In this document: positions 1-64,000 of the stretch, piece by piece
How the letters are laid out: every line of letters begins with the position of its first letter
Position numbering within the stretch: the first letter of the stretch is position 1
Assembly (NCBI RefSeq): GCF_019880245.1
Contig: NZ_CP082286.1
Coordinates: 948,521 to 1,012,520, forward strand
Length of the DNA: 64,000 bases
Direction of reading: 5' to 3'
Source of the DNA: Halobaculum roseum
GTDB taxonomy: Archaea > Halobacteriota > Halobacteria > Halobacteriales > Haloferacaceae
Position numbers and translations under genes: made by a program
The notes under the pieces: generated by a model
Seen by the model: the letters and a program-made list of their open reading frames with translations, nothing else
Told to the model about the DNA's origin: nothing
The model's database searches: none

Positions 1-2
1 AC

Positions 3-470
3 GAGTGGCGGCCGGCAGACAGAGAACCACCGCCAGCGCACTACCATCCCGCTACGGAGGAGCGTTTCGTCGTTCACGAGGGACACCTCGTCGTGCAGAT
101 CAACGGAATCGACAACCGCATCGACGCGGGTGAGGAGATCGTCGTCCCTGCGGGGGAACCCCACGTCTCGTACACGGAGGCAGAATCCACTCACTTCCGA
201 CGCGAAGTTGCTCCACCCGGACGGTGGCGGGAGGCACTGACCGCGCGGTTCGGCGCCGCGCACGCCCACGGCGATCACTCGGGCTTCAGCAACCTGCTTC
301 AGACGCTCCTGCTGCTTCGGGAGTATCCGGATGTGGTCGTTCCTGCACGGCCGCCACGCTCCGTCCAGCGTGTCCTGTTTCCGGTTCTCGCCGCGGTCGC
401 CCGGGTGACGGGCCGGACGGCTCACTGCCCGTATCCACAGGAGAATGTGCCCCGGGAGGAAGTACACTGA
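3..470 (+). CDS. Cupin-domain protein, 5' end cut off by the window edge
   Basis: The reading frame is open from base 3, so the gene starts outside the window. A GTG at 93 is in frame but would cut the fold in half. Before it the frame encodes cupin motif 1 (H-Y-H then E, about bases 39-60). After it comes motif 2 (G-x5-P-x-G-x2-H, about bases 132-168). His and Glu of motif 1 and His of motif 2 are the usual metal ligands. The C-terminal part is hydrophobic and carries no motif I know. The ligand or reaction cannot be told. It converges on the SnoaL-like gene, 88 bases away. Confidence 0.75.
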   Translation, partial: EWRPADREPPPAHYHPATEERFVVHEGHLVVQINGIDNRIDAGEEIVVPAGEPHVSYTEAESTHFRREVAPPGRWREALTARFGAAHAHGDHSGFSNLLQTLLLLREYPDVVVPARPPRSVQRVLFPVLAAVARVTGRTAHCPYPQENVPREEVH

Positions 471-558
471 ACAGTACTGTCGTGTTCCGGACCCTGGAAA
501 CACCACCACGTGGGCGTTCCAGTAAGACACGAGCGAGAAGGTGAGAGACACGCGTGCG

Positions 559-990
559 CTATGCGATCGGCTCGTCGAGTACGTCGAGTTGCTGAAGTGC
601 GGCGAGGAAGTTCCAAGTGGCCCACGTTTCCGCGATCTTCCCGTCCCTGATGCGGTGCATGGCGGTACCGGGAATTTCCATTCTCTCGTCTGTCGGATCG
701 ACACCCCGGAAGACGCCCTCGTGCGTGCCCGTCATCGTCCCTTCGAACGCCACCAGGTCGTCCTCGGCGATGAGTTCGCCAATGAGAACTTCGCTGTCGG
801 GGAACGCCTCGTGGAGTCGCTGTAGTGCCGTAATGAACGGCTCCGGACCCTGTTCGGCAACGTCAGCATCCGGATCGTGTCGCGTATAATCGGCGGTGAA
901 CAGCTCTCTCACCTTGTCGTAGTTCTGGGCGTTCGCCTCGCTGATGAACCGCCGAACGAGTTCTTTGTTCTCTTGAACTGTTGTTGCCAT
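559..990 (-). CDS. SnoaL-like / NTF2-fold protein (ester-cyclase type)
   Basis: A 143-residue protein of the length and pattern of SnoaL-like polyketide cyclases in the NTF2-like superfamily. It has an N-terminal helix with NKELVRRF, a central part with hydrophobic strands, and a late H-R-x-R-D-G-K-I-x-E-x-W segment typical of the fold. Haloarchaea do not make the polyketides of the name-giving enzyme, so it is probably a small-molecule hydrolase, isomerase or binding protein. Its start at 990 faces the FilR1-type regulator across a 274-base divergent region, which suggests, but does not show, regulation by it. Confidence 0.8.
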   Translation of the reverse strand: MATTVQENKELVRRFISEANAQNYDKVRELFTADYTRHDPDADVAEQGPEPFITALQRLHEAFPDSEVLIGELIAEDDLVAFEGTMTGTHEGVFRGVDPTDERMEIPGTAMHRIRDGKIAETWATWNFLAALQQLDVLDEPIA

Positions 991-1233
991 AGGTTCTCCG
1001 CGGAGTCACGGACTCCACATCTATCTCGGCGGAGGAGGCTATTCGCAATATCCCCTGAACACTGCTCACAGTGTGAACGAAGCATTCGAGACGAGAATGG
1101 CCCTATCCAGCGAACTGCTCGGGGACGGCTCCGATCTGTTGGGCCATTCCGAAAGTGGCGTACACTTCCCCGGTTTCAGCTATCTGGCCGTTTCCCCGAT
1201 CGATCGACATCCCCGCGAGGCGGTCACCCTATG

Positions 1234-1240
1234 CTATTTA
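1234..1240 (+). promoter_or_regulatory. TATA-like box of the FilR1-type regulator gene
   Basis: CTATTTA lies 25-31 bases before the ATG at 1265, the distance for transcription starting at or next to the start codon. It favours 1265 over the upstream in-frame ATG at 1073. Confidence 0.5.
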
Positions 1241-1264
1241 GTGTGGTATGTGTTATCAATATAC

Positions 1265-2125
1265 ATGAACTCGGCACTCGATGACGTCGCGTTTCTTGCG
1301 TTGTCCGAGAACCGAATCGACCTCCTCACGGTGCTGAGCGACGAGCGAACGCACACGCGTGACGAGTTGATGGATGCCACCGATGCTTCGCGCCCGACGC
1401 TCGCGCGGATTCTCGACGACTTCGAAGCGCGTGTCTGGATCACCCAGCACGGACAGAGCGCACGGATCACGTCACTCGGTACGTGGGTTCACGACGAGTT
1501 CACCGACCTACTGGAGATGATGGACACCGCACGACAACTGCGCACCGTCGAACAGTGGCTCTCGACGGACACGCTGGCATTCGAGCTGAGTTGTCTCACC
1601 GATGCAACAGTCACGCTGCCAAGCCGGAACAATCCGCTCGCGCCGATGCTCCGCGCGAGCGAGCTTGAGCGCACTGCTCGGCAGTCAAGGGTCCTTACAC
1701 ATGCGCTCCCGGTCCCGTGTCTGAACGCACACTGGGAGGCGATCACGACCGGTACCCATCAGTTCGAGGCAGTGGTCACACCGAACGTCGTCGAAACGAT
1801 GACCGAGCCGGCACACCGTTCACAGTTCACGGATATTCTCACAGATGACCAAGCAACCGTGTTCGTCGCCGACGAACCCATTGCAGATGTTGTCGGGATT
1901 AACGATGGCGTCGTGTACTTTGGAATCGATGACGACAAGGGCGCTCCGCTCGCTCTGATCGAAACCGACGACGAGACGGTTCGTAATTGGGCCGAGGAGA
2001 GGTTCGAGTCGTATCAGGAGACCTCCTCACTCTTGACACACGACAGATTTGTACAGAGACAGGAGACGACGCACGATCCGGAGCGGATACAGGAGCGTAT
2101 GTGTGCTGAAACATCTGATAGATGA
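1265..2125 (+). CDS. HTH transcriptional regulator, FilR1/DUF1724 type
   Basis: A 286-residue predicted DNA-binding regulator. Residues about 10-80 form a winged helix-turn-helix (RIDLLTVLSD, then DELMDATDASRPTLARIL). The rest matches the FilR1 middle-domain layout common in haloarchaeal regulators, ending in a segment rich in I-G-I-N-D-G-V-V-Y and A-L-I-E. The frame is open back to 1073, but a TATA-like box just before 1265 and the usual family length support the shorter start. The target is unknown; the divergent SnoaL-like gene is the obvious candidate. Confidence 0.8.
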   Translation: MNSALDDVAFLALSENRIDLLTVLSDERTHTRDELMDATDASRPTLARILDDFEARVWITQHGQSARITSLGTWVHDEFTDLLEMMDTARQLRTVEQWLSTDTLAFELSCLTDATVTLPSRNNPLAPMLRASELERTARQSRVLTHALPVPCLNAHWEAITTGTHQFEAVVTPNVVETMTEPAHRSQFTDILTDDQATVFVADEPIADVVGINDGVVYFGIDDDKGAPLALIETDDETVRNWAEERFESYQETSSLLTHDRFVQRQETTHDPERIQERMCAETSDR

Positions 2126-2522
2126 TATTCCTACCTCACAAGATACAGAGCGGAGATATCGCATCGAAGGCGCACATATCTGTATTGAGCGGTAGATGCA
2201 ACTGTTGTGAGACGGTCGAACCGGAGCCTGCAGCGCCGATAGATTTTCGGTACAATAATCGCCCGACGGTGGGCGATTCCCGGTCGAGCGGGCCTGATTT
2301 CGCGTTCGTTTCGACGCCCGCTTGGGTGAGTGGATCTCTCAGGTGTTCGCGTCCAGCCAAACTCGTCCCGTTCCAGAGGATCGATCGCCGATCGACACAA
2401 CACCCTCCCGATCAGTCGGGACGATCGTGTTCACATCGCCAGATTCGTGTCGCGCTCGTTCACGAAGCGGGACTCATCCAGTGACTCAGGGCGGGTCGTC
2501 GCCGGGGTACTGCGTGGGATCG
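2126..2522. other. Intergenic stretch without a supported gene
   Basis: About 400 bases between the regulator and the convergent glycosyltransferase. The first 150 bases are AT-richer than the surroundings. Open frames here lack haloarchaeal coding character. A short inverted repeat (TCCCGA, four-base loop, TCGGGA) lies near 2408-2423 and could act in transcript ends. Nothing else seen. Confidence 0.5.
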
Positions 2523-3437
2523 CTACTCGACGACCTCGACGTCGAACTTCCCGCGCCAGCGATAGCGCCGGCCGCCCCAGACGAACGTCCGGCGGACGAG
2601 CCCGTAGAAGAGGAGGGGGACGAACACGAACAGCGACGGATAGGCCAGCACGGCCGTCCACCGACGAACGCCAAGCACCTCGTTGACGGCGAGGTGCACC
2701 AGCGTCAGAATCACCGCCGCAGGCAACGGAGCCGACACCGCACCCACGAGGACGAGCAGCGAAAAGACGCATATCCCGGCGACGGTCCCGGGGAAGTGCC
2801 ACCGGAGGATCTGCGTCCACCGGACCGGGCGCTCGACCGCCTCGCGGATGGTTCCCCCGATGGGGACGATCCGCGTCCGGCCGACCGTCGTCACCTGGAG
2901 GTACTCCATGAGGAGTCCATCGTCACTGACGGTCCGCCGAAGGTCGTCGAGAAACGCGGCCTCGTCGATGTCGGTTCGCTCGAACACGACCGCGCCGCCC
3001 CAGATCTGATTGCCGAGGTAGAGGCCCAGCGAGCCAGCCGATGCGTACAGCGGTTCGAGGAGCACCGAAAGGGGGTCTCGCCCGACGAAGTACGGCACCT
3101 CCGACACCGGCCCGTACGTCTCGTAGTCCGCGGTGAAGGTCGCCAGCCAGTCCGGGGGATGGTGGAAGTCGTCGTCCGTCCAGACGAGCCGGTCGTGGCG
3201 CGCGGCCTCCATCCCGGCAGCGATGGCGTTGGCCTTTCCCGAGCACTGCTCCGGTTCACCGGCCGCGACGAGGCGGACGCCCTCGGGGTGGTCGTTCCGT
3301 TCGGCGACGGGGTCGTCCTCGTCGTCGTGGACGATCAACAGTTCGTCGCCGGCCCCGAGTTGGGCGGCCAACTCCGCGCACGCGTCAGTCCACCGCGTCG
3401 TCGGCAGGATGACGCTCGTCGGCGGCCGGTCGGACAT
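2523..3437 (-). CDS. Membrane glycosyltransferase family 2 (ceramide-glucosyltransferase-like)
   Basis: A 304-residue predicted sugar transferase. The N-terminal half is a GT2 fold: early strand SVILPTTRW, nucleotide-binding region, then WTDDDFHHPPDW holding the acidic DxD-type metal site, and later VSDDGLLMEYL. The C-terminal third has two or three hydrophobic spans (about 215-280), so the enzyme sits in the membrane and probably uses a lipid-linked acceptor. The ATG at 3437 is preceded at about 25-30 bases by an ATTTATCT box, so I take it over longer starts. Donor and acceptor are unknown. Confidence 0.82.
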   Translation of the reverse strand: MSDRPPTSVILPTTRWTDACAELAAQLGAGDELLIVHDDEDDPVAERNDHPEGVRLVAAGEPEQCSGKANAIAAGMEAARHDRLVWTDDDFHHPPDWLATFTADYETYGPVSEVPYFVGRDPLSVLLEPLYASAGSLGLYLGNQIWGGAVVFERTDIDEAAFLDDLRRTVSDDGLLMEYLQVTTVGRTRIVPIGGTIREAVERPVRWTQILRWHFPGTVAGICVFSLLVLVGAVSAPLPAAVILTLVHLAVNEVLGVRRWTAVLAYPSLFVFVPLLFYGLVRRTFVWGGRRYRWRGKFDVEVVE

Positions 3438-3627
3438 GGTAGTGACCTCTGATGACGGAAAGATAAATGGACGGTTCCCCCCGACCCGGTACGTCCGGGA
3501 CGAACCGCTGCCGTATTCAGCACGCCCGTAGCGGCCGGAGGAAATCGAACGGGGGAAATGAGCCGACCCGCTCGCGAGGTTCCCGAGAGCCGAATCTTCA
3601 TGTCCCCGCCGTCGAAAGCCGGGTTCG

Positions 3628-4887
3628 ATGGCAAGCGCGGCGCGCTCGCTGACGGAACCGCAGGTCCTCGCGCACACGAAGCGCCGCCTCTTCCCGGAGG
3701 ACGCCGACGACGGGTACGCCGTCGTCGACACGCAGTTCGCCTCGAATCGGTGGCTCGCCGACGGAGCGATCGATTCGAGCGTCACGGAACTGCTCGCGCC
3801 GTTCAACCACGTCCGCGTCGGGTCGGGCTACCCGGACCTGGTCGGCGTTCGCGTCCTCGATCCGGACCTGCTAGCCGTCGACCGGCTGGGGGAGGAGCCG
3901 CCGCTCGTCGCCGTCGAGGCGAAGGGGTACGACGACCGCGGCGGCGTCGACGTGGAACGCGGCGTCGTCCAGGCGTACGACCGACTCGACGAGGCCAACG
4001 CCGTGTACGTCGCGGCGCCCGTCGCCTCGATCGGCGGGTCGGTCCGGACGCTCGCACGCGAACTCAACGTCGGCGTCCTCGCCGTCGACGCCGACGGCTC
4101 GGTCGACGCCGTCGAGGTGCCGCGCGTCGTCGGCAACCGGACGACGAGCGAGACGACCGCGATCCGGTTTCAGGCGAGCGCCCAGGGCGTCGCCGACAAG
4201 TCGTTCGGCCTCAACCACCCGAAGAACTACCTCGCGTATCCGCTGGCGCTGTACCACCCCGACGAGACGGGGCGCGTGCTCTCCGAGCACGTCGTTCGCG
4301 CCGTCGACGCCGCTCGCACCGGCGCCGCGTTTCTGAACCTCGTCGAGGAGCGACCCGACGGGGTGCGGTTGACGCCGCTGGGGAGGGAAGTGGTGAGGTT
4401 CGCGCTCGCGGAGTACGGCTCAGTCGAGTCCGCGTTGGCCGACTTCGACGAGTGGAAGCGGTCACGGAGGCGGTTTTCCGACATCGCGCCAAAGTGGGGG
4501 CTGCTCACCCGTCGGGTGGTCTACGCGTATCCGGCGACGCAACTGCTCGTCGAGGAGCTCCAGCGCCTCCACGAGGACGGCGTCCCAGAGCCGACGCTGC
4601 CGCAGGTCGTCGAGTACCTCCACGAGCTGCACCCCTCGTTCACGGTCGAGCTGTTCGTCCGCGGCGACGACGACGTTCGGGGGCGCGTGTTGGACGCTGA
4701 CGGCGAACTACAGCGCGCGGAACTGACCGACGGGAACGTGTATCACGCGCCCACGGTGTTCCAACTCAAGGCGATGCTGTATCACGCGGGAATTCTGACG
4801 ACCCGCGGAACCGAGCCCTCGAACCTGGATCCGACGGCCGACACGTGGGCGCTCCGGGAGCAGGTGACCCCTACCGAGCCCCGGTAG
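3628..4887 (+). CDS. Uncharacterised protein with a PD-(D/E)XK nuclease-like N-terminal domain
   Basis: A 419-residue haloarchaeal protein I cannot name. Residues about 60-115 carry a G-Y-P-D-L strand followed after some 30 residues by VAVEAKG, the D...ExK layout of the PD-(D/E)XK nuclease superfamily. Nearby VVQAYDRL resembles the helix that follows that core. The remainder is helical and includes a winged-helix-like stretch (about 225-270). No methyltransferase or defence partner lies beside it. It could be a DNA-repair or restriction-like nuclease, or a regulator that has reused the fold; catalysis is inferred from three residues only. Confidence 0.7.
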   Translation: MASAARSLTEPQVLAHTKRRLFPEDADDGYAVVDTQFASNRWLADGAIDSSVTELLAPFNHVRVGSGYPDLVGVRVLDPDLLAVDRLGEEPPLVAVEAKGYDDRGGVDVERGVVQAYDRLDEANAVYVAAPVASIGGSVRTLARELNVGVLAVDADGSVDAVEVPRVVGNRTTSETTAIRFQASAQGVADKSFGLNHPKNYLAYPLALYHPDETGRVLSEHVVRAVDAARTGAAFLNLVEERPDGVRLTPLGREVVRFALAEYGSVESALADFDEWKRSRRRFSDIAPKWGLLTRRVVYAYPATQLLVEELQRLHEDGVPEPTLPQVVEYLHELHPSFTVELFVRGDDDVRGRVLDADGELQRAELTDGNVYHAPTVFQLKAMLYHAGILTTRGTEPSNLDPTADTWALREQVTPTEPR

Positions 4888-5108
4888 CTGCTGATCCGGG
4901 CGAACGGTCGCGTTCGTGGACGACGGGTTCGCCTCCGAGCGACGAGTCGGCGAAGGACACCCTACCGCCGCAAGGGTGAGCCTGTTATCGGGGTTCGCGG
5001 TCCCGATCGGCGAGCGTGTGGAGTCGGTCGGCTGACAGTACCGCAGCCCGTGACCGACCGTACCGAGCCCCGCTCGACTCATAACAAAGCCTCGGCGACG
5101 CGTCACGG

Positions 5109-5135
5109 GTCACGCGTGACGGACCAGTCCGTCAC
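5109..5135. promoter_or_regulatory. Two overlapping palindromes before the AhpD-like gene
   Basis: GTCACGCGTGAC (5109-5120) is a perfect 12-base palindrome. It overlaps GTGACGGAC-CA-GTCCGTCAC (5116-5135), a perfect nine-base inverted repeat with a two-base loop. They end 14 bases before the ATG at 5150, with an AT-rich TATA-like CATAACAAAG near 5084-5093. The position suits a repressor operator or an RNA hairpin in the leader; I cannot tell which. Confidence 0.4.
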
Positions 5136-5149
5136 CGGAGACAACAGAG

Positions 5150-5566
5150 ATGGCGACAACATCGACGGCGGACTCGTACGACGACACCGTGACGGAGATC
5201 GAGGAGACGCTCGGCATGGTTCCGGGCTTCTTCGGCGACATGCACCGTGACGACCTGGTCAACGAGTGGCCGACGTTCAAGCGGATGGCGCTGGGTGAGA
5301 CGACGATCCCGGCCAAGTATAAGGAACTGATCAACCTCGCGGTCGCGGCGAACCTGAAGTGCCCGTACTGCGTTCACTTCCACCGCGAGGCGGCGAAACT
5401 ACACGGCGCGACCGACGAGGAGCTGACGGAGCTGTCGTTCCTCGCCGGCTACACGCCGCGGTACAGCAGCATGCTCCACGCACAGGAGTACGACCTCGAG
5501 ACGTTCGAGTCCGAGGTCGAGCAGATCGGCGCCCACCTCCAGTCGCACCTGGCGGCTGACGACTGA
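5150..5566 (+). CDS. AhpD-like carboxymuconolactone decarboxylase family protein
   Basis: A 138-residue protein with the AhpD signature E-x11-C-x2-C-x3-H: E59, C71, C74 and H78 (CPYCVHFH). In AhpD-type proteins the two cysteines and the histidine carry out thiol-dependent peroxide or disulfide chemistry, so a cytoplasmic redox role is likely. The true decarboxylases of the family lack the CxxC. The length fits a single-domain member. It stands alone, after a pair of striking palindromes. Confidence 0.85.
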   Translation: MATTSTADSYDDTVTEIEETLGMVPGFFGDMHRDDLVNEWPTFKRMALGETTIPAKYKELINLAVAANLKCPYCVHFHREAAKLHGATDEELTELSFLAGYTPRYSSMLHAQEYDLETFESEVEQIGAHLQSHLAADD

Positions 5567-5597
5567 TCGCCGAGTGCGATTTTCGTCGACTCCGGCC

Positions 5598-5813
5598 TTA
5601 CTCCTCGTCCAGCAGTCCCATGTCCTCGACGACCAGATCGGCGATCCGGTCGGCGAGCGCGGGGTCGACGGCGGCGACGTCCTCGCCGTCGTGGCGCGTC
5701 TCGTTGTGTCGCTCCAGCTGGTCGGCGAGGTCCGACAGCGGGACGCGCGTCCGGGTGTCGCACTCCTCGCAGACGATGGGTACTGTGGGGTCGCCGTCCC
5801 CGTCGGTGGACAT
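5598..5813 (-). CDS. Small zinc-finger-like protein (C2H2 arrangement)
   Basis: A 71-residue acidic protein. C15-x2-C18 is followed by H36-x4-H41, a spacing that could hold one zinc ion like a C2H2 finger. The C-terminal half is helical and acidic. I use the ATG at 5813; an in-frame ATG 27 bases upstream would add only a short tail. It may bind nucleic acid or protein. A second small protein with nearly the same arrangement lies at 53060-53200. Confidence 0.65.
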   Translation of the reverse strand: MSTDGDGDPTVPIVCEECDTRTRVPLSDLADQLERHNETRHDGEDVAAVDPALADRIADLVVEDMGLLDEE

Positions 5814-5917
5814 ACACGGCGCTCGCGCGGGGATCGTCATGAACGGGTCGGTTCGGTCGTCCGGAACGGCCGGCGTCGCCGCGGGCGGAACTCCGGACCA
5901 CGCGGCCGCCGCGTCGG

Positions 5918-7177
5918 TTACTCCAGCCGCGTGGGATCGACCTCGTCGCCGAGCGCGGCGAGGCGGTCGGCGGTCGAGATCCCGGACAGCAACACCGTGA
6001 CCCGGAACTCCTCGGCGGTCGGGTCGGGGTAGTCGCCCCAGCGGATCTCGGGCACGCCGGTCCCCTCCTCGATGAGACTGCGCGCGCGTTCGAGCCCGCG
6101 GCGACTGAGCCACGCCGGCGGCGCGTGGAAGACGACGGCCGCCCGCGACGCGCTGGTGAGATCGCACGGGAGGCTGAGCTGATGTGAGATCGCCTTCCGG
6201 GCGGCGTTGGTCGCGACCGACACCGCCTCGCCCTCGTCGACCGCGGGGCCGTCAGCGCCGCCGATGCGGTCGATCAGGCCGCCGACGAACCCCTCGCGGC
6301 GGCCGTTCTCCACCTCGGCCCCCGCGGAGCCGAGCGCCGTGACGCCGCCGGCGCCGAGGGTGTTCGTCAGCTCGCTGGCGTCGAGCACGCGCTCGGGCGT
6401 CGGGTCCGCCGTCTCGCCGGCGGCCAGAAGCGAGCCGAGCCGCCCCGCCACGGCGTCGTCCAGCCGCGGCCACGCCGCCGCGTAGGAGGCGCCGCTGGCG
6501 CGCCACACGTCGAGATCGGCGAGCAGGAGGTCGTCGCTCGCGGCCGAGAGCGCGCGAACCGCGCCCGCGGCGTTGGACGAGAGCGGGCGGTCGGGCCGAC
6601 CCGAACGGCCCGACGGATCTGGCCGGCCGTCAGCGTCGCCGTTGCCGGCGGCGGCGGCGTTGCCGTTGTCGTCGCCGTTGCCGTCGCCGGAACCATGCGA
6701 TCGCCTCGGCCCGTCCCTCGTCGCGTCGGTGGCGGCGCCGTCGCCGCCGGACTCGGCGACGCCCGGGAGCACCCCGAGCGCGTACACCGGCGTGCCCGTC
6801 ACCTGTCCGAGCAGGTCGACGACCGCCGGGGCGACGCCGGCGGCGGTGCCGCCGCCGAGCGCGGCGCACACGAGCGCGGCGTCCGTTCGCCCGACCGGGA
6901 GCGAGTCGACCGCCGCCTGGAGCTCCGGGCGCTCCTCGCGGGCGATCTCCGACGCGAGGTTCGCGTCGCCGGCGGTGCCCTCGCCCTCGGTGTGGACCGC
7001 GCCGATCAGATGGCGGTCGTCCTCGTCGACGCGTTCCAGCGCAGCGAGGTCGCCCGCGTCGGTGTCGATCGCGACCGCGTCGGCGACGTAGTCGACGGCG
7101 CGTCCCCCCTCGTCCGTCAGCAGCGCGTCCGCCAGCGCGGTGCCGCCGCCGCCGACGCCGACGATTCCGATCTGCAT
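5918..7177 (-). CDS. Divergent FtsZ/tubulin-superfamily GTPase-like protein
   Basis: A 419-residue protein aligning in order with FtsZ/CetZ landmarks: N-terminal [10 protein letters not shown] (T1 loop), AIDTDAGDL at about 37-45, GGGTAAG at 108-114 in place of GGGTGTG (nucleotide loop), VYALGVLPG, and LDASEL at about 265-270 where FtsZ has its catalytic N-x-D-x-x-D loop. A Gly/Asp/Asn/Arg-rich low-complexity insert (about 142-198) interrupts the GTPase domain. It is neither canonical FtsZ1/FtsZ2 nor a typical CetZ. The changed loops suggest altered or lost GTP turnover. Possible roles are cell shape or division; none is shown. Confidence 0.78.
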
Positions 7178-7337
7178 ATCGAGTGAACGCGGCCCCCGCG
7201 AGTACATAATCGTGATGGAGCCAGTGGTCCGCGATAGTGCTCGGAGGGGATCGGCGCGATCCACACGACTCGCCCAGAACGGCCCGACCCCGGGGGACGG
7301 GGAAAAGCGGTTTGTCGCGCGCCGCCGTGGTCGCCGT

Positions 7338-7883
7338 ATGGTCGAACTCGTGTCCGTCGCCGCCGTCGCCGACAACGGCGTCATCGGCGACGACGGCGAA
7401 CTCCCGTGGCCCTCGATCCCCGAGGACAAACGCCAGTATCGCGACCGGATCGCGGACCATCCGGTGATCCTCGGCCGGACGACGTTCGAGTCGATGCTCG
7501 ACGACCTCCCGGGGTCCGCACAGATCGTCCTCTCGCGCAGCGTCGACTCGGTCGAGGTGGACTCGGCCCGCGTCGCCGCCGACGTGGACGAGGCGGTCGC
7601 GATCGCCGAGTCGCTCGACGCCGACACCGCCTACGTGATCGGCGGGGGCGCGATCTACGAGCTGTTCCAGCCGCACGTCGACCGGATGGCCCTCAGCCGC
7701 GTCCACGGCGAGTACGAGGGCGACACTACCTATCCGGAGTGGGACGAGACCGACTGGGAGCTGATCGAGTCGACCGAGTACGACCGGTTCACGCTGGAGG
7801 AGTGGGTCCGGGTCGACGGCGAGGACGACGCGGACACCGCCGAGGACGCGGACGACGCGGACGACTCGACCGGAGCGTCGTAG
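7338..7883 (+). CDS. folA: Dihydrofolate reductase
   Basis: A 181-residue cytoplasmic enzyme that reduces dihydrofolate to tetrahydrofolate with NADPH. The sequence shows the family pattern: early [19 protein letters not shown] (substrate site), [17 protein letters not shown], and [12 protein letters not shown] for cofactor binding. The C-terminal 20 residues are a run of Asp, Glu and Ala, an added acidic tail. AAAAGCGGTTT near 7302-7312 may be its promoter box. The next gene starts three bases after its stop, so the two are probably co-transcribed. Confidence 0.93.
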
Positions 7884-7885
7884 CC

Positions 7886-8413
7886 GTGCTCCGGCGAACC
7901 CGCGAGACCGCGCCCGCCGGGCTCGTCCCCCTGGCGTGGGGGTTCACGATCGCCGCCCACCTCGGACTCGTCGCCGACCGCCCGGTCCTGATCGCCCATC
8001 TCGTGATGGACGTGCTGCTCGTCGCCTTCGTCGCCCTCTCGTGGTCCGACATGGCCGCGGGGGTCCTCCGGGCGTGGCGACTGGTGATCCTCGCCGGGAT
8101 CCCCGTCACGCTCGCGGGCACGGTCGGCCTCCTCGTCGCCGCCGACCCCGCATCGTCGCCGCTGGTCGCGACCTCGCTCGTCGGCTGGACGTTCCTCCCC
8201 GTGCCCGCGCTGTGGTACACCGGTCGCGAGTCCCGGGGAACCGCACAGACAGTGAACAAAACGGCCGCCGCGCTGTCGCTGGCGGGCGCGCTCGTCTACC
8301 TCGGCGGCCTCGTCGCCGGCGCGGTCCCCGGTTCGGGGATCCGGATCGCGGGCCTCGCGCTCGTCGGCGTCGGGCAGACGGTCGGCATCGTCGACGCGGC
8401 GGTGCGGTACTGA
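7886..8413 (+). CDS. Uncharacterised multi-span membrane protein
   Basis: A 175-residue protein with about five hydrophobic segments (roughly 12-30, 33-52, 62-84, 90-106, 130-170), starting from a GTG right after the dihydrofolate reductase stop. I do not recognise the family; it has no cysteine pairs, acidic membrane residues or other catalytic signs. The tight spacing suggests shared transcription with folA rather than a known shared function. Confidence 0.65.
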   Translation: MLRRTRETAPAGLVPLAWGFTIAAHLGLVADRPVLIAHLVMDVLLVAFVALSWSDMAAGVLRAWRLVILAGIPVTLAGTVGLLVAADPASSPLVATSLVGWTFLPVPALWYTGRESRGTAQTVNKTAAALSLAGALVYLGGLVAGAVPGSGIRIAGLALVGVGQTVGIVDAAVRY

Positions 8414-8465
8414 TTCCGCTCACGATCGGGGGGCGTCCGCCCGGTCCCCGAACGAGGCTCCGTCG

Positions 8466-9305
8466 CTACCGTCCCTCCCACTCGGGCTCGCGATCGTCGA
8501 GGAACGCGTCGATCCCCTCGTCCTTGTCCCGCGTCGCGAACAGCCCGACGAACAGCTCCGACTCGTAGTCGAGCCCCTCGTCGAGGCCCATCCGTGATGC
8601 GGCCCGTACCGCCTTCTTCGCGTGCTCCAGCGCGACGGGACTCTTCTCGGCCATCGACGCCGCCAGATCGTACACGCGGTCGTCGAAGTCTCCGTCGCCG
8701 TACACCTCGTCGACGAGGCCGATGTCGGCGGCCTCGGCGGCGTCGATCAGCTCACCCGAGCAGATCAGCTTCATCGCCTGGCCCTCGCCGACGAGCCTGA
8801 CGAGCCGCTGGGTGCCGCCCCCGCCGGGGATGAGGCCCAAGTTGATCTCCGGCTGGCCGAGCGTCGCGCGTTCGTGGGCGATCCGCACGTCGCACGCCTG
8901 CGCGAGCTCGCAGCCGCCGCCGAGCGCGTGGCCGTTGATCCGCGCGATCACCGGCTGTCTGAGGTCGGCGACGCGCTCGTACACCCGGGGCCGCTCGCTC
9001 GCGCGCCGCTGCTCGACCATGTCGCGCTCGCGCAGCTCGGTCACGTCCGCGCCGGCGACGAACGCCTTCGCCTCGTCGCTGCCGGTGAGGACGACCACCC
9101 GAACGTCGCTGCCCTCGACCTCGACGGCGTCGAGGACGCGCGTCAGTTCCTCGCGAAGCTCCGCGTTCAGGGCGTTGCGCGCGTCCGGCCGCGAGAGCGT
9201 GACCGTGGCGACGCCCGCCGCGCGGTCGCCGACCGCGCAGTCGACGAACTCGCAGTCGGCGGCGACGGCCGCGGGGTCGGCGTCGCCGTCGGCGTCGACG
9301 GTCAT
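8466..9305 (-). CDS. Enoyl-CoA hydratase/isomerase family protein
   Basis: A 279-residue crotonase-family enzyme, expected to hydrate 2-enoyl-CoA in beta-oxidation. The CoA-binding and oxyanion pattern is intact (AFVAGADV, GHALGGGCELAQACD). Both catalytic glutamates are present, one in GGCELA and one in QPEINLGLIPGGGGTQRL. Its start codon overlaps the stop of the 3-hydroxyacyl-CoA dehydrogenase gene (ATGA at 9302-9305), so the two are translationally coupled and act in successive steps. The N-terminus carries about 20 extra acidic and Ala residues. Confidence 0.92.
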   Translation of the reverse strand: MTVDADGDADPAAVAADCEFVDCAVGDRAAGVATVTLSRPDARNALNAELREELTRVLDAVEVEGSDVRVVVLTGSDEAKAFVAGADVTELRERDMVEQRRASERPRVYERVADLRQPVIARINGHALGGGCELAQACDVRIAHERATLGQPEINLGLIPGGGGTQRLVRLVGEGQAMKLICSGELIDAAEAADIGLVDEVYGDGDFDDRVYDLAASMAEKSPVALEHAKKAVRAASRMGLDEGLDYESELFVGLFATRDKDEGIDAFLDDREPEWEGR

Positions 9306-10228
9306 CGCTCCTCCCCCGCGTCGTCGTCCGGGCTCGCCGCGTCGGCCGGCCGAACCGCCTCATCTGCCGGCCGCACCGCCTCGCCGTCCTCCCACACGTA
9401 GAACCCCTCGCCGGTCTTCCTCCCCAGCTTGCCGGCGCGGACCTTCCGCTTGAGCGCCTGCGGCGGGCGGAACCGCTCGCCCAGCTCCTCGCGCAGGTGC
9501 TCCAGCACGTCGAGGCGCACGTCCAGCCCGACCACGTCCGTCAGCTTCAGCGGCCCCATCGGGTGATTGTACCCGAGTTCCATCGCCGCGTCGATGTCGG
9601 CGGCGCTCGCGACGCCCGTCTCGTACATCCGGATCGCCTCGGCGCCGAGCGCGACGCCGAGCCGCGAGGAGGCGAATCCGGGGGAGTCGCGCACCTCGAC
9701 GGCGGTCTTCCCGAGGGAGTCAACGAACGAGCGCGCCGTCTCCAGGGTCGCCCCGTCGGTCCGCTCGGCGACGACGACCTCGACCAGCCCCATCAGGTGA
9801 ACCGGGTTGAAGAAGTGGAGGCCGAGCAGGCGCTCGGGGCGGTCGAGCGCGCTCGCCAGTTCTGTCACCGACAGCGCGGACGTGTTCGACGCCAGCACCG
9901 CGTCGGCGGCGACGTGACCCTCGGCCTCGCCGAGCACGTCCTTCTTGAGGTCCATGTCCTCCGGCACCGCCTCGATCACGAGGTCGGCGCCGTCGGCCGC
10001 CGCGGCCAGATCCGTGGTGCCGGTGATCCGGTCGAGGGCGGCCTCGCGCTCGGCCGGCTCCACCTTCCCGCGCTCGACCCCCTCCGAGAGGGTGTCGGCG
10101 ATGTCGGCGATACCGTCCTCGACGTACGACTCCTCGACGTCCCGGAGCGCGACCTCGTGGCCGGCGGTCGCGGCCGCGTGCGCGATGCCGGCGCCCATCG
10201 TCCCCGCACCCAGTACCGTGACTCGCAT
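9302..10228 (-). CDS. 3-hydroxyacyl-CoA dehydrogenase
   Basis: A 308-residue NAD-dependent enzyme that oxidises 3-hydroxyacyl-CoA. It has the Rossmann motif GAGTMGAGIA at 7-16, the NAD-domain strand LVIEAVPEDMDLK, SNTSALS, the catalytic-His motif LGLHFFNPVHLM, and the C-terminal helical domain with NHPMGPLKLTDVVGLD. The tail holds a near-duplicate EAVRPAD-EAVRPADA. CTTATGCC about 25-30 bases before the ATG is the likely promoter box for this gene and the coupled enoyl-CoA hydratase. Confidence 0.93.
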   Translation of the reverse strand: MRVTVLGAGTMGAGIAHAAATAGHEVALRDVEESYVEDGIADIADTLSEGVERGKVEPAEREAALDRITGTTDLAAAADGADLVIEAVPEDMDLKKDVLGEAEGHVAADAVLASNTSALSVTELASALDRPERLLGLHFFNPVHLMGLVEVVVAERTDGATLETARSFVDSLGKTAVEVRDSPGFASSRLGVALGAEAIRMYETGVASAADIDAAMELGYNHPMGPLKLTDVVGLDVRLDVLEHLREELGERFRPPQALKRKVRAGKLGRKTGEGFYVWEDGEAVRPADEAVRPADAASPDDDAGEER

Positions 10229-10337
10229 AGCGGGGAGGTGCCGGCCGTCGGCATAAGGGTGGGTGGTGCGGCGGGACGGGAGCGAGGGTGAATGGTGTGG
10301 CGGTCGGAGAGCGGGTAAGGGTGGTGCGGCCGGGAAC

Positions 10338-11762
10338 TCAATCGCCCGCGCTCGGGCGGTACGTCCGACTCACCGCCTTCCAGCGGTTCGAGCGGAACCG
10401 ACGGAGGTTCACCGCCAGCGGCACCGCCGTCTCCGCCAAAAGCGAGAGGAGGAGGCCGCCGACCCCGAGCGCGGGGATCACGGTTCCGGCCCACGCCAGC
10501 GGCAGCGCCGCGAGGTACGCGCCCGCCAGCGTCGCGACGAACGGGACGCGGGTGTCGCCGGCGCCGCGCAGCGTCCCCGTGATCGACCCGTCGACGCCGA
10601 GGGCGACGACCGAGATCGCCGCGACCCGGACGAAGTCGGCCGACAGCGCCAGGTTCGCGGGGTCGTCGACGAACACGGCCGCGATCGGCTCGGCCGCGGC
10701 GACGACGACCGCGGCGGCGACGAGGTACACGAGCAGCGACAGCCGGGTGATCCCGCGGCCGTACGCCTCGGCCTCGCTCTCGTCGCCGCGGCCGAGCTCC
10801 TGCCCGACCAGGGTCGAGGCGGCGATGGAGAAGCCCCACGAGAAGCTCCCGAGCAGTGCGCGCACCTGCCGGCCGACGCCGACGGCCGCGACCGCGACCG
10901 GGCCGAACGTCGCCGCGATCGCCAGCAGGGGGAACACGACGAGCCCCTGGGCGGCGCGGCGGGCGACCAGCGGCGCGGACACGCGCCCGATCTGCGCCAG
11001 GAGCTCGCGGTCGTGGGGGGACCCGCGGAGGCGAAGCGGCACCGGGCTCGCGCCGCGGCCGCGGAGGTAGCTCCGGCCGGTCATCCCCCACGCGAACACG
11101 ACCGTCACGAGCCCCGTCGCCAGCGCCGTGCCCAGCGCCGCGCCGGCGACGCCCATGTCGAACCCGAGGACGAACGTCGCCGACAGCGCGATGTTGGCGA
11201 GCCCGCCGCCCGCGCGGACGACCATCGGCGTGACGGTGTCGCTGACGCCCGCGTACGTCCGGCTGGCGATCAGGTTCAGGAACTCGAACAGGAGCCCGGG
11301 CGCGACCACCGCGAGGTACGTCGCGCCGTAGCCGATCGCCGTTTCGTCGCCGCCGAGCAGGCCGACGAGCGGCTCGGCCGCGAGGCCGAACGCCGCGACC
11401 GCGGGCACCGCGAGCGCGAGCGCGATCAGGACGCTGAGGCGGACGACCGCGGACGCCCGCTCGTCGTCGCCGCCGCCGTAGTTCTGCGAGACGAGCGCGA
11501 CCGTGCCGCCCGCGAGGCCGATGGCGACGAACTTCGCGGCCATCCAGAACGCGTTCGCGAGCGTCAGCCCGGCGACCGCGGTCGGGCCGATAACGAGGCC
11601 GACGAGCGCGAGGTCGACCGTCCGCTTCGACATGATGGCGAAGCCGGTGACGATGCGCGGCCACGCCAGGTCCGTCGTCGCGCGCAGGCGCGACTCGTCG
11701 ATGACGCCCGCGGCCGCCAGCGCCGCGGCGACGGCGGCGCCGACGCGGCGAAGCTGAGACAC
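10338..11762 (-). CDS. MATE-family efflux transporter
   Basis: A 474-residue membrane protein with about 12 predicted spans in two similar halves, the layout of MATE (NorM/DinF-type) antiporters, which export cationic organic compounds against Na+ or H+. Diagnostic stretches are GTVALVSQNYGGGD in the first half and VGQELGRGDESEAEAYGRG in the second. Length is normal. The substrate cannot be read from sequence. It is monocistronic or at most loosely linked to its neighbours. Confidence 0.9.
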   Translation of the reverse strand: MSQLRRVGAAVAAALAAAGVIDESRLRATTDLAWPRIVTGFAIMSKRTVDLALVGLVIGPTAVAGLTLANAFWMAAKFVAIGLAGGTVALVSQNYGGGDDERASAVVRLSVLIALALAVPAVAAFGLAAEPLVGLLGGDETAIGYGATYLAVVAPGLLFEFLNLIASRTYAGVSDTVTPMVVRAGGGLANIALSATFVLGFDMGVAGAALGTALATGLVTVVFAWGMTGRSYLRGRGASPVPLRLRGSPHDRELLAQIGRVSAPLVARRAAQGLVVFPLLAIAATFGPVAVAAVGVGRQVRALLGSFSWGFSIAASTLVGQELGRGDESEAEAYGRGITRLSLLVYLVAAAVVVAAAEPIAAVFVDDPANLALSADFVRVAAISVVALGVDGSITGTLRGAGDTRVPFVATLAGAYLAALPLAWAGTVIPALGVGGLLLSLLAETAVPLAVNLRRFRSNRWKAVSRTYRPSAGD

Positions 11763-11834
11763 GTGCGTGGCGAGGGGCGGGCGCGGCTAATCGGTTCCGT
11801 TCGGGGACCCGGGCTGCCGGAACGTCGGGGACGG

Positions 11835-12293
11835 TTACGAGAGCAGCAGCCCCGCGACCGCGCCGGTCGTGAGCACGGTCAGCGCGTCCGCGGTCGGACC
11901 GCTCCACCCCTCGTCTGTCACGAGGAAGCGGCCGCGCTCGCGGACGGCCTCGGGGTCGGCCGCCACCGCGAGGTCGCCGTTCGACAGCGCCGCCCAGTAG
12001 GCGAGCGGCGCGATCGCGAGCAGGCGGAGGTCCGACCCGGCGGGCAACGCGGCGTCGAGGATCGCTGCGATCCCGACGTACGCCAGCGGCGCGAGCGCGA
12101 CGACACGGACGACCGTCGGCGGCGTCGACTCGGGGACCTCGGCGTCGAACCGCCCGAGCGGCCTGCCGGCCCCCTCCCACGCCGGCAGGACCTCGACCTC
12201 GGCGTCGAGGCCGAACAGCCGCGCGGCCGCGGCGTGGGCCGCCTCGTGGGGAAGCACCGCGACCGCGACGGCGAACCGGGCGATGCGGGACAC
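11835..12293 (-). CDS. Small membrane protein with an HExxH motif (putative metallopeptidase)
   Basis: About 152 residues from the GTG at 12293; an in-frame GTG at 12335 would add 14 residues, so the start is uncertain. LPHEAAHAAAARLFG near the N-terminus is an HExxH zinc-site pattern inside a hydrophobic helix, as in site-2-protease (M50) and related membrane enzymes. Three or four further spans follow, with P-L-A-Y pairs. It is much shorter than typical site-2 proteases and I see no clear NPDG motif, so it may be a minimal peptidase or a non-catalytic relative. It is divergent from the methyltransferase at 12421. Confidence 0.6.
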   Translation of the reverse strand: MSRIARFAVAVAVLPHEAAHAAAARLFGLDAEVEVLPAWEGAGRPLGRFDAEVPESTPPTVVRVVALAPLAYVGIAAILDAALPAGSDLRLLAIAPLAYWAALSNGDLAVAADPEAVRERGRFLVTDEGWSGPTADALTVLTTGAVAGLLLS

Positions 12294-12420
12294 GTCCGAG
12301 GTTGGCGCCCGAGGCGGATAGGCGTTGTCCGCCACAGCGCCGGTCGGTTCGGCGCGCGTCCGTCGGGTCGGGCGCGGCGGCAGTCGGAAGGGTTCTCCGT
12401 GGTCGTCCCCTTTCGATCCC

Positions 12421-13026
12421 ATGAACGCAGACGACCTCCGCGACGCCTGGGCGGACCGCACCGGGGAGTTCTCCCCGCGGTACTACGCGCACTACGGCCC
12501 CAACGAGGTGAGCGAGGTCGTCGCCGACCGCCTCGGCGGCGCCGTCGGCCGCGACGCGCGGGTGCTCGAACTCGGCTGCGGCTCCGGCCGCCACCTCGCG
12601 CACCTCCAGGAGGAAGGGTTCGCCGACCTCGCCGGCGTCGACATCAATCCCGACTCCTTCGACGTGCTCCGGGAGGAGTACCCCGACCTCGCCGACGACG
12701 GGTCGTTCCACGCCGGCGCCATCGCCGACGTGCTCCCGTCGGTCGGGGACGGGGCGTTCGACGCGGTCTACTCGGTGGAGACGCTCCAGCACGTCCACCC
12801 CGAGGAGATGTCCGCGACCTTCGACGAGGTCGCCCGCGTCGCCGGCGACCTGCTCGTGACGGTGGAACTGGAGGGCGACGCGAACGGCGGCATCGTCGAG
12901 GTGGACGACGGCCTCCCGCTGTATCGCCACGACTGGGGGTCGGTGTTCGAGTCGCGGGGGTTCGACCAGGTCGCCGTCGAGACCCTTGGGTACGACACGG
13001 TCCGGGTGTTCAGGCGCGCCGACTGA
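12421..13026 (+). CDS. Class I SAM-dependent methyltransferase
   Basis: A 201-residue predicted methyltransferase. Motif I is VLELGCGSGRHLAHL (about 48-62), motif II GVDINPDSF, and the acidic post-motif FDAVYSVETLQHVHPEEM. No substrate-recognition domain is evident, so the target (small molecule, lipid or protein) is open. It stands alone, and its stop lies inside the first copy of a 20-base direct repeat. Confidence 0.88.
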   Translation: MNADDLRDAWADRTGEFSPRYYAHYGPNEVSEVVADRLGGAVGRDARVLELGCGSGRHLAHLQEEGFADLAGVDINPDSFDVLREEYPDLADDGSFHAGAIADVLPSVGDGAFDAVYSVETLQHVHPEEMSATFDEVARVAGDLLVTVELEGDANGGIVEVDDGLPLYRHDWGSVFESRGFDQVAVETLGYDTVRVFRRAD

Positions 13027-13075
13027 CCGCGGGTCACGGCAGTCTCGAACGCGTGGACTGACCGCGGGTCACGGC
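13021..13075. repeat. Direct repeat, two copies of 20 bases, 35 bases apart
   Basis: GACTGACCGCGGGTCACGGC occurs at 13021-13040 and again at 13056-13075. The first copy includes the methyltransferase stop codon. Each copy holds GACC-GCG-GGTC, able to form a short hairpin. It looks like a small local duplication and could serve as tandem hairpins at the transcript end. Confidence 0.7.
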
Positions 13076-13128
13076 GAACCCGGACGCGCCGCGCGGGGTT
13101 GAAGTGCGCCGACGGCGTCCAGACGAGT

Positions 13129-14034
13129 ATGCAGATCGGGTCGCGTCGCTGTCTCGTCAACCCCCACAGCGGAACCGGCGATCACGCCGACCGCGTCCGT
13201 CGGTCGATGGAGGCGCGCGGCTTCGCCGTCGCCGAGACCGAGAGCGCCGCCCACACCGTCGAGTTGGCTCGGGAGGCCGGCGAGGTCGGCGCCTCGACGC
13301 TCGCCGTCTGCGGCGGCGACGGCACGATCAACGACGCGCTCCGGGGGCTGTACCGCGCGGACGCCCTCGGCGACGTGACGCTGTCGGTGTTGCCGGCGGG
13401 GACGGCGAACCTCCTCGCCGGGACCCTCGGGATCGAGTCGCTGGACCACGGGATCGAGCTGTCTGACACCGGCGAGGCCCGCGCGCTCGACGTGGGCGTC
13501 GCCGAGGGGGGCGACGGCGAGTCGGCCGAGCCGTTCCTCGTCTCCTGTATCGCCGGGCTACCTGCGGACGCGAGCACCGCGACCCCCGACGAGTTGAAGG
13601 GGCGGTTCGGCACGCTCGCGTTCCTGCTCACGGGCGCCCGGGAGACGATGGCGTTCGACGGGCTCGACGTGCGCGTCGAGTCGCCGACGCGGTCGTGGAC
13701 GGGCGAGGCCACCTGCGTCCTCGTCGGCAACGCCCGGAAGTTCGTCGAGGAGGGCGGACAGGCCGACATGGAGGACGGCCGGTTCGACGTGGTCGTCGTC
13801 GAACGGATGCCGCCGCAGGCGCTGGCGTTCGAGGCCGCGGTCCACCGCCTGCTGGGCGAGGGGACGGAGGGCGTCACCCACTTCCGCGCGGGCGAACTCC
13901 ACGTCGCCAGCGACGACCCGATCACGTTCAGCCGCGACGGCGAGGTCGCGACCCACGAGCGACTGGACTTCCGCGTGCTCCCGTCGGCGCTCTCGGTCCG
14001 CGTCGGCGACGCCTACGACCCCGACCCGGAGTGA
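13129..14034 (+). CDS. Diacylglycerol/lipid kinase family protein
   Basis: A 301-residue enzyme of the diacylglycerol kinase catalytic family (DgkB/YegS/LCB5 type), which phosphorylates a lipid hydroxyl with ATP. CLVNPHSGTGDH near the N-terminus and VCGGDGTINDALRGL hold the nucleotide-binding GGDGT signature; VLPAGTANLLAGTLG follows as usual. The ATG at 13129 is preferred over 13099 because GTTGAAG lies about 28 bases before it. Substrate is unknown; in haloarchaea an archaeal glycerolipid is plausible. Confidence 0.88.
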   Translation: MQIGSRRCLVNPHSGTGDHADRVRRSMEARGFAVAETESAAHTVELAREAGEVGASTLAVCGGDGTINDALRGLYRADALGDVTLSVLPAGTANLLAGTLGIESLDHGIELSDTGEARALDVGVAEGGDGESAEPFLVSCIAGLPADASTATPDELKGRFGTLAFLLTGARETMAFDGLDVRVESPTRSWTGEATCVLVGNARKFVEEGGQADMEDGRFDVVVVERMPPQALAFEAAVHRLLGEGTEGVTHFRAGELHVASDDPITFSRDGEVATHERLDFRVLPSALSVRVGDAYDPDPE

Positions 14035-14160
14035 CCACCCGTCCGGGCCGGGTGTTGGGCCCGGGGGGACGAGGTCTCCCTCCCCCGAGAGACGGGCACG
14101 GCCGGACGGGCGGCCGACTACGTCCGGAGGCTCCGACGGGATACGGACGGCGACCGAGGT

Positions 14161-14246
14161 CGACGGCGATGCTACGTCGACGGCGATGCCACGTCGACGG
14201 CGACCGCCACGCCGACGGCGATGCCACGTCGACGGCGATGCCACGT
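14161..14246. repeat. Tandem repeat, five units of 17-18 bases
   Basis: Units of the form CGACGGCGATGCCACGT follow one another five times with small changes (one unit is 18 bases) in the gap before the SDR gene. No gene is convincing here. The unit contains ACGTCGAC, so copies also create inverted-repeat potential. The repeat resembles in style, not sequence, the GTCGAC-rich array at 60773. Confidence 0.85.
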
Positions 14247-14301
14247 CGACGAGACCCCGCCGCGGCGGTAGGTATTCGGATCCCCCCGCCGAGGTGGCGG
14301 T

Positions 14302-15213
14302 ATGGCCGACGCATCCCCCGACGCCGACGACGCGATGCCCGCCGGACCCGCCCGCGCCGACCCGCCCTTCGACGCGCCCGACCTCTCGGGGTCGACGGCG
14401 TTCGTCACCGGGACGACCCGCGGCATCGGCAAGCGGATCGCCCTCACGCTGGCCGAACACGGCTGCAACGTCGTCTCGACCGGCAAGACCGCCGAGCCCG
14501 GCGGCGAGTTACCCGGGACGATCCACAAGACGGCCGAGCAGTGCGAGGAGCGCGGCGTCGACGCCCACGCGATCCAGTTGGACGTGCGCGACCCCGAGGC
14601 CGTCGAGGCGGCCGTCGAGGAGGCGATCGACGAGTTCGGCGAGATCGACGTCGTGATCAACAACGCCAGCGCGATCCAGCTGGCGAACGTCGCGGACCTC
14701 CCCGCCGATCGCTTCGACCTGCTGACGGAGGTGAACGTCCGCGGCACCTACCTCGTCTCGCGGGCGTTCCTCCCGCACCTCCGCGAGCGTGAGGGCGGGT
14801 GGATCCTCACGAACGCGCCGCCGGTGGCGATGGACCGCGCGCCCGGCAAGGCCGCCTACGCGTGGTCGAAGCTCGGGATGTCGTTCGTCACCCTCTCGCT
14901 GGCCGAGGAGCTGGCGGCCGACGACGTCGGCTGCAACACGTTCTGGCCGGTGACCGCCGTCGACACCCGGGCGACGCGCTACTTCGGCCTCGGCACCGAG
15001 GACGACTGGCGAACCCCGCACGTGCTCGCCGACGCCGTGCTCGCGATCCTCGCGCGCAACCCGGCCGAGTACACCGGCCACTCGGCGTACGACGAGGACC
15101 TGTTGCGTGCGGCGGGCGCGAGCGACGCCGACCTCTCGGCGTACAACCTCACCGAGGGGGATCCGGCGCCGACGTCCGCGCGGATGTTCGCGCCCGAGTA
15201 CACCCGCGAGTGA
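14302..15213 (+). CDS. Short-chain dehydrogenase/reductase family protein (HSDL2-like)
   Basis: A 303-residue Rossmann protein. The cofactor loop TGTTRGIG is at 36-43, the VVINNAS strand at about 117-123, and the YxxxK pair Y186/K190 in AAYAWSK. At the position where SDRs have the catalytic Ser (family pattern S-P-P) this protein has N-A-P-P, so that Ser appears replaced by Ala near 172. It may therefore be slow or non-catalytic, or use another residue. Overall layout resembles HSDL2-type SDRs. Substrate unknown; neighbours give no hint. Confidence 0.85.
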   Translation: MADASPDADDAMPAGPARADPPFDAPDLSGSTAFVTGTTRGIGKRIALTLAEHGCNVVSTGKTAEPGGELPGTIHKTAEQCEERGVDAHAIQLDVRDPEAVEAAVEEAIDEFGEIDVVINNASAIQLANVADLPADRFDLLTEVNVRGTYLVSRAFLPHLREREGGWILTNAPPVAMDRAPGKAAYAWSKLGMSFVTLSLAEELAADDVGCNTFWPVTAVDTRATRYFGLGTEDDWRTPHVLADAVLAILARNPAEYTGHSAYDEDLLRAAGASDADLSAYNLTEGDPAPTSARMFAPEYTRE

Positions 15214-15384
15214 GGCGCCCGACGGCGGTGGTCGTCCGCCCGGGCGACGCAAACGTCCCCCGCCGCGCTCGCCCCCGCGACTTCCGACACCGCCGGAACC
15301 GGCACCGGGTACTTCCCCCGGCGGCGACCCGGGAGCGGTTGGACGCCGCCGACGGGGAGTGACCGTCGGTCGGAAATCGGGAGA

Positions 15385-16449
15385 TCAGTCCGTCCCTGAG
15401 AGCCGCTCGTAGGCCGACCACGACGCGTCCTCCGCGGGCGGCTCGACGCGCTCGCCGTCGACGAACACGCCGGAGCCCTCGCGCACGTCGCCGACGACGC
15501 CGACGGGCGTGGGTCGCGATTCCACCGCGTCGACGACGCGGTCGACGGCCGCGGGGTCGACTGCGAGCAGGAGCGTCCCGGAGGTGGTACACGCCCAGGG
15601 GTCGAGGTCGAGCGCCTCACAGGTCGCCACCGCGGCAGCGTTCGTCGGCACCGCCGCCGAGTCCACGTCGATCCGGACGCCGCCGGCCTCGGCCACCTCA
15701 CACAGCGCGCCGCGGAGGCCGCCCTCGGTCGCGTCGTGCATCGCGGTGACGCCGGCGTCCGCAGGCGAGCCCCCGCCGTTCCGTCCGGCTTCCGCGGCCG
15801 CGAGCGCGTCGCGAACGACGCTCGTCTCGTCGAGCAGCGCGGCCGCGTCGTCGATCGTCGCCCCGTCGAGCCCCCGGTCGGCGAGCGCGTCGGGGTACAG
15901 CGAGGCGAACAGCCCCGCCGTCTCGACGGCCGGACCCTTCGTCACGAGCAGGCGGTCGCCCGGGCGGGCGCCGTCCGGGCGGATCACGTCGTCGTGGTCG
16001 CCGACGCCGAGCACCGTCGCGGCGCCGACCCACGGGAGCGACGCGCCGGGGTAGCGGGCGGTGTGGCCCGTCGGGATGGCGACGCCCAGCGCCTCGCACT
16101 CGGCGGCGACGGCGGCCCAGAACGCGGCGAACTCGTCGTCGGTCACGTCGCTCGGGAGCGCGAAGGAGGGGCAAAAGTGGGTGGGCGCGACGCCGGAGAC
16201 GGCAACGTCGCCGAGGGCGAAGGAGAGCGCGAAGCGGCCGGCGCGCTCGTAGCCCAGACCCGGCAGCAGCGAGATGGGGTCGGTCGCGGTCACGACCGCG
16301 CGGTCGGCCACGTCGACGACGCCGAAGTCGACGCCGTGGGTCGGCCCGAGGCGCACGTCCTCGCGGTCGGCGCCGAGGTTCGGCCGCACCACCGACTCGA
16401 AGGCGTCGCGGTCGACCTTCCCCCGCCGGGGCCCGCGGTCGTCGGTCAT
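15385..16449 (-). CDS. AIR synthase-related (AIRS/HypE/ThiL superfamily) protein
   Basis: A 354-residue ATP-dependent enzyme of the PurM/HypE/SelD/ThiL fold. Visible are TDPISLLPG and the dimer-strand FALGDVAVSGVAPTHF in the N-terminal domain, and TAMHDATEGGLRGAL in the C-terminal domain, the last being close to HypE and archaeal AIRS-related proteins. It is not PurM or ThiL by these motifs, and no hydrogenase genes are nearby, so the exact reaction is unknown. I use the ATG at 16449. Confidence 0.8.
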   Translation of the reverse strand: MTDDRGPRRGKVDRDAFESVVRPNLGADREDVRLGPTHGVDFGVVDVADRAVVTATDPISLLPGLGYERAGRFALSFALGDVAVSGVAPTHFCPSFALPSDVTDDEFAAFWAAVAAECEALGVAIPTGHTARYPGASLPWVGAATVLGVGDHDDVIRPDGARPGDRLLVTKGPAVETAGLFASLYPDALADRGLDGATIDDAAALLDETSVVRDALAAAEAGRNGGGSPADAGVTAMHDATEGGLRGALCEVAEAGGVRIDVDSAAVPTNAAAVATCEALDLDPWACTTSGTLLLAVDPAAVDRVVDAVESRPTPVGVVGDVREGSGVFVDGERVEPPAEDASWSAYERLSGTD

Positions 16450-16563
16450 GGATCGACGTGCGTCGGGGCGCCCCAAAGCGGTTGCGTCACCGCGACGGGC
16501 CGGGGACTGGTCGGGCGCAAGGGTGGGAACGGGGTCGGGGACGGGAGCCGTCCGAGGGCCGGG

Positions 16564-18030
16564 TCAGAACCGCGGGGCCATCGGGTGATCGACCTCGTGT
16601 TCCGTCCGGGCGGCGGGCGACTCCATCGTCGCCTCGCGGCCGTCGGGCCAGCGGACGGTGACGCGCTCGGGCGTCTCGTCGCCCAGACCGAAGTGCGCGA
16701 CCGGCTCCATCTGACAGAGGTAGCCCGAGCCGGCACAGACGACCTTCGTCCGCGTCCACGAGGCCGTCTCCACGGTGACGGCGGCGCCGCGGGCGGGCGC
16801 CCCGTACTGCGTCGTCGGGCGGATGCGGATCCAGTCGTTCTCGGCGGCGCCGTCGACGCCGTACAGCGAGAGCGGCTGGGCGGCGAGTTCGCCGTGGACG
16901 ACGAGCAGCTCGAGGGCGCCGTCGCCGTCGAAGTCCGCCACGGCGGCGCCGGTGCCGAGGCCGCGCGGCTCCGTGGCGTCGCCGGGGTCGACCGCTGTCC
17001 AGCCCGCGCGTCCCTTCCGGAACAGGCGGTTCGTGGCGCCCAGCGCGTTGCAGAACAGCTCCTCGCGGCCGTCGTTGTCGAAGTCGGCGGCGACGAGCGT
17101 CCGCGTGCGGGTCGGCGCCGCGAACGCGGGCGGCGCTGTGTCGGTGAACGTTCTACGGGACGGACCGCCGTCCGCGTGGACGGGGCCCTCGACGGGCGAA
17201 TCGGGAACGAACAGCCGGCTCGGCGTCTCCCAGCCGCCGACGGCGAGATCGCCGTCGGCCATCGTGACCCCGCGGGTGTTGGTCCGCGGCGCCGAGAGCC
17301 CCACGTCGCCGGCGACCTCCTCGAAGTGGCCCGAGGTGTTTCGGAACAGCCGGTTCGGTCCGCGCTCGACGCCGACGAACAGGTCCATCCGGCCGCTCAC
17401 GATCGGGCCGGCGTACAGCGATCGCGCGCCGGCGTCCAGTTCGAGGCCGACCGCCTCGCACATGTCCGAGAGTTCGCCGTCGTCGCCCAGCTCGTAGAAG
17501 CGTGAAGGAGCGCCGTAGCAGGCGACGAAGACGCCGTAGCGGCCGGTGCCGTAGCGGTCGAGCGCGGCGACCGAGCGGCCGGCCCGGAAGTTGCCGCGGT
17601 CGGCGTTGACCGCGAGGCCGAACAGGTCGCGCCAGCGCACGTCCTCGTGGTCCGGGAGGACGTCGACGGGGTCGAGCAGCAGGTCCGTGTCCCGGGTTTC
17701 CCCCTCGTACGACTCGGTGTTGTGGACGTAGATCTCCTCGGCGCCGTCGGCGTCGAGGTCGGCGGCGACGGCGCCGATCGCGTGGCGTCCCTCGTCGGCG
17801 ACGGCGGGGGTGGCCACGTCGCGGAGGGCGCCGTCGCGCCACGTGAGTAGCCGGTTTCCCGGCCCGTAGCCGGTCACGAGCGCGCACGGCCCGCTCACGC
17901 CCGGCGTGACGGCGACCCCGTAGCCGCGGTGGGGCGTGTCGTCGGCGATGGCGTCGGACCGGTCCGCGAACACGCGGACCTCTCGGAGACCGGGGTACAA
18001 GAGGGCTCGGTTCCGCCCCCCGAGGAACAA
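16564..18030 (-). CDS. FG-GAP/VCBS repeat protein with ASPIC/UnbV domain
   Basis: A 488-residue protein of repeated beta-propeller blades. Two show clear calcium-type loops: VAADFDNDGREELF and VADFDGDGALELLVVHG; another is VAADLDADGAEEIYVHN. The last about 70 residues (from NDWIRIRP to VRWPDGREATMES) match the ASPIC/UnbV domain. Most such proteins are secreted, but I see no signal peptide or lipobox here, so it may be cytoplasmic or use an upstream start. Its start is only 32 bases from that of the divergent Gly/Met-rich gene. Confidence 0.82.
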   Translation of the reverse strand: MFLGGRNRALLYPGLREVRVFADRSDAIADDTPHRGYGVAVTPGVSGPCALVTGYGPGNRLLTWRDGALRDVATPAVADEGRHAIGAVAADLDADGAEEIYVHNTESYEGETRDTDLLLDPVDVLPDHEDVRWRDLFGLAVNADRGNFRAGRSVAALDRYGTGRYGVFVACYGAPSRFYELGDDGELSDMCEAVGLELDAGARSLYAGPIVSGRMDLFVGVERGPNRLFRNTSGHFEEVAGDVGLSAPRTNTRGVTMADGDLAVGGWETPSRLFVPDSPVEGPVHADGGPSRRTFTDTAPPAFAAPTRTRTLVAADFDNDGREELFCNALGATNRLFRKGRAGWTAVDPGDATEPRGLGTGAAVADFDGDGALELLVVHGELAAQPLSLYGVDGAAENDWIRIRPTTQYGAPARGAAVTVETASWTRTKVVCAGSGYLCQMEPVAHFGLGDETPERVTVRWPDGREATMESPAARTEHEVDHPMAPRF

Positions 18031-18062
18031 CGCTTTTCGGACGCCGGGGCGAATCCGGATTC

Positions 18063-18482
18063 ATGGCAGACGAAGACCCGGAAGACGCGGGATCGGACGC
18101 GAACGAGGGCGCGGACGGGGACGACGGCGAGGAGAAGTCCTTCCGCGAGCGGGTCGAGGAGATCCGCGAGCGACGCGAACAGGAGCGCGAGGAGGGCGAG
18201 GGCGGCGCGCCCTCCCCCGAGGAGATGATGGGCGGCGGCGGGGGCGGCCCCGGCGGCATGGGCGGCGGCAACCCCTTCGCGCAGATGATGGGCGGCATGA
18301 TGGGCGGCGGCGGCGGTCCCGGCGGCATGGGCGGCGGGATGGGCGGCGGTCCCGGCGGACGCGGCGCCGAGGAGGAGTCGGCCGGCAACGAGGAGCTCGT
18401 GCGCGAGGTGCGCCAGCTCCGCGACGAGGTCCGCGACGCGACGCGGCAGCTCCAGCGGATCGCGCAGGCGCTGGAGGACTAG
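18063..18482 (+). CDS. Gly/Met-rich low-complexity protein with charged coiled-coil ends
   Basis: A 139-residue protein in three parts: an acidic N-terminus followed by an Arg/Glu helix (about 25-46), a central stretch (about 53-100) almost only Gly, Met and Pro with repeated G-G-M and G-P-G-G-M, and a C-terminal amphipathic helix (about 105-138). No enzyme motif. The architecture suggests a self-associating or chaperone-adapter protein; the Met clusters might bind soft metals. Both are inference. Third-position GC is as high as in its neighbours, so it looks like a real gene. Confidence 0.72.
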   Translation: MADEDPEDAGSDANEGADGDDGEEKSFRERVEEIRERREQEREEGEGGAPSPEEMMGGGGGGPGGMGGGNPFAQMMGGMMGGGGGPGGMGGGMGGGPGGRGAEEESAGNEELVREVRQLRDEVRDATRQLQRIAQALED

Positions 18483-18564
18483 CGAGACACGAGGGAGCGA
18501 GCGAAGCGAGCGACCGAGTGCCTCGGCCGAACGGCGTTCACAGATCGCTTCACGATTTGTGCGC

Positions 18565-18587
18565 TCACGAGACCGCAGGTCTCGTGA
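18565..18587. terminator. Perfect hairpin in the gap between two convergent genes
   Basis: TCACGAGACC-GCA-GGTCTCGTGA is a perfect ten-base stem with a three-base loop. It lies in a 198-base gap (18483-18680) between the Gly/Met-rich gene and the convergent glycosyltransferase. The same gap holds GCGAAGCGAGCGACCGAG, also found near 59174-59191 after an enoyl-CoA hydratase gene. A role in transcript ending is plausible but not shown. Confidence 0.4.
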
Positions 18588-18680
18588 ACGGCGAGGTCCG
18601 TGGGCCGAGCCGCAAATAAATCAGGGAGCCGAGCGCTGCGCGGTCGGACGGAGCGAGACCGCGGGCCGACCACCCACTCT

Positions 18681-19802
18681 CTATTCGGTCACGGCGTCGT
18701 ACACCTCCGCCAGTCGGTCGACCGCGTGCTCGACGCTCGTCTCCTCGCGGCGGTCGAGACACGCGTCCGACAGCGACGCGCGCTCGGCGAGGGTGCGGTC
18801 GATGGCGTCGGCGAAGGCGGCGGTGTCGCCGCGGGGGTAGTGATGGCCCGTCTCGCCGTCGACGACCGTGTCCGCGAGCGCCCCCGCGTTGACCCCGACG
18901 ACCGGCGTCCCGCAGGCGTTCGCCTCCAGCGCGACGAGTCCCTGCGTCTCGACGGGCGAGGGGAACAGGAAGGCGTCGAGGCCGGCGTACAGCGCGGGGA
19001 GCTCCTCGCGCGGGAGAAACCCGAGGAAGCGCGCGTCGACGCCGGCCTCCTCGCAGGCGCGCTCGACGGCGTCGCGGGCGGGGCCGTCGCCGCCGAACAC
19101 GAGCGTCGCGTCGGCGTCGGCGGCCGCGACCGCCGGCGGGATCTCGGTCAGCTCCTTCTCGAAGCCGTGGCGGCCGGTGTAGCCGACGACGGGGCCGTCG
19201 GCCGGGTCCGGGAGGTCGTATTCGGCGCGGAATTCGGCGAGGGTGTCGTCGTCCGGCCGGGCGAAGAAGTCGGTGTCGACGCCGTTGGGGACGACCTCGA
19301 CGGGCGTGTGGACGCCGATGTCGCGGAGGTGCTCGCCGGCGGGCTCGCTGGGAACGACGACCGCGGCGGCGGCGTTCATGTACCGCCGTTCGTACCGGCG
19401 GGCCGCGCCCTCGACGACCGCGGCCGCGGGGCCGGCCGCGAGGTAGTCGGCGTACTCGGCGGTCGGAGTGTGATAGGAGGCGACCAGCGGCGCTTCGATC
19501 CGCCGCGCGAGGTACCAGCCGGAGAGACCGAGCGCGAAGGGCGTGTGCGCGTGGACCACGTCCGCGTCGCGGACGGCGTCGGGGACGCCCGGCAGGCCCA
19601 TCCGGAAGCCGTCGTAGAAGGGGAAGCCGACGCTTCGGGTGGTGTACTCGCCCGCTGCGGGGTCGTGTCCCGGCGCGCTGGGAAACACCACGTCCATCCG
19701 GCCGCCGCGCGTGCGCCACTCCTCGCGCCACGACTCCAGCGTGTAGGTGACGCCGTTCACCGTCGGCAGGTACGTGTCGGTGAACGCGGCGACGGTCTGC
19801 AT
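18681..19802 (-). CDS. Glycosyltransferase family 4
   Basis: A 373-residue retaining GT4 (GT-B fold) enzyme. The N-terminal acceptor domain shows TDTYLPTVNGVTYTLESW and VVHAHTPFALGLSG, the linker VVPNGVDTDFF, and the C-terminal donor domain ends in FLFPSPVETQGLVALEANACGTPVV, which holds the E-x7-E pair. This pattern is close to enzymes that glycosylate membrane lipids or make sugar phosphates. It lies 106 bases downstream of another GT4 on the same strand, so the two may build one glycolipid or glycan. Confidence 0.9.
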   Translation of the reverse strand: MQTVAAFTDTYLPTVNGVTYTLESWREEWRTRGGRMDVVFPSAPGHDPAAGEYTTRSVGFPFYDGFRMGLPGVPDAVRDADVVHAHTPFALGLSGWYLARRIEAPLVASYHTPTAEYADYLAAGPAAAVVEGAARRYERRYMNAAAAVVVPSEPAGEHLRDIGVHTPVEVVPNGVDTDFFARPDDDTLAEFRAEYDLPDPADGPVVGYTGRHGFEKELTEIPPAVAAADADATLVFGGDGPARDAVERACEEAGVDARFLGFLPREELPALYAGLDAFLFPSPVETQGLVALEANACGTPVVGVNAGALADTVVDGETGHHYPRGDTAAFADAIDRTLAERASLSDACLDRREETSVEHAVDRLAEVYDAVTE

Positions 19803-19908
19803 TCGTCCGCCGTTTCCGGAGCGAGGGGTAATGCCTTGCGTCTTCGGCGCGGGTGCCAGCGCCGGCGACGGCGACGGCGACGGTTCTCGGACACTCCGGT
19901 CGGCTCGC

Positions 19909-20979
19909 CTACCGCGACTCGAGGAGCTGCTCGTACGTCTCGACCAGCTCCTCGCCGACGCGCTCCAGCGAGTGCTCGGCGGCCGTCTCGCGGGCGTTCT
20001 CGCCGAGTCGCTCCCGGAGGTCGGGGTCGTCGGCGAGGCGGTTCAGGGCCTCGACCATCTCCGCGCGGGAGTCACACAGCAGGCAGTCGTGGCCGTCCTC
20101 GAAGTACTCGCGGAAGACGGGGATGTCCCGGAGGACGCACGGCTTCCCGCAGGCCATCGCCTCCAGCACGACGATGCCCTGGTTCTCCTCCTTCGTCGGG
20201 AAGAAGAACACGTCGCCGGCGCCGAACGCGCCGGGCTTGTCGTCGACCCAGCCGGAGAAGGTGACGTTCTCGGGCGGGTCGTCCGTCCACCGCTTCACGG
20301 TCGGCGACGCCTGCGGGCCGGAGTCGACAGTGCCGAACCACGCGAAGTCGTGGTCGGTGCGCTTCGCCACCTCACAGAAGGCGGTCAGGCCCTTGCGCTC
20401 GAAGACCGACCCGACCGCGAACATCACGACGCCGTCCAGGTCGAACCGCTCGCGATACTCCTCGCGGTACCGCTCGTGGTCGGCGACCGAGTCGCGGTCG
20501 ATGCCGTTGGAGACCGCACGGATCGGCGCGTCGACGGGGTACTCGAGCAGTCGACGCTTCGTGTATTCCGAGGGCGTGAGCACCAGGTCCGCCTGCGAGT
20601 AGAACCACCGGAGATACCGCCGGAGCGCGGGCGCGATCGCGTTCGACCCGCGGAAGCTCTCGCGGAAGTCCTCGCTCGTGACGTGGCAGTGGAGCACCAG
20701 CGGCGTGTCCGTCACTTTCGCGTACCGCGCGAGCGCGACGCTGGCAGGACCGATGAGGTTCAGGTGGATCACGTCCACGTCCGAGAGCGGCGAGCGGCCG
20801 GCGAGGGCGCCGCGGAGGGCGGCGCGGGGGTCGCCGGCGGCCCACGGCGAGGTGACGACCTCCACGTCCGCGCCGGCGGCGCGGGCGCGCTCCAGCGCCT
20901 CGACCTGCTGGTCGTGTGCGGTGCCGATGCCCGCGCGGTCGAGCTGGGAGTCGAGTTCGAGGTAGTCGAGGACGCGCAC
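19909..20979 (-). CDS. Glycosyltransferase family 4
   Basis: A 356-residue GT4. Visible are DVIHLNLIGPASVALARY in the acceptor half, LTPSEYTKRRL, AVSNGIDRDSV (linker), VGSVFERKGL, and FFFPTKEENQGIVVLEAMACGKP with the E-x7-E pair. The GTG at 20979 fits the family N-terminus; the frame stays open far upstream but without family character. It appears to lead a two-gene unit with the GT4 at 18681-19802. The two are not close paralogues and probably add different sugars. Confidence 0.88.
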   Translation of the reverse strand: MRVLDYLELDSQLDRAGIGTAHDQQVEALERARAAGADVEVVTSPWAAGDPRAALRGALAGRSPLSDVDVIHLNLIGPASVALARYAKVTDTPLVLHCHVTSEDFRESFRGSNAIAPALRRYLRWFYSQADLVLTPSEYTKRRLLEYPVDAPIRAVSNGIDRDSVADHERYREEYRERFDLDGVVMFAVGSVFERKGLTAFCEVAKRTDHDFAWFGTVDSGPQASPTVKRWTDDPPENVTFSGWVDDKPGAFGAGDVFFFPTKEENQGIVVLEAMACGKPCVLRDIPVFREYFEDGHDCLLCDSRAEMVEALNRLADDPDLRERLGENARETAAEHSLERVGEELVETYEQLLESR

Positions 20980-21117
20980 GGTCGGGTGGCTCCGGGTTCG
21001 GCGGGTCGGGGTTTGAGCGTGCTGGATCCGGGTCGGTGGGAATCGATCGAGTCCGGTCCGTGACATCCCTCGACACGGCGGGCGAACCCTGAACAGGCGG
21101 CGCCGAGCACCCCCGAT

Positions 21118-21585
21118 ATGGAACTCGCCGAAGCCACCGCCGACGACCTCGATACGCTCGTCGACCGCTGGCACGACCTCGCGAAGTCGATGGAGGAACA
21201 CTCCGAGCTGAACGAGCTCGTCTACGCGGACGCCGACGAGGTTCCGGACGACGGGTTCCGGGTCCACCTCGATGACGACCGCGTCACGGACTACCTCGTC
21301 GTTCACGACTCCGAGACGATCGGCTTTCTCACCCTCCGGGAGGGCCGACACCCGTCGCGGCGGTACTCGCGGTATCTCCGGATCGTGAACGTCGCCATCG
21401 ACGAGGAGCACCGGGGCCAAGGCCACGGCACGGCGGTCGTCGAGCGCGTGAAGGAGATCGCCCGCGAGCGCGGGTGCGATCACCTCAAAGTCGCCTGCGA
21501 ATGGGGGAACGAGGGCGCCCGACGGTTCTACCGCGACACGGGCTTCCGGCCGAAACAGGTCGACTACGCACAGCCGCTAGAGTGA
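21118..21585 (+). CDS. GNAT-family N-acetyltransferase
   Basis: A 155-residue acetyltransferase. RYLRIVNVAIDEEHRGQGHG carries motif A, with R-G-Q-G-H-G as the acetyl-CoA pyrophosphate loop, and NEGARRFYRDTGF is the late motif B. The N-terminal half is the variable substrate part. Acceptor unknown; it might acetylate a protein N-terminus or a small amine. Confidence 0.88.
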   Translation: MELAEATADDLDTLVDRWHDLAKSMEEHSELNELVYADADEVPDDGFRVHLDDDRVTDYLVVHDSETIGFLTLREGRHPSRRYSRYLRIVNVAIDEEHRGQGHGTAVVERVKEIARERGCDHLKVACEWGNEGARRFYRDTGFRPKQVDYAQPLE

Positions 21586-21729
21586 GCCGGGGGACGTAGC
21601 GCGTCCCCGCGCGCGCTCGGCCCCGTATCCGTTCGTGCCGTTCGGTCATCCGGGTTCGCGCCGTTCGATCCGGCGGATTCCCGCTTCCGCAACGCTTGAG
21701 CCCCGCCGCGCGAATCGACACCCGTTCAC

Positions 21730-22962
21730 GTGACGAAGCGCCTCTTCACCGCCCTCTGCGGGTTGGTCTTTCTGGTCAACTTCGGGCGGGTCGCGTTCGC
21801 GCCGCTGGTCCCCGAGTTCCAGCAGGACCTCGGGATCTCGGCGGCCGCGGTCGGCTCGGTCACGACGCTCGTGTGGATCGGCACCGCGGCCCCCAGGATC
21901 CCGATCGGGTGGGTGCTCACGAGGGTCGCCCGCGAGCGCGTCGTCCTCGCGACCGGGATCGCGCTGTCGCTTGCGGCGGCGCTCACCGCCATGGCCGACT
22001 CGCTGCTCGCTCTCCGGGTCGGCGCGTTCGCGGTCGGGCTCGCCACCGGCGGCTACTTCGTCGCCGCGATCCCGCTCATCGGCGCGCTGTACCCCGAGCG
22101 GACCGGCAGGGCCGTCGGGGTCCACGGCACCGCCAGTCAGGTCGCGAGCGTCGTCGCCCCGGCGCTCGCGCTCGCGGCGATCGCCCGCGTCGGCGACTGG
22201 CGCGCGGTGTTCTGGCTGCTCGCGGGCGGGGCGCTCGTCGTCACGATCGCCCTCTTCGCGGTCGTTCGGGCCCGCGGCGGGGTCGAGCCCGAGGGCGACG
22301 CTGCCGCGACCGACGGGGACGGCGTCGCCGACGCGGAGCCGCGGAGCTTCCTCGCGGCGCTGTCGCACTGGCGGATCGTGCTCGCGGGGATGTCGCTGGT
22401 CGCCGTCGCGGGCTTCGCCTGGCAGGGCGTGTTCAACTTCTACGTGAGCTACCTGCTCTCGAAGGGACTGACGCCGGCGAACGCGAACCTGCTGCTCACC
22501 GTCGCGTTCGCCGCCGGCGTGCCGGCGTTCTGGCTCGGCGGCCGGCTCGCCGACCGGCTCCCGAAGGTGCCGTACCTGCTCGCGCTCAACGCCGCGTTCG
22601 TCGCGTCGCTGGTGACGCTCACGTACGCCGGGTCGCTGGCGGCGTTCGCCGTCGTCTCGGCGGCCCTGGGCTACGCCGCGCACGCGCTGTTCCCCGCCGT
22701 CGACACGTACATGCTGTCGACGCTGCCGGCGGCCGACCGCGCCAGCGCGTACGCCGTCTTCTCGGGCGCGTCGCTGCTGTTCGAGGCGAACGGCTCCGGC
22801 GTCGTGGGCGCGCTCACCGACGCCGGGGTCGCGTTCGACCGGGTGTTCCGGCTGTTCGCCGTCGCAGTGGCGGCGGTGCTCGTGCTCGCGGCGCTGTTGT
22901 ACGTCCTCGGCCGGTTCCCCGCCCCGGCCGGATCCACCCGACGGCAACCGGACGGTCGATGA
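21730..22962 (+). CDS. Major facilitator superfamily transporter
   Basis: A 410-residue transporter with 12 predicted spans in two halves, separated near residues 180-200 by an acidic loop. Between spans 2 and 3, GWVLTRVARERVVL is a weak form of the MFS loop-2-3 motif; the second half repeats it better as GGRLADRLPKVPYLL. GTG start at 21730. The substrate cannot be inferred; nitrate/nitrite-porter and drug-exporter subfamilies are both possible. No linked enzyme genes. Confidence 0.88.
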   Translation: MTKRLFTALCGLVFLVNFGRVAFAPLVPEFQQDLGISAAAVGSVTTLVWIGTAAPRIPIGWVLTRVARERVVLATGIALSLAAALTAMADSLLALRVGAFAVGLATGGYFVAAIPLIGALYPERTGRAVGVHGTASQVASVVAPALALAAIARVGDWRAVFWLLAGGALVVTIALFAVVRARGGVEPEGDAAATDGDGVADAEPRSFLAALSHWRIVLAGMSLVAVAGFAWQGVFNFYVSYLLSKGLTPANANLLLTVAFAAGVPAFWLGGRLADRLPKVPYLLALNAAFVASLVTLTYAGSLAAFAVVSAALGYAAHALFPAVDTYMLSTLPAADRASAYAVFSGASLLFEANGSGVVGALTDAGVAFDRVFRLFAVAVAAVLVLAALLYVLGRFPAPAGSTRRQPDGR

Positions 22963-23122
22963 TCGGGGGCGGTGACCGTCACCGGTGAGCGAAGGTCGGC
23001 GATGCTCTCCGGTGATCGACGGCCGGCGGCCGTCTCGGATGACCGACGGTCGGCGATCGACCGTCGGCGAGTGACAGTCGGTCGCCGAGCGGCGGCGGTT
23101 CCCGTCGATCCGACGAAATCGG

Positions 23123-23138
23123 ACCGAAACGTTTTGGT
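23123..23138. promoter_or_regulatory. Near-palindrome over the promoter of the membrane HTH gene
   Basis: ACCGAAACGTTTTGGT is a 16-base inverted repeat with one mismatched pair, centred about 30 bases before the ATG at 23161, where the TATA box should be. A site in this place would fit autoregulation by the HTH protein encoded next. The 150 bases before it are full of short GGTGACC/GACGG repeats. Confidence 0.4.
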
Positions 23139-23160
23139 CTTCTATGAAGAACTCCCCCGT

Positions 23161-23988
23161 ATGTCAGGCACGCTCCCGTCGAACACGGACGACCCGGACG
23201 GGTCCGACGGGGCCGATGGGTCGGACGGGGCCGACCGTGCTCCGGAGAACACGAGCGGCGCACGGGCCGACGGGGGGGCCGCCGAATCCGACGCCATGTC
23301 GACGCGGCGTCCGCCCGCATCCGGGGGGACGGGATCGTCGGCGACGACCGACATCGACCCGTCGGCTGCGGATCTCGACGCCGTCGAGCGCGACGCCGCC
23401 GAACACGGCGACGACGCCGAACCCGACGACGAGAGCGTCCGGGTCTGTTGGCTCGACGACGAGGGCGCCGACGATCTCATCGGCGCGCTCGCCCCGGAGA
23501 CGGCCAGGACGATCCTCGGGTCGGTTCACGAGCAACCGAAGACGGCCTCCGAGCTGGCCGACGCGGCGGACACCTCGGTCCAGAACGTCCGCCACCACGT
23601 CTCGAAGCTCACCGACGCCGGGCTGGTGGAGTCCGTCGACACTCGCTACTCCGTCAAGGGGCGGGAGATGACCGTGTACGGCCCGGCAGACGACCGCGTC
23701 GTCGTCGCCGTCGGCGGCGAGTCGGAGCGCTCCTCGCTGCTGGATTCGCTTCGCGGGCTGTTGGGCGCGGTCGCGGTGCTCGCGGGCGCGAGCCTCCTCG
23801 TGCAGTCGCTGTTCGGCGCGTCGGTCGCGACGCTGTCGGGACCGGAGACGGTGCCGCGGATCGGGGACGCCGTCGGGGGGTCCGCCGGCGCGACGCTCGG
23901 AACGCTCTCGCCGGGCGTCGCGTTCCTCGCGGGCGGGCTCCTCGTGCTCGCGACGCTCGTGGCCGCCGACCGAGTTCGGGACAGGTGA
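23161..23988 (+). CDS. Membrane-anchored winged-HTH regulator (ArsR/HTH_20 type)
   Basis: A 275-residue protein. Residues 1-95 are disordered, rich in Asp, Gly, Ser and Ala. About 110-175 is a winged HTH (LAPETARTILGSVHEQP, ASELADAADTSVQNVRHHVSKLTDAGLVE). Two hydrophobic segments follow (about 198-218 and 247-268), so the DNA-binding domain is tethered to the inner face of the membrane. Its TGA overlaps the GTG of the subtilase-like gene (GTGA at 23985-23988), implying coupled translation. The pair could form a sensor and response module; that is inference. Confidence 0.85.
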   Translation: MSGTLPSNTDDPDGSDGADGSDGADRAPENTSGARADGGAAESDAMSTRRPPASGGTGSSATTDIDPSAADLDAVERDAAEHGDDAEPDDESVRVCWLDDEGADDLIGALAPETARTILGSVHEQPKTASELADAADTSVQNVRHHVSKLTDAGLVESVDTRYSVKGREMTVYGPADDRVVVAVGGESERSSLLDSLRGLLGAVAVLAGASLLVQSLFGASVATLSGPETVPRIGDAVGGSAGATLGTLSPGVAFLAGGLLVLATLVAADRVRDR

Positions 23989-25346
23989 CGACCGTGGGTC
24001 GGACGGCGGCGCTTCTGACGGTCGTTATCGTCGTCGCGAGCGCCGGCACCGGCCTGGTCGGCGCCGACGTGACCCGCGAGAGCGCCGCGTTCGTCGGCGG
24101 GAACGCCATCCCGGGGTACGGCGATCTCGACCGGTTCGCCGACGGATCGGGGTCGCCACCGGCGGCCGGTTCCCCGTCCGACCGCGAGGAACTCCAACGT
24201 GGATCCTCCGGATCCGTCGACGCCGCGGTCGACGACGACGCCGTCCGCGTCGGCGTCATCGGGAGCGGATTCGGCGACGACGCGGCCGTCGACGGTCGGG
24301 TGGTCGCCCGCTCGCGCGCCGGTACCGCTCGGTTCGGCCTGGTTCCGGGCGGCCGCGACGCCGGCGGCCACGACGCCGCCGTCGCGAGCGTCGTCGCACA
24401 GCGCGCCCCGGAATCGTCGCTGTATCTCGCCTCGGTCGGCTACGAGCCGACGCCGGCCGAGTACGCGCGCGCGGTGGACTGGCTCGTGGACCACGAGGTC
24501 GACGTGATCGTCGACGCGGGGAGCTACTACCCGCGAACGGCCGACGGGATGGACCGGATCGCCGGCGCCGCCGAGCGCGCGACGGACGACGGAACCGTCT
24601 TCGTCACCTCCGGCGGAAACGCCGCACAGCGGCACTGGCGCGGGGCGGCGAGCGATCCGGGGTGGCTGGCGTTCGACGACGACGGCACGCAGGGCAACCG
24701 CCTCGGCGACGGACCGATCTCGGGTGCGGTGACGCTGCGGCTGTACTGGTCGGGGTCGGGCGACTACGACCTGTACCTGTACCGCGACGTCGCGGACGGC
24801 CCCGACGAGGTCGTAGCGAAGTCGACCCGCGGGTCGGGCCGGGCGGAGGCGATCGACGCGGTGGTTCCCCGCGGCTCCTACTACGTCGCGGTGCACGCGC
24901 GCGACCCCGGCGACGGCCACGTGGACCTGTTCGCCGCGCGCCACCGACTCGCGCACGCCGCCGCCAACGGGAGCACGGTCGCGCCCGCCACCGCCGGCAC
25001 CGACGGCGTCATCTCCGTCGGCGCGGTCGGAGCCGACGGCCGGCTCGCGGCGTACTCCCCGGCCGACACCGACGTGCGCGCGGCGGGAACGGTCGGCCTC
25101 CCCGACGGGACGACCCTCAGAGGGACCTCGGCGGCCGCGCCGGCCGTCGCGGGCGTCGTCGCCGAGATGACCGCCGCCGCCGGCGAGGACGGGCTCACGC
25201 CGGCGGAGACCGAGCGACTGCTCCGCGAGACCGCCGTCGACGGTCGGATCGACCCCGGAGCCGCCGTCGCCGCAGCGAGCGCCGACAACCGGACGGGCGA
25301 GGACGCGAGCGCGGACGACGGGTCGTGGGTGTACCGCGGTCCGTGA
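23985..25346 (+). CDS. Secreted S8 subtilase-like protein without the usual catalytic Asp
   Basis: A 453-residue protein with an N-terminal hydrophobic signal segment (about 7-26). The subtilisin core is visible in order: VRVGVIGSG at 87-95, where the catalytic Asp of the D-T/S-G motif is replaced by Gly93; His129 in GGHDAAVAS; oxyanion Asn212 in VTSGGNAA; Ser382 in RGTSAAAPAVAG. A beta-rich insert (about 240-320, DYDLYLYRD, SYYVAVHARD) resembles pre-peptidase C-terminal domains. Asp98 or Asp99 could substitute for the missing residue. Without it the protein may be a binding or sensing module rather than a protease. It is coupled to the membrane HTH gene. Confidence 0.82.
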   Translation: MTTVGRTAALLTVVIVVASAGTGLVGADVTRESAAFVGGNAIPGYGDLDRFADGSGSPPAAGSPSDREELQRGSSGSVDAAVDDDAVRVGVIGSGFGDDAAVDGRVVARSRAGTARFGLVPGGRDAGGHDAAVASVVAQRAPESSLYLASVGYEPTPAEYARAVDWLVDHEVDVIVDAGSYYPRTADGMDRIAGAAERATDDGTVFVTSGGNAAQRHWRGAASDPGWLAFDDDGTQGNRLGDGPISGAVTLRLYWSGSGDYDLYLYRDVADGPDEVVAKSTRGSGRAEAIDAVVPRGSYYVAVHARDPGDGHVDLFAARHRLAHAAANGSTVAPATAGTDGVISVGAVGADGRLAAYSPADTDVRAAGTVGLPDGTTLRGTSAAAPAVAGVVAEMTAAAGEDGLTPAETERLLRETAVDGRIDPGAAVAAASADNRTGEDASADDGSWVYRGP

Positions 25347-25415
25347 CCCGCGCCGCGCTCCGCGGCCCCGGATCGCGCCGAAACCGTTAGGACGACTCGC
25401 TGCCGTCCGGAACTC

Positions 25416-25805
25416 GTGCGAGAACCCGGCGGCGTCGCGATCGCCGAGCGCGTCGAGGAGTACTGGGGGTGGGCGGCGGCCGCGCTGTTTCTCCTCGTGA
25501 CCGTCGACCTGTTGACGACGATGTACGCCGCGGCCGTCGTCGGAGCCGAGGCGGAGGCCAACCCGCTGATGCGGTGGGCGTTGGGGCAGTCACTCCCCGT
25601 GCTCGTCGTCGTCAACCTCGGCGCAACGGTGCTCGCGGTCGTCGTCTTTCGGGGACTGATGGAGACCTACCGGGTGACGCCGGCGAGCGTTCGTCCGTAC
25701 TACGGCCTGCTCATCGAGGCGTGGCTCGGGCTGCTCGTCGCCGCCGGCCTCGCGCTGTTCGCCAATAACCTCTCGGTGATCGTGCTCGGCGAGAGCCTGA
25801 TTTGA
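25416..25805 (+). CDS. Four-span membrane protein, DUF5658-like
   Basis: A 129-residue protein with about three or four hydrophobic spans (roughly 20-38, 58-78, 95-120) and the pattern VDLLTTMYAAAVVGAEAEANPLM, in which a polar D-x-x-T-T segment inside the first span precedes E-x-N-P. This resembles the DUF5658 family; function unknown. It follows the subtilase-like gene by 69 bases on the same strand and may belong to that group. GTG start at 25416. Confidence 0.7.
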   Translation: MREPGGVAIAERVEEYWGWAAAALFLLVTVDLLTTMYAAAVVGAEAEANPLMRWALGQSLPVLVVVNLGATVLAVVVFRGLMETYRVTPASVRPYYGLLIEAWLGLLVAAGLALFANNLSVIVLGESLI

Positions 25806-25908
25806 CGGTCGCCGCGGCGGCGAGAGTGCTGCGGGCGTCGGCGGTACGTTCGGCGTGCCTCACTGAAGATTCAAGTACGAAAGCGGGACCATCGACGGAC
25901 TGAAACCC

Positions 25909-28308
25909 GTGGAAACCGCCGACTACACCGTGACCGAGGCGACGGACGAGCCGTGGCGAACCGTGTTCGGGCACCCCGACCCGTACCCAGAGCAGGCCGA
26001 CGGGATCGAGGCCGCCCGCGCCGTCGCCGACGACGGAGGCTACCTCGCGCTGGAGGGCGCATGTGGCACCGGGAAGACGATGCTGGCGCTGACTGCCGGC
26101 ATCGACCTGGTACGCGACCCCGACAGCGACTACGAGCGCGTGCTCGTGCTCACGAGCGTCAAGCAGCAGCTCCGACAGTTCGAGGCGGACCTCCGCACGA
26201 TCAACGAGGGACTGCCCGACGACTGGCGCCCCGTCTCGGGGATGACGCTCGTCGGCAAGGCCGACGTGTGCCCGTACGCCCGGGAGAACCGCGGCGGCGT
26301 CGACACGGCGAACGTGTACGAGCGCTGTGAGGGGCTGCGCGAGCGCACCCGGGACCTCGTCGGCGACGCCGACGGCGGCGAGACCACCGCCGGCGCGCTC
26401 GCCGAACAGGCCCGTCGCGCACAGACCGGGCTCGCCGACACCGGCGAGGACGGCGCCGCATACCTCGAAACCGCGGGCGAGCCGACGCCGTACCTGCCGG
26501 AGATGCCGGAGCACGGAGGGTCAGCCACCCGCGAGGGCGTCGAGTACTGCCCCTTCTACGCGCAGTACCTCGACGACCTCCCGGAGGACGGCGACGCCGC
26601 GGAGGCGGTGCCGTTCGACTTCGCCGACCGGGGACTCATCGACGCCGAGGAGCTGGTCCGCCTGTCGGCGGGCCACGGCACCTGCCCGCACTCGATGATG
26701 GGGGCGATCCTCCCGCAGGTCGAGGTCGTCGTCGGCAACTACTACCACGCGTTCGACCCGACGACGGTCGGCGGGTTCACGGGCGCGCTCGTCGACGACT
26801 CCACCTTCGTCGTCTGCGACGAGGCGCACATGCTCGAACCGCGGGTCCGCGACCTCGTCTCCGACGGCGTCGCCGACACGAGCCTCCGCGACGCCGAGAA
26901 CGAGCTGACGCGCGTCATCCAGCCGGTGCAGTTCGAGGACTCGGGCCGGCGCGTCGAGGGGACGACCGACGCCGACCTCGTGCGCGGCGAACTCGCCGAC
27001 GCCGAGGTGAGCCTCGACGAGGTGAAGCTCCTGCTGGAGTTCGTCCGCGACCTCCGCGAGGAGCTCGACCGCCGCGTCGAGGGCTTCCTCGACGCCGAGC
27101 GCCGCGGCTGGCGCGACGACCCTACGGACCTCGACGACGAGGAGATCCCGCTGCGCGATCCGGAGGAGCCAGGCGTCGACGAGATCACCGAGTGGGCCCG
27201 CGACGCCGGCTACGGCGAGCAGGTGTGGGCCAGGGCCGAGCAGGTCGGCGCCGTCGCCGCGCGGATCCTCGACGAGGCCGAGGAGGAGGACCGCCAGCGG
27301 GCCGTCCCCGGGGTCGGCCGGACGCTCAACGCCTGGTACCGCTGCGATCACGAGACGTACTTCCGAGAGCTGGAGCTCCTTCGCACGTGGGACGAGACCG
27401 AGGCGCCCGACTCGTGGCGCCGCGCGTACAACGCCCGGCTCGCGTTACACAACTGCGTGCCCGCCGACGCCATCGGCGAGCGCCTCGCCGACTTCGGCGG
27501 GGGCGTGCTCATGTCGGCGACGCTCGCACCGCTCGACGTGTTCCGGGAGGTGACGGGGCTCAACTACCTCGAATCGGAGGGTCGCCCCGTCGAGGAGCGG
27601 ACCTACGGCCTCGGGTTCCCGGAGGAGAATCGGGCGTCCTTCGCGGTCGACGTGCCGAAGTTCACGTTCTCCAACCGGGGTGTGCCCGGCGAGAGCAACG
27701 AGACCCGCCGCGCGCACGCCGACGCCGCCGCCGAGGTCGCCGCGACCACGCCCGGGAACGTCCTCGTCGGGATGCCCAGCTACGGCGAGGCCGAGTGGAT
27801 GGCCGGCGAGTTGGACGCCGACGGCCGGATCGACAAGGAGGTCCTCATCGACGAGTCGAGCGACGACACCGCGACGGAGGCGCTCAAGGCGGACTTCTTC
27901 GACGGCGACGCGAAGGTGCTCGTCACCAGCATCCGGGGCACCCTCACCGAGGGCGTCGACTACGAGGGCGACCGCCTCGCCGCGGCGGTGATCTGCGGCG
28001 TCCCGATCATCAACACCTCGTCGCCGCGGACGCGCGCGGTGAAGACGGCCTACGACCGCGAGTTCGGCGAGGGGTTCGAGACCGCGCTGACGGTGCCTGC
28101 GGTTCGGAAGGCCCGGCAGGCGATCGGCCGGGTGATCCGGGGGCCCGAGGAGGTCGGCGTCCGCTGCCTGGTCGACGCACGCTACGCCCGCCAGTCGTGG
28201 AACGCGGTCCGCGAGTATCTGCCCGAGTACGAGCGCGAGGAGTTCCGGCCGGTGAGCCCGGACATGCTGCGCTTCGGGTTGGAGCGGTTCTGGGACGACC
28301 ACGGGTAG
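25909..28308 (+). CDS. XPD/Rad3-type Fe-S DNA helicase
   Basis: A 799-residue superfamily 2 helicase. Walker A is GACGTGKT (50-57) and Walker B is DEAH (304-307). Four cysteines lie between them: C121 (DVCPY), C140 (ERCEG), C214 (YCPFY) and C259 (GTCPH), the arrangement that holds the 4Fe-4S cluster in XPD/Rad3 and DinG helicases. The C-terminal motor has LMSATLAPLD, SIRGTLTEGVDY and the motif VI stretch QAIGRVIRGPEEVG. It should unwind DNA 5' to 3' in repair. It is longer than archaeal XPD because of an acidic region at about 325-430. GTG start at 25909. Confidence 0.92.
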   Translation: METADYTVTEATDEPWRTVFGHPDPYPEQADGIEAARAVADDGGYLALEGACGTGKTMLALTAGIDLVRDPDSDYERVLVLTSVKQQLRQFEADLRTINEGLPDDWRPVSGMTLVGKADVCPYARENRGGVDTANVYERCEGLRERTRDLVGDADGGETTAGALAEQARRAQTGLADTGEDGAAYLETAGEPTPYLPEMPEHGGSATREGVEYCPFYAQYLDDLPEDGDAAEAVPFDFADRGLIDAEELVRLSAGHGTCPHSMMGAILPQVEVVVGNYYHAFDPTTVGGFTGALVDDSTFVVCDEAHMLEPRVRDLVSDGVADTSLRDAENELTRVIQPVQFEDSGRRVEGTTDADLVRGELADAEVSLDEVKLLLEFVRDLREELDRRVEGFLDAERRGWRDDPTDLDDEEIPLRDPEEPGVDEITEWARDAGYGEQVWARAEQVGAVAARILDEAEEEDRQRAVPGVGRTLNAWYRCDHETYFRELELLRTWDETEAPDSWRRAYNARLALHNCVPADAIGERLADFGGGVLMSATLAPLDVFREVTGLNYLESEGRPVEERTYGLGFPEENRASFAVDVPKFTFSNRGVPGESNETRRAHADAAAEVAATTPGNVLVGMPSYGEAEWMAGELDADGRIDKEVLIDESSDDTATEALKADFFDGDAKVLVTSIRGTLTEGVDYEGDRLAAAVICGVPIINTSSPRTRAVKTAYDREFGEGFETALTVPAVRKARQAIGRVIRGPEEVGVRCLVDARYARQSWNAVREYLPEYEREEFRPVSPDMLRFGLERFWDDHG

Positions 28309-28467
28309 CTGCGAACTCGGTCGTCTGTGTTGTGAGCAACGCGAACGCGAGTCCGCAGTACGCCGCGAAAGTCCCACCCTCGACTGTTCGGTCGGCTATC
28401 GCTTCGTGGACACCCGATCGTGCCGTCGTGGGGTGTCGGGAACCGCCGTCGCGATCGGTACGAGCCC

Positions 28468-29022
28468 TCAGCGACGCGCGACGAGGACGAACGTGTCGGT
28501 GCGCGTCTCCGCGCGCTCGACGGTGAAGCCGGCGTCCTCGAAGGCGCTCGCGGCGTCGCCGACGCCGAAGCGCTCGTCGCGGGGCGGCCCGGCGTCGCCC
28601 GGGCCCTCGGCGGTCCAGTCCACCGTGACCACGCGGCCGCCGGGGCGGACGACGCGCGCGAGCTCCGCCAGCGACTCGTCGCTCGCGTACTCGTGATACG
28701 TCATCGTCGAGAACGCGGCATCGAGCGCGTTCTCGGAGAGCGGGAGGTCGTCGACGCCCGCGGTGACGGTCTCGACGTTCTCCGGGATCCCCTTCTCGGC
28801 GTACAGGTCGTGCATCTCCGACTGCACGTCGACGGCGTAGCAGGTGCCGACGTGCGCCGCGACCACGTCGGTGTAGAATCCGGTGCCGGAACCGAGATCG
28901 GCGATCGTCGCGTCCGCGGGAACCGCCAGCGCGGCGAGGAGCTCCTCCGCCGAACAGTATCGGAACCGATCCGGGTCCTCCAGTTTGTCCGCGCGGTCGA
29001 CGTCGAACGTGTGGAACCCCAT
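28468..29022 (-). CDS. Class I SAM-dependent methyltransferase (UbiE-like)
   Basis: A 184-residue methyltransferase: ADLGSGTGFYTDVV (motif I), YAVDVQSEMHDLY (motif II), TMTYHEYASDESLAELARVVRPGGRVVTVDW (motifs II-III region). The pattern is of the UbiE/MenG group, but no quinone genes are adjacent and the substrate is open. The frame runs on far upstream without family character; the ATG at 29022 gives the normal N-terminus. It is divergent from the GNAT gene at 29092. Confidence 0.88.
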   Translation of the reverse strand: MGFHTFDVDRADKLEDPDRFRYCSAEELLAALAVPADATIADLGSGTGFYTDVVAAHVGTCYAVDVQSEMHDLYAEKGIPENVETVTAGVDDLPLSENALDAAFSTMTYHEYASDESLAELARVVRPGGRVVTVDWTAEGPGDAGPPRDERFGVGDAASAFEDAGFTVERAETRTDTFVLVARR

Positions 29023-29091
29023 CGCCTCCCCGTAGGCGCCGGGGGGTAAAGACCCCCGGAGGTTTTGTCGCCTCGGGTCCAGCGGGTCGAC

Positions 29092-29700
29092 ATGCACGTC
29101 CGCGATGCCGATCGCGACGACGCCGAGACGATCGCGTCGGTCGCGCGGGCGTCCTGGCACGCCGCCTACGGCGGGTTCCTGTCCGAGGGCGAGATCGACG
29201 CCACGGTCGACGAGTGGTACGCTCCGGAGACGCTCCGTCGACACATCGCCGCCGCCGGGGCGTTCCTCGTCGCGGAGGCGGACTCGGACGACGGAGCTGA
29301 CGGCGAGGGCGGAGCGGACGGATACGACGCCGGGAGGCTTCTGGGGTTCGCACACGTCCGGTACGCCCCCGAGGTCGGGAACGTCGTCATCCGGCGCATC
29401 TACGTCCACCCGGACGCGTGGGGCGGAGGGGTCGGCACCGCCCTCCTGGGCGCGGTCGCGCGGCGGTTCGCCGACGACCACGAGCAGCTCTCGACTGTCG
29501 TGTTCGCCGAGAACGAGGTCGGCCTGTCGTTTTACAAGCGGCACGGGTTCGAGATGATCGGACAGCAGACGACCGCGTTCGGCGGCGAGGAACACGACGA
29601 GCGGATCGTCGTGGCCGACCTCGACGACCTCGCGGAGCTCGCCCCGGGGGCGGAGGCGAGCACCGCGGAGCGAACGGACGGGACGAACGAGCCGGACTGA
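29092..29700 (+). CDS. GNAT-family N-acetyltransferase
   Basis: A 202-residue acetyltransferase. ASVARASWHAAYGGFLSEGEID is the N-terminal pattern seen in many haloarchaeal and bacterial GNATs; VVIRRIYVHPDAWGGGVGTALL is motif A; VFAENEVGLSFYKRHGFE is motif B. An acidic insert (about 66-80) separates the first strands, and the C-terminus is an unstructured acidic tail. ATG at 29092 chosen. Acceptor unknown. Confidence 0.87.
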   Translation: MHVRDADRDDAETIASVARASWHAAYGGFLSEGEIDATVDEWYAPETLRRHIAAAGAFLVAEADSDDGADGEGGADGYDAGRLLGFAHVRYAPEVGNVVIRRIYVHPDAWGGGVGTALLGAVARRFADDHEQLSTVVFAENEVGLSFYKRHGFEMIGQQTTAFGGEEHDERIVVADLDDLAELAPGAEASTAERTDGTNEPD

Positions 29701-29795
29701 CGACGGCGGACCGACGGGGTCGGATCGAACCGCCCGACCGGAACGCGGTCGGTCGCCCCGAGAGGGTTAAGACGATCCGCGGACCACGTGTTCGC

Positions 29796-29981
29796 ATGGC
29801 AGAACGTATCCGTCGCCCCCGGGCGCGCGTCTGCGAGCGGTGCGGCCGCGAGGAGCGCTTCGACGACGCGACCGGGAGCTGGGTCGTCGACGACGACGCG
29901 GTCGGCGCGGTGTACTGCATTCACGAGTGGGACATCAACGGCTCGTTCGTCCCGTTCGAGGACGGCGCGAGCGAGGCGTAG
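29796..29981 (+). CDS. HEWD-family small protein
   Basis: A 61-residue haloarchaeal protein named for its C-terminal motif, here CIHEWDINGSFVPF. An N-terminal CERCG and a later lone Cys (YCIHEWD) could contribute to a zinc site. GGTTAAG at 29765-29771 lies about 28 bases before the ATG, so the transcript is probably leaderless. The function of the family is unknown. Confidence 0.85.
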   Translation: MAERIRRPRARVCERCGREERFDDATGSWVVDDDAVGAVYCIHEWDINGSFVPFEDGASEA

Positions 29982-30041
29982 GCCCGCGGACCCCCGTCGG
30001 TACGCGCCGGACCGCCGATCGGAACCGACGTGCCGACGGGG

Positions 30042-30767
30042 TCAGCCGCTCGCGCGCTCGACCACCTCCGCGAGCACCGCCATCGTGCCGTCCATGAACC
30101 CGTCGTCGAGCACCGAATCCGCGGCGTCCTTCGCGACCTCGTCGGCGTTCGCGAGCGCGTAGCTCTCGCCGGCGACCGCGAACGTCGAGGCGTCGTTCAT
30201 CGAGTCGCCGACGGCGACGAACGCCGCCGGGTCGCGATCGAGGATCGACGCCGCCTCCCGGAGCCCCCGTCCCTTGCTCACGTCGGGGTCGGTGAGGTGG
30301 TAGGCGTACCCCGTGTCCAGAAACGTCAGGTCGAACTCCTCGGCGACCTCCCGGAGCAGCGCCTCGTCGGCGGAGACGCGGGCGGCGACCTCCGTCTCGC
30401 GCCAGCGGTTCACGGTGTCGGCGTCGCCCCAGCCCAACTCCCCGCCGCGCTCGCGGAAGGCGTCGACCGCCGCGGCGACGCGCTCGGCGTCGCCCTCTAC
30501 GTGTACCCGTTCGTCGACGCAGACGACGCCGCCGTTCTCGGCGATCACCCGCTCGGGGACCCCCGCGAAGTGGCACAACGCGATCGGGTACGGGAACGAC
30601 TTCCCCGTCGCGAGCACGACCGGCGCGGGCCACTCGGGCAGCACCCGGAACACGCGGGGGTCTATCGTGTGCTCGGGCGTCGTCAGCGTCCCGTCGATGT
30701 CGAGCGCCAGCGGCGGGAGGTCCGCGTCCCCGGGGATCTCGAGGCTCGCGGGGGCGTCACTCGTCAT
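30042..30767 (-). CDS. Phosphoglycolate phosphatase, archaeal HAD type
   Basis: A 241-residue HAD-superfamily phosphatase of the archaeal phosphoglycolate phosphatase / sucrose-phosphatase-like group. LALDIDGTLT holds the nucleophile and acid D-x-D; VVLATGKSFPYP gives motif II; DVSKGRGLREA gives the Lys of motif III; VAVGDSMNDASTF gives the metal-binding motif IV. It should remove 2-phosphoglycolate formed in DNA repair or side reactions. The ATG at 30767 gives the family length. Confidence 0.88.
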   Translation of the reverse strand: MTSDAPASLEIPGDADLPPLALDIDGTLTTPEHTIDPRVFRVLPEWPAPVVLATGKSFPYPIALCHFAGVPERVIAENGGVVCVDERVHVEGDAERVAAAVDAFRERGGELGWGDADTVNRWRETEVAARVSADEALLREVAEEFDLTFLDTGYAYHLTDPDVSKGRGLREAASILDRDPAAFVAVGDSMNDASTFAVAGESYALANADEVAKDAADSVLDDGFMDGTMAVLAEVVERASG

Positions 30768-30873
30768 TGGCCGGTGAAGGGGACGCGGGAGAAAAGGGGC
30801 GTCGGTCCGGCGGGCCGAGGGCGGCGACGCGCCGGGTCGGCGTCGGTCGGAGTCGACGGATCCCGGCGGGGAC

Positions 30874-31692
30874 TCAGCGCATCCCCGGCGGCGGGCCGTC
30901 GTCGCCGAGGTCGTCGTCGCCGGTGTCGACGTCGAGCCCCATCTCCTCACGGCGTTCGCGAAGGGCGTCGATCTGCCGGCGGTAGTACAGCAGGCCGCCC
31001 CCGCCGACGACCGCGAGGAGGGCGAACACCGCCCCGAAGATCCGGATGTCCTGCGGGAGATAGAACTGGACGATCACTGACTCCGTTTGCACGTCGTCCC
31101 AGCGGACGTGGAGCCGGTTCTCGTCGTCGATCGAGGTGGTCGCCCCGCCCGGGTTCACGTCGCCGAACACCGGCAGCGACGTGCGGCGGTTCGGCGGGAG
31201 GACGACCTCGTAGGAACCCTCCACGTACGTCGGGAGCGCGAACCGCTTGGGCGTCGAGCCGGCGGTGAAGGCGATCCGGTCGCCCTCGACATCGCCCTCG
31301 CCGGGGAACTCGATGCGGACCACGTCGCGCGTCTGCTCGACGGCGCCGCGCTCGGCCAGCTCCGACCCGGTGATCACGGTCCCGTTAGGGTAGCGGTAGC
31401 GCACCGCCCGCACGTCCAGCGGGTTCGTGCCGCCGAGGCCGTCGCGGCGGTACAGCTCGATCTCGCTCCCGTTCACGGCGTACACCGCCGAGAACGTCGC
31501 GTTGTCGTGGATCGTGATGTGGGCGTCCAGGTCGGACTCGACGCTCGCGTTCCAGTCGTACTCGCCGCCCGCGGGCGACCGATCGAGGCGCTCCTCGGAG
31601 ACGGAGCCGCCGCCGAGGACGCCGAGACAGCCCGACAGCGTGAGCATGCCGACCAGCGCCGCGAGCGCGAGGAGTCGTCGCCGGCGGGGCAT
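30874..31692 (-). CDS. DUF5803-family lipoprotein
   Basis: A 272-residue surface protein. The N-terminus has Arg residues, a hydrophobic stretch and the lipobox LSGC with Cys22 for lipid attachment. A beta-rich domain fills about 40-210, then comes a hydrophobic span (about 213-235) with YYRR behind it, so the protein could be anchored at both ends. The C-terminal tail is acidic. It is the last gene of the TFE-DUF2110-DUF5803 operon, with one base between it and DUF2110. Function unknown. Confidence 0.82.
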   Translation of the reverse strand: MPRRRRLLALAALVGMLTLSGCLGVLGGGSVSEERLDRSPAGGEYDWNASVESDLDAHITIHDNATFSAVYAVNGSEIELYRRDGLGGTNPLDVRAVRYRYPNGTVITGSELAERGAVEQTRDVVRIEFPGEGDVEGDRIAFTAGSTPKRFALPTYVEGSYEVVLPPNRRTSLPVFGDVNPGGATTSIDDENRLHVRWDDVQTESVIVQFYLPQDIRIFGAVFALLAVVGGGGLLYYRRQIDALRERREEMGLDVDTGDDDLGDDGPPPGMR

Positions 31693-31693
31693 G

Positions 31694-32368
31694 TTACTGC
31701 GGGATGACGGCCTTCAGTTCCGAGGGGAGGTAGCCGCCGATGGCCGCGAGCAGCCCGGGCGCGTCCGTTTCCTCCCGGCAGACGATGCTCTGTTCGAGCA
31801 GGCCGAGCCGCTCGACCGTGACGATGTCGTTGGCGTGGCCCGCCCGGTTGACGGTCGCGCGCACCTCCGCCCGCGTCGCGGAGTTGACGTTCACGCGGCC
31901 CTGCCCGCGCGTCCAGTCGTACAGGCGGTCGCGCTCCTCGTCGGCGAGCTCGTGGTCGCCGTCCTCGTCGTAGACGAACCGGAGGGCGAGGTGCTGGACG
32001 ATGCCGAGGCGGTCGCGGACCTGTTCGGGCGTCCCGGCGCCGAGCCCGAGCCCCTCGGCCGGGATCCGGATCTCCGTGCCCGCGTCGAGGACGAACCCGT
32101 CGTCGTCCCAGCCGTCGAGCGTGCCGACGTACGTCTCGCCGTCGGTGAAGTGGTCGGTGATCTCGCCCCACTCCTCCCGGAGGACGTTGCGGGCGACCGT
32201 CTCGTCGTCGCCCGAGACGGTCACCGAGACGAAGTCGTCGTGGCGCACGCCCACGTCGAACTCGACGTCGAGGTCGCCGAGATCGTTGGCGACGAGCGAG
32301 GTCATCCCGTCGAGCGCGCGGTCGCGGGCGTCGCCCGAGACGTAGCACTTGGTCGCGAGGACGACCAT
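31694..32368 (-). CDS. DUF2110-family protein
   Basis: A 224-residue archaeal protein of unknown function, found next to the TFE gene in many haloarchaea. The central part (about 75-100, DGETYVGTLDGWDDDGFVLD) reads like a small beta-barrel, and TRGQGRVNVNSATRAEVRATVNRAG suggests a nucleic-acid-binding surface. It starts immediately at the base after the TFE stop, so it is co-transcribed with TFE, which suggests a role near transcription. Confidence 0.85.
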   Translation of the reverse strand: MVVLATKCYVSGDARDRALDGMTSLVANDLGDLDVEFDVGVRHDDFVSVTVSGDDETVARNVLREEWGEITDHFTDGETYVGTLDGWDDDGFVLDAGTEIRIPAEGLGLGAGTPEQVRDRLGIVQHLALRFVYDEDGDHELADEERDRLYDWTRGQGRVNVNSATRAEVRATVNRAGHANDIVTVERLGLLEQSIVCREETDAPGLLAAIGGYLPSELKAVIPQ

Positions 32369-32908
32369 CTACGCTTGCGCCCCGGCTTCCTCGCGGTCGA
32401 CGTTGAGCTCGTCGGCGAGCTGGTCGATGCGCCACTCCATCGCCTCGACGAGGCGGCTGTTCTCCATCGACTCCAGCGGCGACCCGCACTCGGGGCACTC
32501 GAAGCCGAACTCCATCGCCTCCTCGAACTCGAAGCGGATCGAGTCGACCTCACAGAGGTAGAACTGGTGGTCCGACTCGTAGGACCGGCGCTCCTCGAGC
32601 CCCTCGAGCAGGCGGTGCATCTCCTCCTCGAGGTTCTCAGGGATGTTCTCGTAGTGGAACGTCCACAGGTAGGTGAGCCACCCCGAGTCCTCGTCGCGAA
32701 CGCGGCGATACGACGCCAGGTCGTTCTCGTAGAGGATGAACAGCGCGCGTCGAACGTCGTTCAACTCCAGTCCCATCTCCTCGGCGAGCTCCTCGTCGGT
32801 GACCTCGCCGTCCGGCGGGGCCGCCGCGACGGGCATCCCCGTCGGGCCGACGAGCTCGTGGAGGTACTTCTGGATAACAGGGTCTTCCAGGAGGTCCTCA
32901 AAAGCCAT
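32369..32908 (-). CDS. tfe: Transcription initiation factor E, alpha subunit (TFE)
   Basis: A 179-residue basal transcription factor that helps RNA polymerase open promoters. Residues about 1-85 are the winged helix, with a coiled-coil linker about 90-110, then the zinc ribbon. In the ribbon the second knuckle is intact (C138, C141 in FECPECG), but the first has only C119: the residue expected to be Cys at 122 is Asp (YLCEVD). The start at 32908 is supported by a TATA-like box about 28 bases before it. It leads the operon with DUF2110 and DUF5803. Confidence 0.93.
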   Translation of the reverse strand: MAFEDLLEDPVIQKYLHELVGPTGMPVAAAPPDGEVTDEELAEEMGLELNDVRRALFILYENDLASYRRVRDEDSGWLTYLWTFHYENIPENLEEEMHRLLEGLEERRSYESDHQFYLCEVDSIRFEFEEAMEFGFECPECGSPLESMENSRLVEAMEWRIDQLADELNVDREEAGAQA

Positions 32909-32933
32909 TTGTCGAATGTGCGGGTGGATGTCG

Positions 32934-32941
32934 GTTAAAGT
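32934..32941 (-). promoter_or_regulatory. TATA-like box of the TFE operon
   Basis: ACTTTAAC on the minus strand, about 26-33 bases before the TFE ATG at 32908. It places the transcription start at or next to the start codon and supports that start over the longer frame. Confidence 0.5.
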
Positions 32942-33034
32942 CACCGACTCGGCGGGTCGCCGCGACGCGAGCGCCGGCCGGCGAATCAGTCACGCACAGT
33001 TATCCCCGTCGCACTCGACACCGGATCCCGACGC

Positions 33035-33649
33035 ATGTCGGACCTGTCCCCGCCTGGCCGGTTCCCCTCGGTGCCCTCCGACGCGCTCGCCGAGGGAGGG
33101 TGGCGCGAACGCGAGCGCCGGGAGACCACCGAGTTCGACGCGGCGATCGTCACCGTCGAGGCCGCGACCGTCGTGTACGAGGACCGCGTGCTCCGCGACC
33201 GGATCCGCGAGGAGACGGGGCTCGACCGGCTGTGGCGCTTCTTCGTCGCGAGCCGGCTCACGGTGTCGCCCGCGACCGGGCCCTCGCCCGCGCTCACGAA
33301 GCTCGTCGCCAACCGGGCCCACGCCGGCTTCGCCGACACGATCGCCGACCGCGGATTCGAGGGCGTCAGGCGGACCGACCGCGACGACGAGGCGGCCGAG
33401 GACGCGCTCGACGACGGCTCGCGCGTCGCCGGCTACGAGGCGCTGTGTCGCCTCGACGGCGTCGCCGTCCGCGCACGGGGGTGGGCCGCCGTCAGGCCCG
33501 TCGGGGACGCGTACCTCCTCGTCGGCGGGGCCTACCCGACGGCCGTCCGGAGCGCGCCCGACGAGCGGACGGACGACGCGCTCGCCGAGGCGTTCGACCC
33601 GGACGGGTACCGCGAGGAGCTGTTCTCGTTGATGCGCGCGACGGAGTGA
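33035..33649 (+). CDS. Uncharacterised haloarchaeal protein
   Basis: A 204-residue soluble acidic protein I do not recognise. It has an alternation of helices and strands, a conserved-looking RLWRFFVASRLTVSPATGPSPALTKLVANRA segment in the middle, and a beta-rich end (AVRARGWAAVRPVGDAYLLVGGAYP). There are no cysteine pairs, nucleotide loops or membrane spans. Codon use fits its neighbours. It is divergent from the TFE operon and not part of an obvious unit. Confidence 0.7.
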   Translation: MSDLSPPGRFPSVPSDALAEGGWRERERRETTEFDAAIVTVEAATVVYEDRVLRDRIREETGLDRLWRFFVASRLTVSPATGPSPALTKLVANRAHAGFADTIADRGFEGVRRTDRDDEAAEDALDDGSRVAGYEALCRLDGVAVRARGWAAVRPVGDAYLLVGGAYPTAVRSAPDERTDDALAEAFDPDGYREELFSLMRATE

Positions 33650-33726
33650 GCGACGCGAAGATCGGCGCGTTCGTCACCGCGGCGGCGTCGTGAGCGGCGT
33701 CACCGGCGGCGGCACCGGCGGCGGCG

Positions 33727-34113
33727 TCACCACCGACCCCGAAGCACCGCGGCGGCGACACCACCGAGGTCGAGCCGGACGGGTGCGACGCCGAGCGCGC
33801 GGGCGAGCGGTCCGGCGGGGACGCCCGGGTCGACGCGGCCGACCTCCACGTCGCCGACGTGGACGCCGATCGGGACTCGGTCGACCGACCGCCCGATCCG
33901 CTCCGGAATCGCCTCCCGAAGCGACCCTATCCGTCCGAGCGTCCGGAGGCTGTCGGCCGATACGTCGATCCGACCGTCGGCCGAGCGGACGGCGAGTCGG
34001 TCGCCGTCGACGGTCGCCTCGACGTCGACCGCGATCCGGAGGTCGCCGACGGCGACCGGTTCGGCGTCGTCGTCAGTCGGCCGGGATCGGTCGCGCGGCG
34101 ACCGATCGATCAC
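33727..34113 (-). CDS. Uncharacterised small protein, coupled to the gene before it
   Basis: A 128-residue protein from a GTG at 34113. The first 25 residues are polar; then come beta-strand-like stretches (GDLRIAVDVEATVDGDRLAVRSADGRIDVS), a helix, and a hydrophobic C-terminus. Its start overlaps the stop of the preceding gene (GTGA at 34110-34113), which implies translational coupling. I do not recognise the family and the coding call rests on the overlap and codon use. Confidence 0.5.
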   Translation of the reverse strand: MIDRSPRDRSRPTDDDAEPVAVGDLRIAVDVEATVDGDRLAVRSADGRIDVSADSLRTLGRIGSLREAIPERIGRSVDRVPIGVHVGDVEVGRVDPGVPAGPLARALGVAPVRLDLGGVAAAVLRGRW

Positions 34114-34358
34114 TCCCCGCGGTCCTCCTCCTTCCGGTCCCCCTGTTCGCTCGATGAGATACGAAGCGTCCCGTTGAACCGCCAGTGTGCGTGGGTCGCG
34201 TCCTCGTCGGCGCTGCTCGGGACGTCCACCTCCAGGTCGTCGAAGGTGTAGCTGATCTCGGCGCCGCGCCCCGTCAGCCGTTCGTACAGGGCGATACCGA
34301 AGTCGGGCCACGTGGTCGTCTCCCCTCGACCGGGCTCGGCCGTGTCGTCGGCACTCAT
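34110..34358 (-). CDS. Uncharacterised small acidic protein
   Basis: An 82-residue protein starting at the ATG at 34358. The core reads WPDFGIALYERLTGRGAEISYTF followed by a beta-rich segment with AHWRFNGTLRISS, so it is probably a small compact alpha/beta domain. No catalytic or metal motif. First gene of a coupled pair with 33727-34113; the two products may interact. Family not recognised. Confidence 0.6.
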   Translation of the reverse strand: MSADDTAEPGRGETTTWPDFGIALYERLTGRGAEISYTFDDLEVDVPSSADEDATHAHWRFNGTLRISSSEQGDRKEEDRGE

Positions 34359-34470
34359 CACTGTCCTGACTAACGGTTCCGACCGACTTATCGGTGTTCC
34401 CCGATCTCCCATCGTGACCGCGGTGCGGTGCCGTGATCACTGTGCCGCTCTGCTTCTCCACGGCCGTCGT

Positions 34471-35298
34471 TCACTCGCGCAGGGCCGACCGTCCGCGTGC
34501 GAGCAACTCCGCGCCCGTCGGCTCGGGGTTGCCGTCGCCAGCCAGCACGAGCCGGTGTCGAGGACGGCCGACGCCGACCGGTTCGCGCTCGGTCTCGACG
34601 AGCCCCGAATCGACGAGGCGCGCCTTCGATCTGGCGATCTCCGTTCGGCTGGAAAGGCCGATCTCCTCGGCCCACTCCCCGATGCGCATCGTCAACAGCT
34701 CGTGGCGCGCGCCGACGAGCGTACACGCCGTTACGGGGTCGAACGCGGCGGTTCGTGGGAGGGTATCGGCCGCGCGCAACAGGTCCGCGAGCGTCTCCGC
34801 GCCGTCGGGCCACCGGTCCGCGAACGACTCCACGAGGGTCGTTCGGCCCGGAACGTCGAACGCGTACGGTTCGGCGTCGTGCCACCGCTCGTCGTAGGCG
34901 TCCTCGGCAACCGCACACAGCGTCTCGTCGTCGCCGTCGCACACCGTTGCCTCCCCGCCGACCGACACGTGCGCGCGGACGGTCCCGTCGGCGATCGTCA
35001 GGCTCGCGTCGAGCGTTCGGACCGTTCGGACGGCCAATCGGTCGGCCGATCGCGCGTCGACGGCGGCGGTTGCTGTCAGGAAGTCGGCGAACGCCGCGTC
35101 CGCCGCCTCCTCGGTGCACAGCAGCCGAACCCGCGGTTCCGGGCTCGTGGGGGTCGACGCGTCGACATCGGGGCGACCGTCGTCGGCGACCACGTCGACG
35201 ACCCCCCGAACGAACGCCGGGGAGGAGTCGACGACGAGGGCGTCGGAAGCCGGAGCCAGCGCCCGTTCGGCGAGCACCGACGGAGGACCAGTCGTCAT
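34471..35298 (-). CDS. tbsP: Transcriptional regulator, TbsP / DUF5821 type
   Basis: A 275-residue haloarchaeal regulator. The N-terminal two thirds form a sensor-like alpha/beta domain (LVVDSSPAFVRGVVDVV, VRLLCTEEAADAAFADFL). The C-terminal part carries a winged helix (GEWAEEIGLSSRTEIARSKARLVDSGLVETE). This is the layout of TbsP/DUF5821, which in Haloferax has been linked to control of central carbon metabolism; I assign it by pattern from memory, not by a search. A TATA-like GAAGTCAAAG lies about 20-30 bases before the ATG. Confidence 0.75.
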   Translation of the reverse strand: MTTGPPSVLAERALAPASDALVVDSSPAFVRGVVDVVADDGRPDVDASTPTSPEPRVRLLCTEEAADAAFADFLTATAAVDARSADRLAVRTVRTLDASLTIADGTVRAHVSVGGEATVCDGDDETLCAVAEDAYDERWHDAEPYAFDVPGRTTLVESFADRWPDGAETLADLLRAADTLPRTAAFDPVTACTLVGARHELLTMRIGEWAEEIGLSSRTEIARSKARLVDSGLVETEREPVGVGRPRHRLVLAGDGNPEPTGAELLARGRSALRE

Positions 35299-35351
35299 GG
35301 CGGAGCGTGCGAGGCGCTTTGACTTCAGTTTTCAGGATTCGTCCCGTTGGA

Positions 35352-36098
35352 TTATCGCGCGGTCAGGCGAGCGAACAGCAGATAGCCGGTGTGACCGACG
35401 CCCGCTGTGCTCGGGCGGGTGCCGCGCTCGTCGACGGTGAGTTCGCGCTGGATCGTCTCCAGCGTCTCCACGTCGCCGAGGCCGGCCTCGCGCGCGGCGA
35501 GCTCGGTGTCGCGCGCGTCCTCGACGAACGGCGTGTAGACGGCGACGTAGCCGCCGGGGACGAGCAGTTCCGGTGCCCGCTCGACGACCGCGGCGGCGTC
35601 GGCGGTGTCGAGCGTTATCAGATCGAACGGTTCGCCGGCGGCGAGCTCGTCGAGTTCGTCGGTGAGATCGCCGGTCCGAACCTCGACGCGGTCGCTCACG
35701 CCGCCCAGCTGCATATTGGCGCGGGCGTTCTCCGCGAACTCCGGGTCGATCTCGTAGGTGGTCACCTCGGCGCCGATCCGCCCGAGGTAGCCCGACAGCA
35801 CCCCGGTTCCGGTGCCGGCGTCGAGCACGCGGTCCCCCGACTGCGCGCCGGTGTGGCCGACGACGAGCCCGATGTCGCGGGGCATCATCGGCGCGCCGGT
35901 GCGCTCGAAGTGGTTGAACAGGTCCGGTCCGCGGAGGCGACGGACGTGGAACGCCTCGTCGAGATGCGTCTCCAGTACGTCGCCGTGGGCCACGTCCTCC
36001 GGGACCTCCAGCACGCCGAGGTCGGTCTGGAGTTCCTCGCCGGGGCCGCGGAGGTACTCGCGGTCCGAGTCGGCGTGAACCAGGAGGTACGAGCTCAC
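35352..36098 (-). CDS. trmI: tRNA (adenine-N1)-methyltransferase, TrmI family
   Basis: A 248-residue SAM-dependent enzyme that in archaea methylates N1 of adenine at positions 57/58 in the T-loop of tRNA. The N-terminus is a small beta-barrel-like part; the Rossmann core shows [32 protein letters not shown], and [31 protein letters not shown]. Its start overlaps the NAC stop (ATGA at 36095-36098), a common haloarchaeal gene order. Confidence 0.9.
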
Positions 36099-36490
36099 TC
36101 CAGCTTGGAGATCGCCGCGGCGAGGTCGCCGTCGACGTCCTCGAGCGCCTCGCGGGCGTCCGCCTCGCTCACGCCCGCGCGGGTCGCGACGAGCTGCACG
36201 TCCTCGTCGGGGACGCCGCCGGCGTCGGCCGCGCCGGCGTCATCCGAACCGCCGTCGTCGGCCGCGGCGTCGTCGCCGGCGCCGAGCTCGCGCGTCGTCG
36301 GCTCGCCGACGATCTGGTAGGTCTCCTGGCCCTGGGCGTCCATGCGCGTGACCTGGGCGCCGTCGAACACAAGCTCCTCCTCGCCCGTGCGGATGACGAC
36401 CTCCTCGGCGTCGATCTCGGTCACGTCGATGCCCATCTGCTTCATCATCTGCTGCATCTTGCGCGGGTTCATCCCGCCGCCTCCGAACAT
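36095..36490 (-). CDS. nac: Nascent polypeptide-associated complex protein (archaeal NAC)
   Basis: A 131-residue ribosome-associated factor that shields nascent chains. It begins [22 protein letters not shown], followed by the NAC beta-domain ([30 protein letters not shown]), a variable acidic linker, and a C-terminal UBA domain ([30 protein letters not shown]). The ATG at 36490 is the family start; AGCAAAAGC at 36513-36521 is the reverse complement of a TATA-like GCTTTTGCT, about 27 bases upstream. Co-transcribed with trmI. Confidence 0.93.
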
Positions 36491-36631
36491 ACCCGAGGCG
36501 TCGCTCGCGGCGAGCAAAAGCGTGGCGAAGCGGTCGCTGGCGGCGACCGCCGCGGGTACCGGCTATCGACCGGTTCCGCGGTCCCACCGGCACCCCCGCG
36601 TTTCATCTCCCCCGCGACCCTCCCCCGTCGC

Positions 36632-37426
36632 GTGTACCTCTCCCATCAAACCTGGCCGGAGTTGGGCGACTACGTCGCCGAGGAGTCGGTCGCGGTCGTC
36701 CCGCTGGGCTCCACCGAGCAGCACGGTCCGCACCTGCCGCTGGCGACGGACTACCTCATCGCCGAGGCGCTCGCGCGCGAGGCGACCGATCGCACCGGGT
36801 TCCTCTGTACGCCGCCGGTGCGGATCGCCGTCTCCGAGCACCACCGCCAGTTCCACGGAACGATGTGGGTCGAGCCGGGCGTGTTCCGCGACTACGTCGA
36901 GAGCTTCTCGCGCAACCTCGCGTACCACGGTGTCGACCGTATCGTCTACGTGAACGCCCACGGCGGCAACACCCAGCACCTCCGGGAGGTCGGCCGCCGG
37001 CTCCGCCGCGACGAGACGGCCTACGCGGTCGAGTGGATGTGGAACGAGTCGATCCCGGATCTCGTCTCGGAAGTGTTCGAACACAACGGCCCCCACGGCG
37101 GCCCGAAGGAGACGGCGATGATCATGCACATCGCCGAGGAGTTGGTCCGGACGGATCGACTTGAGTCGGCCCGCGACGGCGGCATCGTCGACCTCGCCGA
37201 CGCGAACCTCCGGACCAACGGCGCGCGGACCTTCTACGACTCCGCCGACAACTCCGGGAACGGCGTCTTCGGCGACCAGACCGACGCGACGCCCGAGAAG
37301 GGGGAGGAGCTGTTCGAGGCCGCGACCGACCAGCTCGTCCACCTGCTGGAGTGGATCGACGACCAGCCGTTCGCGGACCTCACGCCGAAATCGCACGTGG
37401 ATCCACAGCCCGGCAGCCGCCGATGA
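36632..37426 (+). CDS. Creatininase-family amidohydrolase
   Basis: A 264-residue metal-dependent amidohydrolase. The family's metal and catalytic motifs are visible: PLGSTEQHGPHLPLATD (Glu, His, Asp), VNAHGGNTQHL (His), and EWMWNESIP then HGGPKETAMIMH with Glu. Relatives include creatininase and the archaeal formamide hydrolase ArfB of riboflavin and F420 synthesis. A later-pathway reductase (ArfC) is encoded at 54749-55462, so an ArfB-like role is worth testing. GTG start at 36632. Its stop overlaps the next ATG. Confidence 0.87.
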   Translation: MYLSHQTWPELGDYVAEESVAVVPLGSTEQHGPHLPLATDYLIAEALAREATDRTGFLCTPPVRIAVSEHHRQFHGTMWVEPGVFRDYVESFSRNLAYHGVDRIVYVNAHGGNTQHLREVGRRLRRDETAYAVEWMWNESIPDLVSEVFEHNGPHGGPKETAMIMHIAEELVRTDRLESARDGGIVDLADANLRTNGARTFYDSADNSGNGVFGDQTDATPEKGEELFEAATDQLVHLLEWIDDQPFADLTPKSHVDPQPGSRR

Positions 37427-38181
37427 AGGACGCGACGGCCGAGGAGCTGGCGGCGGCGCTCGCGGACGCGCACGCGACCGCCTCGTCCGTCACCCCTGGC
37501 ACGCTCCCGAGCGTCGACTCGACGGCCGACGCCTACCGGGTTCAGGAGCGGCTCGTCGACCGGCTGCGGGACAGGCGAGGGGAGCCGGTCGGCTACAAGA
37601 TCGGCTTCACGAACGAGCGCGTCCGGCGGGACCTGGCGGTCGACGAACCCGGGTACGGCCGGGTGCTCGACGGGACCGTCCGGTCCTCGCCGGCGACCGT
37701 CGGCGCCGGGGAGTTCGTCGATCCGCGGATCGAGCCGGAGATCGCGTTCCGGCTCGGTGCCGACCTCCCGGCCGACGCCTCGCGCGACAGCGCTCGCGAC
37801 GCGGTGGCTGCGGTCGTCCCCGCGATCGAGGTGGTCGACAGCCGGACCGGGTGGGAGTTCGACGCGCCGCTGGCGGTGGCGGACAACTGCCTCGACGCGG
37901 GACTCGTTCTCGGCGAGGGAACCGATCCCGCCGGCCTCGCGCTCAGCGAGGAAGCCGTGACGCTCCGCGTCGACGACGACCCGGTCGACTCGGGCGTCGG
38001 CGCCGACGCGCTCGGGCACCCGCTTGCGGCGCTCGCGTGGCTCGCGGACGCGGTCGACGGCCTCCCGGCCGGCACGCTCGTCACGACCGGATCGCTGACG
38101 GAGCCGATCCCCGTCGCCGCCGGGGAGACCGCGATCGCGACGTTCGCGTCGCTCGGGAGCGTCGAGCTCCGGGTTCGGTAA
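37423..38181 (+). CDS. 2-keto-4-pentenoate hydratase-like (FAH superfamily) protein
   Basis: A 252-residue protein of the hydratase/decarboxylase branch of the fumarylacetoacetate hydrolase fold. It shows the N-terminal helix, VGYKIGFTNERVRRDL (family VGyKvG), RIEPEIAFRLG with the metal-binding Glu pair, and VAAVVPAIEVVDSR. Members hydrate 2-oxopent-4-enoate-like acids in aromatic breakdown. It overlaps the creatininase-family gene by four bases (ATGA), so the two are co-translated; no other ring-cleavage genes are near, and the true substrate is unclear. Confidence 0.85.
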   Translation: MKDATAEELAAALADAHATASSVTPGTLPSVDSTADAYRVQERLVDRLRDRRGEPVGYKIGFTNERVRRDLAVDEPGYGRVLDGTVRSSPATVGAGEFVDPRIEPEIAFRLGADLPADASRDSARDAVAAVVPAIEVVDSRTGWEFDAPLAVADNCLDAGLVLGEGTDPAGLALSEEAVTLRVDDDPVDSGVGADALGHPLAALAWLADAVDGLPAGTLVTTGSLTEPIPVAAGETAIATFASLGSVELRVR

Positions 38182-38336
38182 GGCGAACAGGCGACACCCG
38201 CGGTCGGTCCGGGACTCGGGGCGCGCCCCTCCGCCCCGCTGTCCCTCCCGGCGTCCCTCGGACGATCCGGACCTCGTTCCCGTCGCGGCGTGTCGCACAC
38301 CCGCTTCACGCGACGGGGCGGTTCTCAGCGCATGCG
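38182..38336 (-). ncRNA. Candidate structured small RNA, copy A (pseudoknot)
   Basis: It shares with 54644-54724 three exact blocks: GGCGAACAGGCGAC (38182-38195), GTCGCACACCCGC (38292-38304) and GGCGGTTCTCAGCGCATGCG (38317-38336). Stem 1 pairs 38191-38197 with 38290-38296 (GCGACAC/GTGTCGC). Stem 2 pairs 38279-38287 with 38309-38317 (CCCGTCGCG/CGCGACGGG). The stems interleave, as in a pseudoknot. The loop holds a further palindrome, GGGGCGCGCCCC. On the minus strand TTCAAATACC (38354-38363) lies about 25 bases before the conserved GCATGCG, hence the strand choice. It fills the gap between two convergent genes. Confidence 0.5.
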
Positions 38337-38390
38337 GGGGCTGGTGCCGGTTCGGTATTTGAACGCTCGTCTCGACGCCTGACTGATCCG

Positions 38391-39092
38391 CTAATCGACT
38401 TTCGTGCTCACGGCGAGTCCGGAACCGACCGGGAGGACCGTCGTCTCGAAGGCGTCGTCGGCGCGGACGGCGTCGAGGTAGGCGGCGATGCCGCGGGTCT
38501 GCTCGTTCGCGGCGTCGAGCGCGGCCGCGCCGGCGTCGGCGTCGGCGTCGGCGTCGCTGTGGCTTCCGTCGTCACCCTCCACGGCCGCCAGCAACGCGTC
38601 GAAGTCGATCGGGCCGCGCATGATGTTATCCGCAGCGACCACGCCGCCTGGGGCGAGCTTGTCGCGAACGGCGCGGAAGGCGTCCGCGTAGCGCTCCTTC
38701 TGGTGGTCGACGAGGACCACGTCGAAGGGACCGTCGTAGCGTTCGATCGTCTCCATCGCGTCGCCCCCCTCGAAGACGCAGCGGTCCGCGAGCCCCGCGT
38801 CGGCCATAAACTTCCGGCCCTGGTCGAGTTCGTCGGCGTCGAACTCCGTGAGGATCACGCGCTCTGCGCCGCCGCGGAGGAACCACGAGGCGGAGTAGCC
38901 GAACCCGGAGCCGAACTCGAAGACGGTCTCGGCGTCGGTGAGCCGCGCGAGCAGGCGGAGGACGGCGCCCGACTCCGGGCCGATGTTCGGGAAGTCGTGC
39001 TCGTCGGCGAACGCGGCCATCTCCGCCTGTACGTCGGTGTGCTCGGGGCCGGTCGCGCGGACGAACCGGGAGACCTCGTCTGTGAGTACCAT
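38391..39092 (-). CDS. SAM-dependent O-methyltransferase-like protein
   Basis: A 233-residue methyltransferase of the catechol/caffeoyl-CoA O-methyltransferase fold. Motif I is VFEFGSGFGYSASWFL; then VILTEFDADELDQGRKF, FEGGDAMETIERYDGPFDVVLVDHQKERYADAF, and GVVAADNIMRGPIDFDA, where the Asp-Asn pair matches metal ligands of the family. The N-terminal NIGPESGAVLRLLARL also fits. A low-complexity Asp/Ala tract sits near 180-195. GATACAAG about 25 bases before the ATG is the likely promoter box. Confidence 0.87.
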   Translation of the reverse strand: MVLTDEVSRFVRATGPEHTDVQAEMAAFADEHDFPNIGPESGAVLRLLARLTDAETVFEFGSGFGYSASWFLRGGAERVILTEFDADELDQGRKFMADAGLADRCVFEGGDAMETIERYDGPFDVVLVDHQKERYADAFRAVRDKLAPGGVVAADNIMRGPIDFDALLAAVEGDDGSHSDADADADAGAAALDAANEQTRGIAAYLDAVRADDAFETTVLPVGSGLAVSTKVD

Positions 39093-39182
39093 GCGGGAAG
39101 ATCGACGGCGGGCGACTTGTATCCCGACGCCGGAGTCGGGGCCCGCTCGAACGAGGTCCCCGTCCGGGTGGGTCGGCGTGGA

Positions 39183-39188
39183 TTTATC
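39183..39188 (+). promoter_or_regulatory. TATA-like box of the DNA methyltransferase gene
   Basis: TTTATC, 29-34 bases before the ATG at 39217, in a divergent promoter region shared with the O-methyltransferase gene. It indicates a leaderless transcript. Confidence 0.5.
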
Positions 39189-39216
39189 CGGCTCGCTCGC
39201 GCCGGATCGGCACGCG

Positions 39217-39897
39217 ATGGACACCCACCTCACGCTGGAGTTCGGCCACCGCGATCCGCTCCCCGGCGGCCACGACGACGAGGTTCGGACGCCCGACGTG
39301 CTCGTCGAGCGGTTTCTGCGGGAGTACACAAACCCCGGCGACCGCGTGCTCGACCCGTTCGCGGGGTTCGGGACGACGCTGACCGTGGCCGAACGCCTGG
39401 GTCGGGTTCCGGTCGGCGTCGAGTACGAGGCCGACCGCGTCGCCGCGATCCGCGACCGCCTCGGCGACGACCACGGCGGCGAGGTGCGCCACGGGAGCAC
39501 GCTCGATCTCGACGGGTCGTGGTTCCCTCCGTGCGACTGCTGTTTCACGTCGCCGCCGTTCGATACCCACACCATCGACCTGAATCCCTTCGAGAACTAC
39601 GAGGGCGAGAGCACGTACGCCGACTACCTCGACGACATCGAAGCCGCGTTCCGCGGCGTCGCCTCCGCGATGGTCCCCGGCGGCACCGTCGTGATCGACA
39701 TCGTGAACGTCCGCGAGGGCGAGCACGTCACCCCGCTGGCGTTCGACGTGGCCGACCGCGTGTGCGACGTGCTCCGGTTCGACGGCGAGGTCGTGATCGA
39801 GTGGGAGGGGGAGGGGTACGAGGGCACGACGGGGCGCTACGGCTACGGGTTCGATCACTCGTACTGTCTGGTGTTCGAGAAGCGGGCGGCGGAGTGA
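39217..39897 (+). CDS. Small orphan DNA methyltransferase
   Basis: A 226-residue SAM-dependent methyltransferase with the features of amino-group DNA enzymes: VLDPFAGFGTTLTVAERLG (motif I, 44-62) and TSPPF (motif IV, 111-115). S-P-P-Y/F is typical of N4-cytosine methylases. It lacks a recognisable target-recognition domain and any restriction partner, so it is an orphan, or it may act on RNA or another substrate. CTAG is very rare in the window, and haloarchaea often carry an orphan CTAG methylase; whether this is it cannot be told from sequence alone. Confidence 0.78.
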   Translation: MDTHLTLEFGHRDPLPGGHDDEVRTPDVLVERFLREYTNPGDRVLDPFAGFGTTLTVAERLGRVPVGVEYEADRVAAIRDRLGDDHGGEVRHGSTLDLDGSWFPPCDCCFTSPPFDTHTIDLNPFENYEGESTYADYLDDIEAAFRGVASAMVPGGTVVIDIVNVREGEHVTPLAFDVADRVCDVLRFDGEVVIEWEGEGYEGTTGRYGYGFDHSYCLVFEKRAAE

Positions 39898-39913
39898 GCG
39901 GTGCGGGTCGACG

Positions 39914-40360
39914 TCAGGCCGCCAGGTAGCCACCGAGCACGAGCAGGACGAACCCGACGACGGCCGCGGCGTTGTAGAAGGTGCCGGCGTCGCGGGCGGC
40001 GGTCCGGACCTTGCGCTGTTCGAGCGCAGAGCGGACCTTGCTTCCTCCGACCTCGACGAGCCCGGTCATGACGAGCCACAGCGTCAGCATCGTGAGCACG
40101 ACGTGGCCGCGCGGCGGCGCGAACAGCCCCTCGGCGCCGTACACCGTCGCGGCCATGTGCCCGCCGGTCGCGACGAACACGAGCGCGCCGACGCGGGTGA
40201 TCGTGGAGACGCCGGAGACGACGCTATCGAGTAGCTCCGGGCTCGCGTCGCCGTCCCTCGCGAGCGGGATGACCTTCCAGGCGGTGAGGACGACCGCGCC
40301 GACCCAGAGGCCGGCGAACAGGGTGTGGAACACGTACGCCGCGGTGAGCGCGGCTTGCAT
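39914..40360 (-). CDS. CopD-like four-span membrane protein
   Basis: About 148 residues with four predicted spans (AYVFHTLFAGLWVGAVVLTAW, ALVFVATGGHMAATV, VVLTMLTLWLVMTGLVEV, AAAVVGFVLLVLGGYLA). Conserved His residues in the first and second spans recall CopD/DUF4149-type copper or haem proteins. The start is uncertain: the frame opens at 40411, but ATTTAT at about 40402-40407 looks like the TATA box, so ATG 40360 or GTG 40375 are better. Function not known. Confidence 0.7.
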   Translation of the reverse strand: MQAALTAAYVFHTLFAGLWVGAVVLTAWKVIPLARDGDASPELLDSVVSGVSTITRVGALVFVATGGHMAATVYGAEGLFAPPRGHVVLTMLTLWLVMTGLVEVGGSKVRSALEQRKVRTAARDAGTFYNAAAVVGFVLLVLGGYLAA

Positions 40361-40503
40361 CGGAGCGACTTGCACGAGCGATCCCACCCACGGCAGACGC
40401 ATAAATCCCACACGACGCGGCGACGGTCGCGGCCGCGGTCGTCGCTTCAGTCGTCGCCTCAGTCGTCGCCACTTGGGGCTATCGGAGCTCCGTCTCCCCC
40501 TCG

Positions 40504-40509
40504 CTTAAG
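40504..40509 (+). promoter_or_regulatory. TATA-like box of the methylmalonyl-CoA mutase gene
   Basis: CTTAAG, 25-30 bases before the ATG at 40534. Confidence 0.5.
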
Positions 40510-40533
40510 CCGCAGGCCGACGAGGCGTTAGGC

Positions 40534-42210
40534 ATGTTCGACCCCGACGACCTCGAATCGATCCGCGAGGGCAAGCGGGAGTGGGAGGAGGAGACCCTCT
40601 CCCCGACGCTCGACCGCTTCGGGGAGCGAAAGGAGGAGTTCACGACCGACACCGGCGGACAGGAGGTGAAGCGGCTGTACACCCCCGACGACGTGTCCGA
40701 CCTCGACTACGAGGAGGACATGGGGTTCCCCGGGGAGGAGCCGTACACGCGCGGCGTCTACCCGACGATGCACCGCGGGCGCCTGTGGACGATGCGCCAG
40801 TACGCCGGGATGGGCACCGCCGCGGAGACGAACGAGCGTTTCCAGTACCTCATCGACCAGGGCTCCTCGGGGCTGTCGATGGCGTTCGACCTGCCCACCC
40901 AGATGGGCTACGACTCCGACGCCGCGATGGCCGCCGGCGAGGTCGGGAAGTCCGGCGTCGCTATCGACTCCCTGGAGGACTTCGAGCGCGTCTTCGACGA
41001 CATCCCGCTGGACGAGGTGTCCACGTCGATGACGATCAACGCGCCCGCCTCGATCCTGCTGGCGATGTACGTCGCCGTCGGCGACCGTCAGGGCGTCGAC
41101 CGCGCGGAGCTCCGCGGCACCATCCAGAACGACATCATGAAGGAGTACATCGCGCGCAACCTCTACATCTATCCCCCGGAGCCGTCGATGCGGTTGATCA
41201 CGGACATCTTCGCCTTCTGCGCCGAGGAGACTCCCAAGTTCAACACCATCTCCATCTCGGGGTACCACATCCGCGAGGCCGGCTCCACCGCCGCCCAGGA
41301 GATCGCCTTTACCCTCGGCAACGGCATCGAGTACGTGCAGGCGGCCGTCGACGCCGGCCTCGACGTGGACGAGTTCGCGCCGCAGCTGTCGTTCTTCTTC
41401 AACGCCCACAACAACATCCTCGAGGAGGTGGCGAAGTTCCGCGCCGCCCGCCGGATGTGGGCGAAGATCATGGAGGAGCGCTTCGGCGCGGAGAACCCCA
41501 AATCGAAGCAGCTGAAGTTCCACACCCAGACCGCCGGGTCGACGCTCACCGCACAGCAGATCGAGAACAACGTCGTCCGCGTCGGCTACCAGGCGCTGGC
41601 GGCCGTCCTCGGCGGCACCCAGAGCCTCCACACAAACGGGAAGGACGAGGCGCTGTCGCTGCCGACCGAGCAGTCCGTCCGGACGGCGCTTCGCACCCAG
41701 CAGATCCTCGCCCACGAGTCGGGCGCCGCCGACACGATCGACCCGCTGGCGGGCAGCTACTACGTCGAGGATCTCACCGACGGCATCGAGGAGGAGGCCT
41801 TCGAGATACTCGAGGAGGTCGACCGCCGCGGGGGGATGCTCGACGCCGTGAAGAGCCAGTGGGTCCAGCGCCAGATCCAGGACACCGCCTTCGAGCGCCA
41901 GCGCGAGATCGAGGAGGGCGAGCGGGTCATCGTCGGCGTCAACGAGTACGAGGTCGAGGAGGACGCCCACGTCGACCTCGAGGAGGTGTCCGAGGAGGAG
42001 GAACAGGCGCAGATCGACCGCGTGCAGGCGCTCCGCGACGACCGCGACGACGAGGCCGTCGAGGACGCGCTGGCGTCGCTGCGGGACGCCTGCCGCGGCG
42101 ACGCGAACGTGATGCCCCACATCGTCGACGCGGTGAAGGCGTACGCGACGGTCGGCGAGATCGCCGACGTGATGCGCGAGGAGTTCGGCGAGTACAAGCC
42201 CGGGCAGTAG
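40534..42210 (+). CDS. mcmA: Methylmalonyl-CoA mutase, large (catalytic) subunit
   Basis: A 558-residue catalytic subunit that with adenosylcobalamin interconverts methylmalonyl-CoA and succinyl-CoA. The substrate-binding barrel is clear: [62 protein letters not shown] and the late [19 protein letters not shown]. There is no C-terminal cobalamin-binding domain (no D-x-H-x-x-G), so the small subunit must be encoded elsewhere, as is usual in archaea. The epimerase follows 40 bases downstream. Confidence 0.95.
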
Positions 42211-42218
42211 ACGGCCCC

Positions 42219-42227
42219 ATTTATTTT
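42219..42227 (+). promoter_or_regulatory. TATA-like box of the methylmalonyl-CoA epimerase gene
   Basis: ATTTATTTT, about 23-31 bases before the ATG at 42250. It shows the epimerase has its own promoter even though it follows the mutase gene closely. Confidence 0.55.
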
Positions 42228-42249
42228 CCGCGCGCCGTACGCGTCGCGT

Positions 42250-42636
42250 ATGCACCTCGATCACGCCGGGATAGCGACCGACGACGCCGCCGATCTGGCG
42301 GCGCTGTACGCGGATCTCCTCGACTGTGAGATCGTTCACGAGGAGGAGTTCGACGGGATGGCGGTCGTCTTCCTCGAACTGGGCGGCTCGTATCTCGAAC
42401 TGCTGGAACCCCTCGGCGACGAGGGGACGATCGCCGGCTACCTCGACCGCAACGGGCCGGGGATCCACCACCTCGCGTTCGCGACCGACGACATCGGGGG
42501 CGCGCTCGACCGCGCACGCGACCTCGGGATCGAGTCGATCGACGAGGAGCCGCGGCCCGGCGCGTGGGGTCACGAGGTCGCCTTCCTGCATCCCCGCGAC
42601 ACCGGCGGCGTGCTCGTCGAGTTCGTCGAGCACTGA
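42250..42636 (+). CDS. mce: Methylmalonyl-CoA epimerase
   Basis: A 128-residue glyoxalase-fold enzyme converting (2S)- to (2R)-methylmalonyl-CoA, the form the mutase uses. Two beta-alpha-beta-beta-beta repeats are visible. Metal ligands fit the family: His4 in MHLDHAGIA, Glu in YLELLEP, His in GIHHLAF and Glu in GVLVEF. It stands directly after the mutase gene, completing the propionyl-CoA to succinyl-CoA branch except for the carboxylase. Confidence 0.94.
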   Translation: MHLDHAGIATDDAADLAALYADLLDCEIVHEEEFDGMAVVFLELGGSYLELLEPLGDEGTIAGYLDRNGPGIHHLAFATDDIGGALDRARDLGIESIDEEPRPGAWGHEVAFLHPRDTGGVLVEFVEH

Positions 42637-42730
42637 GGCGTCCTCCCCTCCCTCTCTTCTCCTCTCGCGTCGCCGGCGCGGTCCCGTACCGATGGAAAGA
42701 GGGTAGTGGGATGGGGTACATCCGGGTTCC

Positions 42731-44704
42731 ATGCGCGATTGGCTCTCCCACCGGGTCGCCGCCACGCCGGACGCGGAAGCGCTCGTCCTGGCGGCCTCGG
42801 GGGAGTCGCTGACGTACGCGGACCTCGACGCCCGCGTCGAGGCGCTGGCGGCCCGGTTCGCCGGGCTGGGCATCGAGCCGGGGGATCACCTCGCGGTCGT
42901 CCTCGGCAACCGGATGGAATACGTGGCGCTCGTCCACGCGGCGATGCGGCTGGGCGTCCGGCTCGTCCCCTGCTCCGATCGGCTCACGGCCGCGGAACTT
43001 GCACCGAAACTCGCGACCGCCGACGCGACGGCGCTGGTGTGCGGCGACGATACCGAGGCCGTCGCCGTCGCGGCGGCCCTCGGCGACCCCTTCGTTGGAA
43101 GCGACGCGGACGGGGAGGACCCCGGCGAGGGCGACGCCGACGAGGGCACCCCCGGCGGGAGTGACGCCGACGCGACGGCGACGGGCTGGCGGTCGGTCGA
43201 CGGCTTCGAGCCCGCGCGGGTGGACGAGCGCGGCGGCGACGAGGGGGAGGAGGGCGCGACGGCCGCCTCTCCCGTTCCGGTCGTCTCGCTCGACGACCCG
43301 GACGACGACCGCGTCGTCGGCATCGACGCCGCGCCCGACGGGGAGGTACCCGCCGTTCGCTGGGGTCGCGGCGACACGCTCGTCATGCTGTTCACGTCGG
43401 GGTCGACCGGGAAGCCGAAGCTCGTGCCGCTGTCGATGGGGAACGTGCTCGCGTCGGCGACCGCCTCGGCGTTCCGGCTGGGCGTCCTCCCCGACGACCG
43501 CTACCTCGCGACGCTGTCGCTGCACCACACCGGCGGGATCATGCCGCTGTACCGGGCGACGCTGTACGGGACGAGCGTCGTCCTCCGGGAGTCGTTCGAC
43601 GCCGGCGGCGCCGTCGACGACATCCGCCGGTACGACGTGACGGGCGTCTCGCTCGTGCCGACGATGCTCTCGCGGATGCTCGAGGCCCGCGGGACGCTGC
43701 CCGATTCCCTGCGGACGGTGCTGCTGGGCGGCGCGCCCGCGCCCGACTCGCTGATCGAGCGGTGCCGCGACTTCTCGGTGCCGGTCCACCCGACGTGGGG
43801 GATGACCGAGGCCGCCTCCCAGATCGCGACCGCGCGCCCACGGGAGGCGTTCGACCGCGTCGGAACCGTCGGTCGGCCGCTGCTGTGGACCGAAGTATCC
43901 GTCCGCGACGAGGACGGCGCGGCGCTGCCGGCGGGCGAGACGGGTGAGCTCGTGGTCTCCGGGCCGTCGATCGCCGCGGGGTACTACGGCGACGCGGCCG
44001 CGACGGACGACGCCCTGACCGACGACGGCGCGCTCCGCACGGGCGACGTGGGCTACCGCGACGAGGACGGCTACGTGTACGTGCTCAACCGCCTCGACGA
44101 CCGGATCGTCTCCGGCGGCGAGAACGTCGACCCCGGCGAGGTCGCCGCGGCGATCCGAGACCATCCCGGCGTCGACGACGTTGCCGTCGCCGGGATCCCG
44201 GACGAGGAGTGGGGCGAGCGCGTCGCCGCGCTCGTCGTCCCCGCGGGGAACCCAGATCCCGATCTGGACGCCGCGGCGGTCGATTCGTTCTGCCGCGACC
44301 GGCTGGCTGGGTTCAAGATCCCACGCACTGTCGCCTTCGTCGAGGAGCTCCCCCGGAGCGTCTCCGGGACCGTCGAGCGACCGGCCGTGCGAGACCGCCT
44401 CGAACGCGCCAGGGACGCGGAGGCCGAGGCGGAGGAGTCGGACGGCCCGGCCGACCCGGACGATCTGGGCGACGCCGATGGAGCGTCCGGCGTCGACGAG
44501 GCCGCCGGCGCCGACGGGAAGACAGCCTCCGCCGAGGAGGACGCGGACGGAACCGCCGACGCCGACGGTGACGACGGTTCGGATGGTATCGCCGGCGCCG
44601 ACGGTGACGACGGTTCGGATGGTATCGCCGGCGCCGACGAACACGGCCGTGGGGACGATACCGAGGGGACCGGCACAACGGAAGAACCCGACGACGAGGA
44701 GTAG
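42731..44704 (+). CDS. AMP-forming acyl-CoA synthetase (MenE-like)
   Basis: A 657-residue adenylate-forming ligase. The ATP loop TSGSTGKPK is at 222-230; HPTWGMTEAASQ, GELVVSGPSIAAGYYG, DDRIVSGGENVDPGEVA and RLAGFKIPRTV follow in normal order. It resembles o-succinylbenzoate-CoA ligases, but no menaquinone genes are near, and the acyl-CoA dehydrogenase downstream favours a fatty or branched acid. Odd features are an acidic low-complexity insert (about 122-205) before the ATP loop and an approximately 95-residue Asp/Glu/Gly tail containing a 36-base tandem duplication. Confidence 0.88.
   Translation: MRDWLSHRVAATPDAEALVLAASGESLTYADLDARVEALAARFAGLGIEPGDHLAVVLGNRMEYVALVHAAMRLGVRLVPCSDRLTAAELAPKLATADATALVCGDDTEAVAVAAALGDPFVGSDADGEDPGEGDADEGTPGGSDADATATGWRSVDGFEPARVDERGGDEGEEGATAASPVPVVSLDDPDDDRVVGIDAAPDGEVPAVRWGRGDTLVMLFTSGSTGKPKLVPLSMGNVLASATASAFRLGVLPDDRYLATLSLHHTGGIMPLYRATLYGTSVVLRESFDAGGAVDDIRRYDVTGVSLVPTMLSRMLEARGTLPDSLRTVLLGGAPAPDSLIERCRDFSVPVHPTWGMTEAASQIATARPREAFDRVGTVGRPLLWTEVSVRDEDGAALPAGETGELVVSGPSIAAGYYGDAAATDDALTDDGALRTGDVGYRDEDGYVYVLNRLDDRIVSGGENVDPGEVAAAIRDHPGVDDVAVAGIPDEEWGERVAALVVPAGNPDPDLDAAAVDSFCRDRLAGFKIPRTVAFVEELPRSVSGTVERPAVRDRLERARDAEAEAEESDGPADPDDLGDADGASGVDEAAGADGKTASAEEDADGTADADGDDGSDGIAGADGDDGSDGIAGADEHGRGDDTEGTGTTEEPDDEE
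44561..44632. repeat. Perfect 36-base tandem duplication inside the acyl-CoA synthetase gene
   Basis: Two identical 36-base units (44561-44596 and 44597-44632) encode two copies of ADGDDGSDGIAG in the acidic tail. Identity at the DNA level, including third positions, points to a recent in-frame duplication. Confidence 0.92.
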
Positions 44705-44780
44705 TCATCGCTCCGTAAACGCGAAACCTCGGGTCGGCCGTTTCACGGAGGTTATGGTCGGGGGTTCCCGAGTGGGAACC

Positions 44781-45941
44781 ATGAACACGGATCTGGGTCT
44801 GCTCGACGAATCGCTGGTTCCGGAGCACGCGCGCGACGTGAAACGGGAGGCGCGCGAGTTCGCCGAGGAGCACATCGCGCCCGTCGCACAGAAGCACTTC
44901 GAGGCCGACGACTACCCGTGGGAGGTGCTGGAGGCCGGCCAGGAGGCGGGCCTCGTCGGCCAGGACATCCCCGAGGAGTACGGCGGCCGCGGGCTCGACA
45001 TCTATCAACTGCTCGCGATCGCCGAGGAGTTCTACCGCGCGGACGCCGGCATCGGACTGACGCTGATGCTGGCCTCCTTCGGCAACGAGCTCGTCTACGA
45101 CTACGGCTCCGAAGAGCAGTGCGAGGAGTACGTCCGCCCCGTCGCCGAGGGCGACCAGATCTCCGGGCTCGCGGTGTCGGAGCCGCAGACGGGCTCGGAC
45201 CTCGCGGGCATGACGACGACGGCCGAGAAGGTCGACGGCGGCTACGAGATCACCGGCGAGAAGTACTGGATCGGCAACGCCGTCGAGGGCGACTGGCTCA
45301 CCGTCTACGCGAAGACCGGCGACTCCGAGGACCGCTACGGCAACTACTCGCTGTTCATCGTCGAGACGGACCGCGACGGCTACGAGGCCGAGCACATCCC
45401 CGAGAAGATGGGGATGCGCGCGTCCAAGCAGGGCCACATCGTCATGGAGGACTGCTTCGTGCCCGAGGAGAACCTGATCGGCGCCGAGGGCGGCGGCTTC
45501 TACATGCTCGCGGACTTCTTCAACCACGGCCGCGTCGTCGTCGGGGGCCACGGCATCGGCCTCGCCGCGGCAGCCATCGAGGAGGCGTGGGACTTCGTTC
45601 ACGACCGCGAGGCGTTCAACCGGAACATCTCGGAGTTCCAGTCCGTCCAACACGACATCGCGGACATGCGCACCGAGTTCGAGGCCGCCCGATCGCTCAA
45701 CTGGCGCGCCGCCGAGAAGCTCCACGAGGGGGACAACGCCGGGCTGTGGGCCGCGATGGCGAAGCTCAAGTCGACGGAGACGGCCGTCGACTGCGCCGAG
45801 CGCGGGATGCAACTGCACGGCGGGCGTTCGATCCTCACCGAGCGCCGCATCGCGCGGGTGTACCGCGACGTGCGCATCCCGGTGATCTACGAGGGCGCAA
45901 GCGAGGTGCAGCGCAACCTCGTGTACCGGCAGTCGCAGTAG
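44781..45941 (+). CDS. acd: Acyl-CoA dehydrogenase
   Basis: A 386-residue FAD enzyme that introduces the 2,3 double bond in acyl-CoA. Landmarks: GLVGQDIPEEYGGRGLD, the FAD loop LAVSEPQTGSDLAGM, ITGEKYWIGNA, KMGMRASKQGHIVMEDCFVPEENLIG, and C-terminal QLHGGRSI and VIYEGASEVQRNLV, where the Glu of Y-E-G is the catalytic base. It follows the acyl-CoA synthetase by 76 bases and provides the next step after activation. ATG at 44781 chosen; the frame extends further upstream without family similarity. Confidence 0.94.
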   Translation: MNTDLGLLDESLVPEHARDVKREAREFAEEHIAPVAQKHFEADDYPWEVLEAGQEAGLVGQDIPEEYGGRGLDIYQLLAIAEEFYRADAGIGLTLMLASFGNELVYDYGSEEQCEEYVRPVAEGDQISGLAVSEPQTGSDLAGMTTTAEKVDGGYEITGEKYWIGNAVEGDWLTVYAKTGDSEDRYGNYSLFIVETDRDGYEAEHIPEKMGMRASKQGHIVMEDCFVPEENLIGAEGGGFYMLADFFNHGRVVVGGHGIGLAAAAIEEAWDFVHDREAFNRNISEFQSVQHDIADMRTEFEAARSLNWRAAEKLHEGDNAGLWAAMAKLKSTETAVDCAERGMQLHGGRSILTERRIARVYRDVRIPVIYEGASEVQRNLVYRQSQ

Positions 45942-46063
45942 GATCGCCCGTCGGAGTCAGGGGGTTTCGGGGATCTCATCGTTGAAACCGTTCCCGTTCG
46001 GCACCGGAGGCGAAGGGGATCAAGTGGTGGGTTTGGAGGAGAGGTCCAGTGGGAGGGGGCCGA

Positions 46064-46858
46064 TCAGGCTACGGCCGCGATCACGAGAATGACACCGGCT
46101 ACACCGGCGACGACGCCGACCGTCCTCGCCAGGCGGTCGCCCCACTCGACGACCCGCTCCAACGACAGCACCACCGCGATCACGGCCATCCACAGGATAT
46201 TCATCGAACCGACGACGATCATGACGGCGAACAGGGCCCAACAGCATCCGACGCAGAAGACGCTGAATCGGAAGCTCATCTCCGCCGCTCCGCGAATCCC
46301 TGGTCGGTGGTACTCCACGAGAAACCCGAGCGGCGTCCGACAGTATTTCAGACACCGGTTTTTGTACGGAGAGAGCTGATAGACGGACAGCAGCAACAGG
46401 GTTCCGCCGAACAGGATAGCGCTGTTCCGGTTGACGATCGCAGCGATCGGCACCACGGCGTTCACGAGGAGCGGAACGATCCCCGTGATCGCCCAGACGA
46501 GCGCGTACGTCCCCATGAACGCACCCACACGCACCGCTTTCCCCGCCGTTGTCGTCTCGTCGAGAGTTTTGTAGTACAGCCGGAATAGCGAGACCGACGA
46601 CGGGTACATCATCGCGATCATCATCACGCCCCACATGACCAGATAGAGGCCAACTCCGGTGAATCCGTTCGAGAGTGCCATCGCCTCCGGCGCGCCGGGA
46701 TCGGACATCCGGAGTCCCGACACCGTCCCTGGCATCGGAAGCCAGCGTCCGATGATCGCCACCCACGCGAGCAAGGCGACCCCGTAGGTGACTAGGGCAA
46801 CGACGGGAATACGTCGACGGTCAACGAACCCCCTGAACGGGTTCAGTATACTCATCAC
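46064..46858 (-). CDS. DUF2182-family membrane protein
   Basis: A 264-residue integral membrane protein with about six spans. The family's motifs are present: MWGVMMIAMMYPSS, rich in Met, and FCVGCCWALFAVM with three Cys, which suggest binding of a soft metal such as copper. Codon choice and base composition are less GC-rich than the surroundings. It follows a DUF1326 gene on the same strand (48 bases), a pairing found in many bacteria and archaea. The reaction of the pair is not established. Confidence 0.87.
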   Translation of the reverse strand: MMSILNPFRGFVDRRRIPVVALVTYGVALLAWVAIIGRWLPMPGTVSGLRMSDPGAPEAMALSNGFTGVGLYLVMWGVMMIAMMYPSSVSLFRLYYKTLDETTTAGKAVRVGAFMGTYALVWAITGIVPLLVNAVVPIAAIVNRNSAILFGGTLLLLSVYQLSPYKNRCLKYCRTPLGFLVEYHRPGIRGAAEMSFRFSVFCVGCCWALFAVMIVVGSMNILWMAVIAVVLSLERVVEWGDRLARTVGVVAGVAGVILVIAAVA

Positions 46859-46906
46859 GTCACCTTCCGACTCCCGTAACTCGGTCCGAAAACGGTCGTG
46901 TCATCG

Positions 46907-47518
46907 TTAGGCGTTCGCCAGATCGAACTCGGCGAAGTACGAGTTGTTCCCCGAGACGTCCCATGCGAATTCGTCGTTGTACGACACCGTCGCCGTCCTC
47001 GACTTTCCGGTCTTCGGCTCCATCCCTTTCGCGAGCGGGTGCGGTGAAACGGTGCCGATATCCTCGTTGAAGCCGGCCTTCCCGACCACATCCATGGTGA
47101 CCACGTCACCGACCGTGGAGGAGATCTCGTCGTCCTCCTTGGAGAAGGTGATCGGGGCCGTCGTGACCTCGGTGGTTTCGAAGTGAGCGTCGGCAACGGC
47201 GGCCCAGATTCCACCGGCCCGACCGAAGTATATCTCTTCGAGCGCGGCCCGCTGATCGTCGTCGGCCTCGTCGTCGATGAGGAGCGCGACGTACCACTCC
47301 GTGTCGGGCGCGAACATGACGCCCTCCTCGGTGTAGGCGAGCATTGCTACCTTGCGTCCGGTTAGATCCGTATCGCCGTACTGCCCGTCCTCGATGTTCC
47401 AGACGAGTGAGACCGTACAGACATCATCGTCCGGAGGCTCAAGCCAGACGCACTGACACGCGACTTCGCAGTTACAGGCTTCGACGTAGTCTCCCGTGAT
47501 CCGCCATTCGGTTGTCAT
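46907..47518 (-). CDS. DUF1326-family protein
   Basis: A 203-residue soluble protein with the family's N-terminal EACNCEVACQC, four cysteines within ten residues, likely a metal or redox centre. The rest is a beta-rich domain with FGRAGGIWAAVADA. The C-terminal SYNDEFAWDVSGNNSYFAEFDL is typical. It is first in a two-gene unit with the DUF2182 membrane protein, which probably is its partner. An AT-rich segment about 30-50 bases before the ATG (CTAATATG, TATAGC) is the likely promoter. Confidence 0.88.
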   Translation of the reverse strand: MTTEWRITGDYVEACNCEVACQCVWLEPPDDDVCTVSLVWNIEDGQYGDTDLTGRKVAMLAYTEEGVMFAPDTEWYVALLIDDEADDDQRAALEEIYFGRAGGIWAAVADAHFETTEVTTAPITFSKEDDEISSTVGDVVTMDVVGKAGFNEDIGTVSPHPLAKGMEPKTGKSRTATVSYNDEFAWDVSGNNSYFAEFDLANA

Positions 47519-47604
47519 CGTAGAACACCGTGTCCCTTGATGGCAGGCGACATATTAGCTATATTGGACTATTGTTTGTTAGATCCGTTCAGGGTACTAG
47601 GTGA

Positions 47605-47733
47605 TTATCGGGGAGGTTCCACCGATCGGTGCTGAGGATTCCCTAGACCAGCGGTAGCTGTCCGTGTGACGTACGATCCAACAACCGAGAAGATCAGCCC
47701 TGCGAGGACAGTTGCGACATCCAACACGAGCAT
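47605..47733 (-). CDS. Possible small single-span membrane protein
   Basis: A 42-residue open frame from ATG 47733 to TAA 47605. It reads MLVLDVATVLAGLIFSVVGS then a polar end with several Arg, Thr and Pro, one hydrophobic helix. It lies upstream of and on the same strand as DUF1326. It might be a true micro-protein or the decayed remainder of a larger gene continuing from 47874. Only composition supports it. Confidence 0.25.
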   Translation of the reverse strand: MLVLDVATVLAGLIFSVVGSYVTRTATAGLGNPQHRSVEPPR

Positions 47734-47769
47734 GTCGGTTCCCTTCGTGAGGGATGCAGGCGAAGTATT

Positions 47770-47874
47770 TCATGGATGATAGGCCCCGGAACCACCTAGT
47801 AGCGTCATACTGAGGCTCAGACTCGCAACCCCAACCCCCGCCCGTCGAAGTATCCGCGGGATCTCAAATTTCAT
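47770..47874 (-). pseudogene. Signal-peptide-like fragment ending in an early stop
   Basis: From ATG 47874 the frame reads a basic N-terminus (MKFEIPRILRRAG), a hydrophobic stretch (VGVASLSLSMTLLGG) and then stops after 34 residues at TGA 47770. This is the shape of an exported protein's signal peptide whose mature part is gone. With the neighbouring 47605-47733 frame it looks like debris of a secreted or membrane gene in this AT-richer island. Confidence 0.3.
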
Positions 47875-48207
47875 TGATCCAGCCGATCTCTCCTCCCAGC
47901 AAGAGGCTTCCACTATCCGAACGAGTAATACACATCAAACAACCGTGAACTCCGTTGAACGATGCGCGCCACCTATCGCGTCGGGTCTCTCGAACACACG
48001 CCGACGAACCCCTGCACAGGATTCGAAACGGTCTGACGGCGGCACGCGCGCTCCCGGCGGGGACACCGGCCCGCCGCCACGCGCCGCCAGATCGTTCGCG
48101 ACACGCCCCACCGCGAGTACAGTCGCAGACGCGTCCGATCCGGCGTTCCGTACCGAGGACCCCACCCACGCGCTTTACCCCTTCCCCGTCGAACGCGGAT
48201 CCGACAC
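47875..48207. other. Intergenic stretch before the NAD(P)HX repair gene
   Basis: About 330 bases. Open frames exist on both strands but lack haloarchaeal protein character. Only a likely promoter is seen: CTTTACC at about 48172-48178, 30 bases before the ATG at 48208. Base composition changes here from the AT-richer island back to the normal GC-rich pattern. Confidence 0.5.
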
Positions 48208-49653
48208 ATGATCTCCTCCGAGCGGATGGCGATGGTCGACCGCAACGCCGCGGCGCTCGGCGTCTCGACGAAACAGCTGATGGAGTCGTCGGGCAACGCC
48301 GTCGCCCGCGCGGTCCGCGAGCGGGCGGATCCCGGCGACGGCGTTCTCGTGGTGTGCGGTCGCGGGAACAACGGCGGCGACGCGATGGTCGCCGCGCGCT
48401 TCCTCGAGGAGTTCGAGACCGAGACGCTGCTTCTCGGCAGGCCGGGGACGATCCGCACCGAGATCGCCCGTGAGAACTGGGACGCGATCGCAGAGAGCGA
48501 CCTCCCGACCCGGACGGTCACCGACTCCCGGGAGTTCGACCTCGACGAGCACGACCCCGACCTCGTGGTCGACGCGATGCTCGGCACCGGCGTGACGGGC
48601 GCGCTCCGGGAGCCGGAGGCGACCGTCGCCCGCCGGGTCAACGCCGCCGACGTGCCCGTCGTCTCCGTGGACGTGCCCTCCGGCGTCGACGCCGACACGG
48701 GGACGGCCGCCGGCACCGCGGTCGACGCCGACGCGGTCGTCACCTTCCACGACGACAAGCCCGGGCTCGCGGACCTCGCCGCCGACGTGACGGTCGCGGA
48801 CATCGGCATCCCGTCGGCCGCCGAGACGTTCGTCGGCCCGGGAGATCTGCTGGCGCTCGACCGCGACGCCGACTCCCACAAGGGCGACAACGGCGAGGTG
48901 CTCGTCGTCGGCGGCGGTCCCTACACCGGCGCGCCCGCGCTCGCCGCCCGCGCCGCGCTGCGCGCCGGCGCCGACCTCGTCCGGGTCGCCTGTCCCGCCC
49001 CGGTCGCCCGCGAGATCCAGGGGTACGGGCCGGACCTCATCGTCCGCGGGTTCGACGGCGACCGCCTCGCGCCGCGACACGTCGACGACCTCCTCGATCG
49101 CGCGGCCGACCAGGACGCGGTCGTCTTCGGTCCCGGACTCGGCAGCGACGACGCGACGCTGGAGGCCGTCGCCGAATTCCTCGCCGGCTACGACGGCCGC
49201 GCGGTCGTCGACGCCGACGCGCTGCAGGTCGCCCCCGGGGTCGACACCGACGCCGAGTTGATCTGCACGCCCCACCAGGGGGAGTTGCGGAAGATGGGCG
49301 GCGAGACCGCCGCCGACTGGCGCGAGCGAGCCGACCTCGTCACGGAATTCGCGAGCGATCTCGGCCACACGCTGCTCGTGAAGGGCCGGTACGACGTGGT
49401 CAGCGACGGCGAGGAGACCCGCGTCGGTCGCACCGGCAACCCGGGGATGACCGTCGGGGGGACCGGCGACGTGCTCGCGGGCGTGACGGGCGCGCTGGCC
49501 GTACAGATCGACTCGACGCTGCAGGCGGCCGCGCTCGCGGCGTGGGCGAACGGGCGCGCCGGCGACGACGCCGCCGCGGAGTACGGGAACGGTCTCGCGG
49601 CCTCGGACCTCCCGGACCGGATCCCACAAGCCCTCCGCGACGAAGAGGTGTGA
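48208..49653 (+). CDS. nnr: Bifunctional NAD(P)HX epimerase / ADP- or ATP-dependent dehydratase
   Basis: A 481-residue fusion that repairs hydrated NADH and NADPH. The N-terminal half is the epimerase (YjeF-N): VVCGRGNNGGDAMVAARFL, VVDAMLGTGVTG, VSVDVPSGVDADTG. The C-terminal half is the ribokinase-like dehydratase (YjeF-C): HKGDNGEVLVVGGGPYTGAPALAA, VFGPGLGSDD, VVDADAL, CTPHQGELRKM, NPGMTVGGTGDVLAG. Both active-site sets look intact. It is followed after one base by moaC, which suggests co-transcription. Confidence 0.94.
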   Translation: MISSERMAMVDRNAAALGVSTKQLMESSGNAVARAVRERADPGDGVLVVCGRGNNGGDAMVAARFLEEFETETLLLGRPGTIRTEIARENWDAIAESDLPTRTVTDSREFDLDEHDPDLVVDAMLGTGVTGALREPEATVARRVNAADVPVVSVDVPSGVDADTGTAAGTAVDADAVVTFHDDKPGLADLAADVTVADIGIPSAAETFVGPGDLLALDRDADSHKGDNGEVLVVGGGPYTGAPALAARAALRAGADLVRVACPAPVAREIQGYGPDLIVRGFDGDRLAPRHVDDLLDRAADQDAVVFGPGLGSDDATLEAVAEFLAGYDGRAVVDADALQVAPGVDTDAELICTPHQGELRKMGGETAADWRERADLVTEFASDLGHTLLVKGRYDVVSDGEETRVGRTGNPGMTVGGTGDVLAGVTGALAVQIDSTLQAAALAAWANGRAGDDAAAEYGNGLAASDLPDRIPQALRDEEV

Positions 49654-49654
49654 C

Positions 49655-50137
49655 ATGAGCGACGACGACCTCACACACACCGACGACGCGGGCGACGTGC
49701 AGATGGTGAACGTCGGCGAGAAGCCCGACTCCGCCCGGCGAGCGGTCGCGCGCGGCACGATCCACCTCACCGAGTCGACGGTCGAGGCCGTCCGCGGCAA
49801 CGAGGTGAAGAAGGGCGACGTGCTCGCGACCGCGCGGATCGGCGCGGTGCAGGCGGTGAAACACACCTGGGAGACGATCCCGATGTGCCACCAGATCCCG
49901 ATCACGAACGTCGACACCGACTTCGAGATGGACGAGGAGCGCATCGACCTGGAGGTCGCCGTCGAGACGACCGGGAAGACGGGCTGCGAGATGGAGGCGC
50001 TCGAGGGAGTCACGACCGGCCTGAACGTCGTCTGGGACATGGTGAAGGCCGCCGAGAAGGACGCGACCGGCGGCTACCCGAACACCCGGATCACGGACGT
50101 GGAAGTCGTGACGAAGGACAAGACCGTGCTGGAGTGA
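49655..50137 (+). CDS. moaC: Cyclic pyranopterin monophosphate synthase MoaC
   Basis: A 160-residue enzyme of molybdenum cofactor synthesis, forming cyclic pyranopterin monophosphate from the MoaA product. Family motifs: VNVGEKPDSARRAVARG, KGDVLATARIGAVQAVKHTWETIPMCHQIPI with the conserved H-T and C-H-Q, and the active-site TGCEMEALEGVTTGLNVVWDMVK. It lacks about ten residues of linker found in some homologues but is complete. Confidence 0.95.
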   Translation: MSDDDLTHTDDAGDVQMVNVGEKPDSARRAVARGTIHLTESTVEAVRGNEVKKGDVLATARIGAVQAVKHTWETIPMCHQIPITNVDTDFEMDEERIDLEVAVETTGKTGCEMEALEGVTTGLNVVWDMVKAAEKDATGGYPNTRITDVEVVTKDKTVLE

Positions 50138-50185
50138 TCCCGAGCGCCGCGGGTGTCGCGCCGGCCCGATTGCGTCCGCCGGATA

Positions 50186-50193
50186 CCTTTTAG
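50186..50193 (+). promoter_or_regulatory. TATA-like box of the SBDS gene
   Basis: CCTTTTAG, 24-31 bases before the ATG at 50217, indicating a leaderless transcript. Confidence 0.5.
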
Positions 50194-50216
50194 TCACGGC
50201 CGCGGAACCACCATCC

Positions 50217-50942
50217 ATGATATCACTCGACGAGGCCGTCACCGCCAGACTGGAGTCGCACGGCACACGATTCGAGGTGCTCATCGACCCGGACGCGGCG
50301 CTGGCGATCAAGCGCGGCGAGTTCGAGGGCGACCTGGAGGACGTGATCGCCGCCGAGGACGTCTTCGAGAACGCCTCCCGCGGCGACCGCCCGCCCGAGG
50401 AGGACGTCGAGGAGGTGTTCGGCACGACCGACGCGATGGAGATCATCCCGGAGGTCGTCAAGCGCGGGGAGATCCAGATCACCGCCGAGCAGCGCAAGGA
50501 GATGCTCGAACAGAAGCACAAACAGCTGGTCAACCGGATCACGCGCAACGCGGTGAACCCGCAGATGGACGACGCGCCTCACCCGCCCGAGCGCATCGAG
50601 CGCGCGCTTGAGGAGGCCGGGTTCACCGTCGAGCCGATGGAGCCCGTCGAGAACCAGATCGACGACGCGCTGGAGGCGCTCCGGCCGGTCATCCCGATCC
50701 GGTTCGACGAGGTGACGATCGCGGTGCAGCTGCCCGCCGACTACGCCGGCTCCGGGCAGGCGAAGGTGCGCGAGTTCGGGGAGTTGGAGCGCGAGGAGTG
50801 GCAAAGCGACGGCTCGTGGGTCGGCGTCGTCACGTTCCCCGCGGGGCTGCAGAACGACTTCTACGACCTGGTGAACGAGGTGTCCAGCGGCGAGGCGGAC
50901 ACACGCGTCGTGAAGGAGGAAGACGAGATCAGTCGCCGCTAG
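50217..50942 (+). CDS. Ribosome maturation protein SBDS homologue
   Basis: A 241-residue homologue of SBDS/Sdo1, which in eukaryotes releases the anti-association factor eIF6 from the large subunit. Three domains are visible: N-terminal FYSH (to about 90, FEVLIDPDAALAIKRGE, ASRGDRPPEEDVEEVFGTTD), the helical middle (KRGEIQITAEQRKEMLEQKHKQLVNRITRNAVNPQ) and the ferredoxin-like C-terminus (RPVIPIRFDEVTIAVQLPADYAG). Length and order are those of archaeal SBDS. A convergent FUN14 gene follows. Confidence 0.93.
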   Translation: MISLDEAVTARLESHGTRFEVLIDPDAALAIKRGEFEGDLEDVIAAEDVFENASRGDRPPEEDVEEVFGTTDAMEIIPEVVKRGEIQITAEQRKEMLEQKHKQLVNRITRNAVNPQMDDAPHPPERIERALEEAGFTVEPMEPVENQIDDALEALRPVIPIRFDEVTIAVQLPADYAGSGQAKVREFGELEREEWQSDGSWVGVVTFPAGLQNDFYDLVNEVSSGEADTRVVKEEDEISRR

Positions 50943-50981
50943 CGACGCGTCACGACCCGAACCGAACCCGCCGTGGGGAGA

Positions 50982-51323
50982 TCATCCCCGCTTGAAGCCG
51001 ACGAAGAAGCCGCCGGTGAAGCCCGCGGACACCGACAGCGTCGAGAGGATCGTCTCGACCCACGTGGGTGGCGTCTCGGCGGTCGCGGCGCTGCCGAGCG
51101 ACTCGAACGCGCCGCCGAGCTTGTCCCAGTTCACCGTCAGGACTCCACGGGATTCGAGGAACTTGAACAGCGCGAGCTCCAGCCCGACGATCACCGCGAT
51201 CAGCTTCGCGATCTTCTTGGCCGCGAACCCGATGATCCCCCCGATGACGGCCCCCGTCCCCAGCTCGAAGCCGAGCTGCCGGGGGTCGATATCCAACTGT
51301 GCGAGCAGTTCCGGTCCTGGCAT
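50982..51323 (-). CDS. FUN14-family membrane protein
   Basis: A 113-residue membrane protein with the FUN14 pattern: GFELGTGAVIGGIIGFAAKKIAKLIAVIVGLELALFKFLESRG, two close helices with G-x-x-x-G spacing, then a third hydrophobic helix (GFTGGFFVGF) ending in basic residues. In eukaryotes the family sits in the mitochondrial outer membrane; its archaeal role is unknown. CTTAACC about 22-28 bases before the ATG is the likely promoter box. Confidence 0.88.
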   Translation of the reverse strand: MPGPELLAQLDIDPRQLGFELGTGAVIGGIIGFAAKKIAKLIAVIVGLELALFKFLESRGVLTVNWDKLGGAFESLGSAATAETPPTWVETILSTLSVSAGFTGGFFVGFKRG

Positions 51324-51567
51324 ACCGCGGTGTGGGCCGTCCCCGGTTAAGTCGTTTGTGGGGCGAACGGCTACACGATAGTGATCACGTTATCAGTCAT
51401 CCGCCCACGCCGGCGGCAACAACGCCACCAACGCCACCAACGACACCGTCAGGCTGTCGTCCCGGATCGATCGCACGACTGCGGCGTCGACTCCACGACG
51501 ACGCCGGCGCGGAATCGACGACGACATTGGCGCGGAATTGAAGTCCTCCGACCGCGTACTCGCGCGT
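51324..51567. other. Repeat-rich intergenic stretch between FUN14 and HflX genes
   Basis: Contains three near-copies of CAACGCCAC (about 51420-51445) and two copies of CGACGACG-x-GGCGCGGAAT, 22 bases apart (about 51497-51539). The last of these ends in GGAATTGAAG, which may be the TATA region for the transcript starting near 51568. No gene seen. Confidence 0.4.
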
Positions 51568-51730
51568 ATGCACGCACAGCCGTCCGACGTTTCGAACCGC
51601 GAGGTGGGGGCCGGCCATCCCTGACCGTCGCACCGGGGACGCGCCGACCGCGGTCGTCGCGAAGCGCGTCGACCGCGGACGCGCCGACCTGACGGAGATC
51701 ACCGAGCTCGCCCGCGCCGCCGGCTACGAG
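51568..51730 (+). pseudogene. hflX: 5' part of hflX, out of frame with the rest
   Basis: HflX needs about 45-55 residues before the GTG at 51731. The frame of the main gene does encode them (TAVVAKRVDRGRADLTEITELARAAGYEV from about 51647), but it contains no ATG, GTG or TTG from 51542 to 51731. An ATG at 51568, about 25-30 bases after a TATA-like AATTGAAG, opens another frame that stops at 51622. Dropping one G from the run of five at 51606-51610 would join this ATG to the HflX frame. So the base sequence carries either an assembly error or a real +1 frameshift. Confidence 0.55.
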
Positions 51731-52957
51731 GTGACCGCGTCGTTGACACAGACCCGGGAACAGGACCCGGCGTACCACTTCGGGGAGGGGAAGGCCGACG
51801 AACTCGCACGGCTCGTCGCCCGCGAGGACGCCGACGTCCTCATCGTCGACAACGAGGTCGGCCCGTACCAGACGTTCAACATCGGGTCGAAGCTCCCCGA
51901 GGGCGTCGAGGTCGTCGACCGCTTCACGCTCATCCTCGATATCTTCGGCCAGCGCGCGCAGACGCGCAAGGCGCAGCTACAGGTCGAGCTGGCGGAGCTG
52001 CGCTACGAGCTGCCGCGCGCGGAGGTGAAAGCCAGCCTCGCGAAGCGCGACGAGCGCCCCGGGTTCATGGGGCTCGGCGAGTACGACGAGTCGCGCGAGC
52101 GCGACATCAAAGCGCAGATCAGCCGCATCAAGGACGAGCTCGACGCGATCGCGGAAACCGAGGAGAAGCGCCGCGAGCGCCGCCGGGAGTCCGGTTTCGA
52201 TCTGGTCGCGCTGGCGGGGTACACGAACGCAGGGAAGTCGACGCTCTTGCGACGCCTCGCGGACGACCTCGACGTCGACGAGAACGCGGAGAAACACCCG
52301 GACCTGGACTCGACGGCCGAGTCCGAGAACCAGCTGTTCACGACGCTCGGGACGACGACCCGCCGCGCGAACACCGGGAAGCGGGACGTGCTGCTCACCG
52401 ACACGGTCGGATTCATCTCCGACCTGCCGCACTGGCTGGTGGAGTCGTTCAAGTCGACGCTCCAGTCGGTGTACCACGCCGACCTCGTGCTCCTCGTCGT
52501 CGACGCCAGCGAGCCCGTCGAGGAGATGCGCGAGAAGCTCGTCACCTCCCACGACACGCTATACGAGCGAAACGAGGCGCCCATCGTCACGGTGTTCAAC
52601 AAGGTCGACCGCCTCGACGAGGAGGAGCTCCGCCGCAAACGCGAGGCGCTGTCCGCGCTGGCGCCGAATCCGGTGTGCGTCTCCGGCCTGACCGGCGACC
52701 GGGTCGACGACCTCCGCGAGCGCGTCGAGGCCGAACTCCCCGACTGGAAGCGCGAGCGGCTGCTGCTCCCGCTGTCGGACGACGCGATGAGCCTCGTCTC
52801 GTGGGTCCACGACAACGGCCACGTCGAACGCGAGGAGTACGACGCCACGCAGGTGGACCTGGAGTTCGAGGCGCCGCCCTCGGTCGTCGAGCAGGCGCGC
52901 TCGCGGGCGGCCGACCTCGACAGCCAGGCGCCACCGGAGTCGGTCGAATCGCCGTAG
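51731..52957 (+). CDS. hflX: GTPase HflX
   Basis: A translation-associated GTPase that rescues or splits stalled ribosomes in bacteria. From GTG 51731, 408 residues are read: the glycine-rich N-terminal domain (DPAYHFGEGKADELARLV, VDNEVGPYQTFNI), IFGQRAQTRKAQLQVELAELRYELPR, then the G domain with GYTNAGKSTLL (G1), TTLGTTTRR (G2), LTDTVGFISDLPHWLVESFKSTL (G3 and switch II) and NKVD (G4). The first roughly 50 residues lie upstream and seem frameshifted (see 51568-51730). Haloarchaeal homologues start there, so 51731 is unlikely to be the true start. Confidence 0.9.
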   Translation: MTASLTQTREQDPAYHFGEGKADELARLVAREDADVLIVDNEVGPYQTFNIGSKLPEGVEVVDRFTLILDIFGQRAQTRKAQLQVELAELRYELPRAEVKASLAKRDERPGFMGLGEYDESRERDIKAQISRIKDELDAIAETEEKRRERRRESGFDLVALAGYTNAGKSTLLRRLADDLDVDENAEKHPDLDSTAESENQLFTTLGTTTRRANTGKRDVLLTDTVGFISDLPHWLVESFKSTLQSVYHADLVLLVVDASEPVEEMREKLVTSHDTLYERNEAPIVTVFNKVDRLDEEELRRKREALSALAPNPVCVSGLTGDRVDDLRERVEAELPDWKRERLLLPLSDDAMSLVSWVHDNGHVEREEYDATQVDLEFEAPPSVVEQARSRAADLDSQAPPESVESP

Positions 52958-53059
52958 TCGTCGCCGCCTCCGACCACGAGCGTTCCCCCCGTTTTCACCC
53001 CGTGTGACCCCGTTAGCCGACGGATACCAAACAGGTGTCCCGCCAACGCCGCGACCGAG

Positions 53060-53200
53060 ATGCGCGATCACAGGTTCCACGTCGTCTGCCGCGACTGTCC
53101 CACCGAGCTCCTGAGCGACTCCGAGCGCGACGCGACACGTCTCGCCGCCGATCACGAGAACGCCGCCGGTCACAACGTCGCGATCGGTCGCGTGGACTGA
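53060..53200 (+). CDS. Very small zinc-finger-like protein (C2H2 arrangement)
   Basis: A 46-residue protein: C10-x2-C13 then H32-x5-H38, enough for one zinc site. The N-terminal HRFHVVCRDCPTE is hydrophobic and basic; the middle is an acidic helix. It is probably a stand-alone zinc micro-protein, as haloarchaea have many. It sits between hflX and the IMPase gene on the same strand. Compare 5598-5813, with nearly the same spacing of ligands. Confidence 0.6.
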   Translation: MRDHRFHVVCRDCPTELLSDSERDATRLAADHENAAGHNVAIGRVD

Positions 53201-53323
53201 CCGCGACCGACGCTGCCGTCGAGCGCGGGAACGCTGCCCGTGCGATGGCCGGCTGGCCGGTGGCGAGCCTCGCCGCTCCGCACGGATCGACCGAGGCTTG
53301 TACCGGGCGGCCGATCGACGGGT

Positions 53324-54139
53324 ATGACCGATCAGCCGTCGACACCGACGGATATCGACGACAGACTCGACACCGCGGTCTCCGCGGCCGAGCACGGGGG
53401 AACCGTCGCGCTCGACTCCTTCCGCACGTCGCTCGACGTGGAGACGAAAGCCGAGGGCTCGATGGACGCCGTCACGGCGGTCGACCGGGCCGTCCAGGAA
53501 CGCGTGTTCGAGTTCATCGGCGAGCGATACCCCGACGACGCGATCGTCGGCGAGGAGGACGACGCGCTGAAGACGGTGCCGGAGGAGGGCGTCGCCTGGG
53601 TCGTCGACCCGATCGACGGCACGAACAACTACGTCGCCGGCAACCGCGTCTGGATGACCAGCGTCGCGGTCTGCCGCGACGGCGACCCCGTCGCCGCCGC
53701 GAACTTCGCGCCCGCGACCGGCGACCTGTACGCCGCGGGCGCGGACCGGACCCGCCGTAACGGCGACCCGGCCGCCGTCAGCGACGAGACCGATCCGGAG
53801 TCGTTCCTCGTCAACCCGATCTTCGGAGTGTCGCGGTCGGACAGACGGGAACTGTCGGCCGTCGTCGACACCGTGCTCGCGGAGTTCGGCGACCTCCGGC
53901 GGTTCGGCTGCGCGCAGGCGGCGCTGTCGGGCGTCGCGACCGGCGAACTGGAGGCGACCGTCTCGACGGTCGAGCTCAACGACTGGGACACCGCGGCGGG
54001 CGTCCACCTCGTCCGGCGAGCGGGCGGCACGGCGACAGACGTGCACGGCGATCGCTGGCGCCCGGGCTCACGAGGGTTGATCGCCTCGAACGGCGAGGCA
54101 CACGACACGCTCGTCGAGTCGTTCGCGCCCGAGGAGTGA
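53324..54139 (+). CDS. Inositol monophosphatase family protein
   Basis: A 271-residue Mg-dependent phosphatase of the IMPase/FBPase/PAP superfamily. Metal ligands appear at VGEED (Glu77-Glu78), DPIDGTNNY (Asp95, Asp98) and NDWDTAAG (Asp222). In archaea such enzymes often act on both inositol-1-phosphate and fructose-1,6-bisphosphate. ATG at 53324 gives a normal N-terminus with a polar leader. Not part of an evident operon. Confidence 0.9.
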   Translation: MTDQPSTPTDIDDRLDTAVSAAEHGGTVALDSFRTSLDVETKAEGSMDAVTAVDRAVQERVFEFIGERYPDDAIVGEEDDALKTVPEEGVAWVVDPIDGTNNYVAGNRVWMTSVAVCRDGDPVAAANFAPATGDLYAAGADRTRRNGDPAAVSDETDPESFLVNPIFGVSRSDRRELSAVVDTVLAEFGDLRRFGCAQAALSGVATGELEATVSTVELNDWDTAAGVHLVRRAGGTATDVHGDRWRPGSRGLIASNGEAHDTLVESFAPEE

Positions 54140-54180
54140 GACGGGGGTGCGGTCCGTCGCGGGGAGGGGGAGCGCTCGAC

Positions 54181-54516
54181 CTACCGGAGCGACTCGACCA
54201 CGCGAAGGATGTCCTCCTTCTCCTGCACGCCGACGAGGCGCTCGGCCTCCTCGCCGTCCGCGAAGAACTGGAGTGCGGGGATCCCTCGGACGCCGGCCTC
54301 GCCCGCGAGTCCCTGGAACTCGTCGACGTCGACCTTGAGGACGGTGAGGTTCTCGACCTCCGCGGCGACCTCCTCGATCGTCGGCTCCAGCATCTTGCAT
54401 GGGCCACACCAGTCGGCGTGGTAGTCGACGAGGACGATCCCCTCGCTCGTCAGCTCCGCGAACTGGTCCTCGCTCTCGATGTGGATGGGTTCCTCTGCGG
54501 GGGTTTGGCCACTCAT
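54181..54516 (-). CDS. trxA: Thioredoxin
   Basis: A 111-residue thioredoxin with the active site WCGPC (C37, C40) in VLVDYHADWCGPCKMLEP and the cis-Pro segment GVRGIPALQFF. It reduces protein disulfides in the cytoplasm. GTTATCAC near 54539-54546, about 25-30 bases before the ATG, is its likely promoter box. The candidate small RNA at 54644-54724 lies further upstream on the same strand. Confidence 0.94.
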   Translation of the reverse strand: MSGQTPAEEPIHIESEDQFAELTSEGIVLVDYHADWCGPCKMLEPTIEEVAAEVENLTVLKVDVDEFQGLAGEAGVRGIPALQFFADGEEAERLVGVQEKEDILRVVESLR

Positions 54517-54643
54517 ACCAGTTGGTTGGCGAGTGCGCGTGATAACCGTTCCACACGAATGTCGGCGTCGCGCACGACCGCGAAACCCGTCCGAACGCGA
54601 CCCGTTCCGTCGCCGTCGCTGAGGAGTGAGTTGGGATAGGATG

Positions 54644-54724
54644 GGCGAACAGGCGACTCGCGGCGGCGTCCGTCGGTGAGTCGCACACCCGCGGAGCGAC
54701 GGACGGCGGTTCTCAGCGCATGCG
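54644..54724 (-). ncRNA. Candidate structured small RNA, copy B (pseudoknot)
   Basis: Compact second copy of the element at 38182-38336. Stem 1 pairs 54653-54659 with 54678-54684 (GCGACTC/GAGTCGC). Stem 2 pairs 54667-54675 with 54697-54705 (CGTCCGTCG/CGACGGACG). Two bases separate the inner strands, and 12 bases (ACACCCGCGGAG) separate stem 1 from the last strand, exactly as in copy A. Compared with A, six of nine stem-2 pairs and one of seven stem-1 pairs differ, all with pairing kept. CTTGAAGTAC on the minus strand (54744-54753) is placed as a TATA box. It lies between arfC and trxA. Confidence 0.5.
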
Positions 54725-54748
54725 ACGGCGTGGTCCCGTCACCGTACT

Positions 54749-55462
54749 TCAAGTCTCGTACGAGAGCTGGACGCCATCATCGAGGCGTTCCACGTCCGTC
54801 AGGTCGAGTTCGGGGAAGTCGTCGACGAACCCCTCCCCGTCCGCGAGCGTCGGCGCCCCGCGGCCGCCGATCACGAGCGAGCCGACGTAGACGGTGAGTT
54901 CGTCGACGAGGCCGGCCTCGAACAGCGAGAAGATCACCTCGCCGCCGCCCTCCACCATGACGCGCTCGATCCCCTCGCGTTCGAGCGCGTCGAAGGCGGC
55001 CCGGAGGTCGACGCGGCCGGCGTGGGCGTTCTCGCCGTCCTCGCTTCCGGTGTCGTCGCCATCGCTGCCATCGCCGCCGGCCGAGACGATCTCGGCGCCG
55101 GCGTCGCGGAGGGCGTCCAGGCGGTCGGGGTCGGCCGCGTCGTTCACGAGCAGGTAGGTGGTCGCCTCGTCGTCGAGGATCCGGGCGTCCGTCGGGGTAC
55201 GGGCGCGCGAGTCGGCGACGACGCGGGCTGGATTTCCGGGACGGCCGTCGCGCAGGCGCTGGACGCGGCGGTCCTCCTCGTCGAGGGTGAGGTGCGGGTC
55301 GTCCGCGAGGACCGTTCCGACGCCGACGAGCACGGCGTCCGCGGCCGCGCGGATCCGGTCGACCCGGTCGAAGTCGTCGGCACCGCTGATCTCGACCTGC
55401 TCGCGGCGGCGCGAGGAGAGCTTCCCGTCGACGGAGACGGCGGCGTTGACGTGAACGTACAC
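54749..55462 (-). CDS. arfC: 2,5-diamino-6-ribosylamino-pyrimidinone 5'-phosphate reductase
   Basis: A 237-residue NADPH-dependent reductase of archaeal riboflavin and F420 synthesis (RIB7/RibD C-terminal domain family), reducing the ribose of the pyrimidine intermediate to ribityl. It shows VHVNAAVSVDGKLSS, DAVLVGVGTVLADDPHLT, the substrate-binding P-A-R-V-V-A-D-S stretch, and VMVEGGGEVIFSLFEAGLVDELTVYVGSLVIGG. An acidic low-complexity insert lies near 130-148. It follows the S10-like gene by 25 bases. Confidence 0.92.
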   Translation of the reverse strand: MYVHVNAAVSVDGKLSSRRREQVEISGADDFDRVDRIRAAADAVLVGVGTVLADDPHLTLDEEDRRVQRLRDGRPGNPARVVADSRARTPTDARILDDEATTYLLVNDAADPDRLDALRDAGAEIVSAGGDGSDGDDTGSEDGENAHAGRVDLRAAFDALEREGIERVMVEGGGEVIFSLFEAGLVDELTVYVGSLVIGGRGAPTLADGEGFVDDFPELDLTDVERLDDGVQLSYET

Positions 55463-55487
55463 TGCGCTGAAGTCGGTCGTCGTCGGC

Positions 55488-55820
55488 TCAGTTCTGCCGG
55501 TGCCCGAGCGGCTTCTTCTGCTCCACCTGGATCTCGACGTGGACGGAGTCGGGGAAGTCCATGTGGCCGACCTCGCGGGCGATGTGGTCGTTGCCGTGGA
55601 TCTCCAGGCGGCGCGCGAACACCTCGAACGACCACTCGGCGAGCTCGTCGCCCGAGGAGAGTCCCTCGTACAGCGGGACGCGGACGCGCTCGGAGGGTTC
55701 GGTGTGGGGGCCCTTGCACTCGGCGCCTTTCCGTTCGAGCATCTCCCTGATGCCGTTCACGGTGTCGTCGAGCGCGGCCCGGTCCCCGCTTTGGAACCGA
55801 AGTTTGGTTACGAAGGTCAT
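55488..55820 (-). CDS. uS10/mL48-family ribosomal-protein-like protein
   Basis: A 110-residue protein with the S10 fold pattern: VTKLRFQSGDRAALDDTVNGIREMLERKGAECKGPHTEPSERVRVPLY, then an atypical C-terminal half (FEVFARRLEIHGNDHIAREVG, VHVEIQVEQKK). It differs from the canonical archaeal S10 that lies with EF-1A, so it is a paralogue, as occurs in haloarchaea. It may bind ribosomes under some condition or have another role. ATG 55820 fits the family; a longer start at 55868 does not. It precedes arfC. Confidence 0.8.
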   Translation of the reverse strand: MTFVTKLRFQSGDRAALDDTVNGIREMLERKGAECKGPHTEPSERVRVPLYEGLSSGDELAEWSFEVFARRLEIHGNDHIAREVGHMDFPDSVHVEIQVEQKKPLGHRQN

Positions 55821-56105
55821 GAGCTGAGGGTCTACCCACTCTGTTACGCCCGAGCGCCAAAAGGGCATCTACCCGCGCGGCGCCACGTGGGGACCTCACA
55901 CGACAGTCGGCAGATCGCTCACACGGCGGGCGCGCGTTCGCGACGATCGGGGTGCCGTTCACGGAGCAGTCGCCGTTGCGGTCGCGGCGGCGCGTCGCTC
56001 GGAGGCGCCCTCGCGGACGCTGGAGGCCGCACAGGCGTCGTTCGGGCCGATGGACGGGTCTCGGCTCCGACATACTCTTGAACCGGGGTGGCTTACCTGT
56101 CGCCA

Positions 56106-56567
56106 ATGCCGGTCGAAGCGACTAGCGCTGGAGCCATCCTCTTCCGCGACACCCGCGGCAAACGGGAGTATCTGCTCCTGAAGAGCCGACCCGGGGACTG
56201 GGAGTTCCCCAAGGGCGGGGTCGAAGGGGAAGAGGAACTCCAGCAGACGGCGATCAGAGAAGTGACCGAGGAGGCGGGAGTCGAGGACTTCCGGCTCATC
56301 GACGGCTTCCGCGAGGAGTACGACTACGTGTTCGAGGCGGGCGGGAACACCATCCACAAGACGGTGCACCTGTTCATCGCCCACTCGTTCGAGGCCTCCG
56401 CGGAACTGTCGACCGAACACCGCGACCTGCAGTGGCGCGACTACGAGCAGGCGCTCAACACCATCACCCAGGACGGCCCCCGCGACATCCTCGAACAGGC
56501 CCACGACTACCTGGACGAGCTCAAGGCGACCGAGGCCGAGGGGTACCTCCTCGAATCCGAGAGCTGA
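56106..56567 (+). CDS. NUDIX hydrolase (bis(5'-nucleosyl)-tetraphosphatase type)
   Basis: A 153-residue NUDIX protein. The Nudix box spans about 37-59 (GGVEGEEELQQTAIREVTEEAGV) with all metal-binding Glu residues. The surrounding EATSAGAILFRD, YLLLKSRPGDWEFPKGG and a conserved Tyr pair after the box resemble Ap4A hydrolases of the archaeal type. It likely cleaves dinucleoside polyphosphates or related compounds. I use the ATG at 56106, not the GTG 18 bases upstream. Confidence 0.9.
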   Translation: MPVEATSAGAILFRDTRGKREYLLLKSRPGDWEFPKGGVEGEEELQQTAIREVTEEAGVEDFRLIDGFREEYDYVFEAGGNTIHKTVHLFIAHSFEASAELSTEHRDLQWRDYEQALNTITQDGPRDILEQAHDYLDELKATEAEGYLLESES

Positions 56568-56675
56568 TCGGGACCGTCCGCGCCGGCGCACGTGGAACGC
56601 GAACCGCCGGCCGCGCCTCAGCGGCGCACCGGCGACACCGAAACCGGTTAGTTCGCGTCCGCGCCACCTGCGGGT

Positions 56676-57668
56676 GTGTTTCGGGGCGCCGGCGACAGCG
56701 AGTTCGCCTTCGAGCTGCTCGTCAGCCGCTGGGCCGAACTCGCGTGGCACCCCGCAGCGGACGAGCGGCCGGTCGTCGTCGCGCGACAGCTGGGCACCCG
56801 CGAGCGCCGCTGGGACACCGTCGTCATCGAGGTCGACCCCGACGCGCTGGCGGTGCGGCGCGCGTTCGGCGACCGCGGACTCGATTCGGATCTCCTTCGC
56901 GTCGTCCGCGGCGCGCCCCGTGAGTACGCGTGGTACCGCGACGCCCTCGAGGACCCCGGGTTCCCGTGGCGGTACGTCCGGGAGGCCGTCCACCGCGCGG
57001 CCGGCCGCGACCTGATCGAGAAGCGCGGCGGGCGGAACGGCCGGATCGAGTTTCGCCGAAAGCGCGAGTACCCCGACTGGGTCGAGCGCGTCGTCGCGAT
57101 CGAGAACAAGCCGGATCTGGACGCCAGCGCGGCCGCGGCGCTGTCTGACCAGCTCCGTCACGACGTGGACGCCGGCCTCGCCGACGAGGTGTGGGTCGCG
57201 ACCTCGGCGACGGGGGACCGGGTGTCGCCGGCGCTGTTGGAGGACATGCCCGTCGAGGTCGGCGTCATGGAGTTCGATTTCTCCGAGGGCGTCGACGTCG
57301 ACGCCGACGCCGCCGAGGTGGTATGGCACCCGACCGCGCTCGCCGCCGACGGCGACCCCCGAACCCGGCTGCTGCTGGCCGAACGCGCCTACGGGAAGGG
57401 CTGGCGGTCGTTCCGCGAGACGATGCGGCCCGACTGCCGGCACTTCGAGCTTCGCAGGGAGGGCCGCGCGCTCGTTCCGTACTGCACGGCGAAGGAACGC
57501 GTTCCGACAGCCGCCGAGTGCAAGGGCGGCTGCCCGGACTTCTCGCCGGAGCCGCCGCAGTGGCGGTCGAACGGCTGGCCGATCGAGGGCGGTCCGGGGA
57601 AGGGGATCCGGGCGCTGCTGGAGCGGCGGCGAGCGCGGGAGCGAAGACGGGCGGTCGGTGAGGAGTGA
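56676..57668 (+). CDS. DUF5787-family protein with nuclease-like residues
   Basis: A 330-residue haloarchaeal protein. RRWDTVVIEVD (about 44-54) and, some 90 residues later, VVAIENKPDLD give a D...ExK arrangement like the PD-(D/E)XK nuclease fold. The C-terminal part has cysteines at about 252, 272, 282 and 286 (one each in DCRHF and YCTAK, then CKGGC), which could form a zinc or Fe-S site. The C-terminus is highly basic, unusual in haloarchaea, and might bind nucleic acid. Function unknown. GTG start at 56676. Confidence 0.75.
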   Translation: MFRGAGDSEFAFELLVSRWAELAWHPAADERPVVVARQLGTRERRWDTVVIEVDPDALAVRRAFGDRGLDSDLLRVVRGAPREYAWYRDALEDPGFPWRYVREAVHRAAGRDLIEKRGGRNGRIEFRRKREYPDWVERVVAIENKPDLDASAAAALSDQLRHDVDAGLADEVWVATSATGDRVSPALLEDMPVEVGVMEFDFSEGVDVDADAAEVVWHPTALAADGDPRTRLLLAERAYGKGWRSFRETMRPDCRHFELRREGRALVPYCTAKERVPTAAECKGGCPDFSPEPPQWRSNGWPIEGGPGKGIRALLERRRARERRRAVGEE

Positions 57669-57752
57669 TCCGGATGGCTGTCGGCGAGGAGCGACCGGGC
57701 GGACGGTCGGCGAGGAGTGATCGGGCGATCGGTCGACGACTCGTGAGTCACC

Positions 57753-58268
57753 TCAGGCGTCGCCGTTGACGACGACCTCGACGTCCTCGCGCGGCACCGC
57801 CAGCTTGAACGTCGGCACCGTGCGGTACTCGACCTCGACGACGTTCTTGCGCCGGAGGCTCTGGAGCGCGCGGCGCACGTCGCCGGCCTCGGCGTCGACG
57901 CCGTACTCGTCGCGGACCTTGTTCAGCACGGAGACGACGGACTCCGAGCGCTCGTCGTGGTCGGCGACGACGCGGAACACTTGTGCGTGGAGTTCGGGAA
58001 CCGTTATCCGTTCGGGCACCGCGTTCGGGTAGTCCTCGTCGTCGACGACGCCCGGTTCGACGCCCGTGAGTTCCGCGGCCTCGCTCGTGGCTCGGATGAG
58101 GCTGTTGTCGTCGCGGTAGTAGTAGTCCTTCAGGTGGTTTTCGAGGTAGCTGTGCACGTCGCTGCCGCTGTCCATCCCCCACCGGTCGCCGAGCTCGCTG
58201 TTCTTCGTCGGCTGGAGCCGCACCACGTCGGCGAGCCGCTCCAGTTCCTCGTCGGTGAGGTCGCTCAT
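57753..58268 (-). CDS. DUF5797-family protein
   Basis: A 171-residue haloarchaeal protein, mostly helical and with two winged-helix-like parts: DEELERLADVVRLQPTKNSELGDRWGMDSGSDVHSYLENHLKDYYYRD near the N-terminus and SVVSVLNKVRDEYGVDAEAGDVRRALQSLRRKNVVEVEYR near the end. This suggests a DNA-binding or adapter role, unproven. The ATG at 58268 is the family start. It is divergent from the enoyl-CoA hydratase at 58379. Confidence 0.82.
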   Translation of the reverse strand: MSDLTDEELERLADVVRLQPTKNSELGDRWGMDSGSDVHSYLENHLKDYYYRDDNSLIRATSEAAELTGVEPGVVDDEDYPNAVPERITVPELHAQVFRVVADHDERSESVVSVLNKVRDEYGVDAEAGDVRRALQSLRRKNVVEVEYRTVPTFKLAVPREDVEVVVNGDA

Positions 58269-58378
58269 CGCCGGAGGCTTCCCCGCGGTGGTATTTGGGC
58301 CTCCCGGTTGCGGCGTCCGCGACATCGCGGAGTGCCGCCGGGGAAACGGTTAGGTGACGACGCCGCGAGTCCACGCCC

Positions 58379-59155
58379 GTGCCCGAATCCGACACCGTCA
58401 CCCTCGACATCGACGAGGAGATCGCCACGATCACGATCGACCGCCCGGACAAGCTCAACGCCCTGAACGTCGAGACCCTGGAGGCGCTCCGGTCGGCCAT
58501 CGCGGAGGCCGAGGACGCCGAGGTGCGCGCGCTCGTGCTCACCGGCGCGGGTGAGAAGGCGTTCATCGCCGGCGCGGACATCTCCTACATGAAGGACCTC
58601 GGCACGCCCGAGGCGCAGGCGTACGCGGAGCTGGGCCACGACATCGCGCGGTCGCTGGAGACGTTCCCCGCGCCCAGCATCGCAGCGGTCAACGGCTACG
58701 CCTTCGGCGGCGGCTGTGAACTCGCGCTCGCGTGCGACCTCCGCGTCGCCGCCGAGAACGCCGTCTTCGGGCAGACCGAGATCGATCTCGGGATCGTTCC
58801 CGGCTGGGGCGGCACCCAGCGGCTCCCGCGACTCGTCAACGACGAGGTCGCCCGGCGGCTGATCCTCTTCGGCGACCGGATCGACGCGACCGACGCCCAC
58901 GAGTACGGCATGGTCGGCGAGGTCGTCGCCCACGACCAGCTCGACTCCCGGATCGACGAGCTGACCGCCGATCTGGCGGCCCAGCCGAAGTTCGCCGTCG
59001 CGGCGGCCAAGGAGGCGATCAACCAGTCGTACGAGACGGGGCTGGGGGCCGGGCTGGAGTACGAACAGCGCGTCTTCTCGGGGCTGTTCGGGACGCCGGA
59101 CCAGCGGGAGGGGATGGACGCGTTCGTGAACAAGCGGGACCCCGAATTCGAGTAA
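58379..59155 (+). CDS. Enoyl-CoA hydratase/isomerase family protein
   Basis: A 258-residue crotonase-family enzyme, close to 3-hydroxybutyryl-CoA dehydratase/crotonase. It has DRPDKLNALN, KAFIAGADI, NGYAFGGGCELALACDLR and TEIDLGIVPGWGGTQRLPRLV, keeping both catalytic glutamates and the oxyanion Gly. GTG start at 58379. It is a paralogue of 8466-9305 but stands alone here; the two probably differ in chain-length preference. Confidence 0.93.
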   Translation: MPESDTVTLDIDEEIATITIDRPDKLNALNVETLEALRSAIAEAEDAEVRALVLTGAGEKAFIAGADISYMKDLGTPEAQAYAELGHDIARSLETFPAPSIAAVNGYAFGGGCELALACDLRVAAENAVFGQTEIDLGIVPGWGGTQRLPRLVNDEVARRLILFGDRIDATDAHEYGMVGEVVAHDQLDSRIDELTADLAAQPKFAVAAAKEAINQSYETGLGAGLEYEQRVFSGLFGTPDQREGMDAFVNKRDPEFE

Positions 59156-59330
59156 GGCGAGGCGTGAGAAAGCGAACGAAGCGAGCGACCGAGCGCTTCG
59201 GAACGAGCGGGGAGCGTGCCCGGTCGAGCCGACAGTGTGTGAATCGCTCCTGTGAATCCACTCGGCCAGCGAACGACGCGGACTCGACAATAGGGTGATA
59301 CGGTCACGGCGCGTATCGCCGATCCGCATC

Positions 59331-59585
59331 ATGTCCGAGGTCAAGCTATCCCGGGTGGAATCGCTGTTCGAGGAGCTGGAGTACCCGATAAGCCGTGCGG
59401 AGGCCGCCGGCGAGTTCGGCGACACGACCGTCCTGTTCGCCGACGGGGAGGGGAACCTGGGCCGGTACGTCTCGGAGTGCCCCAGCGAGCAGTTCGGAAG
59501 CGCGGACGACCTGTACGAGGAACTCCAGCTGGCGCTCCCGATCGAGGCGGTCGGCGAGCCCGGCCAGTCGGAGGGCGACGCCTGA
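59331..59585 (+). CDS. DUF5789-family small protein
   Basis: An 84-residue acidic haloarchaeal protein: VKLSRVESLFEELEYPISRAEAAGEFG, then VLFADGEGNLGRYV, and a C-terminus ending in LPIEAVGEPGQSEGDA that is typical of DUF5789. It is a single compact domain without cysteine pairs; function unknown. It comes shortly before the TFS gene on the same strand. Confidence 0.85.
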   Translation: MSEVKLSRVESLFEELEYPISRAEAAGEFGDTTVLFADGEGNLGRYVSECPSEQFGSADDLYEELQLALPIEAVGEPGQSEGDA

Positions 59586-59660
59586 CCGTCGCCGACGCGG
59601 GTGGACCGGGCGGGGTGAGCGACGGGGCGCCGGACACCGCGTCGCGTCCGGACCCCCGAG

Positions 59661-59667
59661 CTTAAGT
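59661..59667 (+). promoter_or_regulatory. TATA-like box of the TFS gene
   Basis: CTTAAGT, 25-31 bases before the ATG at 59692, preceded by a purine-rich CCCCGAG where the BRE would lie. Leaderless transcript likely. Confidence 0.55.
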
Positions 59668-59691
59668 GCGAAGACGGCAGACCGAGGGGGT

Positions 59692-60018
59692 ATGGAATTC
59701 TGCGACGAGTGCGGCTCGATGATGAAAGCCGACGACGACACGTGGGTGTGCGGGTCGTGCGGTCACGAGGAGCTTCGCGACGAGGCGGCCGAGGCGGCGA
59801 TGACGACGACGCAGGGTCAGGAGGGCAGCACCGTGGTCGACGTCTCCGAGATGGACCAGTCGGAGATCGGCCCGACGGTCGAGCAGAAGTGCCCCGAGTG
59901 CGACGAGGTGCGGACCGTGCGCTACGAGATGAAGCAGATCCGCTCGGCCGACGAGTCCGAGACGCGCTTCTTCACGTGCACCGAGTGCGGCCAGAAGTGG
60001 CGCGAGGACGACCACTAA
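59692..60018 (+). CDS. tfs: Transcription factor S (TFS, RPA12/TFIIS-like)
   Basis: A 108-residue RNA polymerase cleavage factor that restarts backtracked polymerase. Two zinc ribbons are intact: CDECG...CGSCG near the N-terminus and CPECDE...CTECGQ near the end. The catalytic acidic loop is RSADESET with the Asp-Glu pair. Length and layout are those of archaeal TFS. Confidence 0.95.
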   Translation: MEFCDECGSMMKADDDTWVCGSCGHEELRDEAAEAAMTTTQGQEGSTVVDVSEMDQSEIGPTVEQKCPECDEVRTVRYEMKQIRSADESETRFFTCTECGQKWREDDH

Positions 60019-60100
60019 GCTGCGGTCCGCGCGGCCCCGGTTCTTCCGACCCCGTCCCGTCCCGTGACCGGCCGGCGCCGTTGGCGCCGCTGTTGCCGCC

Positions 60101-60670
60101 TTACTCGCCGTCACCGGCGCGCTCGGCCTCGGCTTCGTCGGGGTCGACGACGCGCTTGCCAGTCTCCTGCGGGATGACACGCCGGTCGGCGTCCTCCCAC
60201 TCGCGCTCCAACTCCGCACCCTCGAACAGCCGGTCGAGGAAGACGGCGAGGCCGGCCACCTCCGAATGCGGCTGGTTCGTCACGCCCACGTTGTAGTCGG
60301 CCTCCTCGTAGAAGTCGAACGGTACCTTCTCGCCCCCGACGACGACGAGGAGGGGAGTTCCCTCGTCGACGGAGTCGGCGCGGACATCCGCCTCCACGTC
60401 CTGCACGCGCTCGCCGTACATCGTGAGATGAGCGACCGTTCCCTCCCAGTTGCGCGTGAACGCGCGCTGGTCGTCGCGCTGTTCGACGGCGAAGGGGCCG
60501 CCGAAGCGGTCGGTGATGTCGCGGATCGTCTCGGCGGACTGCCCGGCGTTGTCGGGGAGTATCACCCGGTCGGCGCCGAGCGCCCGCGCCGTCAGCCCCA
60601 CGTGGGTCGTCATCCGGTCGTCCCGCCCGGGGCGGTGGCCGTACCGGAGGACGACGACCTCGTCGTTCAT
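60101..60670 (-). CDS. trm56: tRNA (cytidine(56)-2'-O)-methyltransferase
   Basis: A 189-residue archaeal enzyme methylating the 2'-OH of C56 in the T-loop of tRNA; SPOUT fold. It shows VLRYGHRPGRDDRMTTHVGLTARALGAD at the N-terminus and, in the knotted part, LLVVVGGEKVPFDFYEEADYNVGVTNQPHSEVAGLAVFLDRL, which includes the SAM-binding G-G-E-K-V-P and N-Q-P-H-S-E-V-A. The start at 60670 fits the family; the longer upstream frame runs into a tandem repeat. Confidence 0.93.
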   Translation of the reverse strand: MNDEVVVLRYGHRPGRDDRMTTHVGLTARALGADRVILPDNAGQSAETIRDITDRFGGPFAVEQRDDQRAFTRNWEGTVAHLTMYGERVQDVEADVRADSVDEGTPLLVVVGGEKVPFDFYEEADYNVGVTNQPHSEVAGLAVFLDRLFEGAELEREWEDADRRVIPQETGKRVVDPDEAEAERAGDGE

Positions 60671-60772
60671 ACGCCGAGCAACGGCGCGCCCGCGTAAGGG
60701 CGGTTCGCTTTCGGCGGCGACGCGGCGAACCGGCGACGCCGAATCCGCGCGTCGTCGCCGTGCATCGTCGCC

Positions 60773-60890
60773 GTCGACATCGTCTCCACCGTCGACATCG
60801 TCTCCACCGTCGACATCGTCTCCACCGTCGACATCGTCTCCACCGTCGACATCGTCTCCACCGTCGACATCGTCTCCACCGTCGACACCG
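60773..60890. repeat. Tandem repeat, six perfect 18-base units
   Basis: GTCGACATCGTCTCCACC is repeated exactly six times (60773-60880) and followed by a partial unit. Because 18 is a multiple of three, every frame shows a six-residue repeat, which explains long false open frames on both strands. It sits in the gap between the divergent trm56 and SDR genes. Perfect identity implies recent slippage expansion. Units are contiguous with no spacers, so it is not a CRISPR array. Confidence 0.95.
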
Positions 60891-60951
60891 ACAGGCCGCC
60901 GACAGCATCGCCGCCGACGGCGCTTTCCGGGGCGAACTCCTTCGAGCCCAC

Positions 60952-61899
60952 ATGCGGAACTATCCGGAGGACATCGCGGGCGTCGACGACGAACGGTTGG
61001 TCGGCGAAACGGCGCTCGTGACCGGTTCGACCAGCGGGATCGGCCGGGAGGCGGCGCTGTCGCTCGGGCGCCTCGGCGCACACGTGATCGTCCACGGCCG
61101 CGACGAGGAGGCCGGCGCCGAGGTGGTCGAGGAGATCGACGCCGGCGTCAAAGAGGGAACGGCCGAGTTCGTCGCCGCCGACTTCGCGGATCCGGCCGAG
61201 GTCCGCGCGCTCGCGGACGCGACGCGGCGCGCCGCCGGCGACGACGGGCTCGACCTCCTTCTCAACAACGCGGGCGGCTACTTCCGCGAGGCGCGACGCA
61301 CCGATCTGGGCGTCGAGTACACCTTCCACGTGAACCACCTCGCGCCGTACCAGCTCACCGCCGAGTTGCTCGACGACCTCGCGGACGACGCGCGCGTCGT
61401 CACCACCGCCTCGGAGGCGCACCGAGGCGATCAGATCGACCTCGACGCCGTGGACTCGGTTGACGGCTTCTCCTCGTGGCGGGCGTACCAGCGCTCGAAG
61501 CTGGCGAACGTGCAGTTCGCCGCGGAATTAGGCCGTCGGCTGCGCGAGCGCGACGACCGCGGGATCACCTCGAACAGCTTCCACCCGGGCGCGATCCCCG
61601 GCTCGGGCTTCTTCCGGCACCTCCCCGGCCCGCTGTCGGGCGCGGCGAGCGCGCTCGGGCGGCTCCCGTTCGCGACGACGCCCGCCGAGGGGGCCGCCAC
61701 GGCGGTGTACCTCGCCGTCGCCGACGAGGTCGCCGACGCGACGGGGCGGTACTTCGCCGACTGCCGCGAGAGGAAGCCCTCGACGGAGGCGCAGGACCCG
61801 CGCGCGCAACGCCGGCTGTGGGAGGAGAGCGCCGATCTGCTCGGGATGGATGAACCGCTCTCGGCGCCCGTGGCCGACGAGGTCGAACCGACCGACTGA
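60952..61899 (+). CDS. Short-chain dehydrogenase/reductase (retinol-dehydrogenase-like)
   Basis: A 315-residue SDR of the RDH/WWOX-like group. Cofactor loop TGSTSGIG at 24-31, LLLNNAGGYF, the long-chain hallmark FHVNHLAPYQLTAELL, the catalytic Ser in VVTTASEAH and YQRSK for Tyr and Lys, all present. NADP(H) is likely from the H-G-R after strand 2. Substrate unknown, perhaps a lipid-derived alcohol or aldehyde. The frame upstream of 60952 is made of the 18-base repeat and is not likely coding. Confidence 0.9.
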   Translation: MRNYPEDIAGVDDERLVGETALVTGSTSGIGREAALSLGRLGAHVIVHGRDEEAGAEVVEEIDAGVKEGTAEFVAADFADPAEVRALADATRRAAGDDGLDLLLNNAGGYFREARRTDLGVEYTFHVNHLAPYQLTAELLDDLADDARVVTTASEAHRGDQIDLDAVDSVDGFSSWRAYQRSKLANVQFAAELGRRLRERDDRGITSNSFHPGAIPGSGFFRHLPGPLSGAASALGRLPFATTPAEGAATAVYLAVADEVADATGRYFADCRERKPSTEAQDPRAQRRLWEESADLLGMDEPLSAPVADEVEPTD

Positions 61900-61935
61900 G
61901 CCCGCTGTGTCGTTCCGCATGCGGCGACCGCAAGA

Positions 61936-61943
61936 CCTTTTCT
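61936..61943 (+). promoter_or_regulatory. TATA-like box of the sugar-epimerase gene
   Basis: CCTTTTCT, 23-30 bases before the ATG at 61966. Confidence 0.45.
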
Positions 61944-61965
61944 GCGCGCTCGCCCCCGCAACGGC

Positions 61966-62901
61966 ATGGACCTGACCGGAACCGCCGCCCTCGTCACGGG
62001 CGGCGGCGGCCTGATCGGATCACATCTCGCGGGACACCTCCAGTCGGAGTACGACGCGGACGTGCGCGTCGCCGACGACTTCTCGAAGGGCGAGCGCGAC
62101 CGGATCCCCGACGGCGTCGACGTGATCGAGGCCGACCTGACCGACGAGGCCGAGACGCGCGAGGCGGTGACCGCGGACCTGGACGTGGTCTTCCACCTCG
62201 CGGCGTACACGGACACGAACTTCGACGACGACCGGACGCTGTTCGAGGAGAACACCGAGATGACGTACAACGTCCTCGAGGCGATGGCGGACGCGGGCGT
62301 GTCGAACCTCGCGTTCACCTCCTCCTCCACCGTCTACGGCGAGGCACCCCGGCCGACGCCCGAGGACTACGCCCCGCTGGAGCCGATCAGCATCTACGGC
62401 TCCTCGAAGCTGGCCGACGAGGCGCTCATCTCCACGTACGCGAAGAGCTACGGGTTCTCGGCGTGGGTGTACCGCTTCGCCAACATCGTCGGCCCCTACC
62501 AGCGCGGGAACGTGATCCCCGACTTCATCCAGAAGCTGCAGGCCGACCCCGAGGAACTGGAGATCCTCGGCGACGGCCGCCAGGAGAAGTCGTACCTCCA
62601 CGTCACCGACTGCGTCGACGCGATGTGCCACGTCGTCGAGCACGGCGAGCGCGACCTCAACACGTACAACCTCGGCTCCAGGACCACGACCTCGGTGAAC
62701 CGCATCGCGGACATCGTGGCCGAGGAGATGGGCCTGGACCCCGCATACAGCTACACCGGCGGCGACCGCGGCTGGACCGGCGACGTGCCCAAGATGCGCC
62801 TCTCCGTCGAGAAGCTCGCCGCCCTCGGCTGGGAGCCGCCCGCCTCCAGCGACGACGCCGTCCGCGCCGCGACGCGGGACCTGCTCGCGGAGCTGCGCTG
62901 A
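61966..62901 (+). CDS. NAD-dependent sugar-nucleotide epimerase/dehydratase (GalE-like)
   Basis: A 311-residue extended SDR. ALVTGGGGLIGSHLAGHL is the NAD-binding loop, VFHLAAYTD follows strand 4, TSSSTVYGE carries the catalytic Ser/Thr, and YGSSK the Tyr-Lys pair. FANIVGPYQRGNVIPDFIQKL, and KSYLHVTDCVDAM and the later sugar-nucleotide part are typical of archaeal UDP-glucose 4-epimerase-like proteins used in surface glycan synthesis. Exact substrate not determinable. No glycosylation cluster adjoins it. Confidence 0.9.
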   Translation: MDLTGTAALVTGGGGLIGSHLAGHLQSEYDADVRVADDFSKGERDRIPDGVDVIEADLTDEAETREAVTADLDVVFHLAAYTDTNFDDDRTLFEENTEMTYNVLEAMADAGVSNLAFTSSSTVYGEAPRPTPEDYAPLEPISIYGSSKLADEALISTYAKSYGFSAWVYRFANIVGPYQRGNVIPDFIQKLQADPEELEILGDGRQEKSYLHVTDCVDAMCHVVEHGERDLNTYNLGSRTTTSVNRIADIVAEEMGLDPAYSYTGGDRGWTGDVPKMRLSVEKLAALGWEPPASSDDAVRAATRDLLAELR

Positions 62902-62945
62902 GGGTTCGGATCGGCGTGTGGAACTATTTACTCGGTAGTGAAAAA

Positions 62946-62951
62946 CTATTT
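62946..62951 (+). promoter_or_regulatory. TATA-like box before a small gene
   Basis: CTATTT, 25-30 bases before the ATG at 62976. A second AACTATTT lies about 20 bases further upstream, making a direct pair of TATA-like boxes in an AT-rich patch. Confidence 0.45.
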
Positions 62952-62975
62952 CGTGCCGGGGTTGTAGACGGTAGT

Positions 62976-63077
62976 ATGAACCGATACCGTCAGACAACCT
63001 ACGGGGACGCAGCCGACTCGATCCGCCGGATCAACGACCGCGCAATCTCGCTGGGGCGGCCCGCCGGCGACGACTGA
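62976..63077 (+). CDS. Possible 33-residue basic micro-protein
   Basis: An open frame of 33 residues starting MNRYRQTTYGDAADSIRRIND and ending LGRPAGDD. It is basic at the start, helical in the middle, and without Cys or hydrophobic span. Two good TATA-like boxes stand before it at the distance for a leaderless transcript, which is the main support. Family not recognised. Confidence 0.45.
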   Translation: MNRYRQTTYGDAADSIRRINDRAISLGRPAGDD

Positions 63078-63101
63078 ACGAGCGCGGACCGTCCGCTCCC
63101 G

Positions 63102-63455
63102 CTACTTCTCGCCGGGTACGACCACCGTCATCGACGCCGCTGCCTCGGCATCGGTCGCGGCCAGCGATCCGACGACCTCGTACTCGCCGGGTTCCGGCGA
63201 TGTCCACTCGCCCTCGTACTCGACGGTCGCCCCGGGTTCGACCGTCTCGCTCCCGAGCGCCATCGCGAACGCCCGCCCGTCGCTCCAGCGCCAGACCTCG
63301 TCGCCCTCGGCGTCGCGGGCGACGAACTCCGCGCGCTGGCCGTCGCTGAAGGAGAACTCGACCGCGTCGGGGCCGCCGTTCTCGACGGTGAGCGTGAGCG
63401 TGAGCCCCCCGTCGGTCGGTGCAACCGTGAGCGTCGGGTCCAGCGGCTCGCTCAT
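63102..63455 (-). CDS. BsuPI-type intracellular proteinase-inhibitor-like protein
   Basis: A 117-residue all-beta domain matching the BsuPI/IPI pattern: LTLTLTVENGGPDAVEFSFSDGQRAEFVARDAEGDEVWRWSDGRAFAMAL and EPGATVEYEGEWTSPEPGEYEVVGSL. In Bacillus such a protein inhibits an intracellular subtilisin. Here it sits 54 bases after a subtilisin-family gene on the same strand, which fits an enzyme and inhibitor pair. ATTCTTTTCAC about 25 bases before the ATG suggests its own promoter. No signal peptide, so it should act inside the cell. Confidence 0.85.
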   Translation of the reverse strand: MSEPLDPTLTVAPTDGGLTLTLTVENGGPDAVEFSFSDGQRAEFVARDAEGDEVWRWSDGRAFAMALGSETVEPGATVEYEGEWTSPEPGEYEVVGSLAATDAEAAASMTVVVPGEK

Positions 63456-63509
63456 ACTACCGGGTCGCCATGTCGTGAAAAGAATCCTCCGGTCGGACGG
63501 TCGGAACGC

Positions 63510-64000
63510 TCAGTCGTCGCCGGAGTCGTACCCGAGCGCCGCGGCCGTGTCGAGCAGGCCCGCACCCTGCTCGTTGTCCGCGAGTCCGAGGTCCTCCGCG
63601 CTGTCGGCGAGTCGCGAACGGGCCTCCGTGTTCGTGTACCCGTTCGCCATCAGCTGGGCCGCGGCGCCGGCGACGTGCGGCGTCGCCATCGACGTGCCGG
63701 AGAAGGTGTCGTAGCCGCCGGGGACCGTCGAGTAGATGTCGGTTCCGGGCGCGATCATCTCGACCTCGGGGCCCGTCGAGGAGAAGTTCGACAGCGAGTC
63801 GTCGCTCGCCGAGGACGACACCGCGATGCACTCGCCGTAGGCGGCCGGGTAGCCGACGCAGTCGGAGCAGGGGCCGGAGTTGCCCGCCGCGGCGACGAGG
63901 AGGACGCCGCGGTCGACCGCGTAGGAACACGCGTCCTTCACCGTCTGGGAGCCCGAGGAGGCCCCGAGACTCATCGACCCCACGTCCCAGCCCTGATCGG
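63510..64000 (-). CDS. S8 subtilisin-family serine protease (halolysin-like), C-terminal part
   Basis: The right edge cuts off the 5' part. The visible last 163 residues start in the S8 core (QGWDVGSMSLG), contain the oxyanion Asn in VAAAGNSG and the catalytic Ser in GTSMATPHVAGAAAQLMA, and end at residue DD shortly after LGLADNEQGAGLLDTAAAL, as in halolysin-type proteases without a long C-terminal extension. A Cys pair in GPCSDCVGY may bridge. Catalytic Asp and His lie outside the window. It precedes the BsuPI-like gene. Confidence 0.9.
   Translation of the reverse strand, partial: DQGWDVGSMSLGASSGSQTVKDACSYAVDRGVLLVAAAGNSGPCSDCVGYPAAYGECIAVSSSASDDSLSNFSSTGPEVEMIAPGTDIYSTVPGGYDTFSGTSMATPHVAGAAAQLMANGYTNTEARSRLADSAEDLGLADNEQGAGLLDTAAALGYDSGDD

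Follow-up and report, generated by a model that had tools for sequence, protein, structure and literature searches.

The window analysed here, a stretch of 64,000 nucleotides of the Halobaculum roseum genome (NZ_CP082286.1), contains a pair of overlapping genes encoding a membrane-anchored helix-turn-helix (HTH) regulator and a protein with a subtilase fold (Table 1). An earlier note on this DNA had described both reading frames and the GTGA in which the stop codon of the first meets the start codon of the second, and we find them as described. The MSGTLPS start of the regulator agrees with the MSGLLPS start in its relatives, and the same gene is also present in H. gomorrense (NZ_FQWV01000005.1).

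Table 1. Features of the regulator-subtilase locus, in window coordinates
Feature	Position	Strand	Remarks
18-bp near-palindrome GACCGAAACGTTTTGGTC	23122..23139	.	-39..-22 of the regulator ATG; candidate operator
HTH regulator gene	23161..23988	+	ATG start; product 275 aa; winged-HTH, membrane-anchored (HTH_20 + HVO_1552_C)
HTH_20 DNA-binding domain	23497..23637	+	Residues 113-159, Pfam
Membrane span 1, predicted	23746..23805	+	Residues 196-215, hydropathy
Outside loop, predicted	23806..23892	+	Residues 216-244; clade motif GPxxxPRxGD
Membrane span 2, predicted	23893..23952	+	Residues 245-264, hydropathy
GTGA overlap	23985..23988	+	Regulator stop / subtilase start; from sequence
Subtilase-fold protein gene	23985..25346	+	GTG start; 453 aa; triad Asp missing
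Hydrophobic N-terminal segment	24006..24059	+	Signal peptide or anchor; residues 8-25, hydropathy maximum 2.31
Gly93 at catalytic Asp position	24261..24263	+	Alignment of relatives
His129 and Asp130	24369..24374	+	Catalytic His; acidic residue seen in proteins without Asp93; alignment
Asn212	24618..24620	+	Oxyanion hole; kept in 87/87
Beta-sandwich insert, PPC-like	24645..24974	+	About residues 221-330, between Asn212 and Ser382
Ser382	25128..25130	+	Nucleophile; kept in 87/87
DUF5658-like membrane protein	25416..25805	+	Third gene; 22.4 bits, Pfam cut-off of 25.2 not reached

The regulator and its promoter

The regulator scores 47 bits against the Pfam family HTH_20 and 34.4 bits against HVO_1552_C (PF24267), both above the cut-off of 27. 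Hydropathy places two membrane spans at its C-terminus, in agreement with the earlier note, and from these we infer a hairpin in which the HTH domain would lie inside the cell and a short loop outside. The definition of a transmembrane transcription regulator, as worded in the accessible part of its source, is a DNA-binding domain and at least one membrane span in a single chain (PMC10269533); the HTH_20 domain and the two spans predicted by hydropathy fit this description. The orthologous regulator at locus L062 was modelled in one chain with its subtilase, the stop codon being read through (pTM 0.60). The model shows the HTH as winged, followed by a hairpin of two long helices, but gives the loop no firm position (block-mean pLDDT of about 49-71), a result that counts neither way. 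By the Pfam cut-off the regulator is a member of the HVO_1552-like HTH membrane proteins. However, the 30 top-scoring PF24267 loci (L031-L060) and one in the same genome as the window (L157) form a separate branch of the HTH tree, unlike the paired regulator, and no subtilase or surface-gene relative was seen near them in the stretches examined.

A near-palindrome, GACCGAAACGTTTTGGTC, covers the promoter of the operon, as had been claimed. We take its position to be the expected place of the BRE/TATA core promoter of a leaderless transcript. The sequence is found with at most one mismatch in all six members of the genus (6/6), though the flanks largely differ. Allowing up to two mismatches, the 3.72 Mb genome holds one such site, the operon's own. 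That the palindrome is unique in the genome makes it likely that the regulator controls its own expression through this candidate operator. The same search, used to look for a regulon, returned only the operon's own site. As a family-wide operator the palindrome fails beyond the genus, with two mismatches at L067, four at L074 and at least five in the rest; outside the genus mostly promoter-like sequence occupies the position.

Conservation of the pair in two gene orders

Using a protein search over 293 genomes of the taxonomic order we collected 86 further regions, which together with the window give 87 loci. A census with a family profile found at least 86 places at or above the cut-off of 345 bits, in at least 74 of the 293 genomes; five candidates were scored per genome, so these counts are lower bounds. 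An HTH hairpin gene lies nearby on the same strand in 84 of the 86 loci, the exceptions being L118 and L120, a recurrence that is more than chance. Lack of conservation of the pair, one of two findings that the earlier note had named as counting against it, was not what we observed. The genes are also close: of the 80 pairs measured, 78 have no more than 101 nt between stop and start, and the other two have 299 nt (L087) and 654 nt (L143). In a separate scan all 18 archaeal loci were paired (18/18), several of them from the same species. We also considered giant multi-domain S8 relatives as members of the pair, but no HTH gene was adjacent in the 17 regions concerned (L161-L177). These proteins, of 850-3800 residues, contain the same insert-bearing domain; HTH hairpin relatives lie several kb away in six of the regions, with a weak one in L175.

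The pair occurs in two orders. The regulator comes first in 32 loci, including the window, and the subtilase comes first in 48 of the first 87 loci and in four more (L156, L158, L159 and L160). The order switches once on the subtilase tree, and the pairing persists through the reversal. On the HTH tree the two orders and the unpaired relatives form three groups, each lying wholly to one side of a branch. In both protein trees the deepest split separates the two orders. The two genes have been inherited together. Ten genomes, the window's own among them, hold one pair of each order. The second pair in the window's genome (L156, subtilase 2246-3670, HTH 3713-4372) has serine in place of the triad aspartate; a BGTF surface protein, this subtilase and the HTH hairpin lie on one strand at 338-4372 of that region (C1:2148837-2152871).

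The loop between the spans differs between the orders. A PR..D motif is present in 30 of the 32 regulators of the HTH-first order versus 2 of the 48 of the subtilase-first order. The type of loop thus tracks the type of subtilase, which favours a sensor in which the subtilase docks on the loop. The two types differ at a single deep split, and their match may reflect shared ancestry. A segment of the subtilase at residues 172-183 (about 24498-24533), near the expected substrate-binding strand, also shows a near-fixed difference: HTH-first proteins have a VDVIVDAGSYY-like sequence here, whereas most subtilase-first proteins have one resembling VDVVVAPVSFY.

The surroundings of the pair differ as well. 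In the window a membrane protein follows on the same strand, as the earlier note had stated, but its assignment to DUF5658 falls short of the Pfam cut-off and the gene is kept in only 10 of 32 loci; it is a lineage-limited neighbour. An MFS-type transporter upstream (21730-22962) and a DinG-like helicase downstream (25909-28308), both named by eye, have kept their place close to it in 12 and 17 loci respectively, so the site is old in the family. Of 51 subtilase-first loci, 48 have a gene for a BGTF protein, of S-layer type, next to the pair, versus none of the 32 in the window's order (0/32); the count omits L144, which has no gene call. This neighbour occurs in several orientations and at L130 is one gene removed. 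In 20 relatives, each genome has about 1 to 9 places with such a domain, so the adjacency is not a matter of chance. The gene is related to the S-layer glycoprotein model: in all three proteins scanned (3/3) NF045517 was matched above its cut-off and NF041335 below it. Megaplasmids carry the set in Haloarcula hispanica (pair genes HAH_RS18460 and HAH_RS18465) and H. marismortui, where it is flanked on its other side by a gene for a CPBP intramembrane protease. CPBP (Rce1-like) genes are found near the subtilase-HTH pair in 12 loci among L093-L119 and on the two Haloarcula plasmids (L216, 2279-3130; L217, 2252-3208), and only there; they encode a possible second protease.

An alternative is a link at the level of the operon only. 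The regulator could be the anchored autoregulator of an envelope gene and the subtilase could serve surface proteins, for example as a chaperone or binder of the S-layer-type protein, leaving the regulator untouched. The palindrome found only at the window operon and the S-layer-type neighbour of the sister order would suit such a link, as would ArnR, an archaeal HTH protein with two C-terminal spans for which the accessible part of the source names no partner (PMC6396743). We consider it rather unlikely, because the pairing outlasts the reversal of gene order and the S-layer-type gene is missing near every locus of the window's order. Regulators that merely share an operon are, moreover, often swapped.

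The subtilase-fold protein and its active site

The second protein of the pair scores 43.7 bits against Peptidase_S8, above the Pfam cut-off, and its predicted structure, with a core pLDDT mostly above 90, matches subtilisins with a Z of about 27, in line with the fold originally proposed for it. Among the Foldseek matches listed the top one was CspA of C. difficile (E 3.4e-12). The VIA-align listing has three kinds of match tied in Z: CspB, aligned over 329 residues (Z 27.6), subtilisins, over about 220 (Z about 27), and site-1 protease, over 228 (Z 27.2). The longer alignment to CspB suggests, from aligned length only, that the insert may be alike in CspB too. In the model the strands of this insert run from E238 to E317. 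PPC was rejected as its name, since the window protein scores 16.3 bits and all scores, those of relatives included, are below the cut-off. The same YDLYLY-type insert was also seen in S8 proteins encoded by Gemmatimonadota, Latescibacterota and Anaerolineales MAGs (L197-L202), with no HTH hairpin gene.

The N-terminal hydrophobic segment contains no twin arginine in its sequence. Residues 1-76 are modelled at a pLDDT below 50, and none of the propeptide families gave a match in the 10 relatives scanned; about 80 extra N-terminal residues are present in some relatives only.

His129, Asn212 and Ser382 are retained and Gly93 sits at the position of the catalytic aspartate, as the sequence and an alignment of relatives bear out. 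We place the triad position at column 93 because relatives that keep the aspartate show it there (8 of 32 loci in the HTH-first order and 49 of the remaining 55). Over all 87 loci, window included, the histidine, asparagine and serine are invariant, and column 93 is aspartate in 57, glycine in 27 and another residue in 3. Within the window's order Gly93 is conserved in 24 of the 32 relatives. The suggestion that a nearby aspartate might be invariant and stand in for it did not hold: on the alignment we reject both Asp98, found in 4 of 32, and Asp99, found in 7 of 32. Residue 130, the glycine of the usual H-G-T, gave a different picture. Of the 27 Gly93 proteins 19 have aspartate there, versus none of the 57 Asp93 proteins (0/57), and 19 of the 24 Gly93 proteins of the window's order carry it. 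L078, inside the Gly93/Asp130 clade, is Asp93/Gly130. The remaining 8 of the 27 Gly93 proteins have aspartate at neither position. The exchange is suggestive of a catalytic acid that has moved. For the subtilase tree we set aside 13 near-copies and another 6 proteins that were large or divergent, which left 68 of the 87, and removed columns 93 and 130. On this tree the state of the triad aspartate changes six times, five of them forced by starred branches. Independent co-change of the two positions amounts to one event at most, and the sign test is without power.

The dN/dS ratio lies at 0.14-0.45 in nine ortholog pairs, and at 0.26 between the window protein and its nearest relative. Loss of the aspartate is a conserved trait of the clade under purifying selection. 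The repeated changes of state could also be read as decay, with a former protease gene being lost and carried along by its neighbour, but the open frames, the dN/dS values, the invariant His, Asn and Ser and the retained pair make this highly improbable. On present sequence evidence the window protein belongs to S8 by its fold, lacks the Asp of the Asp-His-Ser triad and may not be a protease. The invariant residues suggest that some catalysis may remain.

It is possible that such residual activity is directed at the regulator itself. SREBP is a hairpin membrane transcription factor with an inner N-terminal DNA-binding domain and a short outer loop, the same HTH-span-short loop-span layout as here, and site-1 protease ranks with the top structural matches listed. 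By analogy the subtilase would slowly cut the outer loop of the HTH hairpin as a dedicated substrate, starting release of the HTH domain, with Asp130 replacing Asp93. The invariant His, Asn and Ser, the distribution of Asp130, the nested L078 and the aspartate kept in most proteins outside the window's order all point this way. Against it stand the eight Gly93 proteins with neither aspartate, the single co-change at most, and the motif of the other order, D-x-T-G, in which the usual D-T-G is extended by one residue. We think cutting somewhat improbable for the window pair. It is the main rival to docking, and a stronger one for the sister order, most of whose members have a complete triad.

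A possible surface-sensing unit and related systems

The earlier note had suggested that the two proteins form an outside-to-inside signalling pair. This is supported in part: the genes are indeed kept together and signalling is still the best reading, but the read-through model of L062 left the outer loop poorly defined. Tentatively, and with a little less than even confidence, we propose that regulator and subtilase make up one unit that senses the surface, in which a pseudoprotease docks on a hairpin regulator. The subtilase-fold protein would leave the cytoplasm and stay on, or close to, the outside of the membrane. In the window's lineage ordinary protease work would have been lost, and the intact cleft (His, Asn, Ser) together with the beta-domain may bind a peptide or surface-protein signal. 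We infer that the protein would dock on the short outer loop and that docking would set whether the inner HTH domain occupies the palindrome in the promoter of its own gene. For the sister subfamily the likely client or signal would be the S-layer-type protein encoded beside the unit.

Several observations support docking. The pair is kept in 84 of 86 loci, with close spacing in 78 of 80, and has survived a reversal of order; ten genomes hold both orders, and the HTH tree splits as the subtilase tree does. The His, Asn and Ser are invariant in 87 of 87 proteins despite the loss of the aspartate, with a dN/dS of 0.14-0.45. CspA and CspB are among the nearest folds, and CspA and CspC are signalling pseudoproteases. 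The S-layer-type gene adjoins the pair in 48 of 51 subtilase-first loci and in 0 of 32 of the window's order. The palindrome, single and confined to the genus, argues against docking, since it gives no regulon beyond the operon itself, and so does the chance, raised by the invariant Ser, His and Asn, that some catalysis remains.

A wider reading can be drawn, which we consider quite doubtful. The S-layer-type protein, the surface (pseudo)subtilase and the hairpin factor could form a haloarchaeal surveillance module, read by docking on or cutting of the loop, and in the window's branch the aspartate would have moved next to the catalytic histidine to give a slow or binding-only enzyme.

The path by which signals travel from the S-layer side to the genes is largely open in archaea, and the pair offers a small, concrete and testable system. 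Its retention through the reversal of order, with an S-layer-type protein beside one version, makes it worth testing. The Gly93/Asp130 exchange is, in addition, a natural test of how far a subtilase active site can function when the usual aspartate is missing. HTH regulators bound to the membrane are known, and so are pseudosubtilases that act in signalling; in the open-access PMC literature we found no description of their fixed pairing or of its S-layer-type neighbour.

Among known regulators, ArnR and ArnR1 of Sulfolobus are one-component membrane-bound proteins that have been linked to surface structures and that have their HTH at the N-terminus and two spans at the C-terminus. Unlike the window regulator, ArnR has a HAMP and a sensing domain, and the accessible part of the source describes no subtilase partner (PMC6396743). 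In TcpP/TcpH, so far as the available text of the source covers it, the abundance and activity of a membrane regulator are set by a membrane partner, as we propose here (PMC11323476). That partner is a single-pass membrane protein, whereas the window's is a subtilase-fold protein.

Site-1 protease and SREBP resemble the window pair in combining a subtilase outside with a hairpin transcription factor. The window subtilase differs from an active site-1 subtilase in lacking the triad aspartate; no second protease was tied to the window pair in this analysis, and the window genes are adjacent. The clostridial Csp proteins (CspB, a protease, and CspA and CspC, pseudoproteases) have their fold, and probably an inserted beta-domain, in common with the window subtilase. 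Haloarchaea, to our knowledge, form no endospores. In the accessible parts of the sources the Csp family has a beta-domain inserted in the subtilase domain and both active and triad-broken members (PMC6636752, PMC3567191), and CspA and CspC act as pseudoproteases in germination signalling (PMC6636752). The Csp proteins have a prodomain and a role in spores, and no DNA-binding partner is described for them in those parts, whereas the window subtilase gene is paired with that of an HTH protein. The active sites have also been altered in different ways: CspC has lost the histidine and the serine, whereas the window subtilase has lost the aspartate and keeps both of these.

Follow-up and report, generated by a model that had tools for sequence, protein, structure and literature searches.

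The bar minigenes of bacteriophage lambda are two-codon open reading frames that work by affecting ribosomes and peptidyl-tRNA, not by way of a protein, and in the readthrough signal of murine leukaemia virus a stop codon is followed by a spacer of about 8 nt and an H-type pseudoknot. The RNA described here shares the start-X-stop two-codon frame of the former and the order of stop codon, spacer and H-type pseudoknot of the latter. It differs from the lambda minigenes, which are leadered and bacterial, lack a conserved pseudoknot, and do not form a dispersed gene family, and from the viral signal in that no conserved frame continues past the stop. Spacer and loop lengths in the haloarchaeal RNAs also vary by single nucleotides, the spacer by 1 nt and the loops freely, and no conserved downstream frame was found of the kind that readthrough would use.

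In Haloferax volcanii, 72% of the protein transcripts lack a leader (PMC4983044), and abundant small RNAs are occupied by ribosomes while protein is undetectable (PMC12482152); rancRNA_s194 (PMC6104027), sRNA_61 and others (PMC12482152) bind or occupy ribosomes with no protein detected. These RNAs are, like ours, haloarchaeal, intergenic, and about 70-110 nt long (PMC6104027; PMC12482152); their published descriptions mention no pseudoknot or start-stop frame. Haloarchaeal small RNAs are described as scarcely conserved: other haloarchaea lack homologues of 22 of 27 small RNA genes of H. volcanii (PMC3956466), and s194 is reported to be conserved only within Haloferax (PMC6104027). The strongly covarying family described here, in contrast, spans an order.

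Our starting point was a window of 64,000 nt from Halobaculum roseum (contig NZ_CP082286.1, positions 948,521 to 1,012,520), in which a first-pass annotation had read two intergenic gaps with shared exact blocks as a two-copy small RNA with interleaved stems. Three exact blocks are indeed shared by the gaps (38182/54644, 38292/54680, and 38317/54705) and occur nowhere else in the window. The two stems of each copy lie where that annotation had placed them (its stem 1 is our S2 and its stem 2 our S1), six of the nine S1 pairs differ between copies with all six differences compensated, and the minus-strand TATA-like box that it reported ahead of both copies is present. The features are listed below, with scores from two covariance models: R1, built from nine genus copies of the copy B locus, and R2, built from 66 copies.

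38182..38333, minus strand: copy A, predicted RNA of ~152 nt, 5' end at 38333 and 3' end near 38182 (R1 57.7 bits, R2 82.6 bits)
38354..38363, minus strand: TATA-like box of copy A, TTCAAATACC, read in the sequence; a box is present in the copies inspected
38342..38350, minus strand: conserved promoter element CGGGACCA of copy A, in the form CCGGCACCA; the pattern occurs 1-23 times per genome, its reversed control 0-3 times
38325..38333, minus strand: mini-ORF ATG CGC TGA of copy A, from the start-stop tally and the sequence
38309..38317, minus strand: 5' arm of stem S1 of copy A, CCCGTCGCG, from covariation
38279..38287, minus strand: 3' arm of S1 of copy A, CGCGACGGG, from covariation
38290..38296, minus strand: 5' arm of stem S2 of copy A, GCGACAC, within the S1 loop, from covariation
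38191..38197, minus strand: 3' arm of S2 of copy A, GTGTCGC, from the sequence and S2 covariation
38296..38304, minus strand: conserved loop GCGGGTGTG of copy A, from alignments
38182..38190, minus strand: conserved 3' tail CTGTTCGCC of copy A, right after which conservation stops
54644..54721, minus strand: copy B, predicted RNA of 78 nt (R1 136.1 bits, copy B being in the R1 training set)
54742..54752, minus strand: TATA-like box of copy B, TTGAAGTACGG, read in the sequence
54731..54738, minus strand: promoter element CGGGACCA of copy B, a conserved pattern read in the sequence
54713..54721, minus strand: mini-ORF ATG CGC TGA of copy B, from the start-stop tally and the sequence
54697..54705, minus strand: 5' arm of S1 of copy B, CGTCCGTCG, from covariation and the sequence
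54667..54675, minus strand: 3' arm of S1 of copy B, CGACGGACG, from covariation and the sequence
54678..54684, minus strand: 5' arm of S2 of copy B, GCGACTC, from covariation and the sequence
54653..54659, minus strand: 3' arm of S2 of copy B, GAGTCGC, from covariation and the sequence
54684..54692, minus strand: conserved loop GCGGGTGTG of copy B, from alignments
54644..54652, minus strand: conserved 3' tail CTGTTCGCC of copy B, right after which conservation stops

Copy A lies between a plus-strand gene ending at 38181 and a minus-strand methyltransferase gene ending near 38391, so its RNA heads for the 3' end of a gene convergent with it; ~80 nt are inserted in the loop that separates the 3' arms of S1 and S2. 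Copy B stands between minus-strand genes for a RibD-like reductase (54749-55462) and a thioredoxin (54181-54516), and among 11 genomes of the genus, the window's own included, 9 have an orthologue in this position. A second genome of the genus has both copies, copy A at the same locus and copy B with a single point change in its tail. Upstream of the thioredoxin gene, at 54567-54578, an element GTCGCGCACGAC with the inverted repeat GTCG-4-CGAC, a possible operator, is recognisable in most genomes of the genus.

The evidence for the fold, an H-type pseudoknot of a 9 bp S1 and a 7 bp S2 whose 5' arm is within the S1 loop, is comparative, as the folding energies of the single window copies are unremarkable (z of -0.10 and +1.24). 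Across 102 aligned copies, standard pairs fill 99.3% of the cells in S1 and 95.8% in S2 (97.8% overall); shuffles reach 73.7%, and shifting the partner by 1-3 columns leaves 23-64%. Covariation scores 0.624, as against 0.163 for shuffles and no more than 0.12 for shifted partners, and 15 of the 16 pairs have changed on both sides, the remaining pair being invariant. An alignment of 66 copies gave the same covariation outcome, and because S2 was left out of the alignment model, its support is not produced by fitting. This excess of standard pairs is far beyond chance, and from sequence comparison we regard both the family and its fold as real with near certainty. Among unpaired stretches, conservation is strongest in the loop GCGGGUGUG and the 3' tail CUGUUCGCC, and it ends straight after the latter. 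We also considered, and rejected, a third helix in which loop GCGGG would pair with tail UUCGC, as it shows no covariation and its 88.1% pairing equals that of shuffles. Complementarity of the loop, tail, and 5' motif to the genome's own 16S and 23S loci was no better than in shuffles, nor do the RNAs generally end in a U-rich terminator: TTTT lies within 50 nt after the tail in 13 of 148 copies vs 3 of 148 in the upstream control.

A search of Rfam 15 gave no match for the window, and none for either copy up to E = 1; among eight further member loci only a flanking tRNA matched, and the earlier statement that no haloarchaeal RNA family of this form is known agrees with this. Archaeal box C/D and H/ACA guide RNAs are also small and stable but fold differently, and by inspection the pseudoknot RNA has no C box, D box, ACA end, or kink-turn arrangement, nor an Rfam match to either; reading the CUGA at the stop codon (see below) as a D box is broken by TAA and TAG variants. 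The evidence thus supports the description of a small structured RNA whose pseudoknot covaries, with a promoter ahead of it on the minus strand and no relative in Rfam.

The "two-copy" part of that description is wrong. An exact search with a conserved 20-mer does return only copies A and B from the genome, and a 19-mer with one mismatch, run against 146 genomes of the order, matched this genome alone; a short degenerate pattern returned at least 96 stretches on genome contigs of unrelated organisms, and copy B had no match among plasmids. Synteny at the thioredoxin gene opened up the family, and the covariance-model search that had been proposed as a check then found many homologues with conserved pairing. 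The following counts are lower bounds, as scoring in the large searches covered the best 13-22 candidates of each genome. With R1, at least 106 of 170 genomes of the host's family match, often at least 10-19 times per genome, and with R2 at least 168 of 293 genomes of the order match, many of them up to the number of candidates scored, representing at least 49 of 87 genera. A phylum-wide sample of 197 genomes yielded matches in at least 16, all from the window's order, with none listed outside it. The window's own genome has about 16 clear R1 matches, apart from promoter-only ones, and at least 20 members once copies found by R2 and by the promoter pattern are added. Three of its loci (L167, L171, and L290) form a subgroup whose members carry an extra insert in the region of the S1 loop and, beyond the 3' side of S1, a segment such as GAGCCGTGAGCGCGTG. 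We therefore appear to be dealing with a large, order-wide small RNA family, with ~20 copies in some genomes, that apparently has not been described before: no family of this form was found in the haloarchaeal small RNA literature searched, subscription journals and supplements being outside that search.

Many dispersed copies are also what remnants of mobile elements, or a miniature transposon, would leave. However, copies diverge strongly outside the loop and tail while their pairs are kept by compensation, copy B holds its place across the genus as given above, and the copies inspected have their own promoter, which makes such an origin extremely improbable. Among the copies viewed, none was a near-identical young copy flanked by target-site duplications. 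There was also no match to a mobile element or a known RNA family, either of which the first-pass annotation had named as grounds for abandoning its reading.

Placement, assessed for 164 copies with a simple codon-usage gene caller, bears on whether the RNA could be a cis-acting leader, such as a riboswitch or attenuator, of a downstream gene. Copy B is upstream of thioredoxin on the same strand, and 57 of the 164 copies have a same-strand gene downstream. These genes begin at varied distances of at least 29 nt, however, rather than directly after the RNA as a leader would have it, and in the other 107 copies, including copy A, the gene that follows is encoded on the other strand, frequently 20-60 nt past the tail. 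No copy overlaps a predicted gene, and divergent upstream genes are at least 74 nt away, leaving room for a promoter. Since most copies face a convergent gene, they are free-standing RNA genes, and we consider a leader function very improbable.

The 5' end of the RNA carries a feature that the first-pass annotation did not mention. In 161 of 164 distinct copies, both window copies included, a start codon (GTG in 139, ATG in 22) is followed by one sense codon (159 copies) or two (2 copies, both in frame) and a stop codon (TGA in 148, TAA in 12, TAG in 1), and the 5' ends that had been expected near 38333 and 54721 fall on the opening base of this start codon. The start codon is regularly placed: in 158 of the 161 copies it lies 30-31 nt from the first base of the TATA box, in 153 its own first base precedes S1 by 16-17 nt, and 7-8 nt separate the stop from the pseudoknot. 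The frame is missing from three copies (L195, L219, and L288), and three copies selected by their promoter (L369, L370, and L386) have no ATG or GTG. Both covariance models were trained on sequences that included the 5' motif, which biases their hits towards it. Among 14 departures from TGA, 13 are other stop codons, and most of the TAA codons and the TAG are in lower-scoring copies, so the pattern is not merely one inherited sequence. We are confident, from these alignments, that a start-X-stop frame is conserved.

The upstream region is equally distinctive. A promoter pattern made of the TATA-like box and CGGGACCA has 23 sites in the window's own genome against 0 for the reversed pattern used as control, and 1-20 per genome against 0-3 in 15 other genomes; about half of the own-genome sites are copies of the pseudoknot RNA. 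In 25 protein genes with this promoter, inspected in detail in this and other genomes, the start codon is 30-34 nt from the TATA box (30-32 in all but one), the same offset as in the RNA, whose 5' end is placed here by TATA spacing. Five sites belong to a second class of apparently structured RNA that has GGACG near the point where the mini-ORF would be, instead of a start codon, so the promoter itself does not require one. Members of this class lie just downstream of their promoter sites (L324, L364, L366, L383, and L384), with GGACG at the start and GTCC further on; L383 and L384 contain long G+C-rich inverted repeats, and the class has no Rfam match.

These observations allow us to weigh an explanation in which the RTG-NNN-stop is never translated and acts purely as a nucleotide motif, recognised by a protein or used in transcription initiation. 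The sense codon is mostly NNC, with CGC, ACC, and ATC dominating, so part of the conservation could be at the nucleotide level, and GTG is a poor leaderless start (PMC4983044). However, the stop can be TGA, TAA, or TAG without loss of stop function, length changes by exactly 3 nt, and protein genes with the same promoter begin at an equal offset. We judge a purely nucleotide-level motif improbable, as the interchange of stops and the 3 nt length changes speak for translation.

We think it somewhat more probable than its alternatives combined that a leaderless two-codon mini-ORF loads a ribosome against the pseudoknot, and that the RNA holds or senses this ribosome and encodes no protein. Its own promoter would give an RNA of ~80-110 nt (longer with loop insertions such as that of copy A) with a 5' end at, or 1-2 bases from, the start codon, where a ribosome would load as on other leaderless haloarchaeal mRNAs. 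The ribosome would make at most one peptide bond before meeting the stop codon, and during this stop the pseudoknot would be at about the mRNA entry of the ribosome. We infer that the RNA regulates ribosome availability or that its own control is ribosome-dependent. The predominance of GTG (86% of starts) may make initiation poor, since in H. volcanii only 6-9% of leaderless transcripts start with GUG and a GUG reporter is very weak, at 2.6% of AUG (PMC4983044).

The same weak start is consistent with a different role, in which the pseudoknot belongs to a structured trans-acting RNA and the stop codon is an insulator, evicting ribosomes so that the pseudoknot stays folded. The 5' start codon would then be incidental, derived from the leaderless genes that the promoter came from, and the conserved loop and tail would do the work by binding a protein or pairing with mRNAs. 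The stop (163 of 164) is at least as conserved as the start (161-162 of 164), and the loop and tail are the most conserved unpaired parts. Against this, the second RNA class uses the same promoter without a start codon, and losing a start should be easier than retaining it along with a stop. We consider the insulator rather unlikely, though by no means negligible. The papers searched report no otherwise non-coding RNA whose conserved 5' end is a leaderless ORF of two codons; if the ribosome-loading mechanism is correct, such an ORF would provide a concrete explanation for haloarchaeal RNAs that are ribosome-occupied and untranslated, and a new regulatory use of leaderless initiation.

The protein genes that share the promoter encode a type II/IV secretion (type IV pilus-like) ATPase, DUF7283, a PLD nuclease, a Cas4-like protein, DUF7382, a TctA family protein, NucS_N with a topoisomerase (Top1) zinc ribbon, and DUF7310, a domain content that suggests a programme of DNA uptake or DNA processing. 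More speculatively, once this promoter is on, the many copies could jointly tie up or mark ribosomes for as long as the co-regulated programme of pilus-like ATPase, nucleases, and DNA-binding proteins runs. Our broadest proposal, which we put forward as a tentative possibility, is that ~20 dispersed leaderless start-X-stop pseudoknot minigenes per genome, co-regulated with a DNA-uptake-like programme, capture ribosomes and reshape translation as a new class of regulatory RNA; if so, the RNA would offer a way into a co-regulated gene set, maybe a DNA-uptake system. The promoter-sharing protein loci (L307, L308, L314, L315, L323, L328, L362, L367, L374-L382, L387, L388, and L395-L401) include gene sets that recur across several genera. 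In the window itself, the same promoter pattern also occurs at 25870-25891 on the plus strand, 39 nt before the GTG of a frame that, named from its sequence alone, is a DinG/XPD-like helicase.
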